A DNA stretch of 64,000 nt from contig JAJEPU010000015.1 in the NCBI GenBank assembly GCA_020686985.1, positions 1 through 64,000 of the forward strand, read 5' to 3'. Shown in pieces: positions 1-64,000 of this stretch. Below the pieces are notes generated by a model. The model searched no databases, had not been told where the DNA came from, and saw only the letters and a program-made list of their open reading frames with translations. Position 1 is the first letter of the stretch. Each line of letters begins with the position of its first letter. A program made the translations under genes and the position numbers. Source of the DNA: Brotaphodocola catenula. GTDB lineage: Bacteria > Bacillota > Clostridia > Lachnospirales > Lachnospiraceae.

Positions 1-92
1 AAAATTTTAAAATCATTACGCATTCACCCACGTCTGATCCAGTTGGTCAGGCGTGGTACTCTGCGATTTTGATAGAAGATATTTGAAAATCA

Positions 93-136
93 CAAAAAAG
101 CCCTTCTCAGCTTTTTTCTGGGAAGAGCTTTTTTAA
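93..136. terminator. Bidirectional rho-independent terminator
   Basis: A long stem pairs aaaaaagcccttctcag with ctgggaagagctttttt around a short T-rich loop. The A-run on one side and the T-run on the other let it work on both strands. It closes the tetR-type gene that reads towards it from the right, and probably also a gene beyond the left edge. Bases 1-92 hold nothing I can assign. Confidence 0.8.
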
Positions 137-195
137 AGAAAGTGGTAAATTGGTGGATTGGTAGCGAGGAGAGATTCTAATGCAAGAATCACGGA

Positions 196-780
196 TCACG
201 GAAGAAAACTACTTAAGAAAGACGGAAAGACCTGGCGACTGTATTCTGCAAGAGAATATTCGCCGGAGCAGAGACACCAGTCGTAGAGCAGTGCCCGCTC
301 AGCAAGTGCATAGAGCTTTACCATCTCGCTGACATTTAAGCGATGACTGAGCTGACCGTTATCCTGACCTTTCGCAATAATCTTTCTCAAGAGTTTGTAG
401 TAAATTCGATTGTGATCGAGCAGATGCTTCTCCCCATTTGTTGTGAGCTGAGTGGAATAGAGGCGGGTCAGCAGATCAAGGGAGATGCTGTTTTCGATCA
501 TCCGAAAAAGTTCCTGATTGAGAAAGAGAAGTTGATCCATTGCGGTCATCTCATCTGTGAGCTGTTCCATCAATTCTTCATATTTCTCGTCAAAAATGGT
601 GCTGAGTGTAGAGAGGAGAGCATCTTTTCCATCAAAATAATGATAGAAAGATCCCTTAGAAGTTTGGGAAAGATCGATGATTTCTTCCACAGTGGTATCC
701 TCATAGCCCTGCTCATAGAAGAGTTTCCATGCTGCGCTGACAATTTTACCGCGCGTATTTCGTGTGTTTTTTTTAGCCAT
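196..780 (-). CDS. TetR/AcrR family transcriptional repressor
   Basis: This 194-residue protein has the usual length of TetR-family regulators. Residues 10-55 form the DNA-binding helix-turn-helix, seen in the run KIVSAAWKLFYEQGYEDT followed by VEEIIDLSQTSKGSFYHYF, with the typical KGSFYHYF recognition helix. The remaining helical part is the ligand and dimer domain and has no recognisable specificity. It is transcribed leftward and ends at the terminator at 93-136. No efflux pump or enzyme that it might control is adjacent; the rightward PIN-like gene starts about 320 bases away. The target and inducer are unknown. The family assignment is secure. Confidence 0.93.
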   Translation of the reverse strand: MAKKNTRNTRGKIVSAAWKLFYEQGYEDTTVEEIIDLSQTSKGSFYHYFDGKDALLSTLSTIFDEKYEELMEQLTDEMTAMDQLLFLNQELFRMIENSISLDLLTRLYSTQLTTNGEKHLLDHNRIYYKLLRKIIAKGQDNGQLSHRLNVSEMVKLYALAERALLYDWCLCSGEYSLAEYSRQVFPSFLSSFLP

Positions 781-1103
781 AGTAGTGATTATTCATTCCT
801 TTATTTATTATTACGATTTAGATTTATTAGTAATGATTGATTCAGGTTGATTTTTATTATTTATTTTATAGTTTTATCAATCGTAACATAGCAAATCGAG
901 CGAGTCAAGTAAACGCAATGCCGGAAAAGAGATATCGATTTACGTTACAGGAGATTGCCATGGGGAATTTGAACGGTTATTTTATCCGCAGTCGAGTTAG
1001 AAAAATTTATTAAAGTTTTCCATTTATTTTTTTCTGGAAAAAGGAGGACACATTTTTGGGATAGGATAAAACCAGAAAATGGTAGTGAAAGGAAGGAAAA
1101 TGG
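781..1103. other. Divergent intergenic region between tetR-type gene and PIN-like gene
   Basis: This AT-rich spacer of about 320 bases must carry the start signals of both flanking genes. I see no clean -35/-10 pair and no convincing TetR palindrome. A 31-codon open frame at 918-1013 has no ribosome site and I do not call it a gene. A purine-rich stretch (ggaaggaaaa) at 1091-1100 is the ribosome site for the gene at 1104. Confidence 0.4.
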
Positions 1104-1835
1104 ATGCCAGTTTATTACAGCAATGGGGAGATCAAAAAGGAGAAAACTGAAGTTCGCACAGGAAAAACCTATTATCTTGTTGACACAGAGAATCCTGGAA
1201 GTTCCGTGGTGACAGACCTTTTAAGGGAGGGCATGGAAAAAAGAGAGATCTACTTTTTTTATACTTCAAATTCGATCAAACTGGATTTTGAGACGGTTGA
1301 ACAGATGATCCAATATCCAGAACATATACATTTTGAAAAGTGCTTTTGCGGCGCGAAGAATTCACTTGATTTTCAGCTCGTCAGTTTTCTGGGAGCATTG
1401 ATTCAGGAAAAAGGAAGCCAGAATCGATATGTCATTCTTTCAAATGATGGTGGATTTGGAAGTGTCGTGGAATTTTGGAGGAGAAAGGGAGTCGACATTT
1501 TGCGGATCGGACAAGGGGAACTTGGACAGTTGACGGAACTGGTTTATCAAGATGAGAGTGCTTTGTCTGAAAAGAAACTGACTGATTTTTCCAAGGTTAA
1601 AATTCTTCATGTTGCATCAGCAGTATTAGGGACGCAGTTGAGAAAACAAGGGATTTTTACAAAACATGTTTCACAGATTGTTGATTATATATACGAACAC
1701 AAGGATTACACACAAAATGCGCTTGAATCGATTGTAGGTGGGGAGACTGCGAAAGAAATCTTGGAAAAAGTTTCAAAAGAGGAAGTTGATGCAATTATTC
1801 AAGAATCTTTTTCGCGGTATGCAGAATATAACTAA
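1104..1835 (+). CDS. PIN-like domain ribonuclease (predicted)
   Basis: The 243-residue product looks like a PIN/NYN-type nuclease. Residues 22-120 give the fold: YYLVDTENPGSS places Asp27 and Glu29 at the end of the first strand, NSLDFQL places Asp89, and ILSNDGGF places Asp115. This is the spaced acidic set that binds metal in PIN-like RNases. Residues 150-243 form a helical tail with no family I recognise. The gene lies 112 bases before an RNA ligase with no terminator between, so the two probably form one transcript. Codon use is richer in AAA, GAA and TTT than in the sulfur genes downstream, which may point to acquisition by transfer. The target RNA is unknown. The domain call is fairly sure; cleavage activity is inferred. 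Confidence 0.7.
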   Translation: MPVYYSNGEIKKEKTEVRTGKTYYLVDTENPGSSVVTDLLREGMEKREIYFFYTSNSIKLDFETVEQMIQYPEHIHFEKCFCGAKNSLDFQLVSFLGALIQEKGSQNRYVILSNDGGFGSVVEFWRRKGVDILRIGQGELGQLTELVYQDESALSEKKLTDFSKVKILHVASAVLGTQLRKQGIFTKHVSQIVDYIYEHKDYTQNALESIVGGETAKEILEKVSKEEVDAIIQESFSRYAEYN

Positions 1836-1947
1836 AAGAAAATTTAGGAAAAGTAGGACATGCCTGAATCTTGCAAGGCGGAATAGACCTTATCGTATAT
1901 CGTATGTTGTCGTTATGAGAAAATATCACAAAAAAGGAGAAAACCTT

Positions 1948-2874
1948 ATGAAAATCAAACACTTTATGGACATTCAGCGAATCCGAGAACAGGCGGATGA
2001 AGGTACAGCATCTAATATTGGCGGTTTTTCAGTTGGAGATCACATTGTGATTCAAGAGAAAGTTGATGGAGCAAATGCGTCGATCCGTTACGATAGAGAG
2101 ACCGGAAAGCTGGTAGTATTTTCACGAAATCAGCAGCTCTTTGATGACAAGGCATTAAAAGGATTCTGGAGCTATGTTCAGACACTTTCTGCGGATAAGT
2201 ATAAAGAGACGGAATCCTATGCCATTTTTGGGGAATGCTTGATTCCTCATGCGGTGGAGTACCGACCAGAAGCGTACAACAAATGGTATGTATACGATAT
2301 CTATGATACAGAAAAACGAACCTATCTGCCACAAACTAAGGTGCAGGAGTTTTGTGAGAGACATAACCTGACTTATGTGAAGACCTTTTATAATGGACCA
2401 TTTGTCTCCTGGGAGCATTGTAGAAGCTTTGTTGGACAGTCTGAGATTGCACTCGATCAGGGAGAAGGCGCCATTGTGAAAAATCAGACGAAATTGGGTG
2501 CGGAGGACAGGGAGAATCCCTCTATGATCAAGATAGTATGTGAAAATTTTGCCGAAGTCCGAAAGAAGAAAAAGCAGGTCGAAGATCCTGAAAAACGGTC
2601 GGAGATTGGGAAAGCTCAGGCGATTGTGGAGCAGATTGTGACGCCTCGACGCGTGGAGAAGGAGTGGATGAAGATGCGCGATGAGGGTCTGATTGCGGAT
2701 TTAGAGGTAAAACAGAACATTCAGATTCTTGCAAAGAACCTGCCTATGCGAATTTATCAGGATTGTGTGAAGGAAGAGCCAGAGCTGGTGAATTCCTGCA
2801 GGGAATATTTCGGAAAATTGTGCCAGAAGAGAGTGATGAAACTGATCAGAGAGATCGAGGCTTCGCGCAAGTAG
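1948..2874 (+). CDS. RNA ligase, T4 Rnl2-like nucleotidyltransferase family
   Basis: The start at 1948 is set by the ribosome site aaaggaga at 1933-1940 and gives 308 residues. All core motifs of covalent nucleotidyltransferases are visible: motif I EKVDGAN with the AMP-accepting Lys38, FSRNQ at 58-62, motif III FGEC with Glu96, motif IV GEGAIVK at 172-178, and motif V MIKIV with Lys195. The N-terminal 200 residues are the adenylyltransferase domain; the C-terminal 100 residues are helical and divergent. Such enzymes join 3'-OH and 5'-phosphate RNA ends using ATP. Its partner upstream is a PIN-like nuclease, which suggests paired RNA cutting and sealing. The ligase call is strong; the physiological substrate is unknown. 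Confidence 0.85.
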   Translation: MKIKHFMDIQRIREQADEGTASNIGGFSVGDHIVIQEKVDGANASIRYDRETGKLVVFSRNQQLFDDKALKGFWSYVQTLSADKYKETESYAIFGECLIPHAVEYRPEAYNKWYVYDIYDTEKRTYLPQTKVQEFCERHNLTYVKTFYNGPFVSWEHCRSFVGQSEIALDQGEGAIVKNQTKLGAEDRENPSMIKIVCENFAEVRKKKKQVEDPEKRSEIGKAQAIVEQIVTPRRVEKEWMKMRDEGLIADLEVKQNIQILAKNLPMRIYQDCVKEEPELVNSCREYFGKLCQKRVMKLIREIEASRK

Positions 2875-2923
2875 ACTTGTAAGAATGTGAAAAATTGAAC
2901 AAGGTATTTACGATTAAAAAGAT

Positions 2924-2979
2924 GAAAAAGAGAGAACACTCCAGAATTTTTGGAAAGCCTAGAGTGTTCTCTCTTTTTT
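2924..2979. terminator. Bidirectional terminator between convergent genes
   Basis: A stem of about 17 pairs matches aaaaagagagaacactc with gagtgttctctcttttt, with A- and T-runs on opposite sides. It separates the rightward RNA ligase gene from the leftward phosphoribosyltransferase-like gene. Confidence 0.9.
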
Positions 2980-3027
2980 GTTTTATATCATTTTATTTGC
3001 GACTTTGTTTTATTGTTATGTATATCC

Positions 3028-3738
3028 TTACAGCTTTGTGTATCCGTAGCTGTTTACGATTGCATCCAGCTTTACGCCTGCCTGACACTGCGGGCAGTTG
3101 TGCGGATCGGACAGCTTGAAGTCCGGGATATCGCTCATATCGAAGACTGCATTTACCGGATAACCTTCGATCTCAGATACAGCACCGAAGATAACGGAGA
3201 TACCCTCCATGATTCCGCCGTAAGACTCGATGCAACGGATGCTCTTCATGATCGTATGACCAGACATTGCACTTGCAAGAACAACCAGAACGTGCTTGTC
3301 CTTCAGCATCGGAACGATGTTCTCACGGACAACCATCTGACCGGTGGAATCGAACTCCGGAGTGATGATGTAGCTGGTCTTGTGCATGTTGGTGGTGTTG
3401 AATCCCATCTCGGAGAGCTGCTGTGCAACGTAAGCGCCGATTACCTCACATCCGTCCATGCAGATGATCGTATCGATCGTCTTCTTTGTAGCGAAAGCCT
3501 TCGAGTACTGAAGAACCTCATCACTGATTCCGAAAGACTTGGAAAGACCAACACGGTTTACATACTTCTTGACCATTGCCTTTGCAACAGCCTCTGCCTC
3601 AGACTGACGCATCTTCAGAGAAGACATATCAATATAATAATTGATATGGAAACGGTCGGAAGAAAAATGACCTTTTGTCACACGCAGAGCAACCTTCGGG
3701 TTGTCCTTTGCCTGAATTTTAGTAGCTTGTCCCATCAT
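3028..3738 (-). CDS. Phosphoribosyltransferase-fold protein, orotate PRTase-like
   Basis: This 236-residue protein resembles the orotate phosphoribosyltransferase-like proteins of Clostridia. The PRPP-loop region appears as KHVLVVLASAMSGHTIMKS, where a beta strand leads into a loop with a Ser-Gly turn, but the usual two acidic residues before the loop are not clear. The C-terminus carries CPQC, a possible metal or redox pair. The start at 3738 has gaggagg nine bases upstream; an adjacent second ATG is less well spaced. Its promoter holds a TAAC-N4-GTTA site at -41.5 like the one before the SLC13 transporter gene, so it is probably co-regulated with the sulfur locus. No other pyrimidine gene is nearby, so a true orotate role is uncertain. 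Confidence 0.7.
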   Translation of the reverse strand: MMGQATKIQAKDNPKVALRVTKGHFSSDRFHINYYIDMSSLKMRQSEAEAVAKAMVKKYVNRVGLSKSFGISDEVLQYSKAFATKKTIDTIICMDGCEVIGAYVAQQLSEMGFNTTNMHKTSYIITPEFDSTGQMVVRENIVPMLKDKHVLVVLASAMSGHTIMKSIRCIESYGGIMEGISVIFGAVSEIEGYPVNAVFDMSDIPDFKLSDPHNCPQCQAGVKLDAIVNSYGYTKL

Positions 3739-3790
3739 AAGAAAGATCCTCCTCTAAAATGATTAATGTAATCCTACCCATTTAAATCAG

Positions 3791-3831
3791 ATTATAGTAC
3801 AAAATGATAAAAAAATCCATAACGATTGTTA
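3791..3831 (-). promoter_or_regulatory. Promoter with Crp/Fnr-type operator for the PRTase-like gene
   Basis: On the minus strand a TATAAT -10 box lies at 3796-3791. The palindrome taacgattgtta lies at 3820-3831. If transcription starts seven bases past the -10 box, the palindrome centre is at -41.5, the standard class II activator position. No good -35 box is present, as expected for an activated promoter. Confidence 0.55.
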
Positions 3832-3836
3832 AGTTT

Positions 3837-4505
3837 TTAATAATTTAGACAAAGCTCCCCATTTCCATAGACAATTTGGCGCAGTGCTTCCACATTTTCA
3901 ATCAGAATCCCGTTGCTGTTCTTGGACAGATAACCGCGCTGTTTCATCTTTGCCATGATGCGCGATACCGTCACCGGGTGCGTTCCGAGATAGCGCGCCA
4001 GCTCCGCATAGGTAAAGAATTTCGGAACGGTCAGGATGCCATCCTTCTCCTTTGCGACGTTGAGAAGCAGACGGCTTAAGCCCGTTACAGCCGACTCGTC
4101 GAGTCTCTGATGAAAATGAACAAGAACTTCATAATAATTGTCAGAGAGTGTCTGAATCAGAAAGGTGTTGAATGCGGGATTGTGTTGCATCAGATCCTGA
4201 AAGGCAGAGAAGCTGATGCGGTAAAGTGTACATTTTGTCTTTGTAATAATCGAAAACTCAACGGGATGAGAAGTTCCGTGAGTCATTAAGAGCTGATTGA
4301 ATCCGACAATGCGAGGAGGGTAGAAGTACAGGTAAACGGTCTCTTCCCCGTTGCTTGTCACGCCTGTCAGTGCACAGATTCCGTCTTCAAGTAAATAACA
4401 GCAGTCAGCCCCAGGTGAATCCATGCTGATATTTAAACAGACCTGCTTGTCAAGATGGATTTTGGTTCCTCTTGAGCGGAGCAGTTTTCTGAAATTTTCT
4501 TTCAT
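3837..4505 (-). CDS. Crp/Fnr family transcriptional regulator
   Basis: The 222-residue protein has a cyclic-nucleotide-binding-like beta barrel at residues 10-120, a dimer helix around 125-150 and a winged helix at 155-215. The recognition segment reads TYAELARYLGTHPVTVSR, the classic Crp/Fnr pattern. Several cysteines (23, 35, 36, 43) sit in the sensor domain, but they do not match a known iron-sulfur pattern, so the signal is unknown. The gene is divergent from the SLC13 transporter and precedes the PRTase-like gene on the same strand. TAAC-N4-GTTA palindromes at -41.5 of both flanking promoters make it the likely activator of the locus. Another palindrome overlaps its own promoter and may give autoregulation. 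Confidence 0.92.
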   Translation of the reverse strand: MKENFRKLLRSRGTKIHLDKQVCLNISMDSPGADCCYLLEDGICALTGVTSNGEETVYLYFYPPRIVGFNQLLMTHGTSHPVEFSIITKTKCTLYRISFSAFQDLMQHNPAFNTFLIQTLSDNYYEVLVHFHQRLDESAVTGLSRLLLNVAKEKDGILTVPKFFTYAELARYLGTHPVTVSRIMAKMKQRGYLSKNSNGILIENVEALRQIVYGNGELCLNY

Positions 4506-4535
4506 AGTTCTTATACCTCCAAACTAATTGTAACA

Positions 4536-4555
4536 TAGTTTTAAAAATAAAACTA
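4536..4555. promoter_or_regulatory. Perfect palindrome upstream of the Crp/Fnr-type gene
   Basis: The sequence tagtttta-aaaa-taaaacta is a perfect 8-base inverted repeat with a 4-base spacer. It lies 30-50 bases before the regulator start and would overlap its promoter. It differs from the TAAC-N4-GTTA sites, so it could be an autoregulatory site or a chance AT-rich palindrome. Confidence 0.35.
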
Positions 4556-4573
4556 CTGAAAAATATTATCAGA

Positions 4574-4616
4574 TATAACGTGTGTTATAGCTTTAACAAG
4601 AAAAAAATGGTAGTAT
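4574..4616 (+). promoter_or_regulatory. Promoter with Crp/Fnr-type operator for the SLC13 transporter
   Basis: The palindrome tataacgtgtgttata at 4574-4589 is a perfect 6-base inverted repeat with a 4-base spacer and a TAAC-N4-GTTA core. A -10-like tagtat lies at 4611-4616. Counting from the implied start near 4623, the palindrome centre is at -41.5, matching the PRTase-like promoter. The transcript would have a leader of about 85 bases with gtaggagggg just before the ATG. Confidence 0.6.
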
Positions 4617-4707
4617 TAGCTAAAAGTGAGGGTCGCATTTTATAGGAGTTGTTGCGTTTTGCCTCATGTGTTAATTAATTAACAAAAGTGTAGGAGGGGT
4701 TTGACAC

Positions 4708-6177
4708 ATGGCAAATTCAAAAAACAAAGACACGATGACGATTGTTCACTCCATAATTGGAGTTGCAATCATGGTGCTTTTCCGGTATTTACCGCTTAAT
4801 CTGCCGGAGATTACACCAGTTGGTATGCAGGTTGTAGGCATTTTCCTTGGAACCTTGTATCTGTGGACATTTGTAGATCCACTCTGGAGCAGTTTGTTTG
4901 CGATTGCGATGGTCGGTTTTTCTGACTATGCACCGATGAATGCAGTGCTTCAGTCCGCATTCGGATCTCCGGTTGCCCGTCAGAGTTTCTTCCTGATGGT
5001 AGCAGCAGGAGCACTTGTTTACTACAAAGTAACTCTTTACATCGGACGTTTCTTCCTGACAAGAAAGTTTGCAAACGGTAAGCCATGGATGATGGCATTC
5101 GTCATCTGCATCGGTTCTTATCTGATTGCAGGATTCATCAACTGCTTCACCGCAATCTTCCTGTTCTGGCCGGTTCTGTACGATATCTTTGATGAGATCG
5201 GTTATAAGAAAGGCGATGCATTCCCGAGAGTTATGCTGACACTCGTAATCACTTCTGCACTCGTTGGTTTCCCGATGGCACCGTACATGCAGAATGGTCT
5301 TGCTCTGTTAGCAAACTTCCAGAGTATCACAGAGAGCATGCCGGGTGGTCCGATTTCTGTAAACAACGCTTCTTACCTGATCGTTGCAATCGTTCTTGGA
5401 ATCACGATTATCACCGCAACCGTTCTCTATGCGAAATTTGTGATTCGTCCGGATGCATCGAAGTTAAAAGATTACGATGTAGAAGAGCTGAACAAGCATC
5501 CGCTTCCGCCGATGGATCTGCGTCAGAAAGTTCTGTCCACAGCATTCGTTCTTCTCGTTCTTGGTATGATGCTTCCGTCCCTGCTTCCGTCTCTGCCGGG
5601 CATGAAGTTTTTGTCCAGCAACAGCTACGGACTTGCGCTCTTTGTTGTAGCAGTTCTGGCAGCAATCCGTATTGACGGCAAGGCAGCAGTAGAGATCCCG
5701 AAGGTACTTGCAGGCAACTTAAACTGGGGTGCATACTTCATCATCGTTGCAGCAATCATGCTTGGTAACGTTCTGACGAACGAGTCCACCGGTGTCAGCG
5801 CATTTTTAAGCTATGTGCTCTCCCCGATCTTCAACGGAATGTCTTCAACCGTATTTACAATCCTGATCCTTTTGGTTGCAGGAGTTCTGACAAACCTGTG
5901 TAACAGCCTTGTAATCGGTATGATCCTTCAGCCGGTTCTCGTAACCTACTGTGCACAGTCCGGAGCAGATCCGAGACCGATCGTAACCCTGCTGATTCTG
6001 TTCGTATTGATGTCCGCAGCAGTTACTCCGGCAGCATCTCCGTTTGCAGCAATCCTGCACAGTAACAAGGAATGGATTGAGACGAAGTATGTATATCAGT
6101 ACACTCTGCCGATCGTTCTGATCGAGTTCATCCTTGTGATGGTCGTTGGTGTTCCGTTAGCAAGCATGCTGATGTAA
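4708..6177 (+). CDS. SLC13/DASS-type anion transporter
   Basis: This 489-residue integral membrane protein has about twelve hydrophobic segments, in the size range of divalent anion:sodium symporters. The first segment follows a short polar N-terminus. A polar loop near residues 245-275 divides two halves, as in the SLC13/ArsB/NhaD superfamily. Hallmark-like serine-asparagine and proline loops occur, for example NESTG near 353-357 and TPAASPFAAILHS near 436-448. It is divergent from the Crp/Fnr gene and carries its putative operator. It is the only transporter in the sulfur locus, so it may bring in a sulfate ester, sulfonate or dicarboxylate. Substrate cannot be read from sequence. Confidence 0.8.
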   Translation: MANSKNKDTMTIVHSIIGVAIMVLFRYLPLNLPEITPVGMQVVGIFLGTLYLWTFVDPLWSSLFAIAMVGFSDYAPMNAVLQSAFGSPVARQSFFLMVAAGALVYYKVTLYIGRFFLTRKFANGKPWMMAFVICIGSYLIAGFINCFTAIFLFWPVLYDIFDEIGYKKGDAFPRVMLTLVITSALVGFPMAPYMQNGLALLANFQSITESMPGGPISVNNASYLIVAIVLGITIITATVLYAKFVIRPDASKLKDYDVEELNKHPLPPMDLRQKVLSTAFVLLVLGMMLPSLLPSLPGMKFLSSNSYGLALFVVAVLAAIRIDGKAAVEIPKVLAGNLNWGAYFIIVAAIMLGNVLTNESTGVSAFLSYVLSPIFNGMSSTVFTILILLVAGVLTNLCNSLVIGMILQPVLVTYCAQSGADPRPIVTLLILFVLMSAAVTPAASPFAAILHSNKEWIETKYVYQYTLPIVLIEFILVMVVGVPLASMLM

Positions 6178-6499
6178 TTCCACTGCCAAGCGGGAGGCGA
6201 TACCGCAAAGCAGAGACATGACACAGGATATGTATGATACAGAATATACAGAATGTAATGTGTGAAAACGTGTAGATATGTGTAGATAAAAACGATGGCA
6301 AAGACGCAGAGACAACAACTCCAAAACGTGACACTCATCTGTCTGTGAAAATCATAAAACATTGGAATGACAGGGGATAGGTAATAGGTATAAGTAATTT
6401 AAAGAGTTGAGAGATTTTATTCTAATTGCTTTGTAAGATAAGAATTGGAATTATCAGAATTAGTAAGAATGAACAGAAGTTAGTTAAGGAGAAGGAATT
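6178..6499. other. Spacer between SLC13 transporter gene and trxB
   Basis: This spacer of 322 bases has no strong terminator and no credible gene. Imperfect tandem repeats occur near 6231-6292: atacagaat is followed by atacagaat, and gtgtagatat by gtgtagataa. The last 80 bases are AT-rich and may hold a promoter for trxB, but I see no clean boxes. The ribosome site aaggagaagg precedes the trxB ATG. Confidence 0.4.
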
Positions 6500-7426
6500 A
6501 TGACACAGTATGATGTGATTATCGTGGGAGCAGGTCCTGCTGGAATGACTGCTGCAATCTATGCAGCGAGAGCAGACATGACCGTGCTTCTGCTTGACAA
6601 GCTGGCACCGGGTGGTCAGATTATCAATACAAATGAGATTCAGAACTATCCGGGAACCGGTTTTATTAACGGAGCAGAGCTGGCATACAAGATGTTTGAG
6701 CAGACTCAGGAGTTCCCGTCAATCACTTTCGATTATGCGACTGTCAAGGAAATTCAGAACGACGGCGCAGAGAAGAAGGTAATCTGCGAGGAGGACGGCA
6801 AAGAATTCACCGGAAGCACGATCATTCTTGCAACCGGAACACGTCCGAGATGTCTCCATGTCCAGGGGGAGGACAATTTCCGCGGAAATGGCATCAGCTG
6901 GTGCGCAATCTGTGATGGCGCTCAGTACCGCGATCGCGACGTTGTTGTAATTGGTGGTGGAAACTCCGCAGTTGAGGAGTCGATCTTCCTTGCAGGTATC
7001 GTAAAGAGCCTGACAATCGTGACGATGTTTGATCTGACCGCAGATCCGATCGCATGTGACAAGCTCCGTGCAATGGAAAATGTAAAGATTTATCCGTATC
7101 AGGATATTCTTGAGTTTACCGGAGATACGAAGCTGACCGGTGTTCATTTCAAGTCCACAAAGACCGGCGAGGAGAACACGGTTGCATGTGACGGTGTGTT
7201 TGAGTACATCGGTTTGACTCCGACGACAGAGTTTGCAAAGGATCTCGGTGTTCTGAACCAGATGGGTTATGTGACGGTTGATGATCGCATGCATACCCCG
7301 GTAGAGGGAATCTTCGGTGCAGGAGACTGCGTGACAAAGAACCTTCGTCAGGTAATCACAGCATGTTCGGACGGCGCAATTGCCGCACAGGAAGCTGCTC
7401 ACTATGTGCAGAACCTGAGAAAGTAA
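6500..7426 (+). CDS. trxB: Thioredoxin reductase (NADPH/FAD)
   Basis: The 308-residue flavoprotein carries the FAD-binding GAGPAGMTAA motif at residues 10-19, the redox-active CAIC pair (Cys135 and Cys138) followed by DG, and the NAD(P)H-binding VVIGGGNSAVEE. A C-terminal FAD motif GIFGAGDC is also present. It transfers electrons from NAD(P)H or ferredoxin to thioredoxin in the cytosol. It sits 66 bases before a thioredoxin gene and then two sulfotransferase genes, so this pair may be a dedicated thiol system for the sulfur locus rather than the housekeeping one. Start and length are normal. Confidence 0.95.
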   Translation: MTQYDVIIVGAGPAGMTAAIYAARADMTVLLLDKLAPGGQIINTNEIQNYPGTGFINGAELAYKMFEQTQEFPSITFDYATVKEIQNDGAEKKVICEEDGKEFTGSTIILATGTRPRCLHVQGEDNFRGNGISWCAICDGAQYRDRDVVVIGGGNSAVEESIFLAGIVKSLTIVTMFDLTADPIACDKLRAMENVKIYPYQDILEFTGDTKLTGVHFKSTKTGEENTVACDGVFEYIGLTPTTEFAKDLGVLNQMGYVTVDDRMHTPVEGIFGAGDCVTKNLRQVITACSDGAIAAQEAAHYVQNLRK

Positions 7427-7492
7427 TCGATCACACAGATCTGCAATCAAACAAACGAATAATAAGTACAACGAATACGGAGGAATTAACCA

Positions 7493-7804
7493 ATGATTAA
7501 AGAAGTAAACAGCGCAGAATTCAAAGAGTTAGCAGGACAGGGTCTGGTACTGGCAGATTTCTTTTCTACTACCTGCGGACCGTGCAAGATGCTCTCTTTC
7601 GTACTGAAGGATGTTGAGAAGGAGTTTGGCGATGATCTGACCATCCTGAAAGTGGATTTTGACCAAAACAAGGATCTGACTGCTGAGTATGGGGTAACCG
7701 GCTATCCGACTCTCGTTCTGTTAAAAGATGGCGCAGAGGTTGGACGTTTACAGGGTCTTCAGCAGAAGCCGGTTATCATCAAGCTCGTGAAGGATCATCA
7801 GTAA
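7493..7804 (+). CDS. trxA: Thioredoxin
   Basis: This 103-residue protein has the thioredoxin fold with CGPC at residues 28-31, the buried Asp22 in ADFF, and the cis-proline segment GYPTLVL. The usual Trp before CGPC is replaced: the active site reads STTCGPC instead of WCGPC, which suggests a specialised partner. The ribosome site ggaggaatt precedes the ATG. Placed after trxB and before the sulfotransferases, it could reduce a protein S-sulfocysteine or accept a sulfo group and release sulfite. That role is inferred; the thioredoxin identity is secure. Confidence 0.95.
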   Translation: MIKEVNSAEFKELAGQGLVLADFFSTTCGPCKMLSFVLKDVEKEFGDDLTILKVDFDQNKDLTAEYGVTGYPTLVLLKDGAEVGRLQGLQQKPVIIKLVKDHQ

Positions 7805-7839
7805 TCAGCAAGTAATTTGTAGTTATTGTAATCTGAATG

Positions 7840-7863
7840 GATTATAAAACAGATTATAAAACA
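7840..7863 (+). repeat. Perfect 12-base tandem repeat before the first sulfotransferase
   Basis: The unit gattataaaaca occurs twice in direct succession. It lies 80-103 bases before the sulfotransferase start, in a spacer without a visible terminator. It may be a regulator site pair or a slippage product. Confidence 0.6.
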
Positions 7864-7942
7864 TAAAAAAGCAAAAAACAAAACAGAAAGAAGGGGCAGA
7901 TGCTAAGGGGTTATGGATCTGTCCCGACAGGAGGAGGAACTT

Positions 7943-9814
7943 ATGTCAGTAAATTATTCCTTTCAGGATCACCTGATCAATCGCCAGGCAGAGGCAGAGG
8001 CACAGATGCTTAAGAGATTTGAGGAGGGCAATTATACAATCGCCAATCCGCTCGTTGTCTACAACGCTTACCTCGTAAACCCGCTTTCCGCAGTCATCTG
8101 CTTTGAGACTGAGGAGGAGACCGCAGTGACTCTGACCGTTCTCGGAAAGACGGTACAGGGAAACATCAGCCACACCTTCCCGAAGGCAAAGAAGCATGTG
8201 CTTCCGGTTGTTGGTCTGTATTCTGAGTATCAGAACAAGGTTGAGATCCGTGCATACCGCGGAGAGACGAACGTTGTCACGATTGATGTTCCAGATGTAT
8301 TTGACGGCAAGAAAGTTATTTTTTCGATGGATACGACTCCAGAGTATTTACAGGACAACATCATTCTGGTATCTCCGGCAGGTGAGGATCTGGCAGTTGG
8401 TTTTGACTATGCAGGCGATGCAAGATGGCATATGAATCTTCCGTGCGTATTCGACGTAAAGAGACTGAAAAATGGCAATCTGATCATGGGTACGAACCGC
8501 GTTATTCAGATGCCGTACTACATGTCCGGTCTGTACGAGATCAGCCCGTGTGGTAAGATCTACAAGGAGTTCCGTCTGCCGGGCGGCTATCATCACGATG
8601 AGTTCGAGATGGAAGATGGCAACCTCTTAGTTCTGACCGATGATCTGAGAAGAAACACTGTTGAGGATATGTGCGTTCTCGTAGATCGCAACACCGGTGC
8701 AATCTTAAAGACCTGGGATTACAAGAAGTTCCTGAATCCGGAGACCGTGAGCCATTCCGGAAGCTGGTCTGATCATGACTGGTTCCACAACAACGCTGTT
8801 TGGTATGACAAGAATACGAACTCCCTGACCTTCTCCGGTCGTCATGTTGACGCAATGGTCAACATCGACTTTGAGACCGGCGATTTGAACTGGATCATCG
8901 GTGATCCAGCAGGCTGGCCGCAGGAGATGGTGGACAAGTACTTCTTCAAGCCGATCGGCAACAATTTCGAGTGGCAGTATGAACAGCACGCTAACGTGAT
9001 TACTCCGAACGGCGATGTGATGTGCTTCGATAACCATCACTATGGTCACAAGGCAGTTGAGAGAGAGCAGTTCCTGAGTGCAGACAACAGCTACTCCAGA
9101 GGTGTTCGTTATCGCATCAACACGAAGGATATGACGATCGAGCAGGTATGGCAGTACGGTAAGGATCGCGGAGCAGAGTTCTTCTCACCGTACATCTGTA
9201 ACGTAGAGTACTACAACGAGGGACACTACATGGTTCATTCCGGTGGTATCGCTTACGATAAGGATGGCAACCCGTCTGAGGCACTCGGCGCATTCGCTTC
9301 GAGCCAGGGCGGACATCTTGAGTCGATCACCGTTGAGATCTGCGATAACAAGAAGATGCTTGAGCTCCATGTTCCGGGCAACTATTACCGCGGTGAGAAG
9401 CTGAAACTTTACAGCGATGGCATTAATCTTGAGCTTGGCAAGGGTCAGATCCTCGGTCAGATGGGTGTTACCCTTGAGATGGATACTGAAGTTCCGGCAG
9501 ACAGCCAGGGTGCAATGCTTCCGGAGTCCTGCAGCGCAAGAGTAGAAGACGAGATCGATCGTTTCACCTTCTTCTCCCGTTTCGAGAAGGGACAGCTCGT
9601 TATCCTTCAGCTTGAGAAGGGCGAGGAGATCCATCGTTACTTCATCTCCACAACCGCAGTTCCGTTCCTTGCAATGTGCTGTGGAACCTTCCTTGATTCC
9701 GATGATCGTAACACGAGAACGAACATCAACAAGGCAGGCTTAGAGGGCGATTACGATCTGCGCGTCATCATCGACGATCAGAAGTATGAGACCGGCATCA
9801 AGATTCATTGCTAA
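7943..9814 (+). CDS. Arylsulfate sulfotransferase (ASST family), paralog 1
   Basis: The start at 7943 is chosen because gaggagg lies just upstream with the same spacing as in the next paralog; it gives 623 residues. An N-terminal beta domain (about 1-125) precedes a beta-propeller catalytic domain. Candidate active-site histidines are in GGYHHDE (217-218), HDWFHNN (278, 282), EQHANV (349) and HSGGI (432). Enzymes of this family move sulfo groups from phenolic sulfates to other acceptors through a sulfo-histidine, without PAPS. There is no signal peptide, so it is cytosolic, unlike E. coli-type periplasmic ASST. The arginine found in FDNGHWR of paralog 2 is absent here (FDNHHYGHK). The last residue is cysteine. 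Substrate and acceptor are unknown. Confidence 0.88.
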   Translation: MSVNYSFQDHLINRQAEAEAQMLKRFEEGNYTIANPLVVYNAYLVNPLSAVICFETEEETAVTLTVLGKTVQGNISHTFPKAKKHVLPVVGLYSEYQNKVEIRAYRGETNVVTIDVPDVFDGKKVIFSMDTTPEYLQDNIILVSPAGEDLAVGFDYAGDARWHMNLPCVFDVKRLKNGNLIMGTNRVIQMPYYMSGLYEISPCGKIYKEFRLPGGYHHDEFEMEDGNLLVLTDDLRRNTVEDMCVLVDRNTGAILKTWDYKKFLNPETVSHSGSWSDHDWFHNNAVWYDKNTNSLTFSGRHVDAMVNIDFETGDLNWIIGDPAGWPQEMVDKYFFKPIGNNFEWQYEQHANVITPNGDVMCFDNHHYGHKAVEREQFLSADNSYSRGVRYRINTKDMTIEQVWQYGKDRGAEFFSPYICNVEYYNEGHYMVHSGGIAYDKDGNPSEALGAFASSQGGHLESITVEICDNKKMLELHVPGNYYRGEKLKLYSDGINLELGKGQILGQMGVTLEMDTEVPADSQGAMLPESCSARVEDEIDRFTFFSRFEKGQLVILQLEKGEEIHRYFISTTAVPFLAMCCGTFLDSDDRNTRTNINKAGLEGDYDLRVIIDDQKYETGIKIHC

Positions 9815-9867
9815 GATTCATAAGATTCAGGGGTTGAATTTAAGGAGAAGAAAGACCCAGATAGTCA

Positions 9868-9900
9868 GACTGTCAAGCCCGGGTGCAAAACCTGACAGTC
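9868..9900 (+). promoter_or_regulatory. Hairpin just upstream of paralog 2 ribosome site
   Basis: gactgtca at 9868-9875 pairs perfectly with tgacagtc at 9893-9900 across a loop of 17 bases. It lies four bases before the AGGAGG of the second sulfotransferase gene. There is no U-run, so it is not a terminator. It could stabilise a processed transcript or tune translation between the two paralogs. Confidence 0.55.
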
Positions 9901-9915
9901 ATATAGGAGGAACTT

Positions 9916-11796
9916 ATGGGAGTCGATTTTAGAAATGTAGAACATATCATCAAGCGTCAGTACAAGGCAGAGCAGGAGTTCTTAAACGAGTATGCACAGG
10001 AGAAGCACACGATTGCGAATCCGTATGTGAAGTTAAACCCGTATCTGATCGCTCCGCTGACTGCACTTGTGATGTTTGAGAACGAGAAGCCGGCATTTGC
10101 AAAGGTAACCGTAAAGGGAAAGGAGAGCGCAGGCGATATGATGTATCGTCCGGCATCCGATTCCAAGAAGATGGTAATTCCGGTGTACGGTCTGTATGCA
10201 GACTATGAGAATACCGTGATCATCGAGTTAAGCACCGGCGAGAAGGCAGAGATCAAGATTCAGACCGAGCCGGCACCGAAGAAAGTCTGGAAGCCGACCT
10301 ATATCAAGACAACGCCGGAGTACATGGAGGACAATGTGGTGTTCGTAAGCCCGACCTCCCCGGCATGCACCGCAGCTTATGACTATGCAGGAGATGCGCG
10401 TTGGTACAACACGCTAAACCTTGCATTTGACTTAAAGCGTGCAAAAAATGGTCGTCTCTTCGTTGGTACCGATCGCCTGGTTGCTCCGCCATACCACACG
10501 ACAGGTGTGTATGAGATGGGCATGATCGGTAAGATCTACAAAGAGTACCGTGTTCCGGGTGGTTATCACCATGACGAGTGGGAGATGGAGAACGGCGATC
10601 TGCTGATTCTGACTCAGGATCTTCCGCGCGGCACCGTTGAGGATGTCTGCGTTCTCGTAGACAGAAAGACGGGTGAGATCTTAAAGAAATGGGATCATCA
10701 GGACGTTCTTCCGGTATATCCGGTTGGCGGTTCCGGAAGCCAGGACGGTCACGACTGGTTCCATAACAATGCAGTTTGGTACGACAAGAAGACGAATTCT
10801 CTGACGTTCTCCGGTCGTCACCAGGATATCATCATCAACCGCGATTTTGAGACCGGAAAGCTCAACTGGATCATCGGTGATCCGACCGGCTGGCCGGAGG
10901 AGATGCAGAAGTACTTCTTCAAGCCGATCGGCGACGGAGACTTCGACTGGCAGTATGAACAGCATGCCTGCATGATTCTGCCAAACGGCGATGTGATGTG
11001 CTTCGATAACGGTCACTGGAGATCGAAAGAGAAGGAGAACTACCGCGCAGCGAAGGACAACTTCTCCCGCGGTGTCATCTACCACATCGATACTGAGAAT
11101 ATGACGATCGAGCAGGTATGGCAGTATGGTAAGGAGAGGGGCGCAGAGTTCTTCTCCACCTATATCTGCAACTGCGAGTACTATGAGCCGGGTCACTACA
11201 TGGTTCACTCCGGCGGTATCGGCAAGGAGAATGGCGAGTGGATGAACGTTCCGGGTGCTGCAAAGACGGAGGGCATCGACAATGGAACCGTAGAGCTCAG
11301 CTCGATCACTGTTGAGATCAAGGATGATGAGGTTATGTACGAGATGCATCTGCCGGCAAACTACTACCGCGCAGAGAAGCTCAAACTCTACGATGAGATG
11401 GATCAGGTTAGCTTTGGCGAGGGCGAGATCCTTGGTACTCTCGGTGTGACCGAGGAGTTCTTAACCGAAGCTCCGGCAGAGCCGTCCGGCATAATTCCGG
11501 ATCAGTACAAGACAAAGATCGCAAAGGAAGAGGATCGTCTTGTATTTAAGGCAAGTTTTGAGAAGGGCATGCTTGTTATGCTCAACCTTGAGGGCGAGAA
11601 TGGCGCTCCGAACCGTCATTACTTCGTTCCGACGACGAAGAGACCGTTCCTTGCAATGTGCGTAGGAACCTTCCTTGAGCATGATCCGAGAGCTGTTGAG
11701 GTTCCGATCAGCGCAGAGGGAATTGAGGGCACTTATAAGGTAACTGTCACCGTAGATGATAAAAAATATGATACAGGTGTAGAAATTACCTTTTAA
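9916..11796 (+). CDS. Arylsulfate sulfotransferase (ASST family), paralog 2
   Basis: This 626-residue protein aligns along its whole length with the preceding gene, including PEYxxDN, DYAGDARW, PGGYHHDE, HDWFHNNAVWYDK, LTFSGRH, NWIIGDP and YMVHSGGI. Candidate catalytic residues are His219, His279, His283, His350, Arg369 (in FDNGHWR) and His431. The spacing of His350 and Arg369 is close to the His/Arg pair of characterised ASSTs. No signal peptide is present. The copies arose by tandem duplication and have diverged around the FDN segment, which suggests different donors or acceptors. It is followed by asrABC after a structured leader, so released sulfite could pass straight to reduction. The enzymatic family is clear; the reaction in vivo is not. 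Confidence 0.88.
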   Translation: MGVDFRNVEHIIKRQYKAEQEFLNEYAQEKHTIANPYVKLNPYLIAPLTALVMFENEKPAFAKVTVKGKESAGDMMYRPASDSKKMVIPVYGLYADYENTVIIELSTGEKAEIKIQTEPAPKKVWKPTYIKTTPEYMEDNVVFVSPTSPACTAAYDYAGDARWYNTLNLAFDLKRAKNGRLFVGTDRLVAPPYHTTGVYEMGMIGKIYKEYRVPGGYHHDEWEMENGDLLILTQDLPRGTVEDVCVLVDRKTGEILKKWDHQDVLPVYPVGGSGSQDGHDWFHNNAVWYDKKTNSLTFSGRHQDIIINRDFETGKLNWIIGDPTGWPEEMQKYFFKPIGDGDFDWQYEQHACMILPNGDVMCFDNGHWRSKEKENYRAAKDNFSRGVIYHIDTENMTIEQVWQYGKERGAEFFSTYICNCEYYEPGHYMVHSGGIGKENGEWMNVPGAAKTEGIDNGTVELSSITVEIKDDEVMYEMHLPANYYRAEKLKLYDEMDQVSFGEGEILGTLGVTEEFLTEAPAEPSGIIPDQYKTKIAKEEDRLVFKASFEKGMLVMLNLEGENGAPNRHYFVPTTKRPFLAMCVGTFLEHDPRAVEVPISAEGIEGTYKVTVTVDDKKYDTGVEITF

Positions 11797-11802
11797 ATGT
11801 AG

Positions 11803-11933
11803 TATAATTATATAGCTAGCCAATATTGCGGAAAAGGTTTCTGCCTGTTCTCAGCAGGGCGAAATTGTGAGGCAGGCGGAAATCATATAAAGGCGCAAAC
11901 TCATGCGTTTCCGGTGGAAATCCGGGGATGCAT
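11803..11933 (+). promoter_or_regulatory. Structured 5' leader with promoter-like box before asrA
   Basis: A -10-like tataat lies at 11803-11808 just after the sulfotransferase stop. The following 130 bases fold strongly. tttctgcctg (11838-11847) pairs with caggcggaaa (11873-11882) with one G-U pair, and the inner tctca pairs with tgagg. A second hairpin joins atgc (11903-11906) with gcat (11930-11933) and ccgg with ccgg. The asrA ribosome site follows ten bases later. The compact two-stem form next to a ribosome site is riboswitch-like, but it matches no class I can recall. Confidence 0.5.
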
Positions 11934-11956
11934 AAAACAAAGGAGGAGTTGTTTTC

Positions 11957-12994
11957 ATGGGATACAAAGTGAGCTTTGAAGAAGCCAACAAGATCCTGGC
12001 AGAGCTTCAGAACGAGTATGAAATCTGGGCACCGAAGCGATTCGTAGGCAAGGGCAGATATTCTGACACCGATCTGGTAAAGTATGCTAAGATCAACACG
12101 ATTGAGGAAGTTGAGTACAAGAAGAAATCTGACTTCCCGGCAAAAGAGGTTCTGACCCCGATCACCGAGTCTCTGTTCTACTTCACTGAGGACGAGTTCA
12201 TCGAGAGCAAGGCAACCAATAAGAAACTGCTGATCTTCATGCGTCCGTGTGACATTCACGCACAGCATCATCAGGAGCGCATCTATTTAAGCAACGGTAA
12301 CTTCGAGGACATGTACTACAAGCGCATGAACGAGAAGGTTAAGATTGTCATGATGGAGTGTGCTGAGAGCTGGGATACCTGCTTCTGCGTAAGCATGGGA
12401 ACCAACAAGGCAGAGGACTACTCTCTGGCAGTTCGCTTCGGTGAGGATGGACTTCTGGTTGACGTGAAGGATCAGGATTTTGCAGGATGCTTCGAGAATG
12501 ACGAGAAAGCAGACTTTACGCCGGATTATGTAAAAGAGAATGTTCTGAAAGTAACCGTTCCGGAGATCCCGAACAAGGATGTCCTGACCAAGTTAAAACA
12601 GCATCCGATGTGGAACGAGTACAACAAGCGTTGTATCTCCTGCGGAGCTTGTACGATTGCATGTAGCACCTGTACCTGCTTTACCACAACGGATATCATC
12701 TACAACGAGAATGGTCGTGTCGGTGAGAGAAAGCGTACTTCCGCTTCCTGCCAGATCAAGGGCTTTACCGATATGGCTGGTGGCATGAGCTTCCGCAACA
12801 CTGCCGGTGATCGTATGCGTTATAAAGTACTCCACAAATTCCACGACTACAAGGCACGTTTCAAAGATTATGATATGTGCGTAGGTTGCGGTCGATGCAT
12901 GGAGCGTTGTCCGGAACTGATCTCCATCGTAGCAACTGTCAACAAGATGAGCAAGGCGATCGATGAGATCGTAGCTGAGTCTGACAAGGCGTGA
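11957..12994 (+). CDS. asrA: Anaerobic sulfite reductase subunit A (iron-sulfur)
   Basis: The 345-residue subunit carries two ferredoxin-like cysteine clusters in its C-terminal third: CISCGACTIACSTCTC near residues 224-239 and CVGCGRCMERCP near 312-323. The N-terminal 200 residues match the AsrA/HydB-type electron-transfer domain, including RPCDIHA. It passes electrons from AsrB to the sirohaem subunit AsrC in the cytosolic NADH-dependent sulfite reductase. The ribosome site aaaggagg precedes the ATG. It opens a tight asrABC operon behind a structured leader. Family length is normal. Confidence 0.96.
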   Translation: MGYKVSFEEANKILAELQNEYEIWAPKRFVGKGRYSDTDLVKYAKINTIEEVEYKKKSDFPAKEVLTPITESLFYFTEDEFIESKATNKKLLIFMRPCDIHAQHHQERIYLSNGNFEDMYYKRMNEKVKIVMMECAESWDTCFCVSMGTNKAEDYSLAVRFGEDGLLVDVKDQDFAGCFENDEKADFTPDYVKENVLKVTVPEIPNKDVLTKLKQHPMWNEYNKRCISCGACTIACSTCTCFTTTDIIYNENGRVGERKRTSASCQIKGFTDMAGGMSFRNTAGDRMRYKVLHKFHDYKARFKDYDMCVGCGRCMERCPELISIVATVNKMSKAIDEIVAESDKA

Positions 12995-13013
12995 GAGAGA
13001 GAGGTGGAGAAGA

Positions 13014-13805
13014 ATGAATAACATTATCAAGCCGGTAGCATGTGAAATCATCAGCATTAAGCGTGAGAGCGTTCATGAGTATACCTTCCGTGTTGCTACG
13101 GATATCAAACCAAATCCGGGACAGTTTTTACAGCTTTCCATCCCGAAGGTAGGTGAGGCTCCGATTTCTGTCAGCTCCTATGGTGAGGGCTGGATGGAGT
13201 TTACCATTCGTTCTGTAGGTAAAGTAACGGATGAAATTTTTGAGATGCAGCCAGGAGATCATCTGTTCCTGCGTGGACCGTACGGACACGGATGGCCGAT
13301 TGAGCAGTATAAGGGCAAGCATGTCGTAGTCATCACCGGTGGTACCGGTCTGGCTCCGGTAAAGAGCATGCTGAATATGTTTTATGAGAACCCGGATTAC
13401 GTGAAGAGCGTAACCTTAATCAGCGGATTTAAGAATGAGGAAGGCATCATCTTCAAAGAGGATCTTGAGAGATGGAAAGAGCGCTTCACGACTTACTACA
13501 CGCTGGATCGTGACCACAAGGATGGCTGGAACACCGGTTTCGTTACCGAGTTCGTTTCCAAGGTTCCGTTAAAGGAGTTTGGAGAGGATTACGAGATGGT
13601 AATCGTAGGACCGCCACCAATGATGAAGTTCACCGGTCTGGAGGCTGTAAAGTGTGGTGCTAAGGAAGAGAAGATCTGGGTATCCTTCGAGAGAAAGATG
13701 TCCTGCGCAGTAGGTAAGTGCGGACACTGCCGTATCGACGAAGTGTATGTCTGCCTGGATGGCCCGGTATTCAACTATACACAGGCTAAGAATCTGATTG
13801 ACTAA
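13014..13805 (+). CDS. asrB: Anaerobic sulfite reductase subunit B (FAD/NAD-binding)
   Basis: This 263-residue flavoprotein has the ferredoxin-NADP reductase fold. An N-terminal FAD barrel includes PGQFLQLSIP, the NAD-binding half contains VVVITGGTGLAP, and a C-terminal cysteine cluster CAVGKCGHCRI ligates an iron-sulfur centre. It draws electrons from NADH for sulfite reduction. It starts 19 bases after asrA with a ggtgga-type ribosome site and is 17 bases from asrC, so the three genes are translated together. Length and motifs are typical. Confidence 0.96.
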   Translation: MNNIIKPVACEIISIKRESVHEYTFRVATDIKPNPGQFLQLSIPKVGEAPISVSSYGEGWMEFTIRSVGKVTDEIFEMQPGDHLFLRGPYGHGWPIEQYKGKHVVVITGGTGLAPVKSMLNMFYENPDYVKSVTLISGFKNEEGIIFKEDLERWKERFTTYYTLDRDHKDGWNTGFVTEFVSKVPLKEFGEDYEMVIVGPPPMMKFTGLEAVKCGAKEEKIWVSFERKMSCAVGKCGHCRIDEVYVCLDGPVFNYTQAKNLID

Positions 13806-13822
13806 GGAAAGGGGCAAGGATT

Positions 13823-14914
13823 ATGAATCAGGATATTGATATTAAGAAAGTGCGTCTCAACTGTTTCCGTCAGTCTAAAGTACCGGGTGAGTTCATGCTT
13901 CAGCTGCGTGTTCCGGGTGCTGCTCTTGCTGCAAAGCATCTGACAATGGTACAGGAGATTTGTGAGAAATGGGGAAATGGAACCTTCCATTTCGGAACCA
14001 GACAGACCTTTGATATTCCGGGAATCAAGTACGAGAATATCGAGGCAGTAAACAAGTATATCAAGGGTTACATTCATGATATTGATGTGGAGAGCTGTGG
14101 CGTAGACATGAATACGATCGCTGGTCAGCCGGCTGAGTATGATGTTGAGAGCGGTTATCCGACCATCGGTGCAAGAAACATCATGGCATGTGTTGGTAAT
14201 GCACACTGCATCAAGGGTAATGCAAACACCGCAGAGCTGGCAAGAAAGATCGAGAAGCTGATCTTCCCGTCTCACTACCACATCAAAGTTGCAGTTGCAG
14301 GATGCCCGAACGACTGTGTAAAGGCAAACTTCAACGATTTCGGTATCATGGGTATCAACAAGCAGATCTACGACATCGATCGTTGTATCGGCTGCGGCGC
14401 TTGTGTAGAGGCTTGTCAGCATCATGCAACCGGCGTTCTGAGCCTGAACAAGAACGGCAAGATCGACAAGGACACATGCTGTTGCGTAGGTTGTGGTGAG
14501 TGTTCTATCGCCTGCCCGACTGGAGCTTGGAGCAGAGGACCGCACCTGTACCGCGTTACCCTTGGTGGACGTACCGGTAAGCAGAACCCGCGTTCCGGTA
14601 AGCTGTTCTTAAACTGGGTAACTGAGGATGTTATCCTTGGCATGTTCGCAAACTGGCAGAAATTCTCTGCATGGGCTCTGGATTACAAGCCGGAGTACCT
14701 GCATGGTGGTCACCTGATTGACCGTGTCGGCTACAAGGAGTTCGTAAAGCACATCTTCGAGGGTGTTACCTTCAATCCAGAAGCAAAGATGGCAGACGAT
14801 ATCTACTGGGCAGAGAACGAGCAGCGTGGAAATATGCACGTTATGCCGCTGTCTCAGCATAAGCATGCTGGCCCGGCAGAGACTGCAAATTACAGCTTTG
14901 CTCAGCAGAAGTAA
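13823..14914 (+). CDS. asrC: Anaerobic sulfite reductase subunit C (sirohaem)
   Basis: The 363-residue catalytic subunit reduces sulfite to sulfide. The sirohaem-[4Fe-4S] binding cysteines are seen in CVGNAHC and GCPNDC, the C-X5-C and C-X3-C pairs of sulfite reductases. Between and after them lie two ferredoxin clusters, CIGCGACVEACQ and CCVGCGECSIACP. The protein ends just before a strong terminator, closing the sulfur locus. With AsrA and AsrB it forms a cytosolic NADH:sulfite reductase that lets anaerobes use sulfite as an electron sink. Codon choice here is highly biased, as in the sulfotransferase genes, which suggests high expression. Confidence 0.97.
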   Translation: MNQDIDIKKVRLNCFRQSKVPGEFMLQLRVPGAALAAKHLTMVQEICEKWGNGTFHFGTRQTFDIPGIKYENIEAVNKYIKGYIHDIDVESCGVDMNTIAGQPAEYDVESGYPTIGARNIMACVGNAHCIKGNANTAELARKIEKLIFPSHYHIKVAVAGCPNDCVKANFNDFGIMGINKQIYDIDRCIGCGACVEACQHHATGVLSLNKNGKIDKDTCCCVGCGECSIACPTGAWSRGPHLYRVTLGGRTGKQNPRSGKLFLNWVTEDVILGMFANWQKFSAWALDYKPEYLHGGHLIDRVGYKEFVKHIFEGVTFNPEAKMADDIYWAENEQRGNMHVMPLSQHKHAGPAETANYSFAQQK

Positions 14915-14973
14915 GCAAATCGATTATTTGACAAGATGGTCAGATTTTCGTGAAACATAAGAGAATTTAAAGA

Positions 14974-15012
14974 AGAGGGGCAGAATCGCAGAAAGGTTCT
15001 GCTCCTTTTTCT
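14974..15012 (+). terminator. Rho-independent terminator of the sulfur locus
   Basis: ggggcagaa at 14977-14985 pairs with ttctgctcc at 14997-15005 (one G-T pair), followed by a run of five T. It ends the asrABC transcript before the pgi promoter. Confidence 0.9.
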
Positions 15013-15040
15013 TGTATTTTCTGAAATTTCATAGTATAAT
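15012..15040 (+). promoter_or_regulatory. Sigma-A-type promoter of pgi
   Basis: TTGTAT at 15012-15017 and TATAAT at 15035-15040 are separated by 17 bases. They lie directly behind the asrC terminator and about 83 bases before the pgi start. Confidence 0.75.
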
Positions 15041-15122
15041 CAATAGTAGCTATTTTAACGATCAGAATTGATCAAAAAAGCAACGTGGTTGCGAAAACGA
15101 ACAATAGCAGGAGGAGTATATT

Positions 15123-16703
15123 ATGGTTGCATGGAAAAACTTGGATACCCTTACTTCCTTTGAGGATCTCGCAAAGACAGAGCGCGTGAATCTGATTGAG
15201 GCGATGACCGGTGAGAATGGCGCAGAGCGTGTGAAGAAGTACAGTGTTCCGATGGCAGAGGGATTTGTTTACAATTATGCGGCAAAGCAGGTCGATGAAG
15301 AGGTTCTGACTGCAATGGAGAAGCTGGCTGAGGAGGCACAGCTTGCAGAGAAGTTTGAGGCTCTCTACAACGGCGAGGTAGTCAATACCGGTGAGAAGCG
15401 TCTTGTACTTCACCAGCTGACCCGTGGACAGCTCGGAGATCCGGTTGTCGCAGACGGAGTGGACAAGCGCAAGTTCTATGTAGAACAGCAGAACCGCATT
15501 GCAGAGTTCGCAAATAAAGTCCATGCAGGTGAGATCGTGAACGCAGACGGAGAGAAATTCACGACAGTTGTACAGATCGGTATCGGCGGAAGTGATCTTG
15601 GCCCGCGCGCAATCTATCTGGCTTTAGAGAACTGGGCAAAGAAGAACGGCGCATTCAAGATGGAGGCAAAGTTCATCAGCAATGTAGATCCGGATGATGC
15701 ATCCGCAGTGCTGAACTCGATCGATGTCGCACACTCCCTGTTTGTTCTTGTTTCCAAGTCTGGCACAACGCTTGAGACTCTGACAAACGAGTCCTTCGTA
15801 AAGGATGCTTTAAAGAACGCAGGTCTTGATGCATCCAAGCATATGATCGCAGTTACGAGTGAGACTTCTCCTCTGGCAAAGAGCGATGACTATCTCGCAG
15901 CCTTCTTCATGGATGACTACATCGGTGGTCGTTATTCTTCAAGCTCCGCAGTAGGTGGTGCTGTCCTGTCTCTGGCATTCGGTCCGGAGGTATTTGCACA
16001 GTTCCTTGAGGGCGCAGCAGAGGAGGACAAGCTCTCCGCAAAGAAGAACTTGCGCGAGAACCCGGAGATGCTCGATGCAATGATCGGTGTTTACGAGCGC
16101 AACGTACTGGGCTATCCGTGCACCGCAGTTCTGCCGTATTCTCAGGCTTTAAGCCGTTTCCCGGCACATCTTCAGCAGTTGGATATGGAGTCCAACGGTA
16201 AGTGCGTCAACCGTTTTGGTGAGCGCGTGAGCTACCCGACCGGACCGATCATCTTCGGTGAGCCTGGAACGAACGGTCAGCACTCCTTCTACCAGCTTCT
16301 GCATCAGGGAACTGACATCGTTCCGCTTCAGTTTGTCGGCTTCAAGAACAGCCAGCTGAAGAACGATGTTGTGATTCAGGGAAGCACGAGCCAGCAGAAG
16401 CTCTGCGCGAACGTTGCAGCTCAGATCGTGGCATTTGCCTGCGGTAAGTCTGATGAGAACCGCAACAAGAATTTTGAGGGCGCACGTCCGTCCAGCATCA
16501 TCATCGGCGATGAGGTAACCCCGAGAACAATCGGTGCACTCCTCGCACACTTTGAGAACAAGATCATGTTCCAGGGCTTCTTATGGAACATCAACAGCTT
16601 CGATCAGGAGGGCGTACAGCTCGGAAAGGTACTTGCAAAGCGCGTACTCGCTCACGAGACCGACGGAGCACTCAAGGAATTCAGCGATCTTCTGAATATC
16701 TAA
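15123..16703 (+). CDS. pgi: Glucose-6-phosphate isomerase
   Basis: This 526-residue enzyme interconverts glucose 6-phosphate and fructose 6-phosphate in glycolysis. Both family signatures are present: FGEPGTNGQHSFYQLLHQG near residues 378-396 and GFLWNINSFDQEGVQLGK near 485-502. The sugar-phosphate loops QIGIGGSDLGPRA and VSKSGTT are also visible. It has its own promoter and terminator, so it is a single-gene transcript. The ribosome site is aggagga before the ATG. It is of the longer bacterial type. Function is certain from the motifs. Confidence 0.97.
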   Translation: MVAWKNLDTLTSFEDLAKTERVNLIEAMTGENGAERVKKYSVPMAEGFVYNYAAKQVDEEVLTAMEKLAEEAQLAEKFEALYNGEVVNTGEKRLVLHQLTRGQLGDPVVADGVDKRKFYVEQQNRIAEFANKVHAGEIVNADGEKFTTVVQIGIGGSDLGPRAIYLALENWAKKNGAFKMEAKFISNVDPDDASAVLNSIDVAHSLFVLVSKSGTTLETLTNESFVKDALKNAGLDASKHMIAVTSETSPLAKSDDYLAAFFMDDYIGGRYSSSSAVGGAVLSLAFGPEVFAQFLEGAAEEDKLSAKKNLRENPEMLDAMIGVYERNVLGYPCTAVLPYSQALSRFPAHLQQLDMESNGKCVNRFGERVSYPTGPIIFGEPGTNGQHSFYQLLHQGTDIVPLQFVGFKNSQLKNDVVIQGSTSQQKLCANVAAQIVAFACGKSDENRNKNFEGARPSSIIIGDEVTPRTIGALLAHFENKIMFQGFLWNINSFDQEGVQLGKVLAKRVLAHETDGALKEFSDLLNI

Positions 16704-16788
16704 TCGGAATAGTTAGAACTGATAACGGTCGAAAAAGATTTAGCATCTAAGAGATCTAACAAGACTTAGCGTTATAGCAAGCAAGATT

Positions 16789-16819
16789 AGCAGGGCAGAG
16801 AAATCTGTCCTGCTTTTTT
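16789..16819 (+). terminator. Rho-independent terminator of pgi
   Basis: agcagggcag pairs with ctgtcctgct over ten pairs (one G-T) with a six-base loop, followed by six T residues. Confidence 0.92.
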
Positions 16820-16861
16820 CTCTATTATCAAAGCAATTTTCGGGATTTGAGAAAGTTTTAG

Positions 16862-16891
16862 TTGTAAATAATTTTTTAGTTGTGCTATAAT
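16862..16891 (+). promoter_or_regulatory. Promoter of the miaB-mutS-mutL-miaA operon
   Basis: TTGTAA at 16862-16867 and TATAAT at 16886-16891 are spaced by 18 bases. They lie about 70 bases before miaB. Confidence 0.7.
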
Positions 16892-16957
16892 ATTTTCCTG
16901 ATGCCTGTAAAACTCAGATAAGTTTAAGAAAAGAGAAATTAAGAGAAAAATGGAGTA

Positions 16958-18397
16958 ATGAGAATGGATCATTTGAATAGATCACAGGAAGTTTTGGAAA
17001 TTCCGGAGAAGGAGCCAGCAAGACAGCAGTATTTCACGGAGAAATGTGCAGAGCTTGTCAGTGAACGTTCCAAATCGCTCGGTCGCCCGCTGACCTGTTG
17101 CATCAATACGTTTGGATGCCAGATGAATGCGAGAGATTCTGAGAAACTTCTCGGAATTTTGGAGAAGATGGGATTTGAAGAGTCCGACAGCGAGAAGTCC
17201 GATCTGGTGCTTTACAACACCTGTACGGTCCGCGACAATGCAAACCAGAAAGTTTATGGTCGCCTTGGACAGCTCGGCTCGATCAAGAAAAAGAACCCGG
17301 CGATGCTGATCGGTCTGTGTGGCTGTATGATGCAGGAGTCTGCGGTTGTCGAGAAGATCAAGAAGAGCTATCCATTCGTGGATCTCATTTTTGGAACTCA
17401 CAACATCTATAAACTCGCAGAGACCATGTACAATCGTCTGACCGGAAAAAAGATGGTCGTCGACATTCAGAAGGAAGCGGAGGAGATCGTCGAGGATCTT
17501 CCGGTGGAGCGCAAATATCCGTTCAAGTCCGGAGTCAACATCATGTTTGGCTGTAACAACTTTTGCAGTTACTGCATCGTTCCGTATGTGCGTGGACGTG
17601 AGAGAAGCCGTGAGCCGGAGGAGATTCTCGCAGAGATCCGCCGTCTCGTTGCAGATGGCGTTGTCGAGGTCATGCTTCTCGGTCAGAACGTCAACTCCTA
17701 CGGAAAGAACCTGAAAAATCCGGTGACGTTTGCCGAGCTTCTTCGCCGTGTCAATGAGATCGAGGGACTTGAGCGCATCCGCTTTATGACTTCTCATCCG
17801 AAGGATCTGTCCGATGAGCTGATTCAGGCGATGAAGGAGTGCGATAAGGTCTGTGCGCATCTTCACCTTCCGCTTCAGTCCGGAAGCAGTCGCATCTTAA
17901 AGGCGATGAACCGCCGTTACACGAAGGAAGACTATTTAAGTCTGGTCGAGAGAATCCGTGAGGCAATGCCACAGATCTCCTTAACGACTGATATTATTGT
18001 CGGCTTCCCGGGCGAGACCGAGGAGGATTTCGAGGAGACGCTTGACGTTGTGCGTCGTGTGCGTTTTGACAGTGCGTTTACATTCATCTATTCCGTGCGC
18101 CGTGGAACCCCGGCCGCAGCGATGGAGCAGGTTCCGGAGGACGTGGTAAAAGTCCGTTTTGACCGTCTCTTAAAGGAAGTGCAGGCGATTTCCGCTGAGG
18201 TCTGCGGTCGCGATGTTCACACGGTTCAGAAAGTGCTTGCCGAGGTCATGGATGACCATCAGGAGGGCTATGTGACCGGACGTCTTTCAAACAATACCGT
18301 GGTACATTTCCCGGGAGATGAGAGTCTGATCGGTAAGATTGTGGACGTTTATCTGGAAGAGTCGAAAGGCTTTTACTACATGGGAACGATGAGATAA
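16958..18397 (+). CDS. miaB: tRNA-2-methylthio-N6-dimethylallyladenosine synthase
   Basis: The 479-residue radical-SAM enzyme adds a methylthio group to i6A37 of tRNAs. The N-terminal UPF0004 domain has the three auxiliary-cluster cysteines in INTFGCQMNARDSEK, YNTCTV and GLCGCMMQ. The radical-SAM cluster is CNNFCSYCIVPYVRGRERSR. A TRAM domain closes the C-terminus. A second ATG six bases later is equally possible; neither has a strong ribosome site. It begins an operon with mutS, mutL and miaA, a frequent clostridial arrangement. The miaA product in the same operon makes its substrate. Confidence 0.96.
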   Translation: MRMDHLNRSQEVLEIPEKEPARQQYFTEKCAELVSERSKSLGRPLTCCINTFGCQMNARDSEKLLGILEKMGFEESDSEKSDLVLYNTCTVRDNANQKVYGRLGQLGSIKKKNPAMLIGLCGCMMQESAVVEKIKKSYPFVDLIFGTHNIYKLAETMYNRLTGKKMVVDIQKEAEEIVEDLPVERKYPFKSGVNIMFGCNNFCSYCIVPYVRGRERSREPEEILAEIRRLVADGVVEVMLLGQNVNSYGKNLKNPVTFAELLRRVNEIEGLERIRFMTSHPKDLSDELIQAMKECDKVCAHLHLPLQSGSSRILKAMNRRYTKEDYLSLVERIREAMPQISLTTDIIVGFPGETEEDFEETLDVVRRVRFDSAFTFIYSVRRGTPAAAMEQVPEDVVKVRFDRLLKEVQAISAEVCGRDVHTVQKVLAEVMDDHQEGYVTGRLSNNTVVHFPGDESLIGKIVDVYLEESKGFYYMGTMR

Positions 18398-18416
18398 GAT
18401 AAGGAGTTTTTGAGAC

Positions 18417-21089
18417 ATGGCTGGTTTATCACCAATGATGCAGCACTATATGGAGACGAAGAAACAGTATCCGGACTGCATCCTGTTTTATCGGTTGGGT
18501 GATTTCTATGAGATGTTTTTTGACGATGCGCTGACCGCATCAAGGGAGCTCGAGATCACTCTGACGGGAAAGGAATGTGGACTTGAAGAGCGGGCACCGA
18601 TGTGCGGAGTTCCGTATCATGCAGTGGATTCTTATCTGAGCAGACTGGTCCAGAAGGGATATAAGGTCGCAATCGCGGAGCAGATGGAAGATCCGAAGCT
18701 GGCGAAAGGACTTGTGAAGCGTGAGGTCATCCGGGTGGTAACGCCCGGAACGATCACCAGCGCACAGGCGCTCGATGAGACGAAGAACAATTACCTGATG
18801 GGAATCGTCTATCTCGATGACAAGATGGGAGTGTCCGTCGCGGATATCACGACCGGAGATTTTCTGGTGACAGAGGTATCCTCGGAGCGCTCCCTTTTTG
18901 ACGAGATTCACAAGTTTGCGCCGGCGGAGATCATCTGCAACGACGCATTCGTGATGTCCGGGATCAGCCTCGACGACATGAAAAATCGCTATCACTTCAC
19001 GGTTTCGACGCTTGATGCACATTTCTTTCAGGATGAGAATTGCAGAAGGATTTTAAGAGAGCATTTCAAGGTGGCAAGCCTGGAGGGGCTTGGACTCGGG
19101 GATTATGACTGTGGCGTGATTGCATCGGGTGCTGTTCTCCAGTATCTCTATGAGACTCAGAAAAATACGCTTGATCATCTGACGACGATCGTGTCCTACG
19201 CAAGCGGAAATTTCATGATTCTTGACTCGTCGACGAGACGAAATCTCGAACTTCTCGAGACGATGCGCGAGAAGCAGAAGAGAGGAAGCCTGCTCTGGGT
19301 GCTTGACAAGACACGCACTGCGATGGGAGCTAGACTCCTTAGAAACTGGATTGAACAGCCACTGATCAACAAAGAGGACATTCTGAAACGTCAGCAGGCG
19401 ATCGAGGAGCTCAATCTCAATTATATCAGCAGAGAGGAGCTTGGCGAGTACTTAAATCCGATCTATGATCTTGAGCGCCTGATTTCCCGAATCAGTTACA
19501 AGAGTGCGAATCCGCGTGATCTGCTCGCATTCTGCGGTTCGATCGAGATGGTACCGTATATTAAGACACTCTTGAAAGAGTTCACGAGTGAGAATCTTAA
19601 GGTACTTGAAGGACAGCTTGACGGTCTTGAGGATCTCAAAGATCTGATCAGCCGTGCGATTGTCGACGAACCGCCGATCACGGTGCGCGAGGGTGGAATC
19701 ATCCGCGAGGGATTTTCTGAGGAGGCAGACCGTCTGCGTCAGGCAAAGACCGAGGGAAAGACATGGCTTGCCGAGCTTGAGGCGCAGGAGCGCGAGAATA
19801 CCGGAATCAAGAGCTTAAAAGTCAAGTACAACCGCGTGTTCGGATATTATTTTGAGGTCACGAACTCGTTTAAAGATCTCGTGCCGGATTACTTTATCCG
19901 CAAGCAGACACTGACAAATGCAGAGCGTTACACGACAGATAAGCTCAAGGATCTCGAGAGTGTGATCCTCGGTGCGGAGGACAAGCTGTTCTCGCTCGAG
20001 TATGATCTGTTCTGTCAGGTGCGCGACGCAGTTGGCGCTCAGGTTGTGCGGATTCAGCAGACGGCGCGCGCAATTGCGGAGATCGATGTCTATGCATCCC
20101 TCTCGACTGTTGCAACGCGCAACAACTATGTAAAACCGTCGATCAATGAGCGAGGAACGATCCAGATCAAGGGCGGTCGTCATCCGGTTGTCGAGAAGAT
20201 GATGAGAGACGATCTCTTTGTCGCAAATGACACCTGCCTGGACAATGGCAAGAACCGGATTTCGATCATCACCGGACCGAACATGGCGGGAAAATCGACG
20301 TACATGCGCCAGACTGCGCTGATTGTGCTGATGGCGCAGATCGGAAGCTTCGTGCCGGCAGATCAGGCAAACATCGGAATCTGTGACCGAATCTTCACGC
20401 GTGTCGGTGCATCAGATGACCTTGCAAGCGGACAGAGTACGTTCATGGTTGAAATGACGGAGGTCGCAAATATTTTAAGAAATGCGACGCGAAACAGTCT
20501 TCTGATTTTAGATGAAATCGGACGCGGAACGAGCACATTTGACGGACTCAGCATTGCGTGGGCAGTTGTTGAGCACATCAGCAACACAAAGTTACTCGGA
20601 GCGAAAACACTGTTTGCGACGCACTATCATGAGCTGACTGAGCTTGAGGGCATCATGAGCGGAGTCAACAACTACTGCATCGCAGTCAAGGAGCAGGGTG
20701 ATGACATCGTTTTCTTAAGAAAGATTGTGAAGGGCGGAGCGGACAAGAGCTACGGAATTCAGGTTGCAAAACTTGCGGGCGTGCCGGATTCCGTGCTCAA
20801 CCGCGCAAAAGAGCTCGTCGAGGAGCTCAGCAATGCCGACCTTGCGACGCGTGCGAAGGAGATTGCACAGAACAGTGCGACTTCCTCCTCCCACAAGCCG
20901 GTTCCGAAGCCGGACGATGTGGAGATGAGCCAGCTGACGCTGTTTGACACAGTCAGAGAGGATGATATCATCGAAGAACTCAAGACGATGGATCTTGGTA
21001 TGATGACGCCGATCGACGCGCTCAACACGCTTTATCGACTTCAGACACGGCTTAAGAACCGCTGGAGCGGTGACAGCGCCGGAAAGTAG
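18417..21089 (+). CDS. mutS: DNA mismatch repair ATPase MutS
   Basis: The 890-residue protein has the full MutS layout. The mismatch-binding FYEMFFDDA with its Phe-X-Glu wedge is near residue 31, the connector, lever and clamp domains follow, and the ATPase carries the Walker A GPNMAGKSTYMRQ, the signature STFMVEMTEV and the Walker B LLILDEIGRGTSTFDG. A C-terminal tail of about 90 residues is typical. It recognises mismatches and recruits MutL. It starts 19 bases after miaB with a taaggag ribosome site. Length is normal. Confidence 0.97.
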   Translation: MAGLSPMMQHYMETKKQYPDCILFYRLGDFYEMFFDDALTASRELEITLTGKECGLEERAPMCGVPYHAVDSYLSRLVQKGYKVAIAEQMEDPKLAKGLVKREVIRVVTPGTITSAQALDETKNNYLMGIVYLDDKMGVSVADITTGDFLVTEVSSERSLFDEIHKFAPAEIICNDAFVMSGISLDDMKNRYHFTVSTLDAHFFQDENCRRILREHFKVASLEGLGLGDYDCGVIASGAVLQYLYETQKNTLDHLTTIVSYASGNFMILDSSTRRNLELLETMREKQKRGSLLWVLDKTRTAMGARLLRNWIEQPLINKEDILKRQQAIEELNLNYISREELGEYLNPIYDLERLISRISYKSANPRDLLAFCGSIEMVPYIKTLLKEFTSENLKVLEGQLDGLEDLKDLISRAIVDEPPITVREGGIIREGFSEEADRLRQAKTEGKTWLAELEAQERENTGIKSLKVKYNRVFGYYFEVTNSFKDLVPDYFIRKQTLTNAERYTTDKLKDLESVILGAEDKLFSLEYDLFCQVRDAVGAQVVRIQQTARAIAEIDVYASLSTVATRNNYVKPSINERGTIQIKGGRHPVVEKMMRDDLFVANDTCLDNGKNRISIITGPNMAGKSTYMRQTALIVLMAQIGSFVPADQANIGICDRIFTRVGASDDLASGQSTFMVEMTEVANILRNATRNSLLILDEIGRGTSTFDGLSIAWAVVEHISNTKLLGAKTLFATHYHELTELEGIMSGVNNYCIAVKEQGDDIVFLRKIVKGGADKSYGIQVAKLAGVPDSVLNRAKELVEELSNADLATRAKEIAQNSATSSSHKPVPKPDDVEMSQLTLFDTVREDDIIEELKTMDLGMMTPIDALNTLYRLQTRLKNRWSGDSAGK

Positions 21090-21129
21090 TTTATAAGTGG
21101 GATATACCGAACAGAAAGGAGAAGCAGGA

Positions 21130-23577
21130 ATGCCGGAGATTCATGTGCTTGATCAGAGCACGATCAATCAGATTGCCGCAGGAGAGGTGATTGAGCGCCC
21201 GGCCTCGGTTGTGAAGGAACTTCTTGAAAATGCGATTGACGCGAAAGCGAGTGCGGTCACCGTGGAGATCCGCGATGGAGGAATCTCGTTTATCCGCGTT
21301 ACGGACAATGGATGCGGAATTCCGAAAGAGCAGATTCCAACGGCATTTTTGCGCCACTCTACAAGCAAGATTCAGTCAGTCGAAGATCTGTTCACGATCG
21401 GTTCTTTGGGATTTCGCGGAGAGGCGCTCTCGAGCATTGCAGCGGTCGCTCAGGTCGAGATCGTCACGAAGACGCAGGGAAGCATGAGTGCGAGCCGGTA
21501 TGAGATCGCTGGCGGGGAAGGCAGAGAGGTTCAGGAAGTCGGCGCGCCCGATGGAACGACGTTTCTTGTACGAAATCTGTTCTACAACACACCCGTGCGC
21601 CGGAAATTCTTAAAGACTCCGGCGACAGAGGGTGCGCATATCGTGGATCTTGTCGAGAAGATTGCACTTTCCCATCCGGAGATCTCGATTCGCTTAATCC
21701 AGAATCACCAGAATAAACTGCACACATCTGGAAACCATAATCTCAAGGACATTATTTACACGATTTACGGCAGGGAGATCACCTCAAATCTGCTTGAAAT
21801 TGAAAGCTCGCGGGATGTGATTTCGATCAAAGGATTTGCCGGAAAACCCGTGATTGCGCGGAGCAACCGAAATTTTGAGAATTACTTTATCAACGGGCGC
21901 TACATCAAGAGCAACATCATCGGAAAGGCGATCGAGGAGGCATACCGTCCGTTCATGATGCAGCATAAGTATCCGTTTACGCTTCTTCACATCTCGATTG
22001 AGCCGGAGCTTCTCGATGTTAATGTGCATCCGACGAAGATGGAACTGCGTTTTCAGGACGGGGAGATGATTTTCCGCGCGGTTCGCGATGCGATCTCCGA
22101 TGCGCTGATGCACCGCGAACTGATTCCAGAGGTGATCTTAGAAGAAAAACAGCCGAAGGCGCAATCTGAAACGCAATGGGAAGCATCGTCTGGTGTTTCA
22201 TCGAGAATGCAGGCGGGAGTGCCAGTGAAAGAAGCGCGGGAGTCAGACAGGACAGACAAAAGCGAGCGCGTGATTCCTTCATCCGATAGTCCATATGCGG
22301 ATATGATGCAGTCGGTCACCGAGCTTGTGCTTGACCGTGGAAGCCAGAAACCTCAGCTTCGAATGGGGCGAAGAGACCGTCTTGGCAGTCAGGCAGACCC
22401 TGTGGATCAAATGGATCAGAATCCGATTGGTCGAGATCAGATGTCTCAGAGAGATCAAGCAGAACAGATGGGACAGCTTCGCGAAGAAATAGGCTCTTAT
22501 CGCATAAATTCTTTGAATCCGGAAATTATGAAACTGGAAAATCTGGGATCAGAAATCAAAGGACAATCAGAAGATTCTGGGCAGTCGTCAGATCAACCGA
22601 CAAATCAACCGGGGATCTGCGTCGATCAGCGACTCACGGAAATTCTTGTAAGGGAATCGCCGGAGCAGGCAAAAAATTGGTATCTGGAAAACAATCTGAG
22701 AGCGGAGGCGGGGCTTCCTCCAATTGAGAGAACGGGCATTTCTGAGAATGTGATTTCGCCAGATCAGATTCCTGCACGATTGAGTGCAGGAGATCAGGAA
22801 GAAACCAGAATGTCTGGGGCATTTATGCAGGATGACAGAGCTCAAAATCCGACGGCTCAGGATTTGGCAAATGAGAATCAGAGCGAGAAATCTGAAATTT
22901 GCATAACTCAGGCGGAGCAGACAGACTTAAGCAGACAGAATGAACGGGCAGAGCAGATCGAGTTGTTTGACGGAAAACTTCTTGAAGCAAAATCGAGAAA
23001 TCATCACAAACTGATTGGACAGCTCTTTGACACTTACTGGCTCGTGGAGTTTCAGGATCAGCTCTACATCATCGACCAGCATGCGGCACATGAGAAAGTA
23101 CTCTATGAGAAGACGATGGCGAGCCTGAAAACGCGCGAGTATACAAGCCAGATGGTGAGTCCGCCGATCATTTTGACGCTTGGCAGTCAGGAGGCGCTGA
23201 TGCTTGAGGCGCATATGAAATACTTCACTGACATTGGATTTGAGATTGAGCATTTCGGTGGGCGTGAGTATGCAGTTCGTGGCGTGCCGGACAATCTGTT
23301 CTCGATCGCAAAGAAAGAACTTCTCCTGGAGATGATTGACGGACTTTCCGAGGACTCCGATGAAGAAAAAAATGCTGATATGATCTACGAGAAAGTCGCC
23401 TCGATGTCGTGCAAGGCAGCGGTCAAGGGAAATCATCAGATGAGTTTTGCTGAGGCAGATCACCTGATTGACCTGCTTTTAGATCTTGAGAATCCGTATG
23501 CCTGCCCGCATGGCCGACCGACGATCATCTCGATGAGTCGTTATGAGCTGGAAAAGAAGTTTAAGAGAATCGTATAA
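21130..23577 (+). CDS. mutL: DNA mismatch repair protein MutL with unusually long linker
   Basis: The start at 21130 has aaaggag upstream; it gives 815 residues, while most MutL proteins are 600-680. The N-terminal GHKL ATPase shows LLENAIDA, DNGCGI and GFRGEALSSIA. The C-terminal endonuclease domain starts near residue 620 with DQHAAHEKVLYE and ends with ACPHGRP, the metal-binding nuclease motifs of MutL from bacteria lacking MutH. Between them, residues 340-620 are a low-complexity Gln/Asp/Glu/Ser-rich linker. The extra length lies only in this linker. It follows mutS by 40 bases and precedes miaA. Confidence 0.95.
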   Translation: MPEIHVLDQSTINQIAAGEVIERPASVVKELLENAIDAKASAVTVEIRDGGISFIRVTDNGCGIPKEQIPTAFLRHSTSKIQSVEDLFTIGSLGFRGEALSSIAAVAQVEIVTKTQGSMSASRYEIAGGEGREVQEVGAPDGTTFLVRNLFYNTPVRRKFLKTPATEGAHIVDLVEKIALSHPEISIRLIQNHQNKLHTSGNHNLKDIIYTIYGREITSNLLEIESSRDVISIKGFAGKPVIARSNRNFENYFINGRYIKSNIIGKAIEEAYRPFMMQHKYPFTLLHISIEPELLDVNVHPTKMELRFQDGEMIFRAVRDAISDALMHRELIPEVILEEKQPKAQSETQWEASSGVSSRMQAGVPVKEARESDRTDKSERVIPSSDSPYADMMQSVTELVLDRGSQKPQLRMGRRDRLGSQADPVDQMDQNPIGRDQMSQRDQAEQMGQLREEIGSYRINSLNPEIMKLENLGSEIKGQSEDSGQSSDQPTNQPGICVDQRLTEILVRESPEQAKNWYLENNLRAEAGLPPIERTGISENVISPDQIPARLSAGDQEETRMSGAFMQDDRAQNPTAQDLANENQSEKSEICITQAEQTDLSRQNERAEQIELFDGKLLEAKSRNHHKLIGQLFDTYWLVEFQDQLYIIDQHAAHEKVLYEKTMASLKTREYTSQMVSPPIILTLGSQEALMLEAHMKYFTDIGFEIEHFGGREYAVRGVPDNLFSIAKKELLLEMIDGLSEDSDEEKNADMIYEKVASMSCKAAVKGNHQMSFAEADHLIDLLLDLENPYACPHGRPTIISMSRYELEKKFKRIV

Positions 23578-23615
23578 CAAATTAACTGATCGGGATGAGA
23601 GGGGAAGATAAGATT

Positions 23616-24584
23616 ATGCAGAAAAAACAGCCGTTGATTATTTTGACCGGTCCGACCGCTGTTGGAAAGACAAATCTCTCAATTCGGCTTGCAAAAGCAT
23701 TGAACGGAGAGATCATCAGTGCGGATTCGATGCAGGTTTACCGCCATATGGATATCGGTTCGGCAAAGGTCACGCCGGAGGAGATGGACGGGGTGACGCA
23801 TCATCTGATCGATGTGCTTGAGCCGTCAGAGGAATTCAATGTCACGCGGTTTCAGAGCATGGCGAAGCAGGCGATGAAGGAGATCGCAGATCGCGGTCAT
23901 ATTCCGATTGTCGTCGGTGGAACAGGATTTTATATTCAATCTCTCGTCTATGACATTGATTTTACGGAGAATGAGGGCGATGATTCGATCCGAAAAGAGC
24001 TTGAGTGTATCGGCGAGGAGCAGGGAAATGAGGTGCTCCACCAGATGCTTGCTGAGGTTGATCCGGCATCCGCCAAGGCGATTCACGCAAACAACAGAAA
24101 GCGTGTGATTCGCGCGATCGAGTATTACCGCCAGACCGGTGAGCCGATCTCCGAGCATAATCAGAGAGAGCGGGAGAAGTCCTCTCCATACGATTTTTAT
24201 TACTATGTGCTCAACTGCGACCGCAAACTTCTCTATGAGAGAATTGACCTGCGCGTTGATCAGATGGTTGAGCAGGGACTTGTCGAGGAAGTGCAGAAAC
24301 TCAAAAACATGGGATGTACGCGAAATATGGTCGCGATGCAGGGACTCGGCTATAAAGAGATTCTTGACTATCTTGATGGAAAGACGACGATTGAGGAGGC
24401 AATTTTTATCATCAAGCGAGAAACCCGCCATTTTGCGAAGCGTCAGCTGACGTGGTTTAAGCGGGAGCGGGATGTGAGATGGCTGAATCTTGAGGAGTTT
24501 GGCATGGACCGCGAGAAAGTTTTGAATCACATCCTGGAAGAAGTCAGGGCTGGACAGAATCATAACCATCATAGTTTTTTATAG
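23616..24584 (+). CDS. miaA: tRNA dimethylallyltransferase
   Basis: The start at 23616 follows aggggaa nine bases upstream and gives 322 residues, better than an in-frame ATG at 23595 without a ribosome site. The P-loop GPTAVGKT, the substrate segment SADSMQVYRHMDIGSAK and VVGGTGFYIQSL are hallmarks. It transfers a dimethylallyl group to A37 of tRNAs that read UNN codons, giving the substrate of MiaB encoded first in the operon. It ends the miaB-mutS-mutL-miaA operon before a terminator. The hfq gene that often follows miaA in Clostridia is not here. Confidence 0.96.
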   Translation: MQKKQPLIILTGPTAVGKTNLSIRLAKALNGEIISADSMQVYRHMDIGSAKVTPEEMDGVTHHLIDVLEPSEEFNVTRFQSMAKQAMKEIADRGHIPIVVGGTGFYIQSLVYDIDFTENEGDDSIRKELECIGEEQGNEVLHQMLAEVDPASAKAIHANNRKRVIRAIEYYRQTGEPISEHNQREREKSSPYDFYYYVLNCDRKLLYERIDLRVDQMVEQGLVEEVQKLKNMGCTRNMVAMQGLGYKEILDYLDGKTTIEEAIFIIKRETRHFAKRQLTWFKRERDVRWLNLEEFGMDREKVLNHILEEVRAGQNHNHHSFL

Positions 24585-24627
24585 TTTCGCCATTACGAAG
24601 GGAAAATTGAGAGTAAAAAATCAGGAA

Positions 24628-24658
24628 AAGAATCCGCGCAAAACACGGGTTCTTTTTA
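24628..24658 (+). terminator. Terminator after miaA
   Basis: aagaatccg pairs with cgggttctt over nine pairs (one T-G), followed by tttttatt. It closes the miaB-miaA operon. Confidence 0.8.
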
Positions 24659-24664
24659 TTATCC

Positions 24665-24738
24665 TTGCAAATTTTTTTGAGATGCGGTATACTATCCGCA
24701 ATAGACACCCGAGGTCCATCATTTCGTGGAGGGTGTCT
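24665..24738 (+). promoter_or_regulatory. Promoter and start-proximal hairpin of the YnbB-family gene
   Basis: TTGCAA at 24665-24670 and TATACT at 24688-24693 are 17 bases apart, giving a start near 24700. The transcript then begins almost at once with a hairpin: agacaccc (24703-24710) pairs with gggtgtct (24731-24738), and the inner tcca pairs with tgga. It ends in a short T-run, so it might act as an attenuator or as a 5' stabiliser. Confidence 0.6.
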
Positions 24739-24788
24739 TTGCTATGTATAAAAATGGATAAAATTTGGATAAAGAAGAAGGAGAAACG

Positions 24789-26072
24789 ATGAAACTGGAA
24801 GAAATGTACGCTCAGATGGGACTGAGCCCGGAAGTCATTGCTTTTGGAGAGAAGATTGAGAAGGATTTAAAGGAACGTTTTGAGGAGATCGATGAGACCG
24901 CAGAGTACAATCAGATGAAGGTGCTGAAGGCGATGCAGGATGCGCGTGTGAGCGATATTCACTTTGCTGCAACGACCGGATATGGATACAATGACCTCGG
25001 ACGTGACACGCTTGAGGAAGTGTACGCAAAGGCGTTTCACGGAGAGAGTGCTCTTGTGCGCCCGCAGTTGATCAGCGGAACCCATGCGCTTCATGTGGCA
25101 CTGTCCGGAAACCTGCGTCCGGGCGATGAGCTCCTTTCTCCGGTTGGAAAGCCATACGATACGCTTGAGGAGGTAATCGGAATCCGTGAGTCCGTCGGCT
25201 CCCTCAAGGAGTATGGTGTTGTTTACCGTCAGGTAGATCTGCTTGAGGATGGCTCTTTTGACTATCCGGCAATCGAGAAGGCAATTAACGAGAAGACAAA
25301 GCTCGTGACGATTCAGAGATCTAAGGGATACCAGACTCGTCCGACGCTCTCCGTTGCAAAGATCGGCGAGCTGATTGCATTTGTAAAGAAGATTAAGCCG
25401 GATGTGATCTGCATGGTCGACAACTGCTATGGTGAGTTTGTGGAGCGGATCGAGCCGACCGATGTCGGAGCGGATATGATCGTTGGTTCCCTGATCAAGA
25501 ATCCGGGTGGCGGACTTGCGCCGATCGGCGGTTACATTGTGGGACGCAAGGACTGCGTCGATCGCGCTTCCTATCGTCTGTCTGCACCGGGACTTGGAAA
25601 AGAGGTTGGAGCAAGTCTTGGACTGAATCAGTCATTCTATCAGGGTCTTTTCCTTGCACCGACAGTTGTCGCAGGTGCGCTTAAGGGTGCGATCTTTGCG
25701 GCAAATGTATATGAGAAGCTCGGATTCCCGGTTGTGCCGAATGGCACGGAGTCCCGCCACGACATCATTCAGGCAGTGACGTTTGGAAATCCGGAGGGAG
25801 TCATTGCGTTCTGTCAGGGAATTCAGGCCGCAGCGCCGGTTGACAGCTTTGTATCTCCGGAGCCGTGGGATATGCCGGGATACGATGCACCGGTTATCAT
25901 GGCAGCGGGTGCGTTTGTACAGGGCGCTTCGATTGAGCTCTCCGCAGATGGTCCGATCAAACCTCCGTATGCGGTATACTTCCAGGGCGGTCTGACCTGG
26001 TATCACGCAAAATTCGGTATCATGAAATCCTTACAGAAGGTAGTAGAAGCAGGGATCGCAAGTCTAAAGTAA
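24789..26072 (+). CDS. PLP-dependent methionine gamma-lyase-family protein (YnbB-like)
   Basis: The start at 24789 follows aaggag; it gives 428 residues. The protein belongs to the fold-type I PLP family sometimes labelled aluminium resistance protein or methionine gamma-lyase-like. The segments RPQLISGTHALHVAL, VDNCYGEFVE and GSLIKNPGGGLAPIGGYI place the PLP pocket, with Lys in SLIKNPGG as the Schiff-base residue. Members are found next to miaA/hfq in many Firmicutes, as here. The real substrate of this group is not settled, so I give no gene symbol. It has its own promoter and is followed by a hairpin-rich repeat element. Confidence 0.85.
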   Translation: MKLEEMYAQMGLSPEVIAFGEKIEKDLKERFEEIDETAEYNQMKVLKAMQDARVSDIHFAATTGYGYNDLGRDTLEEVYAKAFHGESALVRPQLISGTHALHVALSGNLRPGDELLSPVGKPYDTLEEVIGIRESVGSLKEYGVVYRQVDLLEDGSFDYPAIEKAINEKTKLVTIQRSKGYQTRPTLSVAKIGELIAFVKKIKPDVICMVDNCYGEFVERIEPTDVGADMIVGSLIKNPGGGLAPIGGYIVGRKDCVDRASYRLSAPGLGKEVGASLGLNQSFYQGLFLAPTVVAGALKGAIFAANVYEKLGFPVVPNGTESRHDIIQAVTFGNPEGVIAFCQGIQAAAPVDSFVSPEPWDMPGYDAPVIMAAGAFVQGASIELSADGPIKPPYAVYFQGGLTWYHAKFGIMKSLQKVVEAGIASLK

Positions 26073-26224
26073 GAATTTTCAGAACTGAAAATTCTATAAG
26101 AGTAAAGTTGTGGTCGCAGATTTTGCCAATTTGGAATGCGAAGCATTGGCAAAATCGGTTTCTGGTTGCAAGCGTAGTGAGCAACTAGAAAGCAGGAATT
26201 GTGACATTAAAGTAAGAATTTTCA
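26065..26224 (+). repeat. Hairpin-rich element bounded by 17-base direct repeats
   Basis: taaagtaagaattttca occurs at 26065-26081, overlapping the stop of the PLP gene, and again at 26208-26224. Between them lie three strong hairpins: an 11-pair stem at 26072-26095, a perfect 12-pair stem at 26119-26156 (gattttgccaat with attggcaaaatc), and an 11-pair stem at 26159-26191 with one G-T pair. The form suggests a small non-coding insertion or a duplicated terminator region. Confidence 0.6.
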
Positions 26225-26237
26225 ATGGATTTTTGCT

Positions 26238-26266
26238 CGTGACTGTGAAGATACGGAACAGTTACG
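26238..26266. repeat. Dispersed hairpin repeat, copy 1
   Basis: The 29-base unit has the form cgtgactgt-N11-acagttacg, a nine-pair stem with one G-T pair. A copy with 26 of 29 identical bases lies at 50000-50028 before ispG. It is just upstream of the radC promoter. Confidence 0.75.
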
Positions 26267-26277
26267 AATTTTGTAAA

Positions 26278-26306
26278 TTGACACCGTATTGCCTGCGTAT
26301 TATGAT
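26278..26306 (+). promoter_or_regulatory. Sigma-A-type promoter of the radC-mre-min operon
   Basis: TTGACA at 26278-26283 and TATGAT at 26301-26306 are separated by 17 bases, near consensus. The start would be about 50 bases before radC. Confidence 0.8.
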
Positions 26307-26362
26307 AATAGAGAATCATCATTTCCAAACTTCGTACCTGGAGAGTCATGTGAGGAGGAAAG

Positions 26363-27058
26363 ATGAGTCACGTAAAGATGAAGGAACTGCCACGGGATGC
26401 ACAGCCCTATGAGCGCTGTTTAAGAGAGGGTCCCGCCTGTTTGAGTGATGCACAGCTTCTGTCGATTATTATCCGAACCGGTTCGAGAAACGAGAGTTCT
26501 CTCGAGCTGGCTCAAAAGGTACTGGCCTTAAATTACCCGAAGGAGGGTATTTTAGGGCTTTTGCACCTTTCTCTGGCAGAGCTGATGTCGATCAAGGGAA
26601 TTGGACAGGTCAAGGGGATTCAGCTTCTGTGTATCGGAGAATTCTCAAGGCGGATCTGGAATAGGAAGATTGCAGAAGAGCCACTCAGACTTGATGCGCC
26701 TAATCTTGTCGCACAGTACTGTCAGGAGGATATGCGTCATCTTGAGAGGGAGGAGTTTCGTGTGCTGATGTTTAACACGAAACAGGTGCTCACTGGAGAT
26801 GTAACGATCAGCCGTGGAACGGTCAATGCCTCTCTTGCGACGCCGAGGGAAGTTCTGATTGAGGCACTTCGATTTCAGGCCGTCAGCCTGATTCTTGTGC
26901 ACAATCACCCGAGCGGAGATCCACAGCCGAGCAAAGAGGACATACAGTTGACACAGCGGATGCGCGAAGCCTCAGAGCTTATCGGGATTCGTCTTCAGGA
27001 TCACATCATCATCGGGGACAGTACCTACATCAGTTTAAAAGAACGGGGATTTTTGTAA
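26363..27058 (+). CDS. radC: RadC family JAB1/MPN-domain protein
   Basis: The 231-residue protein has an N-terminal helix-hairpin-helix region (LMSIKGIGQVKGIQLL) and a C-terminal JAMM metal-binding motif HNHPSGDPQPSKED. Once thought a repair factor, its biochemical role is unsettled. It heads an operon with mreC and shape genes, the usual Firmicutes arrangement. The ribosome site gaggagg precedes the ATG, and its stop codon directly abuts the mreC start. Length and motifs are normal. Confidence 0.94.
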   Translation: MSHVKMKELPRDAQPYERCLREGPACLSDAQLLSIIIRTGSRNESSLELAQKVLALNYPKEGILGLLHLSLAELMSIKGIGQVKGIQLLCIGEFSRRIWNRKIAEEPLRLDAPNLVAQYCQEDMRHLEREEFRVLMFNTKQVLTGDVTISRGTVNASLATPREVLIEALRFQAVSLILVHNHPSGDPQPSKEDIQLTQRMREASELIGIRLQDHIIIGDSTYISLKERGFL

Positions 27059-28108
27059 ATGGAATCAAAACGAAGCAAGTACATTTTAATTGGATTGTCA
27101 GTATTCTGTATGCTTCTGATCGGAATTACGTCATTTAAAGATGGATTTTTAAATCCTCTGCGAAATGGAATCGGATATTTTTTAAGTCCGATTCAGTCAG
27201 GAGTCAACCGGGCGGGAACCTCCCTCTATAACGGGATCAGCAACTATGCGAGCCTTGCGGGTGCGATGGAGGAGAAGCAGGCGATGCAGGAGCAGATTGA
27301 CACTCTGGTGGAGGAGAACAGTCGCTTACAGTCGGAGCAGTTTGAGTTAAATCGTCTGCGCCAGCTCTATCAGCTCGATCAGGATTATATGCAGTACCAG
27401 AAGATTGGCGCGCGCGTGATCGCGAAGGATTCGGGAGACTGGTTCCAGGTATTTCGAATCAACAAGGGCTCGGCAGACGGCGTTCAAGTGGATGCAAACG
27501 TCATGGCGGGAGGCGGTCTTGTCGGAATCGTCACCGATGTTGGCGCTCACTATGCGACAGTTCGCTCAATCATCGATGATGTGAGCCGTGTCAGCGGAAT
27601 GGCACAGCAGTCGGGCGATACCTGTATCGTGTCCGGCGATCTGATGCTGTTTGGTGAGGGACGTCTTCGGATCACAAACATCAGCAAAGATGGGGATGTC
27701 AAGGACGGAGACCGGATTGTAACCTCAAACATCAGTTCCAAATATCTTCCGGGCATTCTGATCGGCTATGCGACCGACATCACAACCGATCCGACGCGTC
27801 TCACAAAGTCGGGATACCTCGTTCCGGTGGCTCATTTTGACAGCCTTCAGGAAGTTCTCGTGATCACGACGCTCAAGGCAGATCAGACAGAGCAGGGAGG
27901 TGCAGGAGCATCTGACATTCCGGGCAATCCGGATTCCACGACCGGAGCTGAAACCGGATTAGAATCTGGATCGGAAACCAGTGCTGGATCGGAAACTGGA
28001 TCGCAGATGGGAACCGGAGCCGAAACCGAAACGGAAAACGGGGCAGAAGCAGGAGCTGGATTGGAGACTTCGACAGAACCCCAGACTTCGCAGAGCGGGG
28101 AAGAATAG
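27059..28108 (+). CDS. mreC: Rod shape-determining protein MreC
   Basis: This 349-residue protein has a short cytosolic start, one membrane helix (YILIGLSVFCMLLIGITSF), a coiled coil near residues 70-105 and two beta domains, the MreC layout. It is outside the membrane and scaffolds the elongation machinery with MreD, PBP2 and RodA encoded downstream. The last 70 residues are a Gly/Ser/Glu/Thr-rich tail built from repeated GSETGS-like units, longer than usual and probably disordered. It begins at the base after the radC stop, so translation is coupled. No mreB is in the window. Confidence 0.93.
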   Translation: MESKRSKYILIGLSVFCMLLIGITSFKDGFLNPLRNGIGYFLSPIQSGVNRAGTSLYNGISNYASLAGAMEEKQAMQEQIDTLVEENSRLQSEQFELNRLRQLYQLDQDYMQYQKIGARVIAKDSGDWFQVFRINKGSADGVQVDANVMAGGGLVGIVTDVGAHYATVRSIIDDVSRVSGMAQQSGDTCIVSGDLMLFGEGRLRITNISKDGDVKDGDRIVTSNISSKYLPGILIGYATDITTDPTRLTKSGYLVPVAHFDSLQEVLVITTLKADQTEQGGAGASDIPGNPDSTTGAETGLESGSETSAGSETGSQMGTGAETETENGAEAGAGLETSTEPQTSQSGEE

Positions 28109-28126
28109 AGAGGAAGAAGAGGAAGA

Positions 28127-28648
28127 ATGAGAAGAATTCTGATTAATGTACTGCTCTTGGTGGTGGCATTCACGATTCAGAACTGCGTGTTTCCGCTGAT
28201 TCCGTTTCTCTCTGCGACTCCGAATCTGCTACTGATTCTGACGTTCTCGTTTGGCTTTGTTCACGGAAAGTCAGCGGGCATGTATTACGGACTCGTCGCA
28301 GGAATCCTTCTGGATCTGTTTTACAGTGGTCCGTTCGGATTTTACACCTTGCTGTTTGTGAACATCGGCTACTTTAACGGAATCTGTACGAAATACTATT
28401 ATGAGGATTATATCACGCTCCCGCTGATTTTGAGTCTGGTCAACGAGATCGTCTATAATCTCTATATCTATGTCCTGCGGTTTCTGATCCGAAACCGGCT
28501 CGACATTCTGTACTATGTAAAGGAAATTGTGATCCCCGAGATGATTTTTACGGTGGTGACCACGCTTTTGATTTACCGGTTCTTCCTGTTTACAGACAGG
28601 CGTCTGCGCGAGATGGAAGATCGGAATAGGAATAGGAGAGACGGATAA
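28127..28648 (+). CDS. mreD: Rod shape-determining protein MreD
   Basis: The 173-residue protein is mostly hydrophobic with five or six membrane segments, and starts with MRRILINVLLLVVAF. The middle part contains FGFVHGKSAGMYYGLVAGI and LDLFYSGPFGFYTLLF, common in MreD. It works with MreC and the elongation peptidoglycan synthases. It lies 18 bases after mreC and three bases before the PBP2 gene. Sequence conservation of MreD is low, so context supports the call. Confidence 0.9.
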   Translation: MRRILINVLLLVVAFTIQNCVFPLIPFLSATPNLLLILTFSFGFVHGKSAGMYYGLVAGILLDLFYSGPFGFYTLLFVNIGYFNGICTKYYYEDYITLPLILSLVNEIVYNLYIYVLRFLIRNRLDILYYVKEIVIPEMIFTVVTTLLIYRFFLFTDRRLREMEDRNRNRRDG

Positions 28649-28651
28649 AAC

Positions 28652-31531
28652 GTGCTGAAGGATTTTTTGGAAGTAATACGGGAGACCGCCAAAAAGATTC
28701 TGACTTCGAGGGTGTTTGCCCTGGCAGTGGTCTTTACGGTGATGTTTGTGACTCTGATTGTCAAGCTGTTTGACCTTCAGATTGTGCGGGGGCAGGAATT
28801 TCTGGATGATTATGTTCAGCTTACAGAGCGAACGGTGAAGACACCGGGAACGCGAGGAAATATCTACGATCGAAACGGCAATCTGCTTGCCTACAATGAG
28901 GCGGCGTACTCCGTGACGATCCAGAACACGGGTGTGTATAAGGACAGCGCTTCGATGAATGCAATGCTCTATCGATTGGTGAAGATTCTTGAGAAGCACG
29001 GCTGTAATGTGCAGGGAAAGCTGGAGATCGGCATGGATGCGGACGGAGAGTTCACCTACACGACGAACTCGGAGTCGGCGAGACTGCGCTTCCTTAGAGA
29101 TTACTACGGTGTGAAGTCAGTCAACGATCTGACGGATTCCTCCGGCAAGTATCCGTCTGCGATCACGGCGAGGGAAGCAGTTGAGCGAAAGGCAGACGCC
29201 TACAAGCTCAATGAGATGAAGGATGAGAATGGCAATCCGCTTGTCTTGAATGACTGGGAGAAACTTCAGATCGTCAACATCCGCTATACGATGGCTCTTG
29301 TGTTCTACAAGCGCTATGAGCCGAGTACGATCACGGCATACGTCGATGACAAGACCGTCGCGGACATCATGGAGCATGAGGACGAGCTTCAGGGAGTCGG
29401 AATCGAGGAGTCGACGATCCGCCGTTACAACGACAGCATTTACTTTGCGCCGATCATCGGATACACCGGAAAGGTGCAGGAGGATCAGCTTGACCAGCTC
29501 CAGAAGGAGAATCCGGATTACGAGGCGAGCGATGTCGTCGGACGAACCGGCATTGAGGCTTCGATGGAGTCTGAACTTCAGGGAAAAAAGGGAAGCCGAA
29601 ACCTCATCGTCAACAACATGGGAAACATCATGCAGGTGGTTTCCGAGACTCAGCCGACGACCGGAAATGACGTTTATCTGACGATCGACCGTGATCTTCA
29701 GATCGGTATCTATCATCTTATCGAGAAACAGCTTGCGGGAATCGTTGCCGACCGTCTCGTCGATCACGATGTGGAGATCACTGAGAAGACCGACTCGTCG
29801 AAGATCCAGATTCCGGTCAAGGATGCCTACTATCAGCTGATCAACAACAATGTGTTGTCGTTAAACCATATGGCGCAGGACGATGCATCGGTGACGGAGA
29901 AACAGATTTACAACACATTCATGGTATCGAGACAGCAGGTGCTTGAGCGCATCCGTTACGAACTGATGAGCGATCACCCGACGGCGATGAAGGATCTGCC
30001 GAAGGACATGATGGCGTACATGGTCTACATTTACAACTATCTGTCCGGATCGACGGTCGGAATCATCCAGAAAAACAAGATCGATCAGAACAGTGCGGCG
30101 TATCTCGGGTGGAAGGATGACACGATCAGCCTTCGCGATTACATCTATGCGGGAATCTCAGATAACTGGATCGACACGACGCGTCTTGATGTGAAGAGCA
30201 AGTACTCGAGTGCGGACGACATTTATTCTGTCCTCGTCGATTATGTGATGAATCAGCTTCAGGATGACACGAAGTTTGCCAAGCAGATTTTCCGTTATCT
30301 GATCAATGGGGATGTGATCACGGGCAAACAGCTCTGCATCGCACTCTATGATCAGGGTGTTCTGCCGTATGATGCTCAGCAGGTTCAGCTTCTTCAGGCA
30401 AATGGAAGCGGATACACCTACACATTCATCCGCGAGAAGATCCGAAACATTCAGCTGACACCGGCACAGCTTGCGCTTGACCCATGTACGGGAGGTGTCG
30501 TGATTACCGACATCAAGACCGGTCAGGTGCGTGCACTTGTGACCTACCCGAGCTACGACAACAACCGTCTTTCCGGAAGCGTGGATGCGGCGTACTTTAA
30601 CCAGTTGAACGAGGATCTCTCACTTCCGCTCTACAACAATGCGACGCAGGCGAAGAAGGCACCGGGTTCGACGTTTAAGCCGATCACCGCAGTTGCAGGA
30701 CTTGAGGAGGGAGTGATTAATCCCTATGACACAATCGTCTGCACGGGCGAGTACGGCGAGGTCTCCCCGCCGATCAAGTGCTGGATCGGTGGAGGCGGAC
30801 ATGGTCCGCTCAACGTTGTCGGAGGAATCCAGAATTCCTGTAACTACTTTTTTGCTGAGGTTGCGCATCGCCTCTCGACCGATGCAAGTGGGAATTACTC
30901 GACTGAGCGCGGTCTGAATACGCTCCGCAAGTATGCAACGATGTTTGGTCTTGACCGACCGTCCGGAATTGAGATTTCTGAGGCACAGCCGGAGCTTACG
31001 ACCGAAGACCCGGAGCGTTCTGCGATGGGACAGGGCACGAATTCCTACACAAATGTTCAGCTGTCGCGCTATGTGACTGCGATTGCGAACCGCGGAACCG
31101 TCTTTGATCTGACGCTTCTTGACCATGTGACCGACTATGAGGGAAATACGACGAAGACGTATGAGCCGAAGGTGACCGGTCATGTTGAGGTCGCAGACAG
31201 CACCTGGAATGCGGTTCAGCAGGGAATGCGTGCCGTGGTTTCCGATGGTTCCGCAAAGCAGATCTTCCGTGATCTTCCGGTGGAGATCGCCGGAAAGACC
31301 GGTACCGCGCAGGAGACACACTCCCGAGGAAACCATGCATTCTTTATCTCTTACGGACCGTACACGAATCCGGAGATTGCAGTGACCGTCAATATCCCAT
31401 ATGGATATGCCTCATCGAATGCGGCGAGCGTTGCAAAGAATGTCTACAAGTTCTACTATGGATATACGACGCTTGACCAGATCCTCAACACCGGTGCTCT
31501 TGCGGTATCGAACGTCAAGATCGGAGACTAA
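28652..31531 (+). CDS. mrdA: Penicillin-binding protein 2, elongation transpeptidase with large insertion
   Basis: A GTG start preceded by aggagag gives 959 residues, far above the 600-720 of most PBP2 proteins. A membrane helix at residues 18-40 is followed by the dimerisation domain with TPGTRGNIYDRNGNLLAYN. The transpeptidase motifs are STFK with Ser673, SCN with Ser729 and KTG with Lys882. An extra block of about 240 residues (roughly 360-605) separates TIDRDLQIG from GGVVITDIKTGQVRALV, which usually lie about 25-30 residues apart. It acts with RodA, encoded downstream, in side-wall synthesis. The function is sure; the insertion's role is unknown. Confidence 0.95.
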   Translation: MLKDFLEVIRETAKKILTSRVFALAVVFTVMFVTLIVKLFDLQIVRGQEFLDDYVQLTERTVKTPGTRGNIYDRNGNLLAYNEAAYSVTIQNTGVYKDSASMNAMLYRLVKILEKHGCNVQGKLEIGMDADGEFTYTTNSESARLRFLRDYYGVKSVNDLTDSSGKYPSAITAREAVERKADAYKLNEMKDENGNPLVLNDWEKLQIVNIRYTMALVFYKRYEPSTITAYVDDKTVADIMEHEDELQGVGIEESTIRRYNDSIYFAPIIGYTGKVQEDQLDQLQKENPDYEASDVVGRTGIEASMESELQGKKGSRNLIVNNMGNIMQVVSETQPTTGNDVYLTIDRDLQIGIYHLIEKQLAGIVADRLVDHDVEITEKTDSSKIQIPVKDAYYQLINNNVLSLNHMAQDDASVTEKQIYNTFMVSRQQVLERIRYELMSDHPTAMKDLPKDMMAYMVYIYNYLSGSTVGIIQKNKIDQNSAAYLGWKDDTISLRDYIYAGISDNWIDTTRLDVKSKYSSADDIYSVLVDYVMNQLQDDTKFAKQIFRYLINGDVITGKQLCIALYDQGVLPYDAQQVQLLQANGSGYTYTFIREKIRNIQLTPAQLALDPCTGGVVITDIKTGQVRALVTYPSYDNNRLSGSVDAAYFNQLNEDLSLPLYNNATQAKKAPGSTFKPITAVAGLEEGVINPYDTIVCTGEYGEVSPPIKCWIGGGGHGPLNVVGGIQNSCNYFFAEVAHRLSTDASGNYSTERGLNTLRKYATMFGLDRPSGIEISEAQPELTTEDPERSAMGQGTNSYTNVQLSRYVTAIANRGTVFDLTLLDHVTDYEGNTTKTYEPKVTGHVEVADSTWNAVQQGMRAVVSDGSAKQIFRDLPVEIAGKTGTAQETHSRGNHAFFISYGPYTNPEIAVTVNIPYGYASSNAASVAKNVYKFYYGYTTLDQILNTGALAVSNVKIGD

Positions 31532-31625
31532 AGATTAGAAACGAGAGACTAGAAACCAGAGATTAAAAAAAGAGAAGAGAGCGAGTATTTTTCGGAAAAT
31601 CGAAAAGAAAGCGGGGGAGCAGGTT

Positions 31626-32291
31626 GTGAAAAACAGAGTTGTCATCAAGAGCAGTAAGGCTGGAATGGTGGTAAATCTCGATCCGGACTGTTCATTTTCG
31701 GAGCTGGAGAGAGCTGTCGCAGAAAAATTCGAGAAGAGTGCCCGCTTCTGGGGCAATATTCAGATTGCCCTGATTTTGCAGGGAAGGACGCTGAGTGCCT
31801 CGGAGGAGCTTCGGATTGTCAATGCGATCACAGAGCATTCCGGGGTTGAGGTGCTCTGCCTGCTCGACCAGGATGCCGAGCGGATGGCAAGATGCGAGAA
31901 GGCGCTCAATGAGAAGCTGATGGAGCTGTCCTCCCAGACGGGGCAGTTCTACCGCGGAGATTTGAATCGAGGGGAATCGCTTGAGTCCGAGGCGAGCATT
32001 GTGATCATCGGGGATGTCCGCCATGGTGCGCGGGTGTCCGCAAAAGGAAATGTTGTCGTGCTCGGACAGCTTCGGGGAAGTGTCTGTGCCGGTGTTTCCG
32101 GGAATGAGAATGCGATGATTGTCGCGATGGAGATGGCGCCTCTCCAGCTCAAAATCGGGGAGGTTTCCTGCCATTACGGAGATCGGGGCAGAAAAATCGG
32201 TCGCGGTCCAATGCTGGCATTTGTGGAAAATTGTAGTATTTGTACGAAACCAATAAAAAAATCGGGATTAAGTCTGCTAAATTTGAAATAG
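31626..32291 (+). CDS. minC: Septum site-determining protein MinC
   Basis: A GTG start with gggggagcagg upstream gives 221 residues. The C-terminal beta-helix domain shows ASIVIIGDVRHGARVSAKGN and VVVLGQLRGSVCAG, the MinC signature. The N-terminal domain (1-100) is the FtsZ-binding part. It blocks FtsZ assembly away from midcell when bound by MinD, encoded 70 bases downstream. It follows the PBP2 gene after a spacer with imperfect 14-base tandem repeats (agattagaaacgag, agactagaaaccag). The C-terminus beyond the beta-helix is longer and ends in LLNLK. Confidence 0.93.
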   Translation: MKNRVVIKSSKAGMVVNLDPDCSFSELERAVAEKFEKSARFWGNIQIALILQGRTLSASEELRIVNAITEHSGVEVLCLLDQDAERMARCEKALNEKLMELSSQTGQFYRGDLNRGESLESEASIVIIGDVRHGARVSAKGNVVVLGQLRGSVCAGVSGNENAMIVAMEMAPLQLKIGEVSCHYGDRGRKIGRGPMLAFVENCSICTKPIKKSGLSLLNLK

Positions 32292-32360
32292 ATACTGGAA
32301 AAATTTTCACTTTTAATGTAAAATAAATAATGGCGAATATATTTTTCAGGAGGCATTTCT

Positions 32361-33152
32361 ATGAGTGAAGTCATGGTGATTACTTCTGGAAAAGGCGGGG
32401 TCGGCAAGACGACGACCACAGCAAACATCGGAACAGGTCTGGCACTTCTTGGTTACAGCGTAGTTCTGATCGATACCGATATCGGTCTGAGAAACCTTGA
32501 TGTGGTGATGGGACTTGAAAACCGGATTATCTACAATCTGGTCGATGTGGTGGAAGGCAACTGCCGAATGAAACAGGCCCTGATAAGAGACAAAAGATAT
32601 CCCAATCTCTATCTGTTGCCATCGGCACAGACGAGAGACAAGACTTCCGTGAATCCCGGGCAGATGAAAAAGCTTGTGGAGGACTTGAAAGGAGAGTTTG
32701 ACTATATTCTTCTTGATTGTCCGGCGGGGATCGAACAGGGATTTCAGAATGCAATCGCAGGGGCAGATCGGGCGCTTGTCGTCACGACACCTGAGGTTTC
32801 CGCAATCCGTGATGCAGACCGGATCATCGGTCTTCTCGAGGTCGCACAGATGCGTCGGACGGATCTGATTGTCAATCGAATCCGGATGGACATGGTGCGC
32901 AGAGGGGATATGATGTCGGTTGAGGATGTATCGGATATTCTTGCAGTGCCGGTTATCGGTGCGGTGCCGGATGATGAGGATGTTGTGGTGTCGGCAAACC
33001 AGGGAGAACCCCTTGTGGATACTACGTCTTTGGCGGGTCAAGCCTACCTAAATATCTGCAAACGGATCACGGGGGAAACGATTCCGTTAATGGATCTTGA
33101 TCCTCATAAGGGAATTCTGGTTCGGATTTCCGGTTTTCTGAAACGGGCATGA
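32361..33152 (+). CDS. minD: Septum site-determining ATPase MinD
   Basis: The 263-residue ParA-type ATPase carries the deviant Walker A motif GKGGVGKTTTTANIG, and the Walker B-like YILLDCPAGIEQGF. The C-terminal amphipathic membrane helix is seen as ILVRISGFLKRA. It binds MinC and the membrane and is driven off by MinE. The ribosome site caggagg precedes the ATG. minE follows within 30 bases. All features are typical. Confidence 0.97.
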   Translation: MSEVMVITSGKGGVGKTTTTANIGTGLALLGYSVVLIDTDIGLRNLDVVMGLENRIIYNLVDVVEGNCRMKQALIRDKRYPNLYLLPSAQTRDKTSVNPGQMKKLVEDLKGEFDYILLDCPAGIEQGFQNAIAGADRALVVTTPEVSAIRDADRIIGLLEVAQMRRTDLIVNRIRMDMVRRGDMMSVEDVSDILAVPVIGAVPDDEDVVVSANQGEPLVDTTSLAGQAYLNICKRITGETIPLMDLDPHKGILVRISGFLKRA

Positions 33153-33180
33153 CAGAATGCGTAAAGGAGGGAAACCGAGG

Positions 33181-33441
33181 ATGAGACAGGGATTCTGTTT
33201 TTGGGGCAGGAGCAATTCTGGTGAGATTGCTAGAAGCCGTTTGAAACTTCTTTTGGTTTCGGATCAGGCGGGTCTAAGCCTTGGTCTTCTTGATCAGATC
33301 CGGGAGGATATGGAGGATGTGCTTTCTCGATATGCGGAGATTGACGGAAGCCGGGTGGAGATTCGGCTGAAAAGAGAAAAGGAAGAAGAAGTGTTATTTA
33401 CCTCATTTCCGATCCGCAAGTTTACAGACAAGAGGAATTAA
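33181..33441 (+). CDS. minE: Cell division topological specificity factor MinE
   Basis: The start at 33181 follows aaaggaggg nine bases upstream and gives 86 residues, the normal size. The MinD-interacting region is around ARSRLKLLLVSDQAGL and the dimer domain follows with VEIRLKREKE. MinE stimulates the MinD ATPase and sets the midcell site. An in-frame ATG at 33157 has no ribosome site. It precedes rodA by three bases. The presence of MinE rather than only DivIVA indicates an oscillating Min system. Confidence 0.92.
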   Translation: MRQGFCFWGRSNSGEIARSRLKLLLVSDQAGLSLGLLDQIREDMEDVLSRYAEIDGSRVEIRLKREKEEEVLFTSFPIRKFTDKRN

Positions 33442-33444
33442 AGA

Positions 33445-34575
33445 ATGTTACTGGACTATCATTTTAGGAATTACAATTTTCGTTTATTCCTTTATGTATT
33501 ACTTCTTAATATTATTGGTGTCTTTGTTCTCAGAAGTGCTTCCAACCAGGATATGGCTGTGGTAGGAAAGCAGGTGATGGGAATTGTCATTGGGTTTGCC
33601 GTTGTGATCGGGCTGTCACTGGTGGATTATCACCGGGTCCTTTCCACGGCGCCTGTTGTATATGGAGGTTGTGTTCTGATGCTGGGTGCCGTGCTGGTAT
33701 TTGGTGTCAGCAAGGGTATTGCGACCAGATGGATTCGCGTACCACTGATCGGTCAGATCCAGCCGGCTGAGTTTGTAAAGATTGGTCTGATTGTATTTTT
33801 TGCCTGGTACTTTGACAAGTATCAGGACAAAATCAATCAGTTTGTTACACTGTTGATCGGGGGAGGGCTTTTCTTTGTTGCTTTCTTCCTGATTTTCAGT
33901 CAGCCTAATCTTAGTACGTCACTCGTGACATTGGTGATTTTCCTGAGCATGTTGTTTGTGGCGGGGCTGAGTTTCAAATGGATTTTCGGGGCACTGGCAG
34001 TCGTTCTGCCGTGCGGAGGTCTGTTTGTCTACTTGTTGAAGCTGGGAGCTGTACCGTTTCTGGCGGATTATCAGGTGCGCCGAATTCTGGCATTCTTTGA
34101 TAAATCCGGATATGCGGAAGCAAATCTCCAGCAGAACAACTCGATCATGGCGATCGGCTCCGGCATGTTTTGGGGAAAGGGTTTGAATACGACGACGCTC
34201 TCTTCGGTAAAGAACGGAAACTTCCTCTCTGAGGAGGAGACGGATTTCATCTTTGCGGTTGTGGGAGAGGAACTTGGATTTATCGGTTCCGTTGTTGTGA
34301 TCATCCTGATGGCATTGATTGTTTATGAGTGTCTGATGATGGCGGCGCGGGCGAAAGATTTAGCCGGAAGGCTTGTCTGTGTTGGACTTGCGACGTTGTT
34401 TGCATTTCAGAGTTTTGCCAACATTGCAGTGGCAACCGGAATTCTTCCGAATACCGGTTTACCACTTCCATTCATCAGTTCGGGAGTCAGCTCTCTGCTG
34501 AGTCTGTATTTTGGAGTCGGCATTGTGATGAATGTGGGACTGCAAAGACGAAATAATAATTATGAGAGGTATTAA
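33445..34575 (+). CDS. rodA: Peptidoglycan glycosyltransferase RodA (SEDS family)
   Basis: This 376-residue membrane protein has ten hydrophobic segments of the SEDS family. Conserved pieces include GIATRWIRVPLIGQIQPAEF, the polymerase loop before QNNSIMAIGSGMFWGKGL, and GLPLPFISSGVSSLL near the C-terminus. It polymerises lipid II with its partner PBP2, encoded upstream in the same operon. Context with mreCD and PBP2 favours RodA over FtsW. It overlaps no neighbour and sits 15 bases before mgsA. Confidence 0.95.
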   Translation: MLLDYHFRNYNFRLFLYVLLLNIIGVFVLRSASNQDMAVVGKQVMGIVIGFAVVIGLSLVDYHRVLSTAPVVYGGCVLMLGAVLVFGVSKGIATRWIRVPLIGQIQPAEFVKIGLIVFFAWYFDKYQDKINQFVTLLIGGGLFFVAFFLIFSQPNLSTSLVTLVIFLSMLFVAGLSFKWIFGALAVVLPCGGLFVYLLKLGAVPFLADYQVRRILAFFDKSGYAEANLQQNNSIMAIGSGMFWGKGLNTTTLSSVKNGNFLSEEETDFIFAVVGEELGFIGSVVVIILMALIVYECLMMAARAKDLAGRLVCVGLATLFAFQSFANIAVATGILPNTGLPLPFISSGVSSLLSLYFGVGIVMNVGLQRRNNNYERY

Positions 34576-34590
34576 AGGAGGTATGTTCTT

Positions 34591-34986
34591 ATGAATATCG
34601 GTCTGATTGCACATGACTCAAAAAAGAAACTGATGCAGAATTTCTGCATTGCCTATCGGGGAATTTTAAGCAAACATGAATTGTATGCGACGGGAACAAC
34701 CGGTCGTCTGGTGGAAGAAGTGACGAATCTCAACGTTCACAAGTATCTGGCAGGCCATCTCGGCGGACAGCAGCAGCTTGCTGCCCAGATTGAGCACAAT
34801 GAGATGGATATGATGATCTATCTGAGAGATCCGCTGACTCCGAAGTCTCACGAGCCGGATGTGAACGATGTTGTCCGTCTGTGCGATATTTACAACATTC
34901 CGCTTGCAACGAATCTGGCGACCGCAGAGCTTTTAGTAAAGGCGCTTGATCGTGGTGATCTGGAATGGCGTGAGATTTACCGCTAG
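34591..34986 (+). CDS. mgsA: Methylglyoxal synthase
   Basis: The 131-residue enzyme turns dihydroxyacetone phosphate into methylglyoxal and phosphate. Family marks are NIGLIAHDSKK at the start, YATGTTG, and the phosphate-binding MIYLRDPLTPKSHEPDV with the catalytic aspartate. Length is normal. The ribosome site aaaggaggt is strong. Its place after rodA is common in Clostridia though the metabolic link is unclear. Confidence 0.96.
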   Translation: MNIGLIAHDSKKKLMQNFCIAYRGILSKHELYATGTTGRLVEEVTNLNVHKYLAGHLGGQQQLAAQIEHNEMDMMIYLRDPLTPKSHEPDVNDVVRLCDIYNIPLATNLATAELLVKALDRGDLEWREIYR

Positions 34987-34995
34987 AGGCTAGAG

Positions 34996-35976
34996 GTGAC
35001 TGGTTTGAAAAAGAGGAGAGTGTTTCTGTCGACAGCTCTGTCCTGCATGTGCCTGACGCTGGTTGCATGTGGAAAGGGTGGGCAGACAGAGACTTTATAT
35101 GAAAATGGGCGCATGGAGAGTTTTCTGGAAGAGTCTTCTTCTTCCGGAGAACGCGCATCCGCATTTGCCAGTGATCTCTGCGTGGTCACGGGATCGGAAC
35201 CTTCTTCGGATTCCGGGGTCAATGCAGAGGCGGCAACGCTGTTTTCTGTGAAGGACAAGCAGGTGCTTTTTCAGAAAAATCCGTTTGAGCGCATGAATCC
35301 GGCAAGCATTACAAAGATTATGACAGCGCTGATTGCGCTTCAGGACGGGGATCTGCAAAAGGAGATCATCGTCGGAAAGGAGACCGTGATCACGGAGGCG
35401 GGAGCTTCGCTCTGTCACATCAATCCGGGGGAGACGTTGACGCTCGAACAGCTTCTGTACGGTCTGATGCTTCCATCTGGAAACGATGCGGCAAGTGCGA
35501 TTGCGGTCTATGAAGCGGGCAGTGTTGAGGCGTTTGCAGATAAGATGAATGAGACAGCGTGGAAGCTCGGTGCAACGGATACTCACTTTGTCAATCCTCA
35601 TGGACTGACAGATCCGGAGCATTATACGACGGCTTACGATCTGTATCTGATCTTCAATGAGTGTCTCAAGTACCCGGAATTTCGCAAGATTATCGGGACG
35701 ACGGAGTATACTGCGGAGTATAAGGACGCGAACGGAGTCGCAAAGAGTCAGAAATGGGAGAGCAGTAACCAGTATCTGACCGGAAAGCGTGAGACTCCGG
35801 ATGGAGTGACGGTGCTCGGCGGAAAGACCGGTACGACGCAGGCGGCAGGTTATTGTCTGATTCTCGGCTGTGAGGATGATCAGAATCAGGATTATATCTC
35901 TGTTGTCATGAAAGCATCAAACAGACCGGAACTATATGGAAATATGACAAATATTATTCAGAAAATTGTTAAATAG
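34996..35976 (+). CDS. D-alanyl-D-alanine carboxypeptidase, S11 family lipoprotein
   Basis: The protein (326 residues from the GTG) has a lipoprotein signal peptide with the lipobox LVAC near residue 23, so it is anchored outside the membrane. The penicillin-binding motifs are SITK, SGN in LPSGNDAAS and KTG in GGKTGTTQAAG. It trims the terminal D-Ala of peptidoglycan stem peptides. A TTG at 35005 with gaggtga upstream is an equally good start. It ends the operon; a new promoter follows at 35980. The DacA/DacF type cannot be told apart here. Confidence 0.92.
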   Translation: MTGLKKRRVFLSTALSCMCLTLVACGKGGQTETLYENGRMESFLEESSSSGERASAFASDLCVVTGSEPSSDSGVNAEAATLFSVKDKQVLFQKNPFERMNPASITKIMTALIALQDGDLQKEIIVGKETVITEAGASLCHINPGETLTLEQLLYGLMLPSGNDAASAIAVYEAGSVEAFADKMNETAWKLGATDTHFVNPHGLTDPEHYTTAYDLYLIFNECLKYPEFRKIIGTTEYTAEYKDANGVAKSQKWESSNQYLTGKRETPDGVTVLGGKTGTTQAAGYCLILGCEDDQNQDYISVVMKASNRPELYGNMTNIIQKIVK

Positions 35977-35979
35977 CCG

Positions 35980-36008
35980 TTGAAAAATTTTGTGATTTGT
36001 ACTATAAT
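35980..36008 (+). promoter_or_regulatory. Promoter of the small P-loop protein gene
   Basis: TTGAAA at 35980-35985 and TATAAT at 36003-36008 are separated by 17 bases. They lie directly after the carboxypeptidase stop. Confidence 0.8.
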
Positions 36009-36065
36009 TGAGTCAATATAAAAAGAATTTTATACAAATTCAATAAGCTCAAGGAGGAGATTACT

Positions 36066-36485
36066 ATGGTGCAGATTATCGCAGGTAAAAAGGGAAAAGG
36101 AAAGACCAAGCATCTGTTAGACATGGCGAATCAGGGAGTAAAGGAAGCAACCGGTTCGATCGTTTATCTGGACAAGAGCTCCAAGCATATGTACGAATTA
36201 AGCAACAAGATCCGTCTGATCAATGTGAATGAGTATCCGCTGAGTGGTAGTCAGGGATTCATCGGTTTCCTGTGCGGAATCATTTCTCAGGATCATGACA
36301 TTGAGACGATGTTCCTTGACAGCTTCTTAAAGCTGGCATCTCTTGAGGGAGAGGACATCGCTGACACCATCACAACCTTGGAAACAATCAGTGATAAGTA
36401 TGCGGTAAACTTTGTTCTCAGCGTATCGATGGACGCAGCTGATATGCCGGAGAGCGCACAGAAAGATGTCATCATCTCACTGTAA
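36066..36485 (+). CDS. Small P-loop protein of unknown function
   Basis: This 139-residue protein starts with the Walker A sequence IIAGKKGKGKTKHL at residues 4-17. It has a hydrophobic strand ending in MFLDSF near residue 82 that could serve as Walker B. No other domain is visible, and it is too short to be a full PilT or ParA-type ATPase, though similar proteins are often labelled PilT-like. It has its own promoter and terminator, so it is expressed alone. Codon use is like the surrounding genes. I do not know its role; nucleotide binding is likely. Confidence 0.8.
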   Translation: MVQIIAGKKGKGKTKHLLDMANQGVKEATGSIVYLDKSSKHMYELSNKIRLINVNEYPLSGSQGFIGFLCGIISQDHDIETMFLDSFLKLASLEGEDIADTITTLETISDKYAVNFVLSVSMDAADMPESAQKDVIISL

Positions 36486-36535
36486 TACATAAAGTTTAAG
36501 TAATTTGATTTGAGCGGTTACAAAGACCGGTTTAG

Positions 36536-36582
36536 AAAGCCCTTCACTGTGAGTAGAAACTCATGGTGGAGGGCTTTATCGT
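36536..36582 (+). terminator. Long-stem terminator after the P-loop gene
   Basis: aaagcccttcac pairs with gtggagggcttt over twelve pairs and an inner stem joins gagt with actc around agaa. The T-run is weak (ttatcgtt), but the stem is long. The spacer to 36798 also has TTGACA at 36598 without a good -10. Confidence 0.75.
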
Positions 36583-36798
36583 TACAACTCAGAGTGTTTG
36601 ACAAATGTGTAGGGAGTTTAATCCGGTTTGCTGACGTTCAATCAATAAACGATGACGATGGTGTTTTTCTGGCTTATTAAGGTGTTGTTGGATGAGAAGA
36701 AATAAGGCCATAACGACGAGATGGAAAAACGGCTTGAACTTTTTATAGGAAACTCTTATAATGAATTGGAGCCGAATCAGGCGCAGGAGGAAATCGTT

Positions 36799-38208
36799 TT
36801 GGCAAAAAAGAAAAAATCAAAAAATTCGAAAATTGTGAGGTATCATCGCCCGATTAATTTTAATGTGGGAATGATTATTTTTGCAATTATCTTCATTTAT
36901 CTGATATTCAGTGTTTACAAGTATGTAAGAAAAGACAAGATTCAGTTTTATGAGGTCGTTGAGGGAAATATCGTCAATGATACCCAGTATACAGGATTGA
37001 TTTTGCGAAATGAGCAGGTCGAGTCGACGGATCGAAGCGGATACATCAACTATTACATTCGCGAGGGAAAACGTGCCGGTGTGGGAACGAGAATCTACTC
37101 GATCGATGAGACCGGAAGTCTTGCAAAGTTTATGGAGGAGAACCCGGATGCAAATGTGACGCTCACGAGCGAGAATCTCTCTGACATCAAGCGTCAGTTA
37201 TCCTCGTTTTCTATCGGATACAGCGACCAGAGATTTTCGGATGTCTATGATCTGCGCTACACCTTAGAGGCATCCGTCCTCGAGTATGTGAATTTCAATG
37301 CACTCGGAAATCTTGATGCGATGTTGGAGCAGACCGGAATCACGTTCCAGCAGGTGAGAGCACCGCTGTCCGGTGTGGTATCGTATGCGATCGACGGGAT
37401 GGAGGGACTCACAGCGGATCAGGTGAGTGCAGATTCGTTTGACCGCACGAAGTATACAAAATCCATTCCGAAATCGGGTGATCTGATTGAGCAGTCCACG
37501 CCGGTTTACAAGCTGGTGACTTCGGACGACTGGAGTCTGATCTTTCCGTTGAAGGAAGATGCAGTTGCCGAGTACAGCGACAAGACAAGTCTTCATGTGA
37601 CATTTCCGACGTATGATCTCGACACAGACGGTGATTTTTCGATGTTCACCGGAACGGACGGCGCACAGTACGGAAAACTGGATTTCCATCAGTATATGGT
37701 GCAGTTCGTCGGAGAGCGATATGTGGACTTTGAAGTGGATACCGAGAGAATGGACGGACTCAAGATTCCTGTGACCGCAGTCACCGAGAAGAATTTCTAT
37801 CTCGTTCCGGAGGATTATCTGGCAAAGGGTGGAGACAATGGAGATATTGGCTTTATGAGAGAAGTGTACTCGGAGTCAGGAACTTCATTGGAATTTGTTC
37901 CTGTTACCATATATTATTCGGATGGTGAATATGATTATATTGAGATGGGGGACAAGGCCCCGCTCAAGGGAGGCGATTATATCGACAAGCCGAATTCTCA
38001 GGAACGATACCAGATCGGTCAGACGGCATCTCTTCAGGGCGTCTATAACATCAACAAGGGATATGCAGTCTTCAAGCAGATTGAGATTTTAAAATCAAAT
38101 GATGAGTATTATACGGTGAAGAAGGGAACCAATTACGGACTCGCCGTGTTTGATCACATTGTACTTGATGCAAATTCTGTCTATGAGGGAGAGCTGATTT
38201 ATCAGTAA
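36799..38208 (+). CDS. HlyD-like membrane-anchored protein
   Basis: I choose the TTG at 36799 because aggagg lies eight bases upstream; it gives 469 residues. An upstream in-frame ATG at 36721 has no ribosome site. A basic start (AKKKKSKNSK) precedes one membrane helix (FNVGMIIFAIIFIYLIFSVY), so the rest faces outward. The extracellular part has lipoyl-like halves seen in HlyD-type adaptor proteins, for example VRAPLSGVVSYAIDG and GDLIEQSTPVYKLV. No ABC or RND pump is adjacent. It stands directly before yggS and sepF, so a role in division or the envelope is possible. The function is unproven. Confidence 0.7.
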   Translation: MAKKKKSKNSKIVRYHRPINFNVGMIIFAIIFIYLIFSVYKYVRKDKIQFYEVVEGNIVNDTQYTGLILRNEQVESTDRSGYINYYIREGKRAGVGTRIYSIDETGSLAKFMEENPDANVTLTSENLSDIKRQLSSFSIGYSDQRFSDVYDLRYTLEASVLEYVNFNALGNLDAMLEQTGITFQQVRAPLSGVVSYAIDGMEGLTADQVSADSFDRTKYTKSIPKSGDLIEQSTPVYKLVTSDDWSLIFPLKEDAVAEYSDKTSLHVTFPTYDLDTDGDFSMFTGTDGAQYGKLDFHQYMVQFVGERYVDFEVDTERMDGLKIPVTAVTEKNFYLVPEDYLAKGGDNGDIGFMREVYSESGTSLEFVPVTIYYSDGEYDYIEMGDKAPLKGGDYIDKPNSQERYQIGQTASLQGVYNINKGYAVFKQIEILKSNDEYYTVKKGTNYGLAVFDHIVLDANSVYEGELIYQ

Positions 38209-38326
38209 ATGCATCGTTGCTCGTATGGAGAATCGATCTGAGAGGTTTTGAGAGATCATAAGAGATTATGTGAATACAGAAAATATAGGAAATACAGAAG
38301 ATACAGGAAATACAGGAGGAAAAAAG

Positions 38327-39007
38327 ATGATTCAGGAACAGTACAGAAAAGTCAGAGAAAAAATCGATCTTGCCTGTGCGCGCAGTGGCAGAGATCCGAA
38401 GAATGTGACGCTGATTGCAGTGAGCAAGACGAAGCCGATCGAGGATCTTCACGAGGCGTATGAGGCAGGAGCCCGTGATTTTGGAGAGAATAAGGTACAG
38501 GAGATTGTACAGAAAGCACCGCAGATGCCAGAGGATGCCCGTTTCCACATGATCGGTCATCTTCAGCACAATAAAATCCGTCAGGTTCTCCCGCACATTG
38601 AGATGATTCATTCGGTTGACTCCGTGCGTCTGGCAGAGTATATCGAGAAAGAGGCGCAGAAGGAAGAACTCGAGGTGAAGATTCTGCTTGAGGTCAATGT
38701 CGCAAAAGAGGAGAGCAAGTTCGGATTTGCGCCGGAAGAAGTGGAGGAAGCTGTCCTTGCAATCAGCCAGATGAAGCACTTAAAAATTTGCGGTCTGATG
38801 ACAATAGCGCCAAATGTGGAACATCCGGAAGAAAATCGCCCTGTTTTTAAAAAATTATATGAATTATCTGTTGACATTAAAAAGAAAAACGTTGATAATG
38901 TTAGCATGAGTGTACTTTCCATGGGAATGACCGGTGACTATGAGGTTGCCGTTGAGGAGGGTGCAACCATGATTAGAGTCGGTACGGGAATCTTTGGTGC
39001 CAGATGA
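38327..39007 (+). CDS. YggS family pyridoxal phosphate homeostasis protein
   Basis: The start at 38327 follows aggaggaaaaaag and gives 226 residues. The PLP-binding lysine lies in LIAVSKTKP, and GENKVQE, FHMIGHLQHNK and MGMTGDYEVAVEEGATMIRVGTG with pieces of the fold-type III barrel follow. These proteins keep PLP levels balanced and have no known catalytic activity. It is placed before sepF as in many Firmicutes. The bases before the start (38275-38325) are a run of imperfect nine-base repeats (gaaatacag-like). Confidence 0.94.
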   Translation: MIQEQYRKVREKIDLACARSGRDPKNVTLIAVSKTKPIEDLHEAYEAGARDFGENKVQEIVQKAPQMPEDARFHMIGHLQHNKIRQVLPHIEMIHSVDSVRLAEYIEKEAQKEELEVKILLEVNVAKEESKFGFAPEEVEEAVLAISQMKHLKICGLMTIAPNVEHPEENRPVFKKLYELSVDIKKKNVDNVSMSVLSMGMTGDYEVAVEEGATMIRVGTGIFGAR

Positions 39008-39027
39008 TGAGGATTGGAGAGAGAATT

Positions 39028-39543
39028 ATGAGTATTTTGAGTAAGGTAATGGATACCTTCCGGATGAACGATGGAGATATAGACGATACAGACCTGTTCG
39101 ACACGGAAGACGATTATGAGGTGGAAGATAGAGATCGTTCCTCAAGAAAGAGCCGTTTTTCACAGCGAGATGATGACGATGACGATATCGAGGAGGGACG
39201 CAGAAGCCTGTTCTCCCGCTCCCCGAAGGTTGTTCCGATGAAGCAGAAGACGATGGAAGTATCGTTAATCAAGCCAACTTCTTTTGATGATGCGCGTGAG
39301 ACTTGTGACTATCTGCTTGCTGGTAAGGCAGTTGTTCTGAATATGGAGGGAATCCACACAGAAACCGCACAGAGAATTATCGATTTCATCTCTGGTTCCA
39401 CTTACTCCATGAATGGAAATCTTCAGAAGATCTCCAGCTATATCTTCATTGCAACACCGGAGACCGTAGAACTTTCCGGTGATTTTCAGGAGATGCTCAA
39501 CAATGGCGGTCTGGAAGTTTCCGGCATGAATATTCATCTGTAA
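39028..39543 (+). CDS. sepF: Cell division protein SepF
   Basis: The start at 39028 follows ggagagag and gives 171 residues. The N-terminal amphipathic helix MSILSKVMDTFRM binds the membrane. An acidic, disordered stretch of about 60 residues follows, and the C-terminal core shows VVLNMEGI, RIIDFISG and IFIATPETVELSG. SepF tethers FtsZ filaments to the membrane. It overlaps nothing and lies 20 bases after yggS. Features are typical. Confidence 0.95.
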   Translation: MSILSKVMDTFRMNDGDIDDTDLFDTEDDYEVEDRDRSSRKSRFSQRDDDDDDIEEGRRSLFSRSPKVVPMKQKTMEVSLIKPTSFDDARETCDYLLAGKAVVLNMEGIHTETAQRIIDFISGSTYSMNGNLQKISSYIFIATPETVELSGDFQEMLNNGGLEVSGMNIHL

Positions 39544-39813
39544 ATCAATAGTAGGTCAACAGGAAATCCACAGAAAAATCTGTGGAAAAAATCAATACGG
39601 AACGGACATCGTTCTGGGAAGAAAAGATACATAGAGCAGACAATTTTCCAGCGATTTTTCGGAAGATTGTTTGCTTTTCTTTTAACAGGGTTTGACTGCA
39701 AAGATTCTTGAATTCTTGAATTTTGAGAGTTGATAGCAATTACGGCAGGGCAGAAAACGGGCTTGGAAACAGGAAGCAGGAGAAACGAAAAAACAGGAAA
39801 AGGAGAACATACG
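39544..39813. other. Spacer between sepF and aroB
   Basis: This 270-base spacer holds a small perfect hairpin, ccacaga-aaaa-tctgtgg at 39568-39585. It is followed by A residues, not T, so it is no rightward terminator. A short tandem repeat (cttgaatt twice) lies near 39708-39723. I see no gene and no convincing promoter. Confidence 0.4.
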
Positions 39814-40923
39814 ATGGCAGAAAGATTGAATGTGCGCAGAGATGGCAATTGGATTTATGATATTGTGGTGGAGTCCTCCTATGAGAGACTGGGTGAGGAA
39901 ATTCCGGCTTTGGATACCGGAAAACGGAAAATCTGTATTGTGACGGACAGTAATGTGGCACCGCTCTACCTTGAGGAGGTAAAGGAGCAGGTTTCTAAGT
40001 GCTGTAAGAAAGTGGAGACATTTATCTTTCCGGCAGGAGAGAAAAATAAAAATCTGGACACGGTTCGCACTCTGTACGAGTTCCTGATTCAGAAGCATTT
40101 CGACAGAAAGGATGTTCTCGTCGCACTTGGCGGTGGTGTCGTCGGTGATCTCTGCGGATTTGCAGGGGCAACTTATCTGCGCGGAATCCGTTTCATCCAG
40201 GTTCCGACGACCCTTCTGTCTCAGGTGGATTCAAGCATCGGAGGAAAGACAGGAGTTGATTTTGACAGCTACAAGAACATGGTCGGCGCGTTCCATATGC
40301 CGTCGCTTGTCTATGCAAGCACCTCAAGCCTTCTGACGCTGTCCGCAGAGCAGTTTGCGTCGGGAATGGGTGAGATTGTCAAGCACGGTCTGATCAAGAA
40401 CCGCGACTACTATCAGTGGATCTGTGAGCATGCAGATGCAATCAGAGAGCGGGATCTGAAAGTCTGTGAACAGTTGATTCTTGTCAGCTGTCAAATCAAG
40501 AGAGATGTCGTGGAGAAAGACCCGACGGAGCAGGGCGAGAGAGCACTCCTGAACTTTGGTCACACGCTCGGTCATGCGATTGAGAAACTGATGAACTTCA
40601 AGCTGGCTCATGGTCAGTGTGTTGCCCTCGGCTGTCTTGCCGCTGCCCATATCTCTGCAAAGCGCGGAATGATCACGGATGCTGAGGTGGATCAGATGAG
40701 AAAGGCATTTGCAACCTTTGATCTGCCGGTTTCGACTTCCGGCTATGGTCTGGATCCGAAAGAAGTGATTCAGGCAACAAAAAATGATAAAAAGATGGAA
40801 GCCGGTGCCATCAAGTTTGTTCTTTTGCGTCAGGTAGGTGAGGCGTATATCGACCGCACCGTGACCGAGGCAGAGATGGAAGAGGCACTGGAATGGCTTG
40901 CAGGAGGAACGAATGAAAGATAG
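39814..40923 (+). CDS. aroB: 3-dehydroquinate synthase
   Basis: The start at 39814 follows aaggaga and gives 369 residues. The NAD-binding segment GGGVVGDLCGFAGATYLRG, the substrate stretch QVPTTLLSQVDSSIGGKTG and the metal ligands in GEIVKHG and NFGHTLGHAIE identify it. It converts DAHP to 3-dehydroquinate in the shikimate pathway. No other aro genes are in the window. Its 3' end overlaps lspA by 11 bases, so the two are translationally coupled. Confidence 0.96.
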   Translation: MAERLNVRRDGNWIYDIVVESSYERLGEEIPALDTGKRKICIVTDSNVAPLYLEEVKEQVSKCCKKVETFIFPAGEKNKNLDTVRTLYEFLIQKHFDRKDVLVALGGGVVGDLCGFAGATYLRGIRFIQVPTTLLSQVDSSIGGKTGVDFDSYKNMVGAFHMPSLVYASTSSLLTLSAEQFASGMGEIVKHGLIKNRDYYQWICEHADAIRERDLKVCEQLILVSCQIKRDVVEKDPTEQGERALLNFGHTLGHAIEKLMNFKLAHGQCVALGCLAAAHISAKRGMITDAEVDQMRKAFATFDLPVSTSGYGLDPKEVIQATKNDKKMEAGAIKFVLLRQVGEAYIDRTVTEAEMEEALEWLAGGTNER

Positions 40924-41437
40924 GTTTGGCAATCTGGCAGTCTGGGGAATCGGATCGATCCTTCTTCTCTGGTTTGACCAGTACACGAAGCTGGCTGCAA
41001 CGATTTCACTGAAGGGAAAGGCTCCGCGCGTACTCGTGGACGGAGTCTTTGAGCTTCTCTACTCGGAAAACCGGGGCGCTGCATTTGGAATTTTGCAGGG
41101 GCGTCAGGGATTTTTCTTTGTGATTGCACTCGCAGTTTTAGTGACGGCGGGATTTATGATGTATCGGATGCCGAGTTGGAAGAATGCGCGATACCATGCG
41201 CTCAAAATCTGTCTGATCTTTATCACGGCAGGTGCAATCGGAAATATGGCAGATCGAATTTCCCTCGGATACGTTGTAGATTTTCTGTATTTCAGCCTGA
41301 TTGATTTCCCGATTTTCAATGTCGCAGACATCTATGTGACGACTGCTACGGCATTTCTTCTTGTCTTGTTTGGATTTTATTATAAGGACAGCGATCTCGA
41401 GGTCTTCTCTCTGAAAAAGAAGGAGGCGAAGCATTGA
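40913..41437 (+). CDS. lspA: Prolipoprotein signal peptidase
   Basis: The start at 40913 follows aggagg inside the end of aroB and gives 174 residues. Four membrane segments are visible. The two catalytic aspartates lie in GNMADRISLGYVVDF and FNVADIY, and ENRGAAFGIL is a family mark. It cleaves the signal peptide of lipoproteins such as the carboxypeptidase encoded at 34996. The stop overlaps the TTG start of the next gene. Confidence 0.95.
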   Translation: MKDRFGNLAVWGIGSILLLWFDQYTKLAATISLKGKAPRVLVDGVFELLYSENRGAAFGILQGRQGFFFVIALAVLVTAGFMMYRMPSWKNARYHALKICLIFITAGAIGNMADRISLGYVVDFLYFSLIDFPIFNVADIYVTTATAFLLVLFGFYYKDSDLEVFSLKKKEAKH

Positions 41438-42348
41438 TTCGGGAATTTTGTGTGGAAGAGGGAGCAGGATCCCGAATTGACCGCTATTTAAGCGAGCAGG
41501 TTGCGGAAATGTCGCGCGCTCATCTCCAGAAACTCTTAAAGGACGGGGGCGTGACGGTCAATGATCGCCCTGTCAAGAGCAGTTACAAGGTCGCAGAGGG
41601 TGACAAGATTCAGCTTGATATTCCGGAGGCGGTTGAGCCGGAGATTGTTCCGGAGGAGATGGATCTTGACATTCTCTATGAGGATAAGGACATCATTCTG
41701 ATCAACAAACCGAAGGGCATGGTTGTGCATCCGGCAGCGGGGCATGCGACAGGAACCCTTGTCAACGGACTGATGGCGCACTGTCGGGGAGATCTCTCGG
41801 GAATCAACGGAGTTATGCGACCGGGAATCGTTCACCGCATCGATATGGACACGACCGGAGTTTTGATTGTCTGTAAAAACGATCAGGCGCACAACGCGAT
41901 TGCCGAACAGCTCAAAGTGCACTCGATCACGAGGAAGTACTATGCGATTGTTCACGGTGTTGTGAAAGAGGATGAGGGGACGGTTCATGCTCCGATCGGT
42001 CGCCATCCGACAGACCGCAAAAAGATGAGCATCAATGAGAAGAATGGAAAAGATGCGGTCACGCATTACCGGGTTTTGCGCCGTTTCCGCCGTTTTACTT
42101 ACATTGAGTGTCAGCTTGAGACTGGGCGGACGCACCAGATCCGTGTGCATATGGCAAGCATCGGACATCCGCTCCTCGGAGATCATGTGTACGGACCGGC
42201 AAAATGTCCGTTTTCTGGTTTGCAGGGGCAGACGCTTCATGCCGGTGTGCTCGGGATCATTCATCCGACAACCGGGGAATATATGGAATTTCAGGCTCCT
42301 CTCCCGGAATATTTTGAGACACTTTTGAAAAAATTGGAACAGGATTGA
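41434..42348 (+). CDS. RluD-family 23S rRNA pseudouridine synthase
   Basis: A TTG start overlapping the lspA stop, with aggagg seven bases upstream, gives 304 residues. Residues 14-60 form an S4 RNA-binding domain (SRIDRYLSEQVAEMSRAHLQ). The catalytic aspartate is in GIVHRIDMDTTGVLIV, and LETGRTHQIRVHMA is the second family block. It isomerises uridines in 23S rRNA. The lspA-rluD pair is common in Firmicutes. Whether it is RluD, YlyB or another subtype cannot be decided. Confidence 0.94.
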   Translation: MIREFCVEEGAGSRIDRYLSEQVAEMSRAHLQKLLKDGGVTVNDRPVKSSYKVAEGDKIQLDIPEAVEPEIVPEEMDLDILYEDKDIILINKPKGMVVHPAAGHATGTLVNGLMAHCRGDLSGINGVMRPGIVHRIDMDTTGVLIVCKNDQAHNAIAEQLKVHSITRKYYAIVHGVVKEDEGTVHAPIGRHPTDRKKMSINEKNGKDAVTHYRVLRRFRRFTYIECQLETGRTHQIRVHMASIGHPLLGDHVYGPAKCPFSGLQGQTLHAGVLGIIHPTTGEYMEFQAPLPEYFETLLKKLEQD

Positions 42349-42509
42349 GAATTGTAACAATAGTTTCTAAAATATACTTTTTTTTGAATAATGTTTATGT
42401 ACTTTTCTGAAATTTTGAGTTATAATAGGGTTAGAAAGATTTAGGCGTGTCTCAACATTCATTTCTGTGATCGGCGGACGCGCACGAAGACAGAAAGGAG
42501 CGAAACATT

Positions 42510-43145
42510 ATGAAGGGAAATCTTGTTATCACAATAGGCAGACAGTGCGGAAGCGGTGGTAAGGATATCGGAATGAAACTGGCAGAAAAGATGGGGGTCA
42601 AGTGCTACGATAAGGAATTGTTGGCACAGGCAGCGAAGAACAGCGGACTTTGCCAGGAATTGTTCGAGTCTCATGATGAGAAGCCGACGAGTAGCTTTCT
42701 GTATTCGCTTGTGATGGATACCTATTCGATGGGATATAATTCTTCTGCATATATGGATATGCCTTTAAATCACAAGATCTTTCTTGCTCAGTTTGATACG
42801 ATCAAGAAGCTCGCAGATCAGGAGTCCTGCGTTATTGTTGGACGGTGTGCGGATTATGCACTTGCAGATTATCCGAATACGCTGTCTGTCTTTATCACGG
42901 CATCGGATGAGGAGAGAATTGCCCGTCTGAAGGATCTGTATAAGGTGGATGATGCCAAAGCAAAGGACATCATGGTGAAGACGGATAAGAAGCGTTCAAG
43001 TTACTATAATTACTATTCGAGCAAGCGCTGGGGCGATGCGAAGAGCTATGATCTCTGCCTGAGCAGTACGGCACTTGGAGTGGATGGTGTGGTTGACATG
43101 ATTCTGGAAGTTGCAAAAGCAAAGCAGAAGTGGGTAAACCGGTAG
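42510..43145 (+). CDS. Cytidylate kinase-like family protein
   Basis: This 211-residue protein begins with VITIGRQCGSGGKDIGMKLA, a P-loop of the cytidylate kinase-like group found widely in Clostridia. VIVGRCADYAL and SVFITASDEERIARL match the NMP-kinase core. These proteins are related to, but distinct from, true CMP kinase, and their substrate is not known. It has a TATAAT at 42421-42426 in the spacer before it and a terminator after it, so it is probably a single transcript. Ribosome site aaaggagcg is strong. Confidence 0.88.
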   Translation: MKGNLVITIGRQCGSGGKDIGMKLAEKMGVKCYDKELLAQAAKNSGLCQELFESHDEKPTSSFLYSLVMDTYSMGYNSSAYMDMPLNHKIFLAQFDTIKKLADQESCVIVGRCADYALADYPNTLSVFITASDEERIARLKDLYKVDDAKAKDIMVKTDKKRSSYYNYYSSKRWGDAKSYDLCLSSTALGVDGVVDMILEVAKAKQKWVNR

Positions 43146-43159
43146 AAATATTTGCAAGA

Positions 43160-43198
43160 TGCTCTCATTTGGTGAAAATGCCGGATGAGGGCATTTTT
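43160..43198 (+). terminator. Terminator of the cytidylate kinase-like gene
   Basis: tgctctcat pairs with atgagggca (one T-G pair), followed by ttttt. Confidence 0.85.
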
Positions 43199-43209
43199 GC
43201 GGTTGTGGA

Positions 43210-43349
43210 GAACTCCGACGGCGAGTAAAGTCCTGCAAACGCGCTCTCGCTCCGGGTTCAGCGTAGCAGTGCATAAGACCGTAAAATACACGGTCTAAGC
43301 ACTGACGCTTCACACGGGTTTGCAGTCACTTTCTCGCCTTTCGGAGTTC
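43210..43349. repeat. Long imperfect palindrome, about 140 bases
   Basis: The two halves pair over most of their length. gaactccga pairs with tcggagttc, ggcgag with ctcgcc, ctgcaaac with gtttgcag, agcgt with acgct, cagtgc with gcactg, and at the apex agaccgt pairs with acggtct around a seven-base loop. It sits in the spacer between a terminator and the Sfp-type gene and encodes nothing. It looks like a miniature mobile element or a large structured RNA. Confidence 0.7.
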
Positions 43350-43356
43350 CATCAAG

Positions 43357-43448
43357 GTATAACTCAGAGTGAATGTCCCACCCTCCTCGATAGGTGGGAT
43401 TATCACAAACTTTCTCAGGAGTGGAGACAATCCCTTCTGAAGTTATAC
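43357..43448. repeat. Second inverted-repeat structure before the Sfp-type gene
   Basis: gtataactcag at 43357-43367 pairs with ctg-a-agttatac at 43437-43448 with one bulged base. Inside, tcccacc (43376-43382) pairs with ggtggga (43393-43399). It follows the longer palindrome within eight bases and ends about 40 bases before the next start codon. Confidence 0.5.
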
Positions 43449-43490
43449 GATATTTTATTAATTTTCAGGTATCGGGAAAAAGGCGGGATC

Positions 43491-44315
43491 ATGAGCACAT
43501 ATGTAGATTTGATGAGGTTGGATTTTCCGGAAGACGAGCAGGAAAAGATGGAGATGTTTGCCAGGATAGAGGGACGGCTGTCGGGACGGCGAATTGAGAA
43601 GGCAAATCGTTTTCGCAGAATGGAAGATCAGGAGCGTTCGCTCTGTGCGGGGCTGTTGCTTGATCATGCGCTTATGCGATTTGGGCGGAGGGAGAAGACG
43701 GAAGAAATTGGTGTTTCTGAACATGGAAAACCGGTGCTTTTGTCGTGCCCGGAGCTTTTTTTTAATCTCTCGCATTCGATCAATCTGGTGATGGCAGTTA
43801 CTTCTGACCGACCGTGTGGCTGTGATGTCGAGGAAGTTCGCAAAGCGGTCGCCGGGGTTTCAAGACGCTTTTTTTGTGAGGAGGAATGTCAGGAGATCTT
43901 TTCGTATCCGGAGGGAGTGCAGAGAGACCGGATGTTTACACGGTTCTGGACCATGAAGGAGAGCTATGTGAAGATGACGGGGACGGGATTGACGATTCCG
44001 CTCGACTCGTTTCGCATTCTGCTTCCGCAGAGAAGAGAGGCGCAGCTCCCGTTTCAAAAGAATATACAGGAGATGTGGGAAAGTGATACTCAGACTGAGA
44101 AAACATCGATAGAGAGCAGAAAATGTCCGGAATGTACGGTCGGGCGTGTACGGCGGAGTGGAGAACATGAGAACTGCGCGCTCTATGATTTTTCCGAATG
44201 GATCGAAGAAAAAATGGAGAAAATTTCCGGCAGGGGGGCGTGTGCTTCGGTCTGTCTTTCATCCGAAGACAGGGACGTTTTTTTCTCTTTTCAAAATCTG
44301 TCGGATGTGATATAA
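43491..44315 (+). CDS. Sfp-type 4'-phosphopantetheinyl transferase
   Basis: The 274-residue protein activates carrier proteins by attaching phosphopantetheine from CoA. The magnesium-binding motif appears as CGCDVEEV near residues 108-115 and the second motif as FWTMKESYVKMTG near 153-165. LFFNLSHS is the usual third block. Between the core and the C-terminus lies an extra stretch of about 60 residues with CPEC, not typical of Sfp. The ribosome site is weak (aggcggg). No polyketide or peptide synthetase is nearby, so it may serve fatty-acid ACP or a distant cluster. Confidence 0.88.
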   Translation: MSTYVDLMRLDFPEDEQEKMEMFARIEGRLSGRRIEKANRFRRMEDQERSLCAGLLLDHALMRFGRREKTEEIGVSEHGKPVLLSCPELFFNLSHSINLVMAVTSDRPCGCDVEEVRKAVAGVSRRFFCEEECQEIFSYPEGVQRDRMFTRFWTMKESYVKMTGTGLTIPLDSFRILLPQRREAQLPFQKNIQEMWESDTQTEKTSIESRKCPECTVGRVRRSGEHENCALYDFSEWIEEKMEKISGRGACASVCLSSEDRDVFFSFQNLSDVI

Positions 44316-44316
44316 T
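44311..44316 (+). promoter_or_regulatory. Probable -10 box for pyrH
   Basis: TATAAT with an upstream TGTGA lies at the very end of the Sfp-type gene, about 40 bases before pyrH. No good -35 box is visible at the expected distance. Confidence 0.45.
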
Positions 44317-44354
44317 CACTACGAATATGGGTGGCCGGAAGGAGAGAATTTTTC

Positions 44355-45059
44355 ATGGATATGAAACGTGTATTTTTGAAATTGAGCGGTGAAGCGCTTG
44401 CAGGCCCGAAGAAAACCGGGTTTGATGAAGATACGGTAAAGGAAGTTGCAAGACAGGTTAAGATTTCTGTTGATGCAGGTGTTCAGGTCGGCATCGTGAT
44501 CGGAGGTGGAAACTTCTGGAGAGGACGCACGAGCGATGCAATCGAGCGCACGCATGCAGATCAGATCGGTATGCTTGCCACGATCATGAACTGCATCTAT
44601 GTGTCTGAGATTTTCCGCAATACCGGAATGAAGACCGAGATTCTGACTCCGTTTGTCTGCGGAACGATGACGAAGCAGTTCTCAAAGGATTTAGCAAACC
44701 AGTTCTTTGAGGAAGGACGTGTTGTATTCTTTGCAGGCGGTACGGGACATCCGTATTTCTCTACCGATACCGGAATCACTCTGCGTGCGGTTGAGATGGA
44801 TGCAGACTGCATTCTTCTTGCAAAGTCGATCGATGGCGTATATGACAGCGATCCGGCGGTAAACCCGAATGCAAAGCGTTATGACACCATCCGCATTCAG
44901 GACGTGATCGATCAGAAACTTGCAGTTGTGGATCTGACCGCATCCATCATGTGCATGGAGCACAGGATGCCGATGGCAGTATTTGATTTGAATGAAAAAG
45001 ACAGCATTGCAAATGCGATGCAGGGAAAAATTAACGGTACGATTGTGACCGTAGACTAA
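44355..45059 (+). CDS. pyrH: UMP kinase
   Basis: The start at 44355 follows ggagag at 44341 and gives 234 residues. Amino-acid-kinase-fold marks are KRVFLKLSGEALAG, VGIVIGGGNFWRGR and FAGGTGHPYFSTDT. It phosphorylates UMP to UDP. It opens the conserved run pyrH-frr-uppS-cdsA-dxr-rseP-ispG-polC. Length and motifs are normal. Confidence 0.97.
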   Translation: MDMKRVFLKLSGEALAGPKKTGFDEDTVKEVARQVKISVDAGVQVGIVIGGGNFWRGRTSDAIERTHADQIGMLATIMNCIYVSEIFRNTGMKTEILTPFVCGTMTKQFSKDLANQFFEEGRVVFFAGGTGHPYFSTDTGITLRAVEMDADCILLAKSIDGVYDSDPAVNPNAKRYDTIRIQDVIDQKLAVVDLTASIMCMEHRMPMAVFDLNEKDSIANAMQGKINGTIVTVD

Positions 45060-45075
45060 CTAACAGGAGGATGTT

Positions 45076-45630
45076 ATGCAGGATCAGTTAAAGATTTACG
45101 AGGGAAAGATGGAAAAGTCCCTGGAGGTACTTCAGGAGGAGTATTCATCTATCCGTGCAGGCCGTGCGAACCCGCATGTTTTAGACAAGATTAAGGTGGA
45201 TTATTACGGAACTCCGACCCCGATTCAGCAGGTTGGTAACTTAAGCGTTCCGGAAGCTCGTATGATCGTGATTCAGCCGTGGGAGAAGTCCCTGTTAAAG
45301 GCAATCGAGAAGGCAATTCTGACCTCTGATCTGGGTATCAACCCGACGAACGATGGTCAGGTGATCCGTCTGGTATTCCCGGAGCTGACTGAGGAGCGCC
45401 GTAAAGATCTTGCAAAGGATGTCAAGAAGAAGGGCGATGCGACAAAGGTAGCAGTTCGTAACATCCGCCGTGATGCAAACGAGGCATTCAAGAAGATGGA
45501 GAAGGCTGGAGAGATCTCTGAGGATGAGCAGAAGACCGCAGAAGAAAAGATCCAGAAGATGACCGACAAGATGATCGTGAAGATCGATGCAGCAATCGAT
45601 GCAAAGACCAAGGAGATCATGACTGTTTAA
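45076..45630 (+). CDS. frr: Ribosome recycling factor
   Basis: The 184-residue protein has the RRF layout of a three-helix bundle with an inserted beta domain. Recognisable pieces are SSIRAGRANPHVLDKI, YYGTPTPIQQVGNLSVPE and NDGQVIRLVFPELTEERR. It splits the ribosome after termination with EF-G. It lies 16 bases after pyrH with an aggagg site and is followed by a terminator. Confidence 0.97.
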   Translation: MQDQLKIYEGKMEKSLEVLQEEYSSIRAGRANPHVLDKIKVDYYGTPTPIQQVGNLSVPEARMIVIQPWEKSLLKAIEKAILTSDLGINPTNDGQVIRLVFPELTEERRKDLAKDVKKKGDATKVAVRNIRRDANEAFKKMEKAGEISEDEQKTAEEKIQKMTDKMIVKIDAAIDAKTKEIMTV

Positions 45631-45687
45631 TGCAAAAGACTGATTATTAAATTGCGTATTTTGCAAAGACAGATCCATATGTATTCT

Positions 45688-45724
45688 AGCAGGACAGGGG
45701 GAAATTCCTGTCCTGTATTTTTAC
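45688..45724 (+). terminator. Terminator after frr
   Basis: caggacagg pairs perfectly with cctgtcctg around an eight-base loop, followed by tattttt. The spacer beyond it (to 45864) is AT-rich with tandem repeats, including cgtatataag at 45728-45737 and again at 45739-45748. Confidence 0.9.
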
Positions 45725-45864
45725 AATCGTATATAAGTCGTATATAAGGATATAAAATGTATGTGAAAACATATATGAAAAAGCATATATAAAAAAGCAT
45801 ATGAAAATCTCAATGAGGATAAGTTTTGACCGTTGGGATGTCTGATTAGGGAGGATAAAAGATT

Positions 45865-46593
45865 ATGGAAAATGATTTGCAGGGACTCGTTGTTCCAAAA
45901 CATATCGCGATCATTCTGGATGGAAATGGACGTTGGGCAAAGAAGAGAGGACTTCCGCGTTCGATGGGACACAAGGAAGGCTGTGTGACGGTTGAGAAGA
46001 CCGTTGAGATCGCAGCGCGCATGGGTGTTGAGTATCTGACGGTGTATGGATTCTCGACTGAGAACTGGAAGCGCTCGAGCGAGGAAGTCGGAGCTCTGAT
46101 GCAGTTGTTCCGCTTCTACATGGTGCGCCTTTTAAAGACCGCAAAGGCAAACAATGTACGTGTCAGGATGATCGGAGAGCGCAGTCGTTTCGCACAGGAT
46201 ATCATCGATGGAATCAATCGCCTTGAGGAGGAGACGAAGGACAACACCGGTTTGACGTTTGTCATTGCAGTCAACTACGGCGGACGCGATGAGATCACCC
46301 GCGCAGTGAGACGAATGGGAGAGGATTGCAGACTTGGAAATCTCGACCCGCAGACGATCACGGAGAGCACGGTTGCATCTTATCTCGATACCGCAGGTAT
46401 GCCGGACCCGGATCTCTTAATCCGCACGAGCGGAGAACTGCGTCTGTCCAACTATCTGCTCTGGCAACTTGCCTACTCCGAGATCTATATCACAGACTGT
46501 CTGTGGCCGGATTTTGACCGCGCAGAGCTTGTGAAGGCGATTGAGGCATATAATAAGCGTGACCGCAGATTTGGCGGAGTCAAGCAGGCGTAA
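45865..46593 (+). CDS. uppS: Isoprenyl (undecaprenyl diphosphate) synthase
   Basis: This 242-residue cis-prenyltransferase makes the C55 carrier lipid for cell wall synthesis. AIILDGNGRWAKKRG holds the catalytic aspartate, and VYGFSTENWKRS and DLLIRTSGELRLSNYLLWQ are diagnostic. It is translated from a gggagga site. It shares its operon with cdsA, dxr and ispG, which supply lipid and isoprenoid precursors. Normal length. Confidence 0.97.
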   Translation: MENDLQGLVVPKHIAIILDGNGRWAKKRGLPRSMGHKEGCVTVEKTVEIAARMGVEYLTVYGFSTENWKRSSEEVGALMQLFRFYMVRLLKTAKANNVRVRMIGERSRFAQDIIDGINRLEEETKDNTGLTFVIAVNYGGRDEITRAVRRMGEDCRLGNLDPQTITESTVASYLDTAGMPDPDLLIRTSGELRLSNYLLWQLAYSEIYITDCLWPDFDRAELVKAIEAYNKRDRRFGGVKQA

Positions 46594-46642
46594 GGCACGC
46601 GCAGACAGGACATAACAGGACATAAACGGAGGAAATTTTACG

Positions 46643-47446
46643 ATGTTTACGAAGAGACTGATAAGCGGTATTGTTCTTGTCATTCTTGCAATTCTGATCG
46701 TCGGACAGGGAGGAATCCTTTTGTACGCGACGACGGCGCTGATCTCCCTGATCGGTCTGTTTGAGCTGTATCGGGTGATGAAGATCGAGAAAAATGTGCT
46801 CGGAGCAGTCGGATTTGTCTCTGCTCTGGTATATTATGGGATGGTCTGGCTGGAAAACGGTCAGCAGTATGTGACCTTGCTTGCGATTATCACGCTGATG
46901 GTGCTGATGAGCATTTATGTATTCACATTTCCGAAGTATAAGACAGAGGAGATCACGGTGGCATTCTTTGGACTGTTTTATGTGCCGGTGATGCTGTCCT
47001 ATCTCTATCTGGTGCGTGTGATGCCGGATGGTGCCTACCTCGTCTGGCTTGTCTTTTTCAGCTCATGGGGATGCGATACGAGCGCTTACTGCGTCGGCAT
47101 GCTGATCGGAAAACATAAGATGACGCCGGTGCTGAGTCCGAAGAAGACGATTGAGGGCGGAATCGGCGGAATTGTCGGAGCTGGACTTCTCGGATTTATT
47201 TACGGAAGCATTTTTGGAACACATATGCAGGAGCTCGCAAATCCTCAGATCACATGTGCGATTGCATGTGCGATTGCGGGAATGATTTCCCAGATCGGAG
47301 ATCTTGCGGCGTCGGCAATCAAGCGCAACCACAACATTAAAGATTACGGCAACCTGATTCCAGGTCACGGTGGCATTCTGGATCGCTTTGACAGTATGCT
47401 GTTCACCGCACCGGCAATTTACTTTGCGCTGACGTTTTTAAAGTAA
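46643..47446 (+). CDS. cdsA: Phosphatidate cytidylyltransferase
   Basis: The 267-residue membrane enzyme makes CDP-diacylglycerol from phosphatidic acid and CTP. The family signature reads SAIKRNHNIKDYGNLIPGHG followed by GILDRFDS near the C-terminus. About seven hydrophobic segments precede it. It lies 49 bases after uppS. The following spacer (47447-47542) is made of purine-rich units around gtaac. Confidence 0.96.
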   Translation: MFTKRLISGIVLVILAILIVGQGGILLYATTALISLIGLFELYRVMKIEKNVLGAVGFVSALVYYGMVWLENGQQYVTLLAIITLMVLMSIYVFTFPKYKTEEITVAFFGLFYVPVMLSYLYLVRVMPDGAYLVWLVFFSSWGCDTSAYCVGMLIGKHKMTPVLSPKKTIEGGIGGIVGAGLLGFIYGSIFGTHMQELANPQITCAIACAIAGMISQIGDLAASAIKRNHNIKDYGNLIPGHGGILDRFDSMLFTAPAIYFALTFLK

Positions 47447-47542
47447 CAGGACAAAAGTAACAGGACAAGAATAAAAGTAACAATCGAAGAAGGTAACGAA
47501 AGTAACAAAGGTAACGGAAGAAACGGAAAAAGGAGAAGAACC

Positions 47543-48694
47543 ATGAAGAAGATTGCAATTCTGGGCTCGACCGGTTCGATCGGTACGCAGACCCTGGAAG
47601 TAGTGGAGCAGAATGGGGATATTGAGGTGACGGCACTTGCAGCGGGAAGCAACATTGTGCTTCTCGAAAAGCAGATCCGGAAATTTCATCCGGTGCTTGC
47701 CTGTGTCTGGGATGAGCAGAAGGCAAGGGAACTGCGCACCGCAGTTGCAGATCTTGATGTGAAGATTGTCTCCGGAATGGATGGACTGATGGAGACGGCA
47801 ACCCAGCCGGATGCCGAGATCGTGGTGACTGCTGTTGTCGGTATGATCGGAATTCGTCCGACAATCGCTGCTATGAAGGCAGGAAAGGATATTGCGCTTG
47901 CAAACAAGGAGACGCTTGTGACCGCAGGTCATCTGATCATGCCACTCGCAAAGGAGCTTGGTGTGAAGATTCTTCCGGTTGACAGTGAACACAGCGCAAT
48001 TTTCCAGAGCTTAAACGGTGAAAAAGGAAATAAGATCCACAAGATTCTGCTGACGGCTTCCGGCGGTCCGTTCCGCGGATGGACGAAGGATCAGCTTGCA
48101 GGCGTTCAGGTTGAGGATGCGCTCAAGCATCCGAACTGGACAATGGGACGAAAGATCACAATCGATTCGTCGACGATGGTCAACAAGGGACTTGAGGTCA
48201 TGGAGGCACACTGGCTCTTTGATGTCGAGATGGATCAGGTGCAGGTTGTCGTACAGCCTCAGAGCGTGATTCACTCGATGGTGGAGTACGAGGATGGAGC
48301 AGTGATTGCCCAGCTTGGCACACCGGATATGAAGCTCCCGATCCAGTATGCACTCTACTATCCGCAGAGAAGATTTCTTCCGGGAGATCGTCTGGATTTT
48401 GCAAAAATGGGTAAAATTACCTTTGAGGCACCGGACATGGAAGTGTTTTGCGGTCTGAAGCTCGCGTATGAGGCAGGACGTCGCGGTGGTTCCCTGCCGA
48501 CGGTCTACAATGCGGCAAATGAGTATGCAGTTGGCAAGTTCTTGAAGAGAGAGATTCCGTATCTTGCGATCGTTGAGATGATCGAGTCGGCGATGGAGCA
48601 TCATCACACGATAGAGAACCCGGATGTCGAGCAGATTCTTGAGGCAGAGCGCGAGACGTATGAATTCTTGCAGATGATGCAGTTTAATATGTAA
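47543..48694 (+). CDS. dxr: 1-deoxy-D-xylulose 5-phosphate reductoisomerase
   Basis: The 383-residue enzyme forms MEP in the non-mevalonate isoprenoid pathway. The NADPH-binding ILGSTGSIGTQTLEV is at the N-terminus; LPVDSEHSAIFQ, LTASGGPFR and HPNWTMGRKITIDSSTMVNK carry metal and substrate ligands. ispG, acting later in the same pathway, is two genes away. Ribosome site aaggagaag. Confidence 0.97.
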   Translation: MKKIAILGSTGSIGTQTLEVVEQNGDIEVTALAAGSNIVLLEKQIRKFHPVLACVWDEQKARELRTAVADLDVKIVSGMDGLMETATQPDAEIVVTAVVGMIGIRPTIAAMKAGKDIALANKETLVTAGHLIMPLAKELGVKILPVDSEHSAIFQSLNGEKGNKIHKILLTASGGPFRGWTKDQLAGVQVEDALKHPNWTMGRKITIDSSTMVNKGLEVMEAHWLFDVEMDQVQVVVQPQSVIHSMVEYEDGAVIAQLGTPDMKLPIQYALYYPQRRFLPGDRLDFAKMGKITFEAPDMEVFCGLKLAYEAGRRGGSLPTVYNAANEYAVGKFLKREIPYLAIVEMIESAMEHHHTIENPDVEQILEAERETYEFLQMMQFNM

Positions 48695-48760
48695 CTGGAA
48701 TATATTTTTAGAAAAATGATTTAGAAAAATAGAATAAATATTTAGAAAGCAGGTGGTAAA

Positions 48761-49906
48761 TTGCTGAATATTGTGGCGGCGATATTGCTTTTTGGCTTTA
48801 TCGTACTGGTACATGAATTCGGTCATTTCCTGCTGGCAAAACTCAACGGGATCGGTGTCGTGGAATTTTCCATCGGCATGGGTCCCCGTCTTGTCAGTCT
48901 GGTAAAAACAAATGGAACGTACAAGGTAAAATTGCTTGCGCGCCCCGAGGCGGATGCGCTTGCGCCGGAATCGGAGACGACCGTGTATTCGCTGAAACTG
49001 CTTCCATTTGGTGGTTCGTGCATGATGGTCGGGGAAGACAGCGATGTCGAGCATCCGGACCCGAATGCATTTGGAAATAAGCCGGTATTTGCGCGGATTC
49101 TCGTGATTGCAGCGGGACCGGTTTTTAACTTCATTCTCGCATTTCTGTTTGCGATCGTGATTGTCGGGGCAGTCGGTCATGATGCGCCGGTTCTTTATGG
49201 AGTCACTGAGGGTTCTCCGGCTCAGGAGGCAGGGCTTCAGGCAGGCGACCGGATCACAAAGATCAACGGCAGAAAAATCTATGCGTACCGTGATGTACAG
49301 CTTTATACGTTTTCGCACCCGGGCGAGCAGATGGTGATTCACTATGAGCGACCGGCAGATGGAACCTGGGAGACAAAGGGCGCATTTGAAAAGCGCAGTG
49401 TGACGCTGACTCCGGCTTACAGCCAGGAGTACCAGACTTATCTGATCGGCGTGCAGTTTCGCGGGTATGAGAAGGTGCATGGAATCGGAGAGCTGATCAG
49501 CGACAGTGTGTATGAGGTGAGATACTGCGTTGTCTCGACATTTGACAGCATTCGGATGCTTGTGCACCGTCAGGTCAAGGTTGATGAGGCGATCAGCGGA
49601 CCGGTCGGCATTGTCGGGATGGTCGGGGAGACCGTGCAGGAAGGACGCGAGGTCGGAACAAAGGCAGTGGTACTCGTGCTCTCAAACTGGGTACTTCTCT
49701 TAAGCTCTAGCCTTGGAATCATGAACCTGCTTCCGATTCCGGCGCTTGATGGCGGAAGACTGTTGTTTTTGCTGATTGAACTTGTGCGCAGAAAGCCGAC
49801 CGACCCAAAGATTGAGAATGCGGTTCATATGGCAGGAATGATGGTTCTGATGGCACTGATGGTACTCGTGCTCTTCAACGATATCAGCAAGCTGATTATT
49901 CGATAA
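48761..49906 (+). CDS. rseP: RIP-family site-2 zinc metalloprotease
   Basis: A TTG start preceded by aggtgg gives 381 residues. The zinc site HEFGHFLLAK lies in the first membrane helix, a PDZ domain follows (GSPAQEAGLQAGDRITKING), and the second catalytic block NLLPIPALDGGRLLF is near the C-terminus. It cleaves membrane-bound anti-sigma factors or signal peptide remnants. The position between dxr and ispG is classical. Upstream lies an A/T spacer with tttagaaaaat repeats. Confidence 0.95.
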   Translation: MLNIVAAILLFGFIVLVHEFGHFLLAKLNGIGVVEFSIGMGPRLVSLVKTNGTYKVKLLARPEADALAPESETTVYSLKLLPFGGSCMMVGEDSDVEHPDPNAFGNKPVFARILVIAAGPVFNFILAFLFAIVIVGAVGHDAPVLYGVTEGSPAQEAGLQAGDRITKINGRKIYAYRDVQLYTFSHPGEQMVIHYERPADGTWETKGAFEKRSVTLTPAYSQEYQTYLIGVQFRGYEKVHGIGELISDSVYEVRYCVVSTFDSIRMLVHRQVKVDEAISGPVGIVGMVGETVQEGREVGTKAVVLVLSNWVLLLSSSLGIMNLLPIPALDGGRLLFLLIELVRRKPTDPKIENAVHMAGMMVLMALMVLVLFNDISKLIIR

Positions 49907-49999
49907 TGATTATCCGGTAAGTGTTTTTATCCTGCAGGATAAGCAAAAGGATGACTGGGAGAAACGAGTCATTGCAGTGACGAAAATACTTAGAAAAAA

Positions 50000-50028
50000 C
50001 GTAACTGTGAAGGTACTGAACAGTTACG
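50000..50028. repeat. Dispersed hairpin repeat, copy 2
   Basis: cgtaactgt pairs perfectly with acagttacg around an eleven-base loop. It matches the copy at 26238-26266 in 26 of 29 bases, and one difference keeps pairing by a G-T to A-T change. It lies in the spacer before ispG. Confidence 0.75.
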
Positions 50029-50107
50029 AAAAAACGTTAAAAGTAAATGTTGAAAAAATGTTAAAGAGAAAACATGGAAAAGAAAAACGGGGAGGTAAAA
50101 ACAGACT

Positions 50108-51202
50108 ATGGCAGAGCGAATGAAGACAAAAGAAATTCATATTGGAAATCGCGTGATCGGCGGAGACAATCCGATTCTGATCCAGTCGATGTGCAACACG
50201 AAGACCGAGGATGTCGAGGCAACGGTCGCTCAGATTCTCGCACTTGAGAAGGCGGGATGCGACATCATCCGCGTTGCAGTTCCGACGATGGAGGCAGCGG
50301 GAGCGATCAGCAGGATCAAGAAACAGATTCACATTCCGCTTGTCGCAGATATTCATTTTGATTATCGCCTTGCGATTGCAGCGATTGAGAGCGGGGCAGA
50401 CAAGATCCGCATCAATCCGGGCAATATCGGTTCGGAGGAGCGCGTGAAGGCAGTTGTGGACACCGCGAAGAAGTACGGAGTTCCGATCCGTGTCGGTGTC
50501 AACAGCGGTTCCCTCGAGAAAAATTTGATTGAGAAGTACGGCGGAGTGACCGCAGAGGGAATTGTTGAGAGCGCACTTGACAAGGTTGCAATGATTGAGC
50601 GCCTCGGATACGACAATCTCGTTATCAGCATCAAGTCCTCCGACGTCATGATGTGTGTGCGTGCGCATGAGCTGATCAGCAAGAAGACGCATTATCCGCT
50701 CCATGTCGGCATCACCGAGGCGGGAACGCTCTCCTCCGGAAATATCAAGTCCGCAGTCGGACTCGGAATCATTCTCTACCAGGGAATCGGAGATACGATC
50801 CGTGTTTCTCTGACCGGAGACCCGCTTGAGGAGATCAAGTCTGCAAAGAGAATTTTAAAGACACTCGGACTGCGCAAGGGCGGAATCGAGGTTGTCTCCT
50901 GCCCGACCTGCGGACGCACCCAGATCGATCTGATCGGTCTTGCAAACAAGGTTGAGAATATGGTGACCGAGTTCGATCACTTGAATCTCAAGGTTGCCGT
51001 CATGGGCTGTGTCGTAAACGGACCGGGCGAGGCGAGAGAGGCTGATTTCGGCGTTGCAGGCGGAATCAAGGAAGGTCTGCTGATCAAGCACGGAGAGGTT
51101 GTGAAGAAGCTTCCGGAAAGTGATCTGTTGCAGGCACTGCGCGCAGAGCTTGTGAAGGCATCTGAGGAGCAGAAGGCAAAGAACGCAAAAGAAGCAAAAT
51201 AA
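50108..51202 (+). CDS. ispG: 4-hydroxy-3-methylbut-2-en-1-yl diphosphate synthase
   Basis: This 364-residue iron-sulfur enzyme converts MEcPP to HMBPP in the MEP pathway. Cluster cysteines are seen in SCPTCGRTQ and GCVVNGPGEAREADFG. The TIM barrel starts with GGDNPILIQSMCNT. It follows rseP after a spacer carrying the dispersed hairpin. The C-terminus is Lys/Ala/Glu-rich. Ribosome site ggggaggt. Confidence 0.96.
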   Translation: MAERMKTKEIHIGNRVIGGDNPILIQSMCNTKTEDVEATVAQILALEKAGCDIIRVAVPTMEAAGAISRIKKQIHIPLVADIHFDYRLAIAAIESGADKIRINPGNIGSEERVKAVVDTAKKYGVPIRVGVNSGSLEKNLIEKYGGVTAEGIVESALDKVAMIERLGYDNLVISIKSSDVMMCVRAHELISKKTHYPLHVGITEAGTLSSGNIKSAVGLGIILYQGIGDTIRVSLTGDPLEEIKSAKRILKTLGLRKGGIEVVSCPTCGRTQIDLIGLANKVENMVTEFDHLNLKVAVMGCVVNGPGEAREADFGVAGGIKEGLLIKHGEVVKKLPESDLLQALRAELVKASEEQKAKNAKEAK

Positions 51203-51242
51203 ACACATGATTACATGATTGAAAGGATGGATGAGACGCACA

Positions 51243-54200
51243 ATGAAAGAATTTCTGGAAGTATTTCCCGGATTACATATGACGGATCAGATGAAGGAAC
51301 TGATGGGGATGGTGAAGGTAGACCGTGTCTCCATGACGAGAGACCGTCGTCTGATTCGCGTGTACATCGAGAGTCCGCGTCTGATCCATCGAAAAAATAT
51401 CATGGATTTGGAGCGCGGGATTGCAGACCAGCTCTTTTACGGCAAGCAGATTCAGATCAGGATTTTTGAGAAATACCATCTGTCTGAGCAGTACACGCCG
51501 GAAAAACTGCTGTCTGCGTACCGCGACAGCCTGCTTCTCGAACTCAAGCATTACAGCATCGTGGAGTACTCGATTTTCAGAAAGGCGCAGTTCTCATTTC
51601 CAGAGCCGGATCTTCTGCATATGACGGTTGAGGACACGATGATCAACCGTGATAAGGCAGGAGAACTCAAGCGAATCCTCGAAAAGGTTTTCTACGAGCG
51701 TTGCTCGGTTCCGGTCGAGATTGAGTTTGAGTATGTCCCGGCGACGCGCGCGAAGGCCTCGATCGAGAGAGAACTTCTCGCAGAGCAGGAAGCACTGCGG
51801 ATGACGAGGGCGGTTGCAGATGTGTTGAATCTGCGCGCGCGAACGGGCGACGGTCAGGATGAATCAAATGGCGCATCTGCGACCGGAACAGATGGAGCCG
51901 GAGTAGAAGAAGCCGGGACAAGAAAGTCCTCCGGTGCAAATTCTTATGGTGCGGGAACAACAGGAAATGCAGGTAACACGAAGCAGGCAGGTACTGCAAA
52001 CGCAGGCGGTGGAATTTCTGGTGGAGAGAGTCTGGCAAAGGGTGCGGCAAAGAGTGCATCTGCTGGTTCTGATAACGGAACCGTGTCCGGCGGAGCCGGG
52101 GCGCATCCGGGCAATCTGCGCGGTGGAAAGCGCGAGAATTTCAAGAAGAGCGACTGGAGTTCAGGCGGTTACCGAAAGAAATCCGACAATCCGGACGTGC
52201 TATACGGGCGTGATTTTGAGGATGACTTTGTCGAGATCGAGAAGATCGAGGGAGAGGTCGGCGAGGTCACGATTCGCGGAAAGATCTTAAAGAAAGACAG
52301 CCGACTGCTCAAGAGCGGAAAGACGATCGTGATGTTCCAGGTGACCGATTTCACCGATACGATCACAGTCAAACTCTTTGCAGATCCGGATTCGCTCGAG
52401 GAGATTAACAAGGCGACTGCTGAGAAATCGTTTATCCGTCTGCGCGGAATGACGACAATCGATAAATTCGACGGAGAACTCACAATCGGCTCCGTGCGCG
52501 GAATCAAGAAGGGCGAGGATTTCACAAGCAAGCGCATGGATCACAGTCCGTTAAAGCGCGTGGAGCTTCACTGCCACACGAAGATGAGCGATATGGATGG
52601 AGTCAGCGATGTCAAGGACATCGTAAAGCGCGCAAAATCGTGGGGAATGCCGGCGATCGCTGTGACAGACCACGGATGTGTGCAGGCATTCACCGAGGCG
52701 AACCATGCGCTTGACAAAGGCGATGATTTCAAGATCCTGTATGGGGTGGAGGGGTATCTCGTCGACGATATGAAACAGCTCGTTGAGAACTCCAAAGGAC
52801 AGGATCTGCTCGGCTCTTACGTTGTCTTCGACATCGAGACGACCGGATTTTCACCGGAAAAGAACAAGATCATCGAGATTGGCGCAGTCAAGGTCGTGGA
52901 CGGCAAGATCACCGAGAAATTCAGCACCTTTGTCAATCCTGATGTGCCGATTCCGTTTGAGATCGAGAAGTTGACAAGCATCAACGATGAGATGGTGCTT
53001 CCGGTGCCGAAGATCGATGTCGTTCTGCCGGATTTTCTGAAATTCTGTGAGGGCTGTGCGCTTGTTGCCCACAATGCCTCGTTCGATGTGAGCTTCATTG
53101 CCCACAATGCAAAAGAGCAGGGGCTTCCCTTTGATCCGACGGTGCTCGACACGGTCGCAATGGCGCGCCACCTTCTGCCAAATCTGAACCGATTCAAACT
53201 CGATACGGTTGCAAAGGCACTCGGCGTCTCGCTTGAAAATCATCACCGCGCGGTCGACGATGCCGGGGCAACTGCGGAGATCTTTGTCAAGTTTGTCGAG
53301 ATGCTTCGCGCGCGCGGAGTCGAGAATCTTAACCAGCTCAACGAGATGAGTGAGCTGAGTGCAGACATGATCAAAAAACTGCCGACTCACCATGTGATCA
53401 TTATCGCAAAAAATGAGGTTGGACGCATCAATCTCTACCGCCTTGTATCGTGGTCACACATCAATTACTTTGCGAAGCGACCGCGTATCCCGAAGAGCGT
53501 GCTCAACGGGTACCGTGAGGGACTGATTATCGGTTCGGCGTGTGAGGCGGGCGAACTCTATCAGGCACTTCTTCGCGGACTTCCCGAGGCAGAGTTGATG
53601 AAAATCGCGGATTTCTATGATTTTCTTGAGATTCAGCCACTCGGAAACAACGCGTTCATGCTCCGCGATGAGAAGAGCTCGGTGAAAACCTGGCAGGATC
53701 TCGAGGATCTGAACAAGAGAATCGTGCAGATGGGCGAGGCACTTGGCAAGCCGGTCTGCGCGACCTGCGACGTGCATTTTTTGAATCCGGAGGATGAGAT
53801 TTACCGCCGAATCCTGATGGCAGGTCAGGGATTTAATGATGCCGACGATCAGGCACCGCTGTTCTTGCGGACGACCGAGGAGATGCTCAGGGAATTCGAG
53901 TATCTCGGACCGGACAAGGCCGAGGAGGTTGTGATCACAAACACGCGGATGATCGCGGATATGTGTGAGCGAATCTCGCCGGTGCGCCCGGATAAGTGTC
54001 CGCCGGTCATTGCAGATTCCGATGAGACTCTGCGTAAGATCTGCTATGACCGCGCGCATGAGATTTATGGGGAAGAACTGCCGACGATCGTTGTCGAGCG
54101 ACTTGAGCGTGAGTTAAACTCGATCATCTCAAATGGATTTGCCGTGATGTACATCATCGCGCAGAAACTTGTGTGGAAATCCGTTGAGGACGGTTACCTC

Positions 54201-55898
54201 GTAGGTTCTCGAGGTTCAGTTGGCTCATCGTTTGTCGCAGCGATGGCAGGAATCACCGAGGTAAACTCGCTGAGCCCGCATTACGTCTGCATGCACTGCC
54301 ATTATTATGATTTTGATTCAGAAGAGGTAAAGAAATTCTCGGGTATGGCAGGTTGTGATATGCCTGACCGTGTCTGTCCGGTCTGCGGAAAACAGCTGAC
54401 GAAAGCGGGATTTGACATTCCGTTCGAGACCTTCCTGGGATTTAAGGGCGACAAGGAGCCGGATATCGATCTGAACTTCTCGGGTGAGTACCAGAGTAAG
54501 GCGCATGACTACACCGAGGTTATTTTCGGAAAAGGTCAGACCTTCCGCGCGGGAACAATCGGTACACTCGCAGATAAGACCGCATTCGGCTTCGTGAAAA
54601 AATACTTTGAGGAGCGTGGTGTTCACAAGAGAAACTGTGAGATTGAGCGAATCGTTGAGGGCTGTGTCGGCGTTCGACGGACGACCGGTCAGCACCCGGG
54701 CGGTATTGTCGTTCTGCCGATCGGTGAGGAGATCTACTCCTTTACTCCGGTACAGCGACCGGCAAACGATATGACGACGAAGACTGTGACGACACACTTC
54801 GATTACCACTCGATTGACCACAACCTCTTAAAACTTGATATTCTCGGACACGATGATCCGACGATGATTCGTATGCTTCAGGATCTGACCGGACTTGACC
54901 CGGTTGCCGACATTCCGCTCGACAGCCCGGAGGTCATGTCGCTGTTTCAGAATACGTCGGCGCTCGGTGTCACGCCCGAGGATCTCGGTGGATGTAAGCT
55001 CGGCGCACTCGGAATTCCGGAGTTTGGAACCGATTTTGCAATGCAGATGTTGATTGATGCCCAGCCGAAGTATTTCTCGGATCTGGTGCGTATCGCGGGT
55101 CTGGCACACGGAACCGATGTATGGCTCGGAAATGCAAAAGACCTGATTTTGAGCGGTCAGGCAACGATTCAGACTGCGATCTGTTGTCGAGACGATATCA
55201 TGGTTTATCTGATTCAGAAAGGCATGGAGGAGGGACTCTCGTTCACGATCATGGAGTCTGTCCGAAAAGGTAAGGGACTTAAGAGCGAGTGGATTGAGGC
55301 GATGCTCGCCCACGATGTCCCGCAGTGGTACATTGACTCGTGCCTGAAGATTAAATACATGTTCCCGAAGGCGCATGCAGCGGCTTACGTTATGATGGCA
55401 TGGCGAGTGGCGTACTGTAAGGTGTTCTATCCGCTCGCGTACTATGCAGCATTCTTCAGTATCCGTGCGAGCGGATTTTCGTATGAGCTGATGTGTCAGG
55501 GACGTGAAAAACTCGAGTTCCATCTTGCCGACTACCGCAAGCGTCAGGACTCGCTCTCGAAGAAAGAGCAGGATACCCTGCGCGACATGAGAATTGTGCA
55601 GGAGATGTATGCGCGCGGATTTGAATTCATGCCGATTGACATTTATCGTGCGCAGGCAGACCGTTTCCAGATTATTGATGGAAAATTGATGCCGTCGCTT
55701 GCAAGTATCGACGGAATGGGAGATAAGGCAGCCGAGGGTGTCGTGGAAGCTGCGGCAGAGGGACCATTCCTGTCGCGCGAGGATTTCAGAAACCGCTCGA
55801 AGGTCAGCAAGACGCTCTGCGATCTGATGGCGGATATGGGGCTTCTCGGCGATCTGCCGGAGAGCAACCAGCTCTCGCTGTTTGATTTTACGGCGTAG
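51243..55898 (+). CDS. polC: DNA polymerase III alpha subunit, PolC type
   Basis: The replicative polymerase has about 1551 residues. In order there is an N-terminal domain (EFLEVFPGL), an Ala/Gly/Ser/Thr-rich linker (about 205-315), an OB domain, the PHP domain (VELHCHTKMSDMDGVSD), an inserted DEDDh proofreading exonuclease (YVVFDIETTGFSP), and the C-family palm with GSRGSVGSSF and EPDIDLNFSGEYQ. Zinc-binding cysteines CMHCHYY and CPVCGK are present. The start is uncertain: ATG 51243 matches the family N-terminus but its aaagga is 15 bases away; ATG 51231 and TTG 51219 are alternatives. It ends the operon. Confidence 0.97.
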   Translation: MKEFLEVFPGLHMTDQMKELMGMVKVDRVSMTRDRRLIRVYIESPRLIHRKNIMDLERGIADQLFYGKQIQIRIFEKYHLSEQYTPEKLLSAYRDSLLLELKHYSIVEYSIFRKAQFSFPEPDLLHMTVEDTMINRDKAGELKRILEKVFYERCSVPVEIEFEYVPATRAKASIERELLAEQEALRMTRAVADVLNLRARTGDGQDESNGASATGTDGAGVEEAGTRKSSGANSYGAGTTGNAGNTKQAGTANAGGGISGGESLAKGAAKSASAGSDNGTVSGGAGAHPGNLRGGKRENFKKSDWSSGGYRKKSDNPDVLYGRDFEDDFVEIEKIEGEVGEVTIRGKILKKDSRLLKSGKTIVMFQVTDFTDTITVKLFADPDSLEEINKATAEKSFIRLRGMTTIDKFDGELTIGSVRGIKKGEDFTSKRMDHSPLKRVELHCHTKMSDMDGVSDVKDIVKRAKSWGMPAIAVTDHGCVQAFTEANHALDKGDDFKILYGVEGYLVDDMKQLVENSKGQDLLGSYVVFDIETTGFSPEKNKIIEIGAVKVVDGKITEKFSTFVNPDVPIPFEIEKLTSINDEMVLPVPKIDVVLPDFLKFCEGCALVAHNASFDVSFIAHNAKEQGLPFDPTVLDTVAMARHLLPNLNRFKLDTVAKALGVSLENHHRAVDDAGATAEIFVKFVEMLRARGVENLNQLNEMSELSADMIKKLPTHHVIIIAKNEVGRINLYRLVSWSHINYFAKRPRIPKSVLNGYREGLIIGSACEAGELYQALLRGLPEAELMKIADFYDFLEIQPLGNNAFMLRDEKSSVKTWQDLEDLNKRIVQMGEALGKPVCATCDVHFLNPEDEIYRRILMAGQGFNDADDQAPLFLRTTEEMLREFEYLGPDKAEEVVITNTRMIADMCERISPVRPDKCPPVIADSDETLRKICYDRAHEIYGEELPTIVVERLERELNSIISNGFAVMYIIAQKLVWKSVEDGYLVGSRGSVGSSFVAAMAGITEVNSLSPHYVCMHCHYYDFDSEEVKKFSGMAGCDMPDRVCPVCGKQLTKAGFDIPFETFLGFKGDKEPDIDLNFSGEYQSKAHDYTEVIFGKGQTFRAGTIGTLADKTAFGFVKKYFEERGVHKRNCEIERIVEGCVGVRRTTGQHPGGIVVLPIGEEIYSFTPVQRPANDMTTKTVTTHFDYHSIDHNLLKLDILGHDDPTMIRMLQDLTGLDPVADIPLDSPEVMSLFQNTSALGVTPEDLGGCKLGALGIPEFGTDFAMQMLIDAQPKYFSDLVRIAGLAHGTDVWLGNAKDLILSGQATIQTAICCRDDIMVYLIQKGMEEGLSFTIMESVRKGKGLKSEWIEAMLAHDVPQWYIDSCLKIKYMFPKAHAAAYVMMAWRVAYCKVFYPLAYYAAFFSIRASGFSYELMCQGREKLEFHLADYRKRQDSLSKKEQDTLRDMRIVQEMYARGFEFMPIDIYRAQADRFQIIDGKLMPSLASIDGMGDKAAEGVVEAAAEGPFLSREDFRNRSKVSKTLCDLMADMGLLGDLPESNQLSLFDFTA

Positions 55899-55936
55899 TG
55901 TTTAGAGAGTTCTTTTATTCCTTTCTGGGAAAACTG

Positions 55937-55990
55937 AAACTGCTGGAGAGAAGACGTGCAGTCTGCATGTCTGATTTCCGGCAGTTTTTT
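55937..55990 (+). terminator. Large terminator after polC
   Basis: aaactgctgg pairs with ccggcagttt and an inner stem pairs gacgtgca with tgcatgtc, followed by a T-run. It ends the pyrH-polC transcription block. The rest of the spacer to 56105 shows nothing that I can name. Confidence 0.85.
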
Positions 55991-56105
55991 CGTATAACTC
56001 AGAATTACGTGATAAGTTGTTGCAAGCATTGGGTTGAACGGAATGGGAAACTGCGTTATAGGGAATTATTGAGAAATATTAGGATTTATTTGAGAAAATG
56101 GGTAC

Positions 56106-56156
56106 TTGACAGAATCAGAAGATCGCGCTATATTGAATATACCCACAGGGGGTATA
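56106..56156 (+). promoter_or_regulatory. Copper-responsive promoter with CsoR-type operator
   Basis: TTGACA at 56106-56111 and TATATT at 56129-56134 are spaced by 17 bases. The inverted repeat tataccc-acagg-gggtata at 56138-56156 overlaps the start site, the place for a repressor. A/T arms with inner CCC and GGG are the known CsoR operator form. The first gene encodes a CsoR-family protein, so autoregulation is expected. Confidence 0.85.
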
Positions 56157-56260
56157 TAATTGAGAAGGGAGGACTGTCTTCCATTCTGAATTATACGCTC
56201 CATGAGTGTTGACTTGAAATAACTCGCTTGCGTGGGAAATCAGATAAATGGGAGTATCAC

Positions 56261-56593
56261 ATGGAAGAAAAGAAAGAGACCAAAGAAACCTGTGAAAAAA
56301 AGTGCTGTTGCCATCACAAGACCAAAGAGCGTTCGGAGAAGGAGTACAAGGATTTGATTCATCGCTTAAACCGGATTGAAGGCCAGATTCGGGGGATTAA
56401 GGGAATGGTGGAGAAGGATGCGTACTGCCCGGATATTCTTGTTCAGGTTGCAGCGGCAAATGCGGCGCTGAACAGTTTCAATAAGGTTCTTCTTGCAAAC
56501 CATATCCGCACCTGTGTGGCGGACGATATCCGGGAGGGACATGAGGAGACAATCGATGAGCTCGTTCATGTTCTCCAAAAGCTGATGAAGTAA
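56261..56593 (+). CDS. csoR: CsoR-family metal-sensing repressor
   Basis: The start at 56261 follows gggag and gives 110 residues. An N-terminal Lys/Glu/Cys/His-rich tail (CEKKCCCHHK) precedes the DUF156 helical core LIHRLNRIEGQIRGIKGMV. The copper ligands of the family, Cys-His-Cys, are seen as YCPD and NHIRTC. Copper binding releases the protein from the operator at 56138-56156. It directly precedes a copper ATPase, which supports copper over nickel or formaldehyde sensing. The extra N-terminal metal-rich tail is unusual but not unique. Confidence 0.92.
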   Translation: MEEKKETKETCEKKCCCHHKTKERSEKEYKDLIHRLNRIEGQIRGIKGMVEKDAYCPDILVQVAAANAALNSFNKVLLANHIRTCVADDIREGHEETIDELVHVLQKLMK

Positions 56594-56610
56594 ATGAAAA
56601 AAGAGAACAG

Positions 56611-56660
56611 ACAGATACAGATGGATGCAGATTGATGTAGATTGATGTAGATGTTTAGAT
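56611..56660 (+). repeat. Decamer tandem repeats between csoR and copA
   Basis: Five ten-base units stand in register: acagatacag, atggatgcag, attgatgtag, attgatgtag and atgtttagat. Two are identical. They fill the csoR-copA spacer. Confidence 0.65.
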
Positions 56661-56736
56661 CAATTCAGGTGGATTTAAGTAGACAGAAGCCCTGCATTCT
56701 TGTATTTGACCTGTTTTAGAAGGGAGCGAAGAGATT

Positions 56737-59394
56737 GTGAAACAATATACAGTGACAGGAATGAGCTGTGCCGCATGCAGTGCGAGAGTCGAAAAGGCAG
56801 TCTCGAAAGTGCCGGGAGTGACTTCCTGTTCGGTCAGCCTGTTGACGAATTCGATGGGTGTCGAGGGAACTGCTGACAGTTCTGCGATTATCTCGGCGGT
56901 TATCGAGGCCGGATACGGTGCTTCAGAGAAAGGCGCAAAGAGCGGGGAAAAGAGTGGAGGTGCGATGAGCGCGTCCGAGGGAGAGGAGATGCTCAAGGAT
57001 CATGAGACTCCGATTCTGAAACGTCGTTTGTGCTACTCGATTGGATTTTTGCTTGTCCTGATGTATTTCTCAATGGGACATATGATGTGGGGATGGCCAC
57101 TTCCATCCTTCTTAAATGGCAATCATGTGGCAATGGGACTGATCCAGATGCTTTTAGCGATCGCGATCATGGTGATCAACCAGAAGTTCTTTATCAGTGG
57201 ATATAAGAGTCTTGCACACCGCGCTCCGAATATGGATACGCTGGTTGCCCTCGGCTCAACCGCCGCTTTCGTGTACAGCACCTACGCACTGTTTGCGATG
57301 ACAGATGCTCAGGTCAAAAACGATATGGACCGCGTGATGATGTATATGGATGAGTTCTATTTTGAGTCGTCAGCAATGATTCTGACGCTGATCACGGTTG
57401 GAAAAATGCTTGAGGCCCGCTCAAAGGGAAAGACGACCGATGCCTTGAAGAGCCTGATGAAGCTCGCACCGAAGACGGCGACTGTTGTCAGAGATGGTGC
57501 AGAAGTTAGCGTGTCGATCGATCAGGTGCAGAAGGGCGATGTGTTTGTTGTGCGTCCGGGCGAGAATATTCCGGTCGATGGAATTGTGCTTGAGGGAAAC
57601 AGTGCAGTCAATGAGTCGGCACTGACCGGTGAGAGTATTCCGGTCGATAAGACGGTCGGAGATAGGGTTTCGGCAGCAACTGTCAACCAGTCCGGCTTCA
57701 TCCGCTGTCAGGCGACGCGCGTCGGAGAGGACACAACGCTCTCCCAGATCATCCAGATGGTCAGCGACGCGGCAGCGACGAAAGCGCCGATCGCAAAGAT
57801 TGCCGATAAGGTTTCCGGAGTCTTTGTTCCGACGGTAATCACGATTGCGATTCTCACGACGATTGTATGGCTTCTCGCAGGAGAGAGCTTTGGATTTGCA
57901 CTTGCAAGAGGAATTTCCGTTCTCGTTATCAGCTGTCCATGTGCACTTGGACTTGCAACGCCGGTTGCGATCATGGTCGGAAATGGAATGGGCGCAAAGA
58001 ATGGTATCATGTTTAAGACCGCTGTTTCTCTGGAAGAAACTGGCAAGATGGATATCGTTGCCCTCGATAAAACCGGAACGATCACAAGTGGAGAGCCGAA
58101 GGTTACCGATATGATTCCGCTCGACGCAGAATCGGAGAACGAGCTTTTAAAACTTGCGTGTGCACTTGAGAAGAAGAGTGAGCATCCGCTGGCAAAAGCT
58201 GTTCTTGCACGGGCAGAAGAAAATGGAATCGAAGCCGGTGAGACGATGGATTTCCAGGCACTTCCGGGAAATGGTCTGACCGCAATCGCGGAGGATGGAA
58301 GCGTTCTTTGCGGAGGAAATCTGAAATTTATTGAGACGCAGGTAGAAGTTTCTGAGAGCGTGAGAGCACAGGCAGAACGCCTTTCCGAGCAGGGAAAGAC
58401 CCCGCTGTTCTTCAGCCAGGACAAGAAACTTGCAGGTATTATCGCCGTTGCAGATGTAATTAAGAAAGACAGCCCGCGGGCAGTCAAGGAGCTTCAGAAT
58501 ATGGGAATCCGCGTTGTCATGCTGACCGGTGACAATGAGCGCACCGCAAAGGCGATCGGCGCACAGGCAGGTGTCGATCAGGTAATCGCGGGCGTGCTTC
58601 CGGAAGGAAAAGAAGCCGTGATCCGTTCCCTGAAAGAGCAGGGCAAGGTGGCAATGGTCGGAGATGGCATCAACGATGCACCGGCACTCACGAGAGCTGA
58701 TATCGGTATTGCGATCGGAGCAGGTACGGACATCGCGATCGACGCAGCCGATGTTGTGCTGATGAAGAGCCGTTTAAGCGATGTACCGGCGGCGATTCGT
58801 CTGAGCCGTGCGACATTGCGGAACATTCACGAAAACCTGTTCTGGGCGTTCTTCTACAACGTGATCGGCATTCCGCTGGCAGCGGGTGTCTGGTATCCGC
58901 TGTTCCACATAAAGCTGAATCCGATGTTCGGAGCAGCAGCAATGAGTCTGTCCAGTTTCTGCGTAGTGACAAATGCGCTGAGACTGAACCTGTTTAAGAT
59001 GTATGATGCCAGCCGGGACAAAAAACGGAAGACGACAGCTAAGCATGTCGCAGCCGGTGCGGATGGAGTGTCCGGGCAGGAGAATCATAAATTCCAAACG
59101 GAGAAATCCGAAATGGAAAACAAAATGGCAGGCAAGTCCGGTAACGGAACTGCAACTGCTAAAACAAATAAGGAGGAGTCGAACATGACAAAGACAATCA
59201 AGATTGAGGGTATGATGTGCGGACACTGCGAGGCAACGGTCAAGAAGGCACTCGAGGCACTGCCGGAGGTAGCAGGCGCAGAAGTCAGCCATGAGAAGGG
59301 AACCGCAGTGGTTACTCTGACCGCAGAGGTGAGCGATGACGTGCTCAAGAAGACCGTAGAAGACAAAGATTACACCGTAACGGGAATCGAGTAA
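56737..59394 (+). CDS. copA: Copper-exporting P1B-type ATPase with C-terminal CopZ domain
   Basis: A GTG start with gggagcg upstream gives 885 residues. An N-terminal heavy-metal domain has MSCAACS (Cys11, Cys14). The ATPase core shows the membrane metal site CPC at residues 400-402, the phosphorylation motif DKTGTI with Asp444, and [12 protein letters not shown]. The family usually ends near residue 760 here; instead a Lys/Ser/Glu-rich linker of about 55 residues joins a second metal domain with MMCGHC. That part has its own ribosome site and start at 59185. It exports Cu(I) and is controlled by CsoR. The C-terminal extension is the unusual feature. Confidence 0.95.
59185..59394 (+). CDS. 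copZ: Nested in-frame copper chaperone CopZ (predicted internal start)
   Basis: Inside the 3' end of copA, aaggagg at 59170-59176 lies eight bases before an in-frame ATG at 59185. It would give a 69-residue protein with [20 protein letters not shown] and the full ferredoxin-like heavy-metal fold, the size and motif of a free CopZ chaperone. The ribosome site is as strong as those of real starts in the window and encodes the linker residues KEES. Either the gene gives both a fusion and a free chaperone, or copA and copZ fused recently and kept the old start. Confidence 0.6.
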
Positions 59395-59449
59395 AATCGG
59401 GAAATAAAGATAATTATTCATCATTATGTAATTCTAACCATTTCGTAAG

Positions 59450-59480
59450 GCAGAAGAGGAGACAATTCCCCTTCTGCTTT
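59450..59480 (+). terminator. Terminator of the copper operon
   Basis: gcagaagagg pairs with ccccttctgc with one A-C mismatch, followed by tttatgcatttt. Confidence 0.7.
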
Positions 59481-59576
59481 ATGCATTTTATTTATACACA
59501 GTGATTTTTTCACCCCTATTTTCTGGACAATCTTGGTCTAATGAAAACAAAAGAAATCTATAATATCAAAAAATAC

Positions 59577-59605
59577 TTGCTTTTCCTCAAACAGGGATAT
59601 ATACT
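59577..59605 (+). promoter_or_regulatory. Promoter of the LoaP-polysaccharide operon
   Basis: TTGCTT at 59577-59582 and TATACT at 59600-59605 are 17 bases apart. The next secure gene starts 745 bases later, so this implies a long untranslated leader. Confidence 0.6.
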
Positions 59606-60349
59606 ATACACGACCGTAGGCACTAATTTCAGAGAATTTTCTTATTGAAATGAGTTTACTTACTATTTTCCATTATCTGCAAGAAACAAACGGAAAAATG
59701 TGGCAAAGACATCATGGACGGGCGTAAAATCGCAGATTATCTGGTTCAAACAGCACCGAAAGAAGCAATTCTGATGGTCTCATATTCAGATAACTGGCGA
59801 CTCTCAGAAGGAGAGTGCGACAGCCACACGATCTGCAACGTTTCAAAGGACAAGATAGTAAAGCGGTGCAGATTTTTTTTGCATAAAAGAAGATTTAAGA
59901 AGTGTTTAGATGTATTTTCCGGCATGCAAAATGAATCAATCAAACAGGATCAAAAGATTCAAACAAAAGAAAAATACTGGAATTTATTGAAATCGTCGCT
60001 TTGTCGCGTTTCAATGATCTGGTTGTCACATTGGATATACACAGGACTATCCCAGAGAGAAGAGTAAAAAATCAGAATAGAGATATTCTGATAAAAAAAT
60101 TGTCTTTGAGATAGATGGTGGTTTATTATCAAAAACAGTCTGGTATTGGCGTCAGCAATAGCGGAATGGCGAAGCTTACCCAAAATCAGACCATATTACT
60201 TCATATTATCAAAAAATCTTTTGAAAAAGAAAGATATGAAAGATATTTTTCAATATCGAAAGAGGACTTTTGAGCGATATGAGCGATATATTTCGCAAAA
60301 ATCCAAGAGTTATTTATTACATAAAAGATAGAAGTATGAGAAAGCAGAT
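59606..60349 (+). other. Long non-coding leader before loaP
   Basis: About 740 bases lack a gene I trust; a 117-codon open frame at 59714-60067 has poor codon use and no ribosome site. Three structures stand out. atcagaata-gaga-tattctgat at 60071-60092 is a perfect nine-pair hairpin. gtctggtattgg (60138-60149) pairs with ccaaaatcagac (60180-60191), mostly intact, enclosing a further folded part. Two nine-base tandem duplications, gaaagatat twice (60229-60246) and gagcgatat twice (60272-60289), follow. A regulated leader is likely. Confidence 0.45.
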
Positions 60350-60889
60350 ATGATAAGACAAGAGACGGATTGGTATGCAATCCAAATTTTATCCGGACAA
60401 GATCACGTCACTCAGGAGTATTGTCGTTCCGTTCTCTCAAAAGACCTTCTCCCGGAAGTCTTTTGTCCGGAACTCAAATATCACAAAAAGTATCACGGCG
60501 CCTGGCATGAGGAAAGGAAACTCCTCTTTCCGGGCTATCTTTTTGTTGTAACAAAGCAGATTGATGAGTTGAAAGATGCACTGCACCAGATTCCTAAACT
60601 GACAAAAGTCCTTGGAACAGACAATACCCCGGTAGCACTCTCCGAAAAGGAAGTGGCATTTTTAAAACATTTCCTGAATTCCGATTATGAGGTAGACATC
60701 TCAGAAGGAATTCTTGTTGGAGATCAGTTAATCATCCAGTCTGGTCCATTAAAAGGAATGGAAGGAATTGTAAAACGCATCGATCGCCACAAGCGAATCG
60801 CTGTGATCGAGACAGATATGTTCCACCGAAAGATTGAGATGACGGTGGGATTGGAAGTAGTAGAAAAAAGAGAAGTAGCAGAGAAGTAA
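60350..60889 (+). CDS. loaP: LoaP-type transcription antiterminator (NusG paralog)
   Basis: The 179-residue protein begins with a NusG N-terminal domain: DWYAIQILSGQDHVTQEYC, LLPEVFCPELK and RKLLFPGYLFV, with the GYLFV core that contacts RNA polymerase. A KOW domain follows (EGILVGDQLIIQSGPLKGMEG). It is shorter and more divergent than housekeeping NusG and heads a polysaccharide cluster, which is the known setting of LoaP. It should let polymerase pass terminators in the long operon behind it. A hairpin with a U-run lies 20 bases after its stop, a likely target. Its ribosome site is weak. Confidence 0.92.
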   Translation: MIRQETDWYAIQILSGQDHVTQEYCRSVLSKDLLPEVFCPELKYHKKYHGAWHEERKLLFPGYLFVVTKQIDELKDALHQIPKLTKVLGTDNTPVALSEKEVAFLKHFLNSDYEVDISEGILVGDQLIIQSGPLKGMEGIVKRIDRHKRIAVIETDMFHRKIEMTVGLEVVEKREVAEK

Positions 60890-60908
60890 TAAGTGGTAGG
60901 GAAGAATC

Positions 60909-60954
60909 AAGAGATTTCGGAAGCATGAGAATGCGGAAGGGTCTCTTATTTTTA
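60909..60954 (+). terminator. Two-helix hairpin terminator behind loaP, probable LoaP target
   Basis: aagagat (60909-60915) pairs with gtctctt (60941-60947). An internal loop has GGAA on both sides (60919-60922 and 60935-60938), which can form four tandem G-A pairs. The upper stem gcat-gaga-atgc has a GNRA-type loop. A U-rich tail follows. The form fits an intrinsic terminator that a loop-binding antiterminator could control. Confidence 0.7.
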
Positions 60955-61009
60955 TAGAAATTTTTATGGAAATCAATAATTCCTGCTAAGGGAGTTGAGG
61001 AGGATATGT

Positions 61010-62257
61010 ATGAAAAATTATAAAATCGCGGTTGCTGGTACTGGCTATGTAGGTCTCTCAATCGCTACGTTACTGGCTCAGCATCATCAGGTAACTGCAG
61101 TAGACATTGTGCCGGAGAAAATTGAGATGATCAACAATCGCAAGTCGCCGATTCAGGATGATTATATCGAAAAATATCTGGCAGAGAAAGATCTGGATCT
61201 GACGGCAACGCTGGATGCAAAGACCGCTTATTCCGATGCAGATTTTGTAGTCATTGCAGCCCCGACGAACTATGACAGCAAGACTCAGCATTTTGACACA
61301 TCTGCGGTCGAAGCAGTGATCAAGCTGGTTATCGAGTACAATCCGAATGCGATCATGGTAATCAAATCTACGATTCCGGTAGGTTATACTGCAAGCGTAA
61401 GAGAAAAGTTCAACAGCAAGAATATCATCTTTAGCCCGGAATTCCTGCGTGAATCCAAGGCACTGTATGACAATCTGTATCCGAGCCGTATCATTGTTGG
61501 TACAGATCTGAACGATGAGCGACTGGTAGAGTCCGCTCATGAGTTTGCTGGCTTGCTTCAGGAAGGTGCAATTAAAGAGAACATTGACACTTTGTTCATG
61601 GGCTTCACTGAGGCAGAGGCTGTTAAGCTGTTCGCTAATACCTACTTGGCTCTGCGTGTGGCTTACTTCAACGAGCTGGATACCTACGCAGAGAGCAAGG
61701 GCTTGAATACTCAGCAGATTATTGATGGTGTCTGCCTTGATCCGCGTATTGGCAGCCATTACAACAATCCGTCCTTTGGTTATGGTGGTTACTGCCTGCC
61801 GAAGGATACGAAACAGTTGCTGGCGAACTATGCCGATGTGCCGGAGAACTTGATTGAAGCAATTGTCGAGTCAAACCGTACTCGTAAAGATTTTATTGCG
61901 GATCGTGTTCTGAAGCTGGCAGGTTACTATGGCTATGACGAGGATAACGAATACAATGAAAAGCAGGAAAAGTCTGTGACCATTGGCGTATACCGCCTAA
62001 CCATGAAGAGCAACAGCGATAACTTCCGCCAGAGTTCGATTCAGGGTGTTATGAAGCGCGTTAAGGCGAAGGGCGCAACAGTTGTTATCTACGAGCCGAC
62101 ACTGAAAGATGGTGAGACGTTCTTTGGATCGGTAGTGGTCAATGATTTGGCTAAGTTCAAGGAAATGAGCAACGCAATTATCGCAAATCGTTACGACAAG
62201 TGTCTGAATGATGTGAAGGATAAGGTTTATACAAGAGATATTTTTCAGCGTGACTGA
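61010..62257 (+). CDS. ugd: UDP-glucose/UDP-hexose 6-dehydrogenase
   Basis: The ATG at 61010 follows gaggagg and gives 415 residues. The NAD-binding motif [11 protein letters not shown] is at the N-terminus, FSPEFLRES is in the central part, and the catalytic cysteine is in [11 protein letters not shown]. It oxidises a UDP-hexose to a UDP-hexuronate for capsule or exopolysaccharide. It is the first structural gene after loaP and so the first under antitermination. Length is normal for the family. Confidence 0.95.
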
Positions 62258-62306
62258 TGATATGAATTAGCAGAAAAAGAAAAAATATACAGAAGGGAAA
62301 TCCAGA

Positions 62307-63350
62307 ATGACAAAGAAGAAACTGCTAATTTATGCACACTATTATATACCGGATACCGCATCCACCGGTCAGATCCTTCGTGAACTTGCAGAGGGAATGT
62401 TGGATAAGTTCGATATTACGGTAATTTGCGTGGTTCCAAGTTACTTGGGAACGATTGAAGATAAATACAAGACCCAGAAATACTATGAAGAAGAAATCAA
62501 CGGTGTAAAGGTTCTGCGAATCCGAGTGCCGGAGTTCAGCAAGACCAATAAGAAGAGCCGTGTAAAGAACATTGTTTCCTATTTTGTTGGGGCAATGAGG
62601 GCAACTTTTAAGGTTGGGAAGATGGATTATGTGTTCTCTATTTCCCAGCCTCCGATTCTTGGTGGTTTGTTAGGTGTCTGGGGAAAATGGGTAAAGCACG
62701 CGAAGTACATCTATAATATTCAGGATTTTAATCCAGAGCAGGTGTTGGCTGTTGGCTACACCAAGAGCAAGCTGATTACCGATGCTATGATGTGGTTTGA
62801 CAAGTTCAGTTGCAAACAAAGCGATCTTGTGATTACAGTTGGTCGAGATCTGGTAGAAACGGTAGAAAATCGTTTCAAGGGTAAGAAAATTCCAAAGACT
62901 GTTATGATTAACAACTGGATTGACGAGAATGAGATTTATCCGTTGGAACAGGACAATGAGAAGGTTGTAGCTTTCATTCCATATCAGGATAAGGCGGATC
63001 TGATTTATAGCTTGAATGCTGGCGATGTTCACTGGTGCGTGAACGCAAAAGGAATTAAAGGTGTAAGTTGTCCGTCAAAGTATTATGGGTTGGCGGCAGC
63101 GGGAAAGCCTGTGATTGGTGTGCTTGAATCCGGTTCTGAGGTCCGATGCCTGATTGAAGATACTCACGGTGGTCTCTGCTGTGAACCGGGTGAGTATGAC
63201 AAGGTTGAGGAGAATATTCGTTGGTTCATTGAGCATGCTGGAAGCGGTGAATTGAAGGATATGGGAAGTAGAAGCCGTGAGAATTTGGAAAAGAACCTGA
63301 CCAGAAATGTATCGGTTAGAAAATATGCAGAAGAAATTCTGAAGCTGTGA
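62307..63350 (+). CDS. GT4-type glycosyltransferase with probable internal deletion
   Basis: This 347-residue protein has the GT-B N-terminal half (LLIYAHYYIPDTASTGQIL to VMINNWIDENEIYPL) and the C-terminal sugar-nucleotide end (VSCPSKYYGLAAAGKPVIG and GGLCCEPGEY). About 55-60 residues that normally join the two halves appear missing: QDNEKVVAF runs directly into IPYQDKADLIYSLNAGD. The family is usually near 405 residues. The lost part would carry the glycine-rich loop and first strands of the donor domain, so activity is doubtful. The reading frame is intact. It follows ugd by 49 bases. Confidence 0.85.
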   Translation: MTKKKLLIYAHYYIPDTASTGQILRELAEGMLDKFDITVICVVPSYLGTIEDKYKTQKYYEEEINGVKVLRIRVPEFSKTNKKSRVKNIVSYFVGAMRATFKVGKMDYVFSISQPPILGGLLGVWGKWVKHAKYIYNIQDFNPEQVLAVGYTKSKLITDAMMWFDKFSCKQSDLVITVGRDLVETVENRFKGKKIPKTVMINNWIDENEIYPLEQDNEKVVAFIPYQDKADLIYSLNAGDVHWCVNAKGIKGVSCPSKYYGLAAAGKPVIGVLESGSEVRCLIEDTHGGLCCEPGEYDKVEENIRWFIEHAGSGELKDMGSRSRENLEKNLTRNVSVRKYAEEILKL

Positions 63351-63365
63351 AGGAGGCGAGAGGAT

Positions 63366-63950
63366 GTGAATAGTAACTGGTTTAAACTAGTTATGAAAAT
63401 GACGGAAATTGAATATGGAAAAAACCTCTTGCTGAAAGGTGTGCCGATCATTTTCAACAAAGGTGGTGCCAAGCTGAAGATTGGTGAGAATGTCACAATC
63501 AAGAGTAGCTTTCTCAGTAACCTGGTTGGTCTTTACAGCCGGACGATCATTGTCACGCGCGCTCCGGGAGCGGAGATTGAAATCGGCGATAACGTAGGGA
63601 TAAGTGGAGCAACGATTTACGCCCGGAAGAAGATCACGATTGGCGAGAACACCTGCATCGGCGGTAACTGCAAGATTCTGGACAATGACTTCCATCCCAT
63701 CGAGGCAGAGGCGAGAAACAAACTACTGCGAGATGAAAACGGTGGCGACAGTGATTTGGTGCCGAGCCGAGAAATCAAAATTGGCAAGAATTGCTTCATT
63801 GGGTGCAATAGTATCATCCTGAAGGGCACAGTGCTGGGCGATGGCTGCGTCGTTGGTGCCGGTGCGGTTGTGTGTGGTAAGTTTGAGGACAACTGTGTGA
63901 TTGCTGGAAACCCGGCGAAAGTTATTAAGAGGTTGGAGGGCAATAAGTGA
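63366..63950 (+). CDS. Hexapeptide-repeat acyltransferase
   Basis: A GTG start with aaggagg nine bases upstream gives 194 residues. The left-handed beta-helix is shown by repeated hexads: AKLKIGENVTIKSS, AEIEIGDNVGISGATI, KKITIGENTCIGGNC and REIKIGKNCFIGCNSII. The end VVGAGAVVCGKFEDNCVIAG and NPAKVIKRL is typical of sugar O-acetyltransferases. The histidine in ILDNDFHPI is the likely catalytic base. It probably acetylates the repeat unit of the polysaccharide. The stop overlaps the next start by one base. Confidence 0.92.
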   Translation: MNSNWFKLVMKMTEIEYGKNLLLKGVPIIFNKGGAKLKIGENVTIKSSFLSNLVGLYSRTIIVTRAPGAEIEIGDNVGISGATIYARKKITIGENTCIGGNCKILDNDFHPIEAEARNKLLRDENGGDSDLVPSREIKIGKNCFIGCNSIILKGTVLGDGCVVGAGAVVCGKFEDNCVIAGNPAKVIKRLEGNK

Positions 63951-64000
63951 TGAAGTACTTTGCCTTTTTCACGTTCCTTATCTTTGCAGGCTATTTGCTG
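63950..64000 (+). CDS. Start of a membrane protein, cut by the window edge
   Basis: An ATG overlaps the acyltransferase stop in TGATG, with ggttggaggg upstream. The 17 visible residues are MKYFAFFTFLIFAGYLL, a hydrophobic first helix. In such clusters a polymerase (Wzy), flippase or ligase is likely, but too little is seen to tell. Confidence 0.6.
   Translation, partial: MKYFAFFTFLIFAGYLL

Follow-up and report, generated by a model that had tools for sequence, protein, structure and literature searches.

In the available part of a July 2026 review (PMC13426309), natural acceptors are described as not identified for most bacterial aryl sulfotransferases, and their roles as poorly understood. 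A gene cluster in the window (the whole stretch of 64,000 nucleotides from Brotaphodocola catenula analysed here) raises the question of whether one such acceptor might be a thioredoxin. The cluster, which has relatives in gut bacteria, joins genes for two arylsulfate sulfotransferases (ASSTs) to those for a thioredoxin (TrxA), a thioredoxin reductase (TrxB) and the three subunits of an anaerobic sulfite reductase (AsrABC). The arrangement suggests an undescribed ATP-free way from sulfate esters to sulfite and hydrogen sulfide; no description of an ASST–thioredoxin–sulfite route was found in the open-access PMC literature.

Profile searches with NCBIfam and Pfam models confirmed the gene set and the gene order given in the preliminary description of this DNA (Table 1). 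The regulator named there corresponds to the divergent CRP/FNR-family gene, its neighbour on the same strand encoding a phosphoribosyltransferase-like protein and not a regulator. Homologues of the latter, 46–83% identical, occur in ASST clusters, so that it is a conserved neighbour. The homologue of the anion permease in Hungatella effluvii matches TIGR00785 (dass) with a score below the cut-off. AsrA, AsrB and AsrC all exceed the NCBIfam equivalog cut-offs, and AsrC carries the motifs CVGNAHC (Cx5C) and CPNDC (Cx3C), the cysteines of which we take to be the siroheme/4Fe-4S ligands. The number of terminator-like sites in the region, such as the hairpin after asrC, is at chance level.

Table 1. 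Features of the ASST–Trx–AsrABC locus, in positions of the window.
Feature	Position	Strand	Evidence
Phosphoribosyltransferase-like protein, 236 aa	3028..3738	-	TIGR01367 match weak, E 6e-5
CRP/FNR-family regulator, divergent	3837..4505	-	PF13545 4e-14, PF00027 2e-9
Candidate CRP-type operator TATAAC-N4-GTTATA	4574..4589		palindrome; core motif comparison
CitMHS-clan/DASS-like anion permease	4708..6177	+	PF03600 1.5e-9
TrxB (thioredoxin reductase with CAIC site; ASST-linked clade)	6500..7426	+	PF07992 2.6e-47
TrxA, dedicated thioredoxin (FSTTCGPCKML, TGYPT)	7493..7804	+	PF00085 3e-23
ASST1, leaderless arylsulfate sulfotransferase (predicted)	7913..9814	+	PF05935 344 bits, PF17425
ASST2, leaderless arylsulfate sulfotransferase (predicted)	9916..11796	+	PF05935 351 bits; 3elq alignment
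AsrA	11957..12994	+	TIGR02910 444 bits, cut-off 323
AsrB	13014..13805	+	TIGR02911 349 bits, cut-off 289
AsrC, sulfite reductase catalytic subunit	13823..14914	+	TIGR02912 372 bits, cut-off 324
Terminator-like hairpin after asrC	14972..15010	+	16-pair stem, tail T-rich

Both ASSTs score far above the curated PF05935 cut-off of 24.2 bits and, as judged by eye, have N-termini without a hydrophobic leader. H359 of ASST1 aligns with the catalytic His436 of the Escherichia coli enzyme, and H359, H227/H228, H292, N294 and R310 are kept in all 86 Trx-linked ASSTs aligned. Of the reference positions in E. coli for the catalytic histidine and its neighbours (H436, H252, H356, N358, R374 and T501), the lone exception is Thr501, whose position holds Ile. 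ASST1 and ASST2 are predicted to transfer sulfo groups from aryl sulfates. The Cys-bearing loop preceding the catalytic histidine is absent in the 3elq alignments; with neither this loop nor a leader present, the formation by Trx of an E. coli-type disulfide in the ASSTs was rejected. The invariant C589, found in 128/128 long leaderless ASSTs aligned, Trx-linked or unlinked alike, and missing from 8/8 secreted-looking ones, may be a cysteine that serves as the sulfo intermediate. C371 and C429, both near the active site, are present in only 82 and 80 of the 86 linked ASSTs, respectively, and a strictly conserved cysteine relay at either position was therefore rejected. No ASST–Trx fusion was encountered among the matches seen; one candidate of 866 aa (G500:C154) overlaps the adjacent DASS frame and its start looks too early.

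The preliminary description took ASST, trxA/trxB and asrABC for one set that should remain adjacent in related genomes. The conserved core is ASST, TrxA and TrxB, kept together far beyond the genus, with AsrABC adjoining it in some lineages only. Among 24 genomes of the genus, all 15 that bear ASST have the order TrxB-TrxA-ASST, albeit a contig end cuts TrxB in one of them (G008). The link recurs in other Bacillota, in Actinomycetota and in Thermodesulfobacteriota, the orders TrxB-TrxA-ASST, ASST-TrxB-TrxA and TrxA-ASST-TrxB being found across the ASST tree. When an ASST1/2-type gene was counted as linked if both TrxA and TrxB lay on the same strand within 3.6 kb, links were found for 66 of the 96 genes in the named loci, 18/38 in the genus set, 2/2 in the set from the window's class and 16/18 in that from the class of Desulfofustis; the sets overlap, and many loci come from related genomes. 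TrxA or TrxB is nearby in 86 of 128 distinct long leaderless ASSTs, neither is present in 32 with full flanks (one of these, L135, having a Trx pair of another lineage), and the remaining 10 are too close to a contig edge for a neighbour call. Hungatella hathewayi and Niameybacter massiliensis are among the bearers of unlinked ASSTs, a linked copy being absent from their kept loci. Outside the genus most of the shorter ASST3-type genes, which look leaderless too, stand without a link (two of seven fetched from the window's class are partially linked; none of five close genes in the class of Desulfofustis is), and none of nine secreted-looking ASSTs, leaders again judged by eye, had Trx beside it.

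The partners of the long leaderless ASSTs are unusual in themselves. TrxA falls within the thioredoxin superfamily (PF00085, with CGPC as its CxxC) and reaches 86.8 bits against the canonical thioredoxin model TIGR01068, under the equivalog cut-off of 96.8, with TCGPC instead of WCGPC; TrxB, which has the CAIC site, scores 324.4 bits against TIGR01292, under the cut-off of 343.45. The active site of linked TrxAs is nearly always the unusual TCGPC, with YP or FP. In a tree of the best 30 of 46 TrxA matches the linked TrxAs of 14 genomes form one separate clade (100/99), which was recovered with 19 rows in a further tree (98/99), and the linked TrxBs form a clade as well (100/100); L224 of H. 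effluvii, which seemed to break the pattern in the tree of TrxBs, turned out to adjoin another ASST. Among the 391 genomes searched in the window's class, the codon signature for TCGPCKM was found in three, and these are precisely the ones that have long (~630 aa) leaderless ASSTs; among 257 genomes of the class of Desulfofustis, it was found in all 17 with an ASST of at least 339 bits, each time near the ASST. In ten more signature-positive genomes of the latter class (27 in total) the signature lies in a TrxC-like protein, which has CxxC pairs near its N-terminus and forms a separate clade, so that full exclusivity of the signature to ASST was rejected. A second Trx lineage (CHVC) adjoins a distant ASST family in all three genus loci concerned. 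The linked Trx and TrxB clades are dedicated ones that track long leaderless ASSTs across phyla, and comparative genomics names TrxA as one candidate natural acceptor for bacterial ASSTs.

AsrABC is best read as a lineage-specific addition to this core. AsrC exceeded its cut-off in 15/15 ASST-bearing genomes of the genus versus 1/9 of the others, kinship being ignored in these counts. Elsewhere the ASST–TrxA–TrxB core occurs without AsrABC, a few such loci adjoining a YeiH-type putative exporter, and 11 AsrABC loci retrieved from places without a neighbouring ASST (L241–L251) gave no Trx or ASST match. The independence from PAPS put forward earlier agrees with the results for families that make sulfite from sulfate: ATP sulfurylase (PF01747) had no match in 25 genomes, the window's own included (control genomes, 5/14), and CysD/CysH (PF01507) none in the own genome (control genomes, 14/14). 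As neither family matched there, the known sulfate-assimilation route shows no sign in this genome. The first reading is borne out in part: adjacency of ASST and Trx proved to be conserved, contrary to the refuting condition set for it, and these families had no match, but AsrABC has to be taken out of the core. Its thiol acceptor and sulfite release would be putative steps, and the host phenol or steroid sulfates that it names may be the donors.

The operator core ATAAC-N4-GTTAT lies upstream of DASS homologues in exact form in 17 of 42 cases and with at most one mismatch in 30, compared with 0.5% and 2.3% of random windows, and CRP/FNR regulator homologues are divergent from DASS/ASST genes at other loci. 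In G013 a split-off ASST2–AsrABC unit has the exact core 116 bases upstream; none of 24 AsrA upstream stretches contained it, one (L251) having it with one mismatch. Since gene adjacency is kept across phyla and the CRP-type palindrome occurs both here and before related operons, the locus is more than a chance assembly.

We consider it probable that sulfate esters are reduced by this operon with no need to activate sulfate, by way of ASST, a thiol and TrxA to sulfite and by AsrABC to sulfide. The data show the gene content, the catalytic residues, the lack of a visible leader, the dedicated Trx and TrxB clades that follow the long leaderless ASSTs through several phyla, and the lack of ATP-sulfurylase/CysD/CysH matches. 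The anion permease would import an aryl (or similar) sulfate, and the catalytic histidine of the cytosolic ASST would accept its sulfo group, with release of the phenol. The group would then pass to a thiol, either directly to a Cys of the dedicated TrxA or to an ASST cysteine subsequently attacked by TrxA; a second thiol would displace sulfite, leaving TrxA oxidised, TrxB would re-reduce it with NAD(P)H, and AsrABC would convert sulfite to sulfide. Acceptor, product, substrates and purpose (electron sink or sulfur supply) we infer. Against the thiol as acceptor stands that the in vitro acceptors of published cluster II aryl sulfotransferases, as described in the available part of PMC13426309, are phenols, alcohols and sugars. 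We lean slightly towards the broader proposal that cytosolic bacterial ASSTs have the dedicated thioredoxin as their natural acceptor, which would provide a sulfite route free of ATP, APS, PAPS and sulfatase, with sulfate esters as electron acceptors in gut fermenters (with AsrABC) and in sulfate-reducer lineages (feeding their own sulfite reductase). If true, sulfate conjugates, phenol release and gut H2S would be linked through a sulfide source that escapes surveys aimed at sulfate reduction, at sulfatases or at the use of taurine, and sulfate reducers would gain an acceptor bypassing ATP-consuming activation.

The same chemistry, and hence a compatible mechanism, might serve sulfur acquisition, from aryl sulfate through sulfide to cysteine synthesis, in place of an electron sink. 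This purpose is a real possibility, though not the favoured one: a genome without PF01747 or PF01507 matches would suit it, but AsrABC is of the NADH-linked dissimilatory type, and the ASST–Trx core is also found in Thermodesulfobacteriota lineages, presumably sulfate reducers, which would need no extra sulfur source. A different chemistry, in which ASST does no more than pass sulfo groups from one phenol, or other hydroxyl, to another within the cytosol, TrxA and TrxB keep its cysteines reduced and AsrABC handles unrelated sulfite, appears rather improbable. It matches the in vitro chemistry of the cluster II enzymes, as far as given in the accessible part of PMC13426309, and the restriction of C589 to the long leaderless ASSTs (128/128, against 0/8 secreted-looking ones). 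However, C589 is equally conserved in Trx-unlinked ASSTs, and a general Trx should suffice for such a task, making a dedicated, divergent, ASST-tied clade needless; the distribution of AsrC (15/15 versus 1/9, kinship ignored) and the operator shared by the split ASST2–AsrABC unit are likewise left unexplained.

Less likely still is a response to sulfite stress, with sulfite of outside origin and TrxA/TrxB repairing S-sulfonated proteins. The proximity of AsrABC would fit, as would the YeiH/TauE-type putative exporters that lie close by at a small number of other loci, but Trx tracks ASST and not AsrABC, since the link persists in many AsrABC-less loci and the 11 ASST-free AsrABC loci have no Trx match. 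Chance or inherited synteny devoid of function, to which the many loci supplied by related genomes might point, is strongly disfavoured by the several gene orders in several phyla, the second Trx lineage beside ASST and the genome-wide signature tests in two classes.

The reading of the locus as a thioredoxin-dependent sulfate ester reduction operon can be set against known systems. The periplasmic AssT of E. coli CFT073 belongs to the same PF05935 family, and its His436, His356, Asn358 and Arg374 align with H359, H292, N294 and R310, as does His252 with H228 in a weakly aligned stretch. Unlike AssT, the ASSTs described here are leaderless, lack the Cys loop before the His436 position and are partnered by a Trx/TrxB pair, not by an oxidising Dsb pair such as DsbL/DsbI, which we take to be the neighbours of AssT. 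The available part of PMC10932419 mentions that genes for disulfide formation occur in an asst operon. AsrABC resembles the known anaerobic sulfite reductase in its three subunits over the equivalog cut-offs, and differs in position, its genes following those for ASST and Trx and not lying separately. The cluster II PAPS-independent aryl sulfotransferases (D. hafniense, Desulfosporosinus, Hungatella effluvii) are likewise leaderless and come from the same kinds of organisms, but have been studied as in vitro sulfation catalysts; ASST loci of Desulfosporosinus and H. effluvii have linked Trx genes, the organisms being the same as for the published enzymes, with no gene-for-gene identity implied. 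In the CysH (PAPS/APS reductase) system the sulfo group goes to a thiol and sulfite is released by thioredoxin. The route proposed here would depart from it in using no nucleotide-activated sulfate: an ester would donate the sulfo group, ASST would transfer it, and PF01507 had no match; in common with CysH, thioredoxin and sulfite reductase, it would pass a sulfo group to a thiol, free sulfite through thioredoxin and reduce it with a siroheme enzyme.

Sequence reading and profile searches confirmed that the gene set named in the preliminary description, a regulator and an anion transporter with thioredoxin reductase (TrxB), thioredoxin (TrxA), two arylsulfate sulfotransferases (ASSTs, PF05935) and AsrABC, is present in the window, which is part of contig C19 of the 3.32 Mb, 98.8% complete genome G000. 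From the permease through AsrC the intergenic gaps are 322, 66, 108, 101, 160, 19 and 17 bases. A terminator-like hairpin lies 3' of asrC; since the region contains no more of these sites than chance predicts, the hairpin is supported by its position alone. The palindrome core ATAAC-N4-GTTAT is a candidate site of the CRP-type regulator. It was exact in 29 of the 292 fetched loci, which overlap each other, and in two of the 29 (L147, L249) it lay away from DASS/ASST genes. Found 5' of DASS homologues exactly in 17/42 and with at most one mismatch in 30/42 cases (related rows, the counts not being independent), it had a background in 3000 random windows of 0.5% exact and 2.3% within one mismatch. 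In genome G013, where ASST2-AsrABC stands as a separate unit, an exact copy precedes this unit by 116 bases. In the PRT-like protein the GHF, SDRFH, CMDGCE-like and CxxC residues do not vary; its gene accompanies ASST clusters and is directly behind ASST in L083, L090 and L103.

Coordinates of the genes and sites discussed in the text (L numbers are fetched loci)
Feature	Location	Strand	Basis
PRT-like gene	window 3028-3738	minus	sequence and profile searches
CRP/FNR regulator	window 3837-4505	minus	sequence and profile searches
Candidate operator palindrome	window 4574-4589		core ATAAC-N4-GTTAT
CitMHS/DASS-like permease	window 4708-6177	plus	sequence and profile searches
TrxB	window 6500-7426	plus	sequence and profile searches
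TrxA	window 7493-7804	plus	sequence and profile searches
ASST1	window 7913-9814	plus	sequence and profile searches
ASST2	window 9916-11796	plus	sequence and profile searches
AsrA	window 11957-12994	plus	sequence and profile searches
AsrB	window 13014-13805	plus	sequence and profile searches
AsrC	window 13823-14914	plus	sequence and profile searches
ASST3, TrxB (387-397 aa) and CHVC thioredoxin	L064 7785-11048 (G000:C46); also L062, L063		
YeiH-type putative oxyanion exporter	L106 12073-13083; L117 11984-12985		PF03601
TauE/SafE putative oxyanion exporter	L143 8274-9005		PF01925
Frame with two ASST matches	L146 7071-12065 (G177)		

The core formed by ASST and a dedicated thioredoxin system is shared by several phyla and follows the distribution of long ASSTs without a hydrophobic N-terminus (leaderless). 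PF05935 is present in 15/24 genomes of the genus versus 1/37 other relatives, and TrxB-TrxA-ASST occur together in 15/15 ASST-bearing genus genomes, TrxB of G008 being cut by the contig end. When named genomes were scanned (at least 79 loci, from the best 80 of 511 relatives), the matches listed included Trx-linked leaderless ASSTs from records bearing the labels Lachnospiraceae (Hungatella effluvii, Diplocloster agilis and a MAG labelled Enterocloster bolteae), Erysipelotrichaceae, Coprobacillaceae, Oscillospiraceae, Anaerococcus, Hutsoniella, Desulfosporosinus, Olsenella (Actinomycetota) and, within Thermodesulfobacteriota, Desulfofustis, Desulfobulbus and Desulfovibrio. Counting an ASST gene as linked when TrxA and TrxB each lay no more than 3.6 kb away on its own strand, linkage was found for 66/96 ASSTs of the named loci (among the matches listed), 18/38 of the genus, 2/2 of the sample from the window's class and 16/18 of the Desulfofustis class; there is overlap between the four sets, and contig ends cut some loci short. 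The preliminary description had joined ASST, thioredoxin and AsrABC in one route; conserved adjacency across phyla holds for ASST-TrxA-TrxB, whereas AsrA or AsrC, some as weak matches, lay within the same distance of fewer ASSTs (19/96 among the matches listed, 7/38, 0/2 and 1/18, respectively).

Of the 61 non-redundant ASSTs placed in a tree, 38/53 leaderless and 0/8 secreted-looking proteins were linked. The gene order was TrxB-TrxA-ASST in 29 and ASST-TrxB-TrxA in 6, plus three single variants, one of them (L132) including a TrxA-like match that is weak and distant; L135 (Desulfosporosinus lacus), an unlinked row, has an adjoining TrxA3/TrxB3 pair. No Trx match was found in the fetched stretches around secreted or lipoprotein-like controls (two in L051, seven in L146-L152), the leaders of which were judged by eye, the N-terminus of L149 giving no clear signal. 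The frame in L146 encodes 1,664 aa, with a leader-like start. Unlinked copies weigh against the proposed route: among 128 distinct long leaderless ASSTs, 86 (including the window's two, entered by hand) had TrxA or TrxB nearby, 32 had full flanks without either and 10 were at contig edges. Many unlinked ASSTs are second copies in genomes also holding a linked one; Hungatella hathewayi and Niameybacter massiliensis possess ASSTs with no linked Trx among the matches listed.

The linked thioredoxins are themselves distinctive. TrxA and TrxB of the window score slightly below the equivalog cut-offs, which fits divergent subfamilies. Linked TrxAs nearly always carry [FY]SxTCGPCK[MI]L together with G[YF]PT, the individual exceptions being VCGPC (L122), KCGPC (L139) and AYPT or SYPT (L104, L120); the 16 other TrxAs compared from linked genomes have WCGPC (once WCSPC) and mostly SIPT. 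The linked TrxAs of 14 genomes formed one clade (100/99; best 30 of 46 TrxA matches), as did the linked TrxBs (100/100; best 30 of 44), where the odd member, L224, adjoins another ASST. The codon pattern for TCGPCKM occurred in 14/61 relatives, every match being at an ASST operon; G005, the 15th ASST-bearing genome, has TCGPCKI. In the window's class, Clostridia, PF05935 is present in 31/391 genomes and the codon pattern in 3/391 (G000, G199 and G422), the very genomes with ~630-aa leaderless ASSTs among 20 stretches inspected; the other PF05935 genomes, partly inspected, have secreted-looking, shorter ASST3-type or weaker matches. The Desulfofustis class (257 genomes) provided an independent replicate: 17 genomes have an ASST of at least 339 bits and the pattern was close to it in 17/17, while 10 further matches belong to a TrxC-like clade away from ASST. 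Among the genomes listed, reversed-pattern controls gave zero matches. In G000, G011 and G018 a distant family, ASST3 (474-485 aa), is adjoined by a second Trx lineage (CHVC, GVPQ) that has a TrxB of its own; at the L062 locus there is also a second copy, as well as a DASS-like permease. This argument is limited, since ASST3-type genes are mostly unlinked elsewhere: among seven fetched in the window's class, TrxB was found beside one (L160) and a weak TrxA match beside one (L156), and close ASST3-type genes of the Desulfofustis class had a Trx link in 0/5.

AsrA, AsrB and AsrC all score above equivalog cut-offs and AsrC carries Cx5C and Cx3C motifs. AsrC is above cut-off in 16/24 genus genomes, namely all 15 with ASST plus G003 (Fisher p 1.2e-5, kinship ignored), and the block is contiguous through AsrABC in G000, G007, G011 and G018. 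Eleven AsrABC loci (L241-L251) were fetched from genomes without the contiguous block; in three of the four with neighbours listed (L242, L244, L245) these resemble tetrapyrrole genes by eye. Several contiguous clusters have a porphobilinogen deaminase/methylase/HemD gene close to AsrABC (by protein clustering, one example profiled), as a siroheme enzyme would need. PF01747 was found in 0/25 genomes searched, including G000, and PF01507, which covers CysD and CysH, was absent from G000 and present in 14/14 control genomes; there is thus no sign of the known sulfate-to-sulfite route in G000. YeiH-type proteins follow ASST in L106, L107 and L117, with no AsrABC within those fetched stretches; those of L106 and L117 exceed the PF03601 cut-off and fall short of the one for TIGR00698 ('putative sulfate export'), and that of L107 was assigned by clustering with these two. 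In L143, TauE/SafE accompanies ASST and AsrA/AsrB-like proteins below cut-off. Both kinds of neighbour agree with a sulfur oxyanion product.

Aligned to the solved E. coli ASST (3elq), H359 of ASST1 corresponds to the catalytic His436. Among active-site residues named in passages of PMC13426309, which include His252, His356, Asn358, Arg374 and Thr501, the counterparts of His356, Asn358 and Arg374 are H292, N294 and R310, His252 pairs with H228 where the alignment is weak, and the Thr501 position is Ile. The H359, H228, H292, N294 and R310 positions are invariant in 86/86 Trx-linked ASSTs. By eye, no hydrophobic N-terminus was found in the window's ASSTs. In the alignments to 3elq, unlike in the E. 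coli enzyme, no Cys-bearing loop precedes the catalytic histidine. Judging from conservation, C589 in the C-terminal region of ASST1 is a candidate relay cysteine, being invariant in 128/128 long leaderless ASSTs and missing in 8/8 secreted-looking ones, although the Trx-unlinked proteins share it just as fully.

In the literature, published bacterial ASSTs sulfate phenols and sugars in vitro, which counts against a thiol acceptor, and for Eubacterium A-44 a tyrosine intermediate had been put forward in older studies (both from passages of PMC13426309). No thiol acceptor test appears in the literature passages searched, the word 'thiol' being absent from those of PMC11576661 and PMC11468790. 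Passages of PMC10932419 describe Sutterella ASST neighbourhoods as typically without recognisable operons, and those of PMC9016944 put the abundance of asr genes in gut genomes at twice that of dsr. We found no description of the ASST, Trx and AsrABC gene set in the open-access literature.

In the proposed route, a sulfate ester and the ASST histidine would yield His-SO3 and a phenol, known chemistry according to passages of PMC13426309. The sulfo group would then pass to a thiol, a second thiol would displace sulfite, TrxB would re-reduce TrxA and AsrABC would convert sulfite to sulfide. Either TrxA might be the direct sulfo acceptor or an ASST cysteine might act as a relay before it. Release of sulfite by a thiol from S-sulfo thiols is itself known chemistry. 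The pathway from sulfate ester to sulfide is putative, well supported by context and chemically unproven. CysH performs the equivalent reaction with PAPS as the donor; the ASST-Trx route would be analogous, with a sulfate ester in the place of PAPS.
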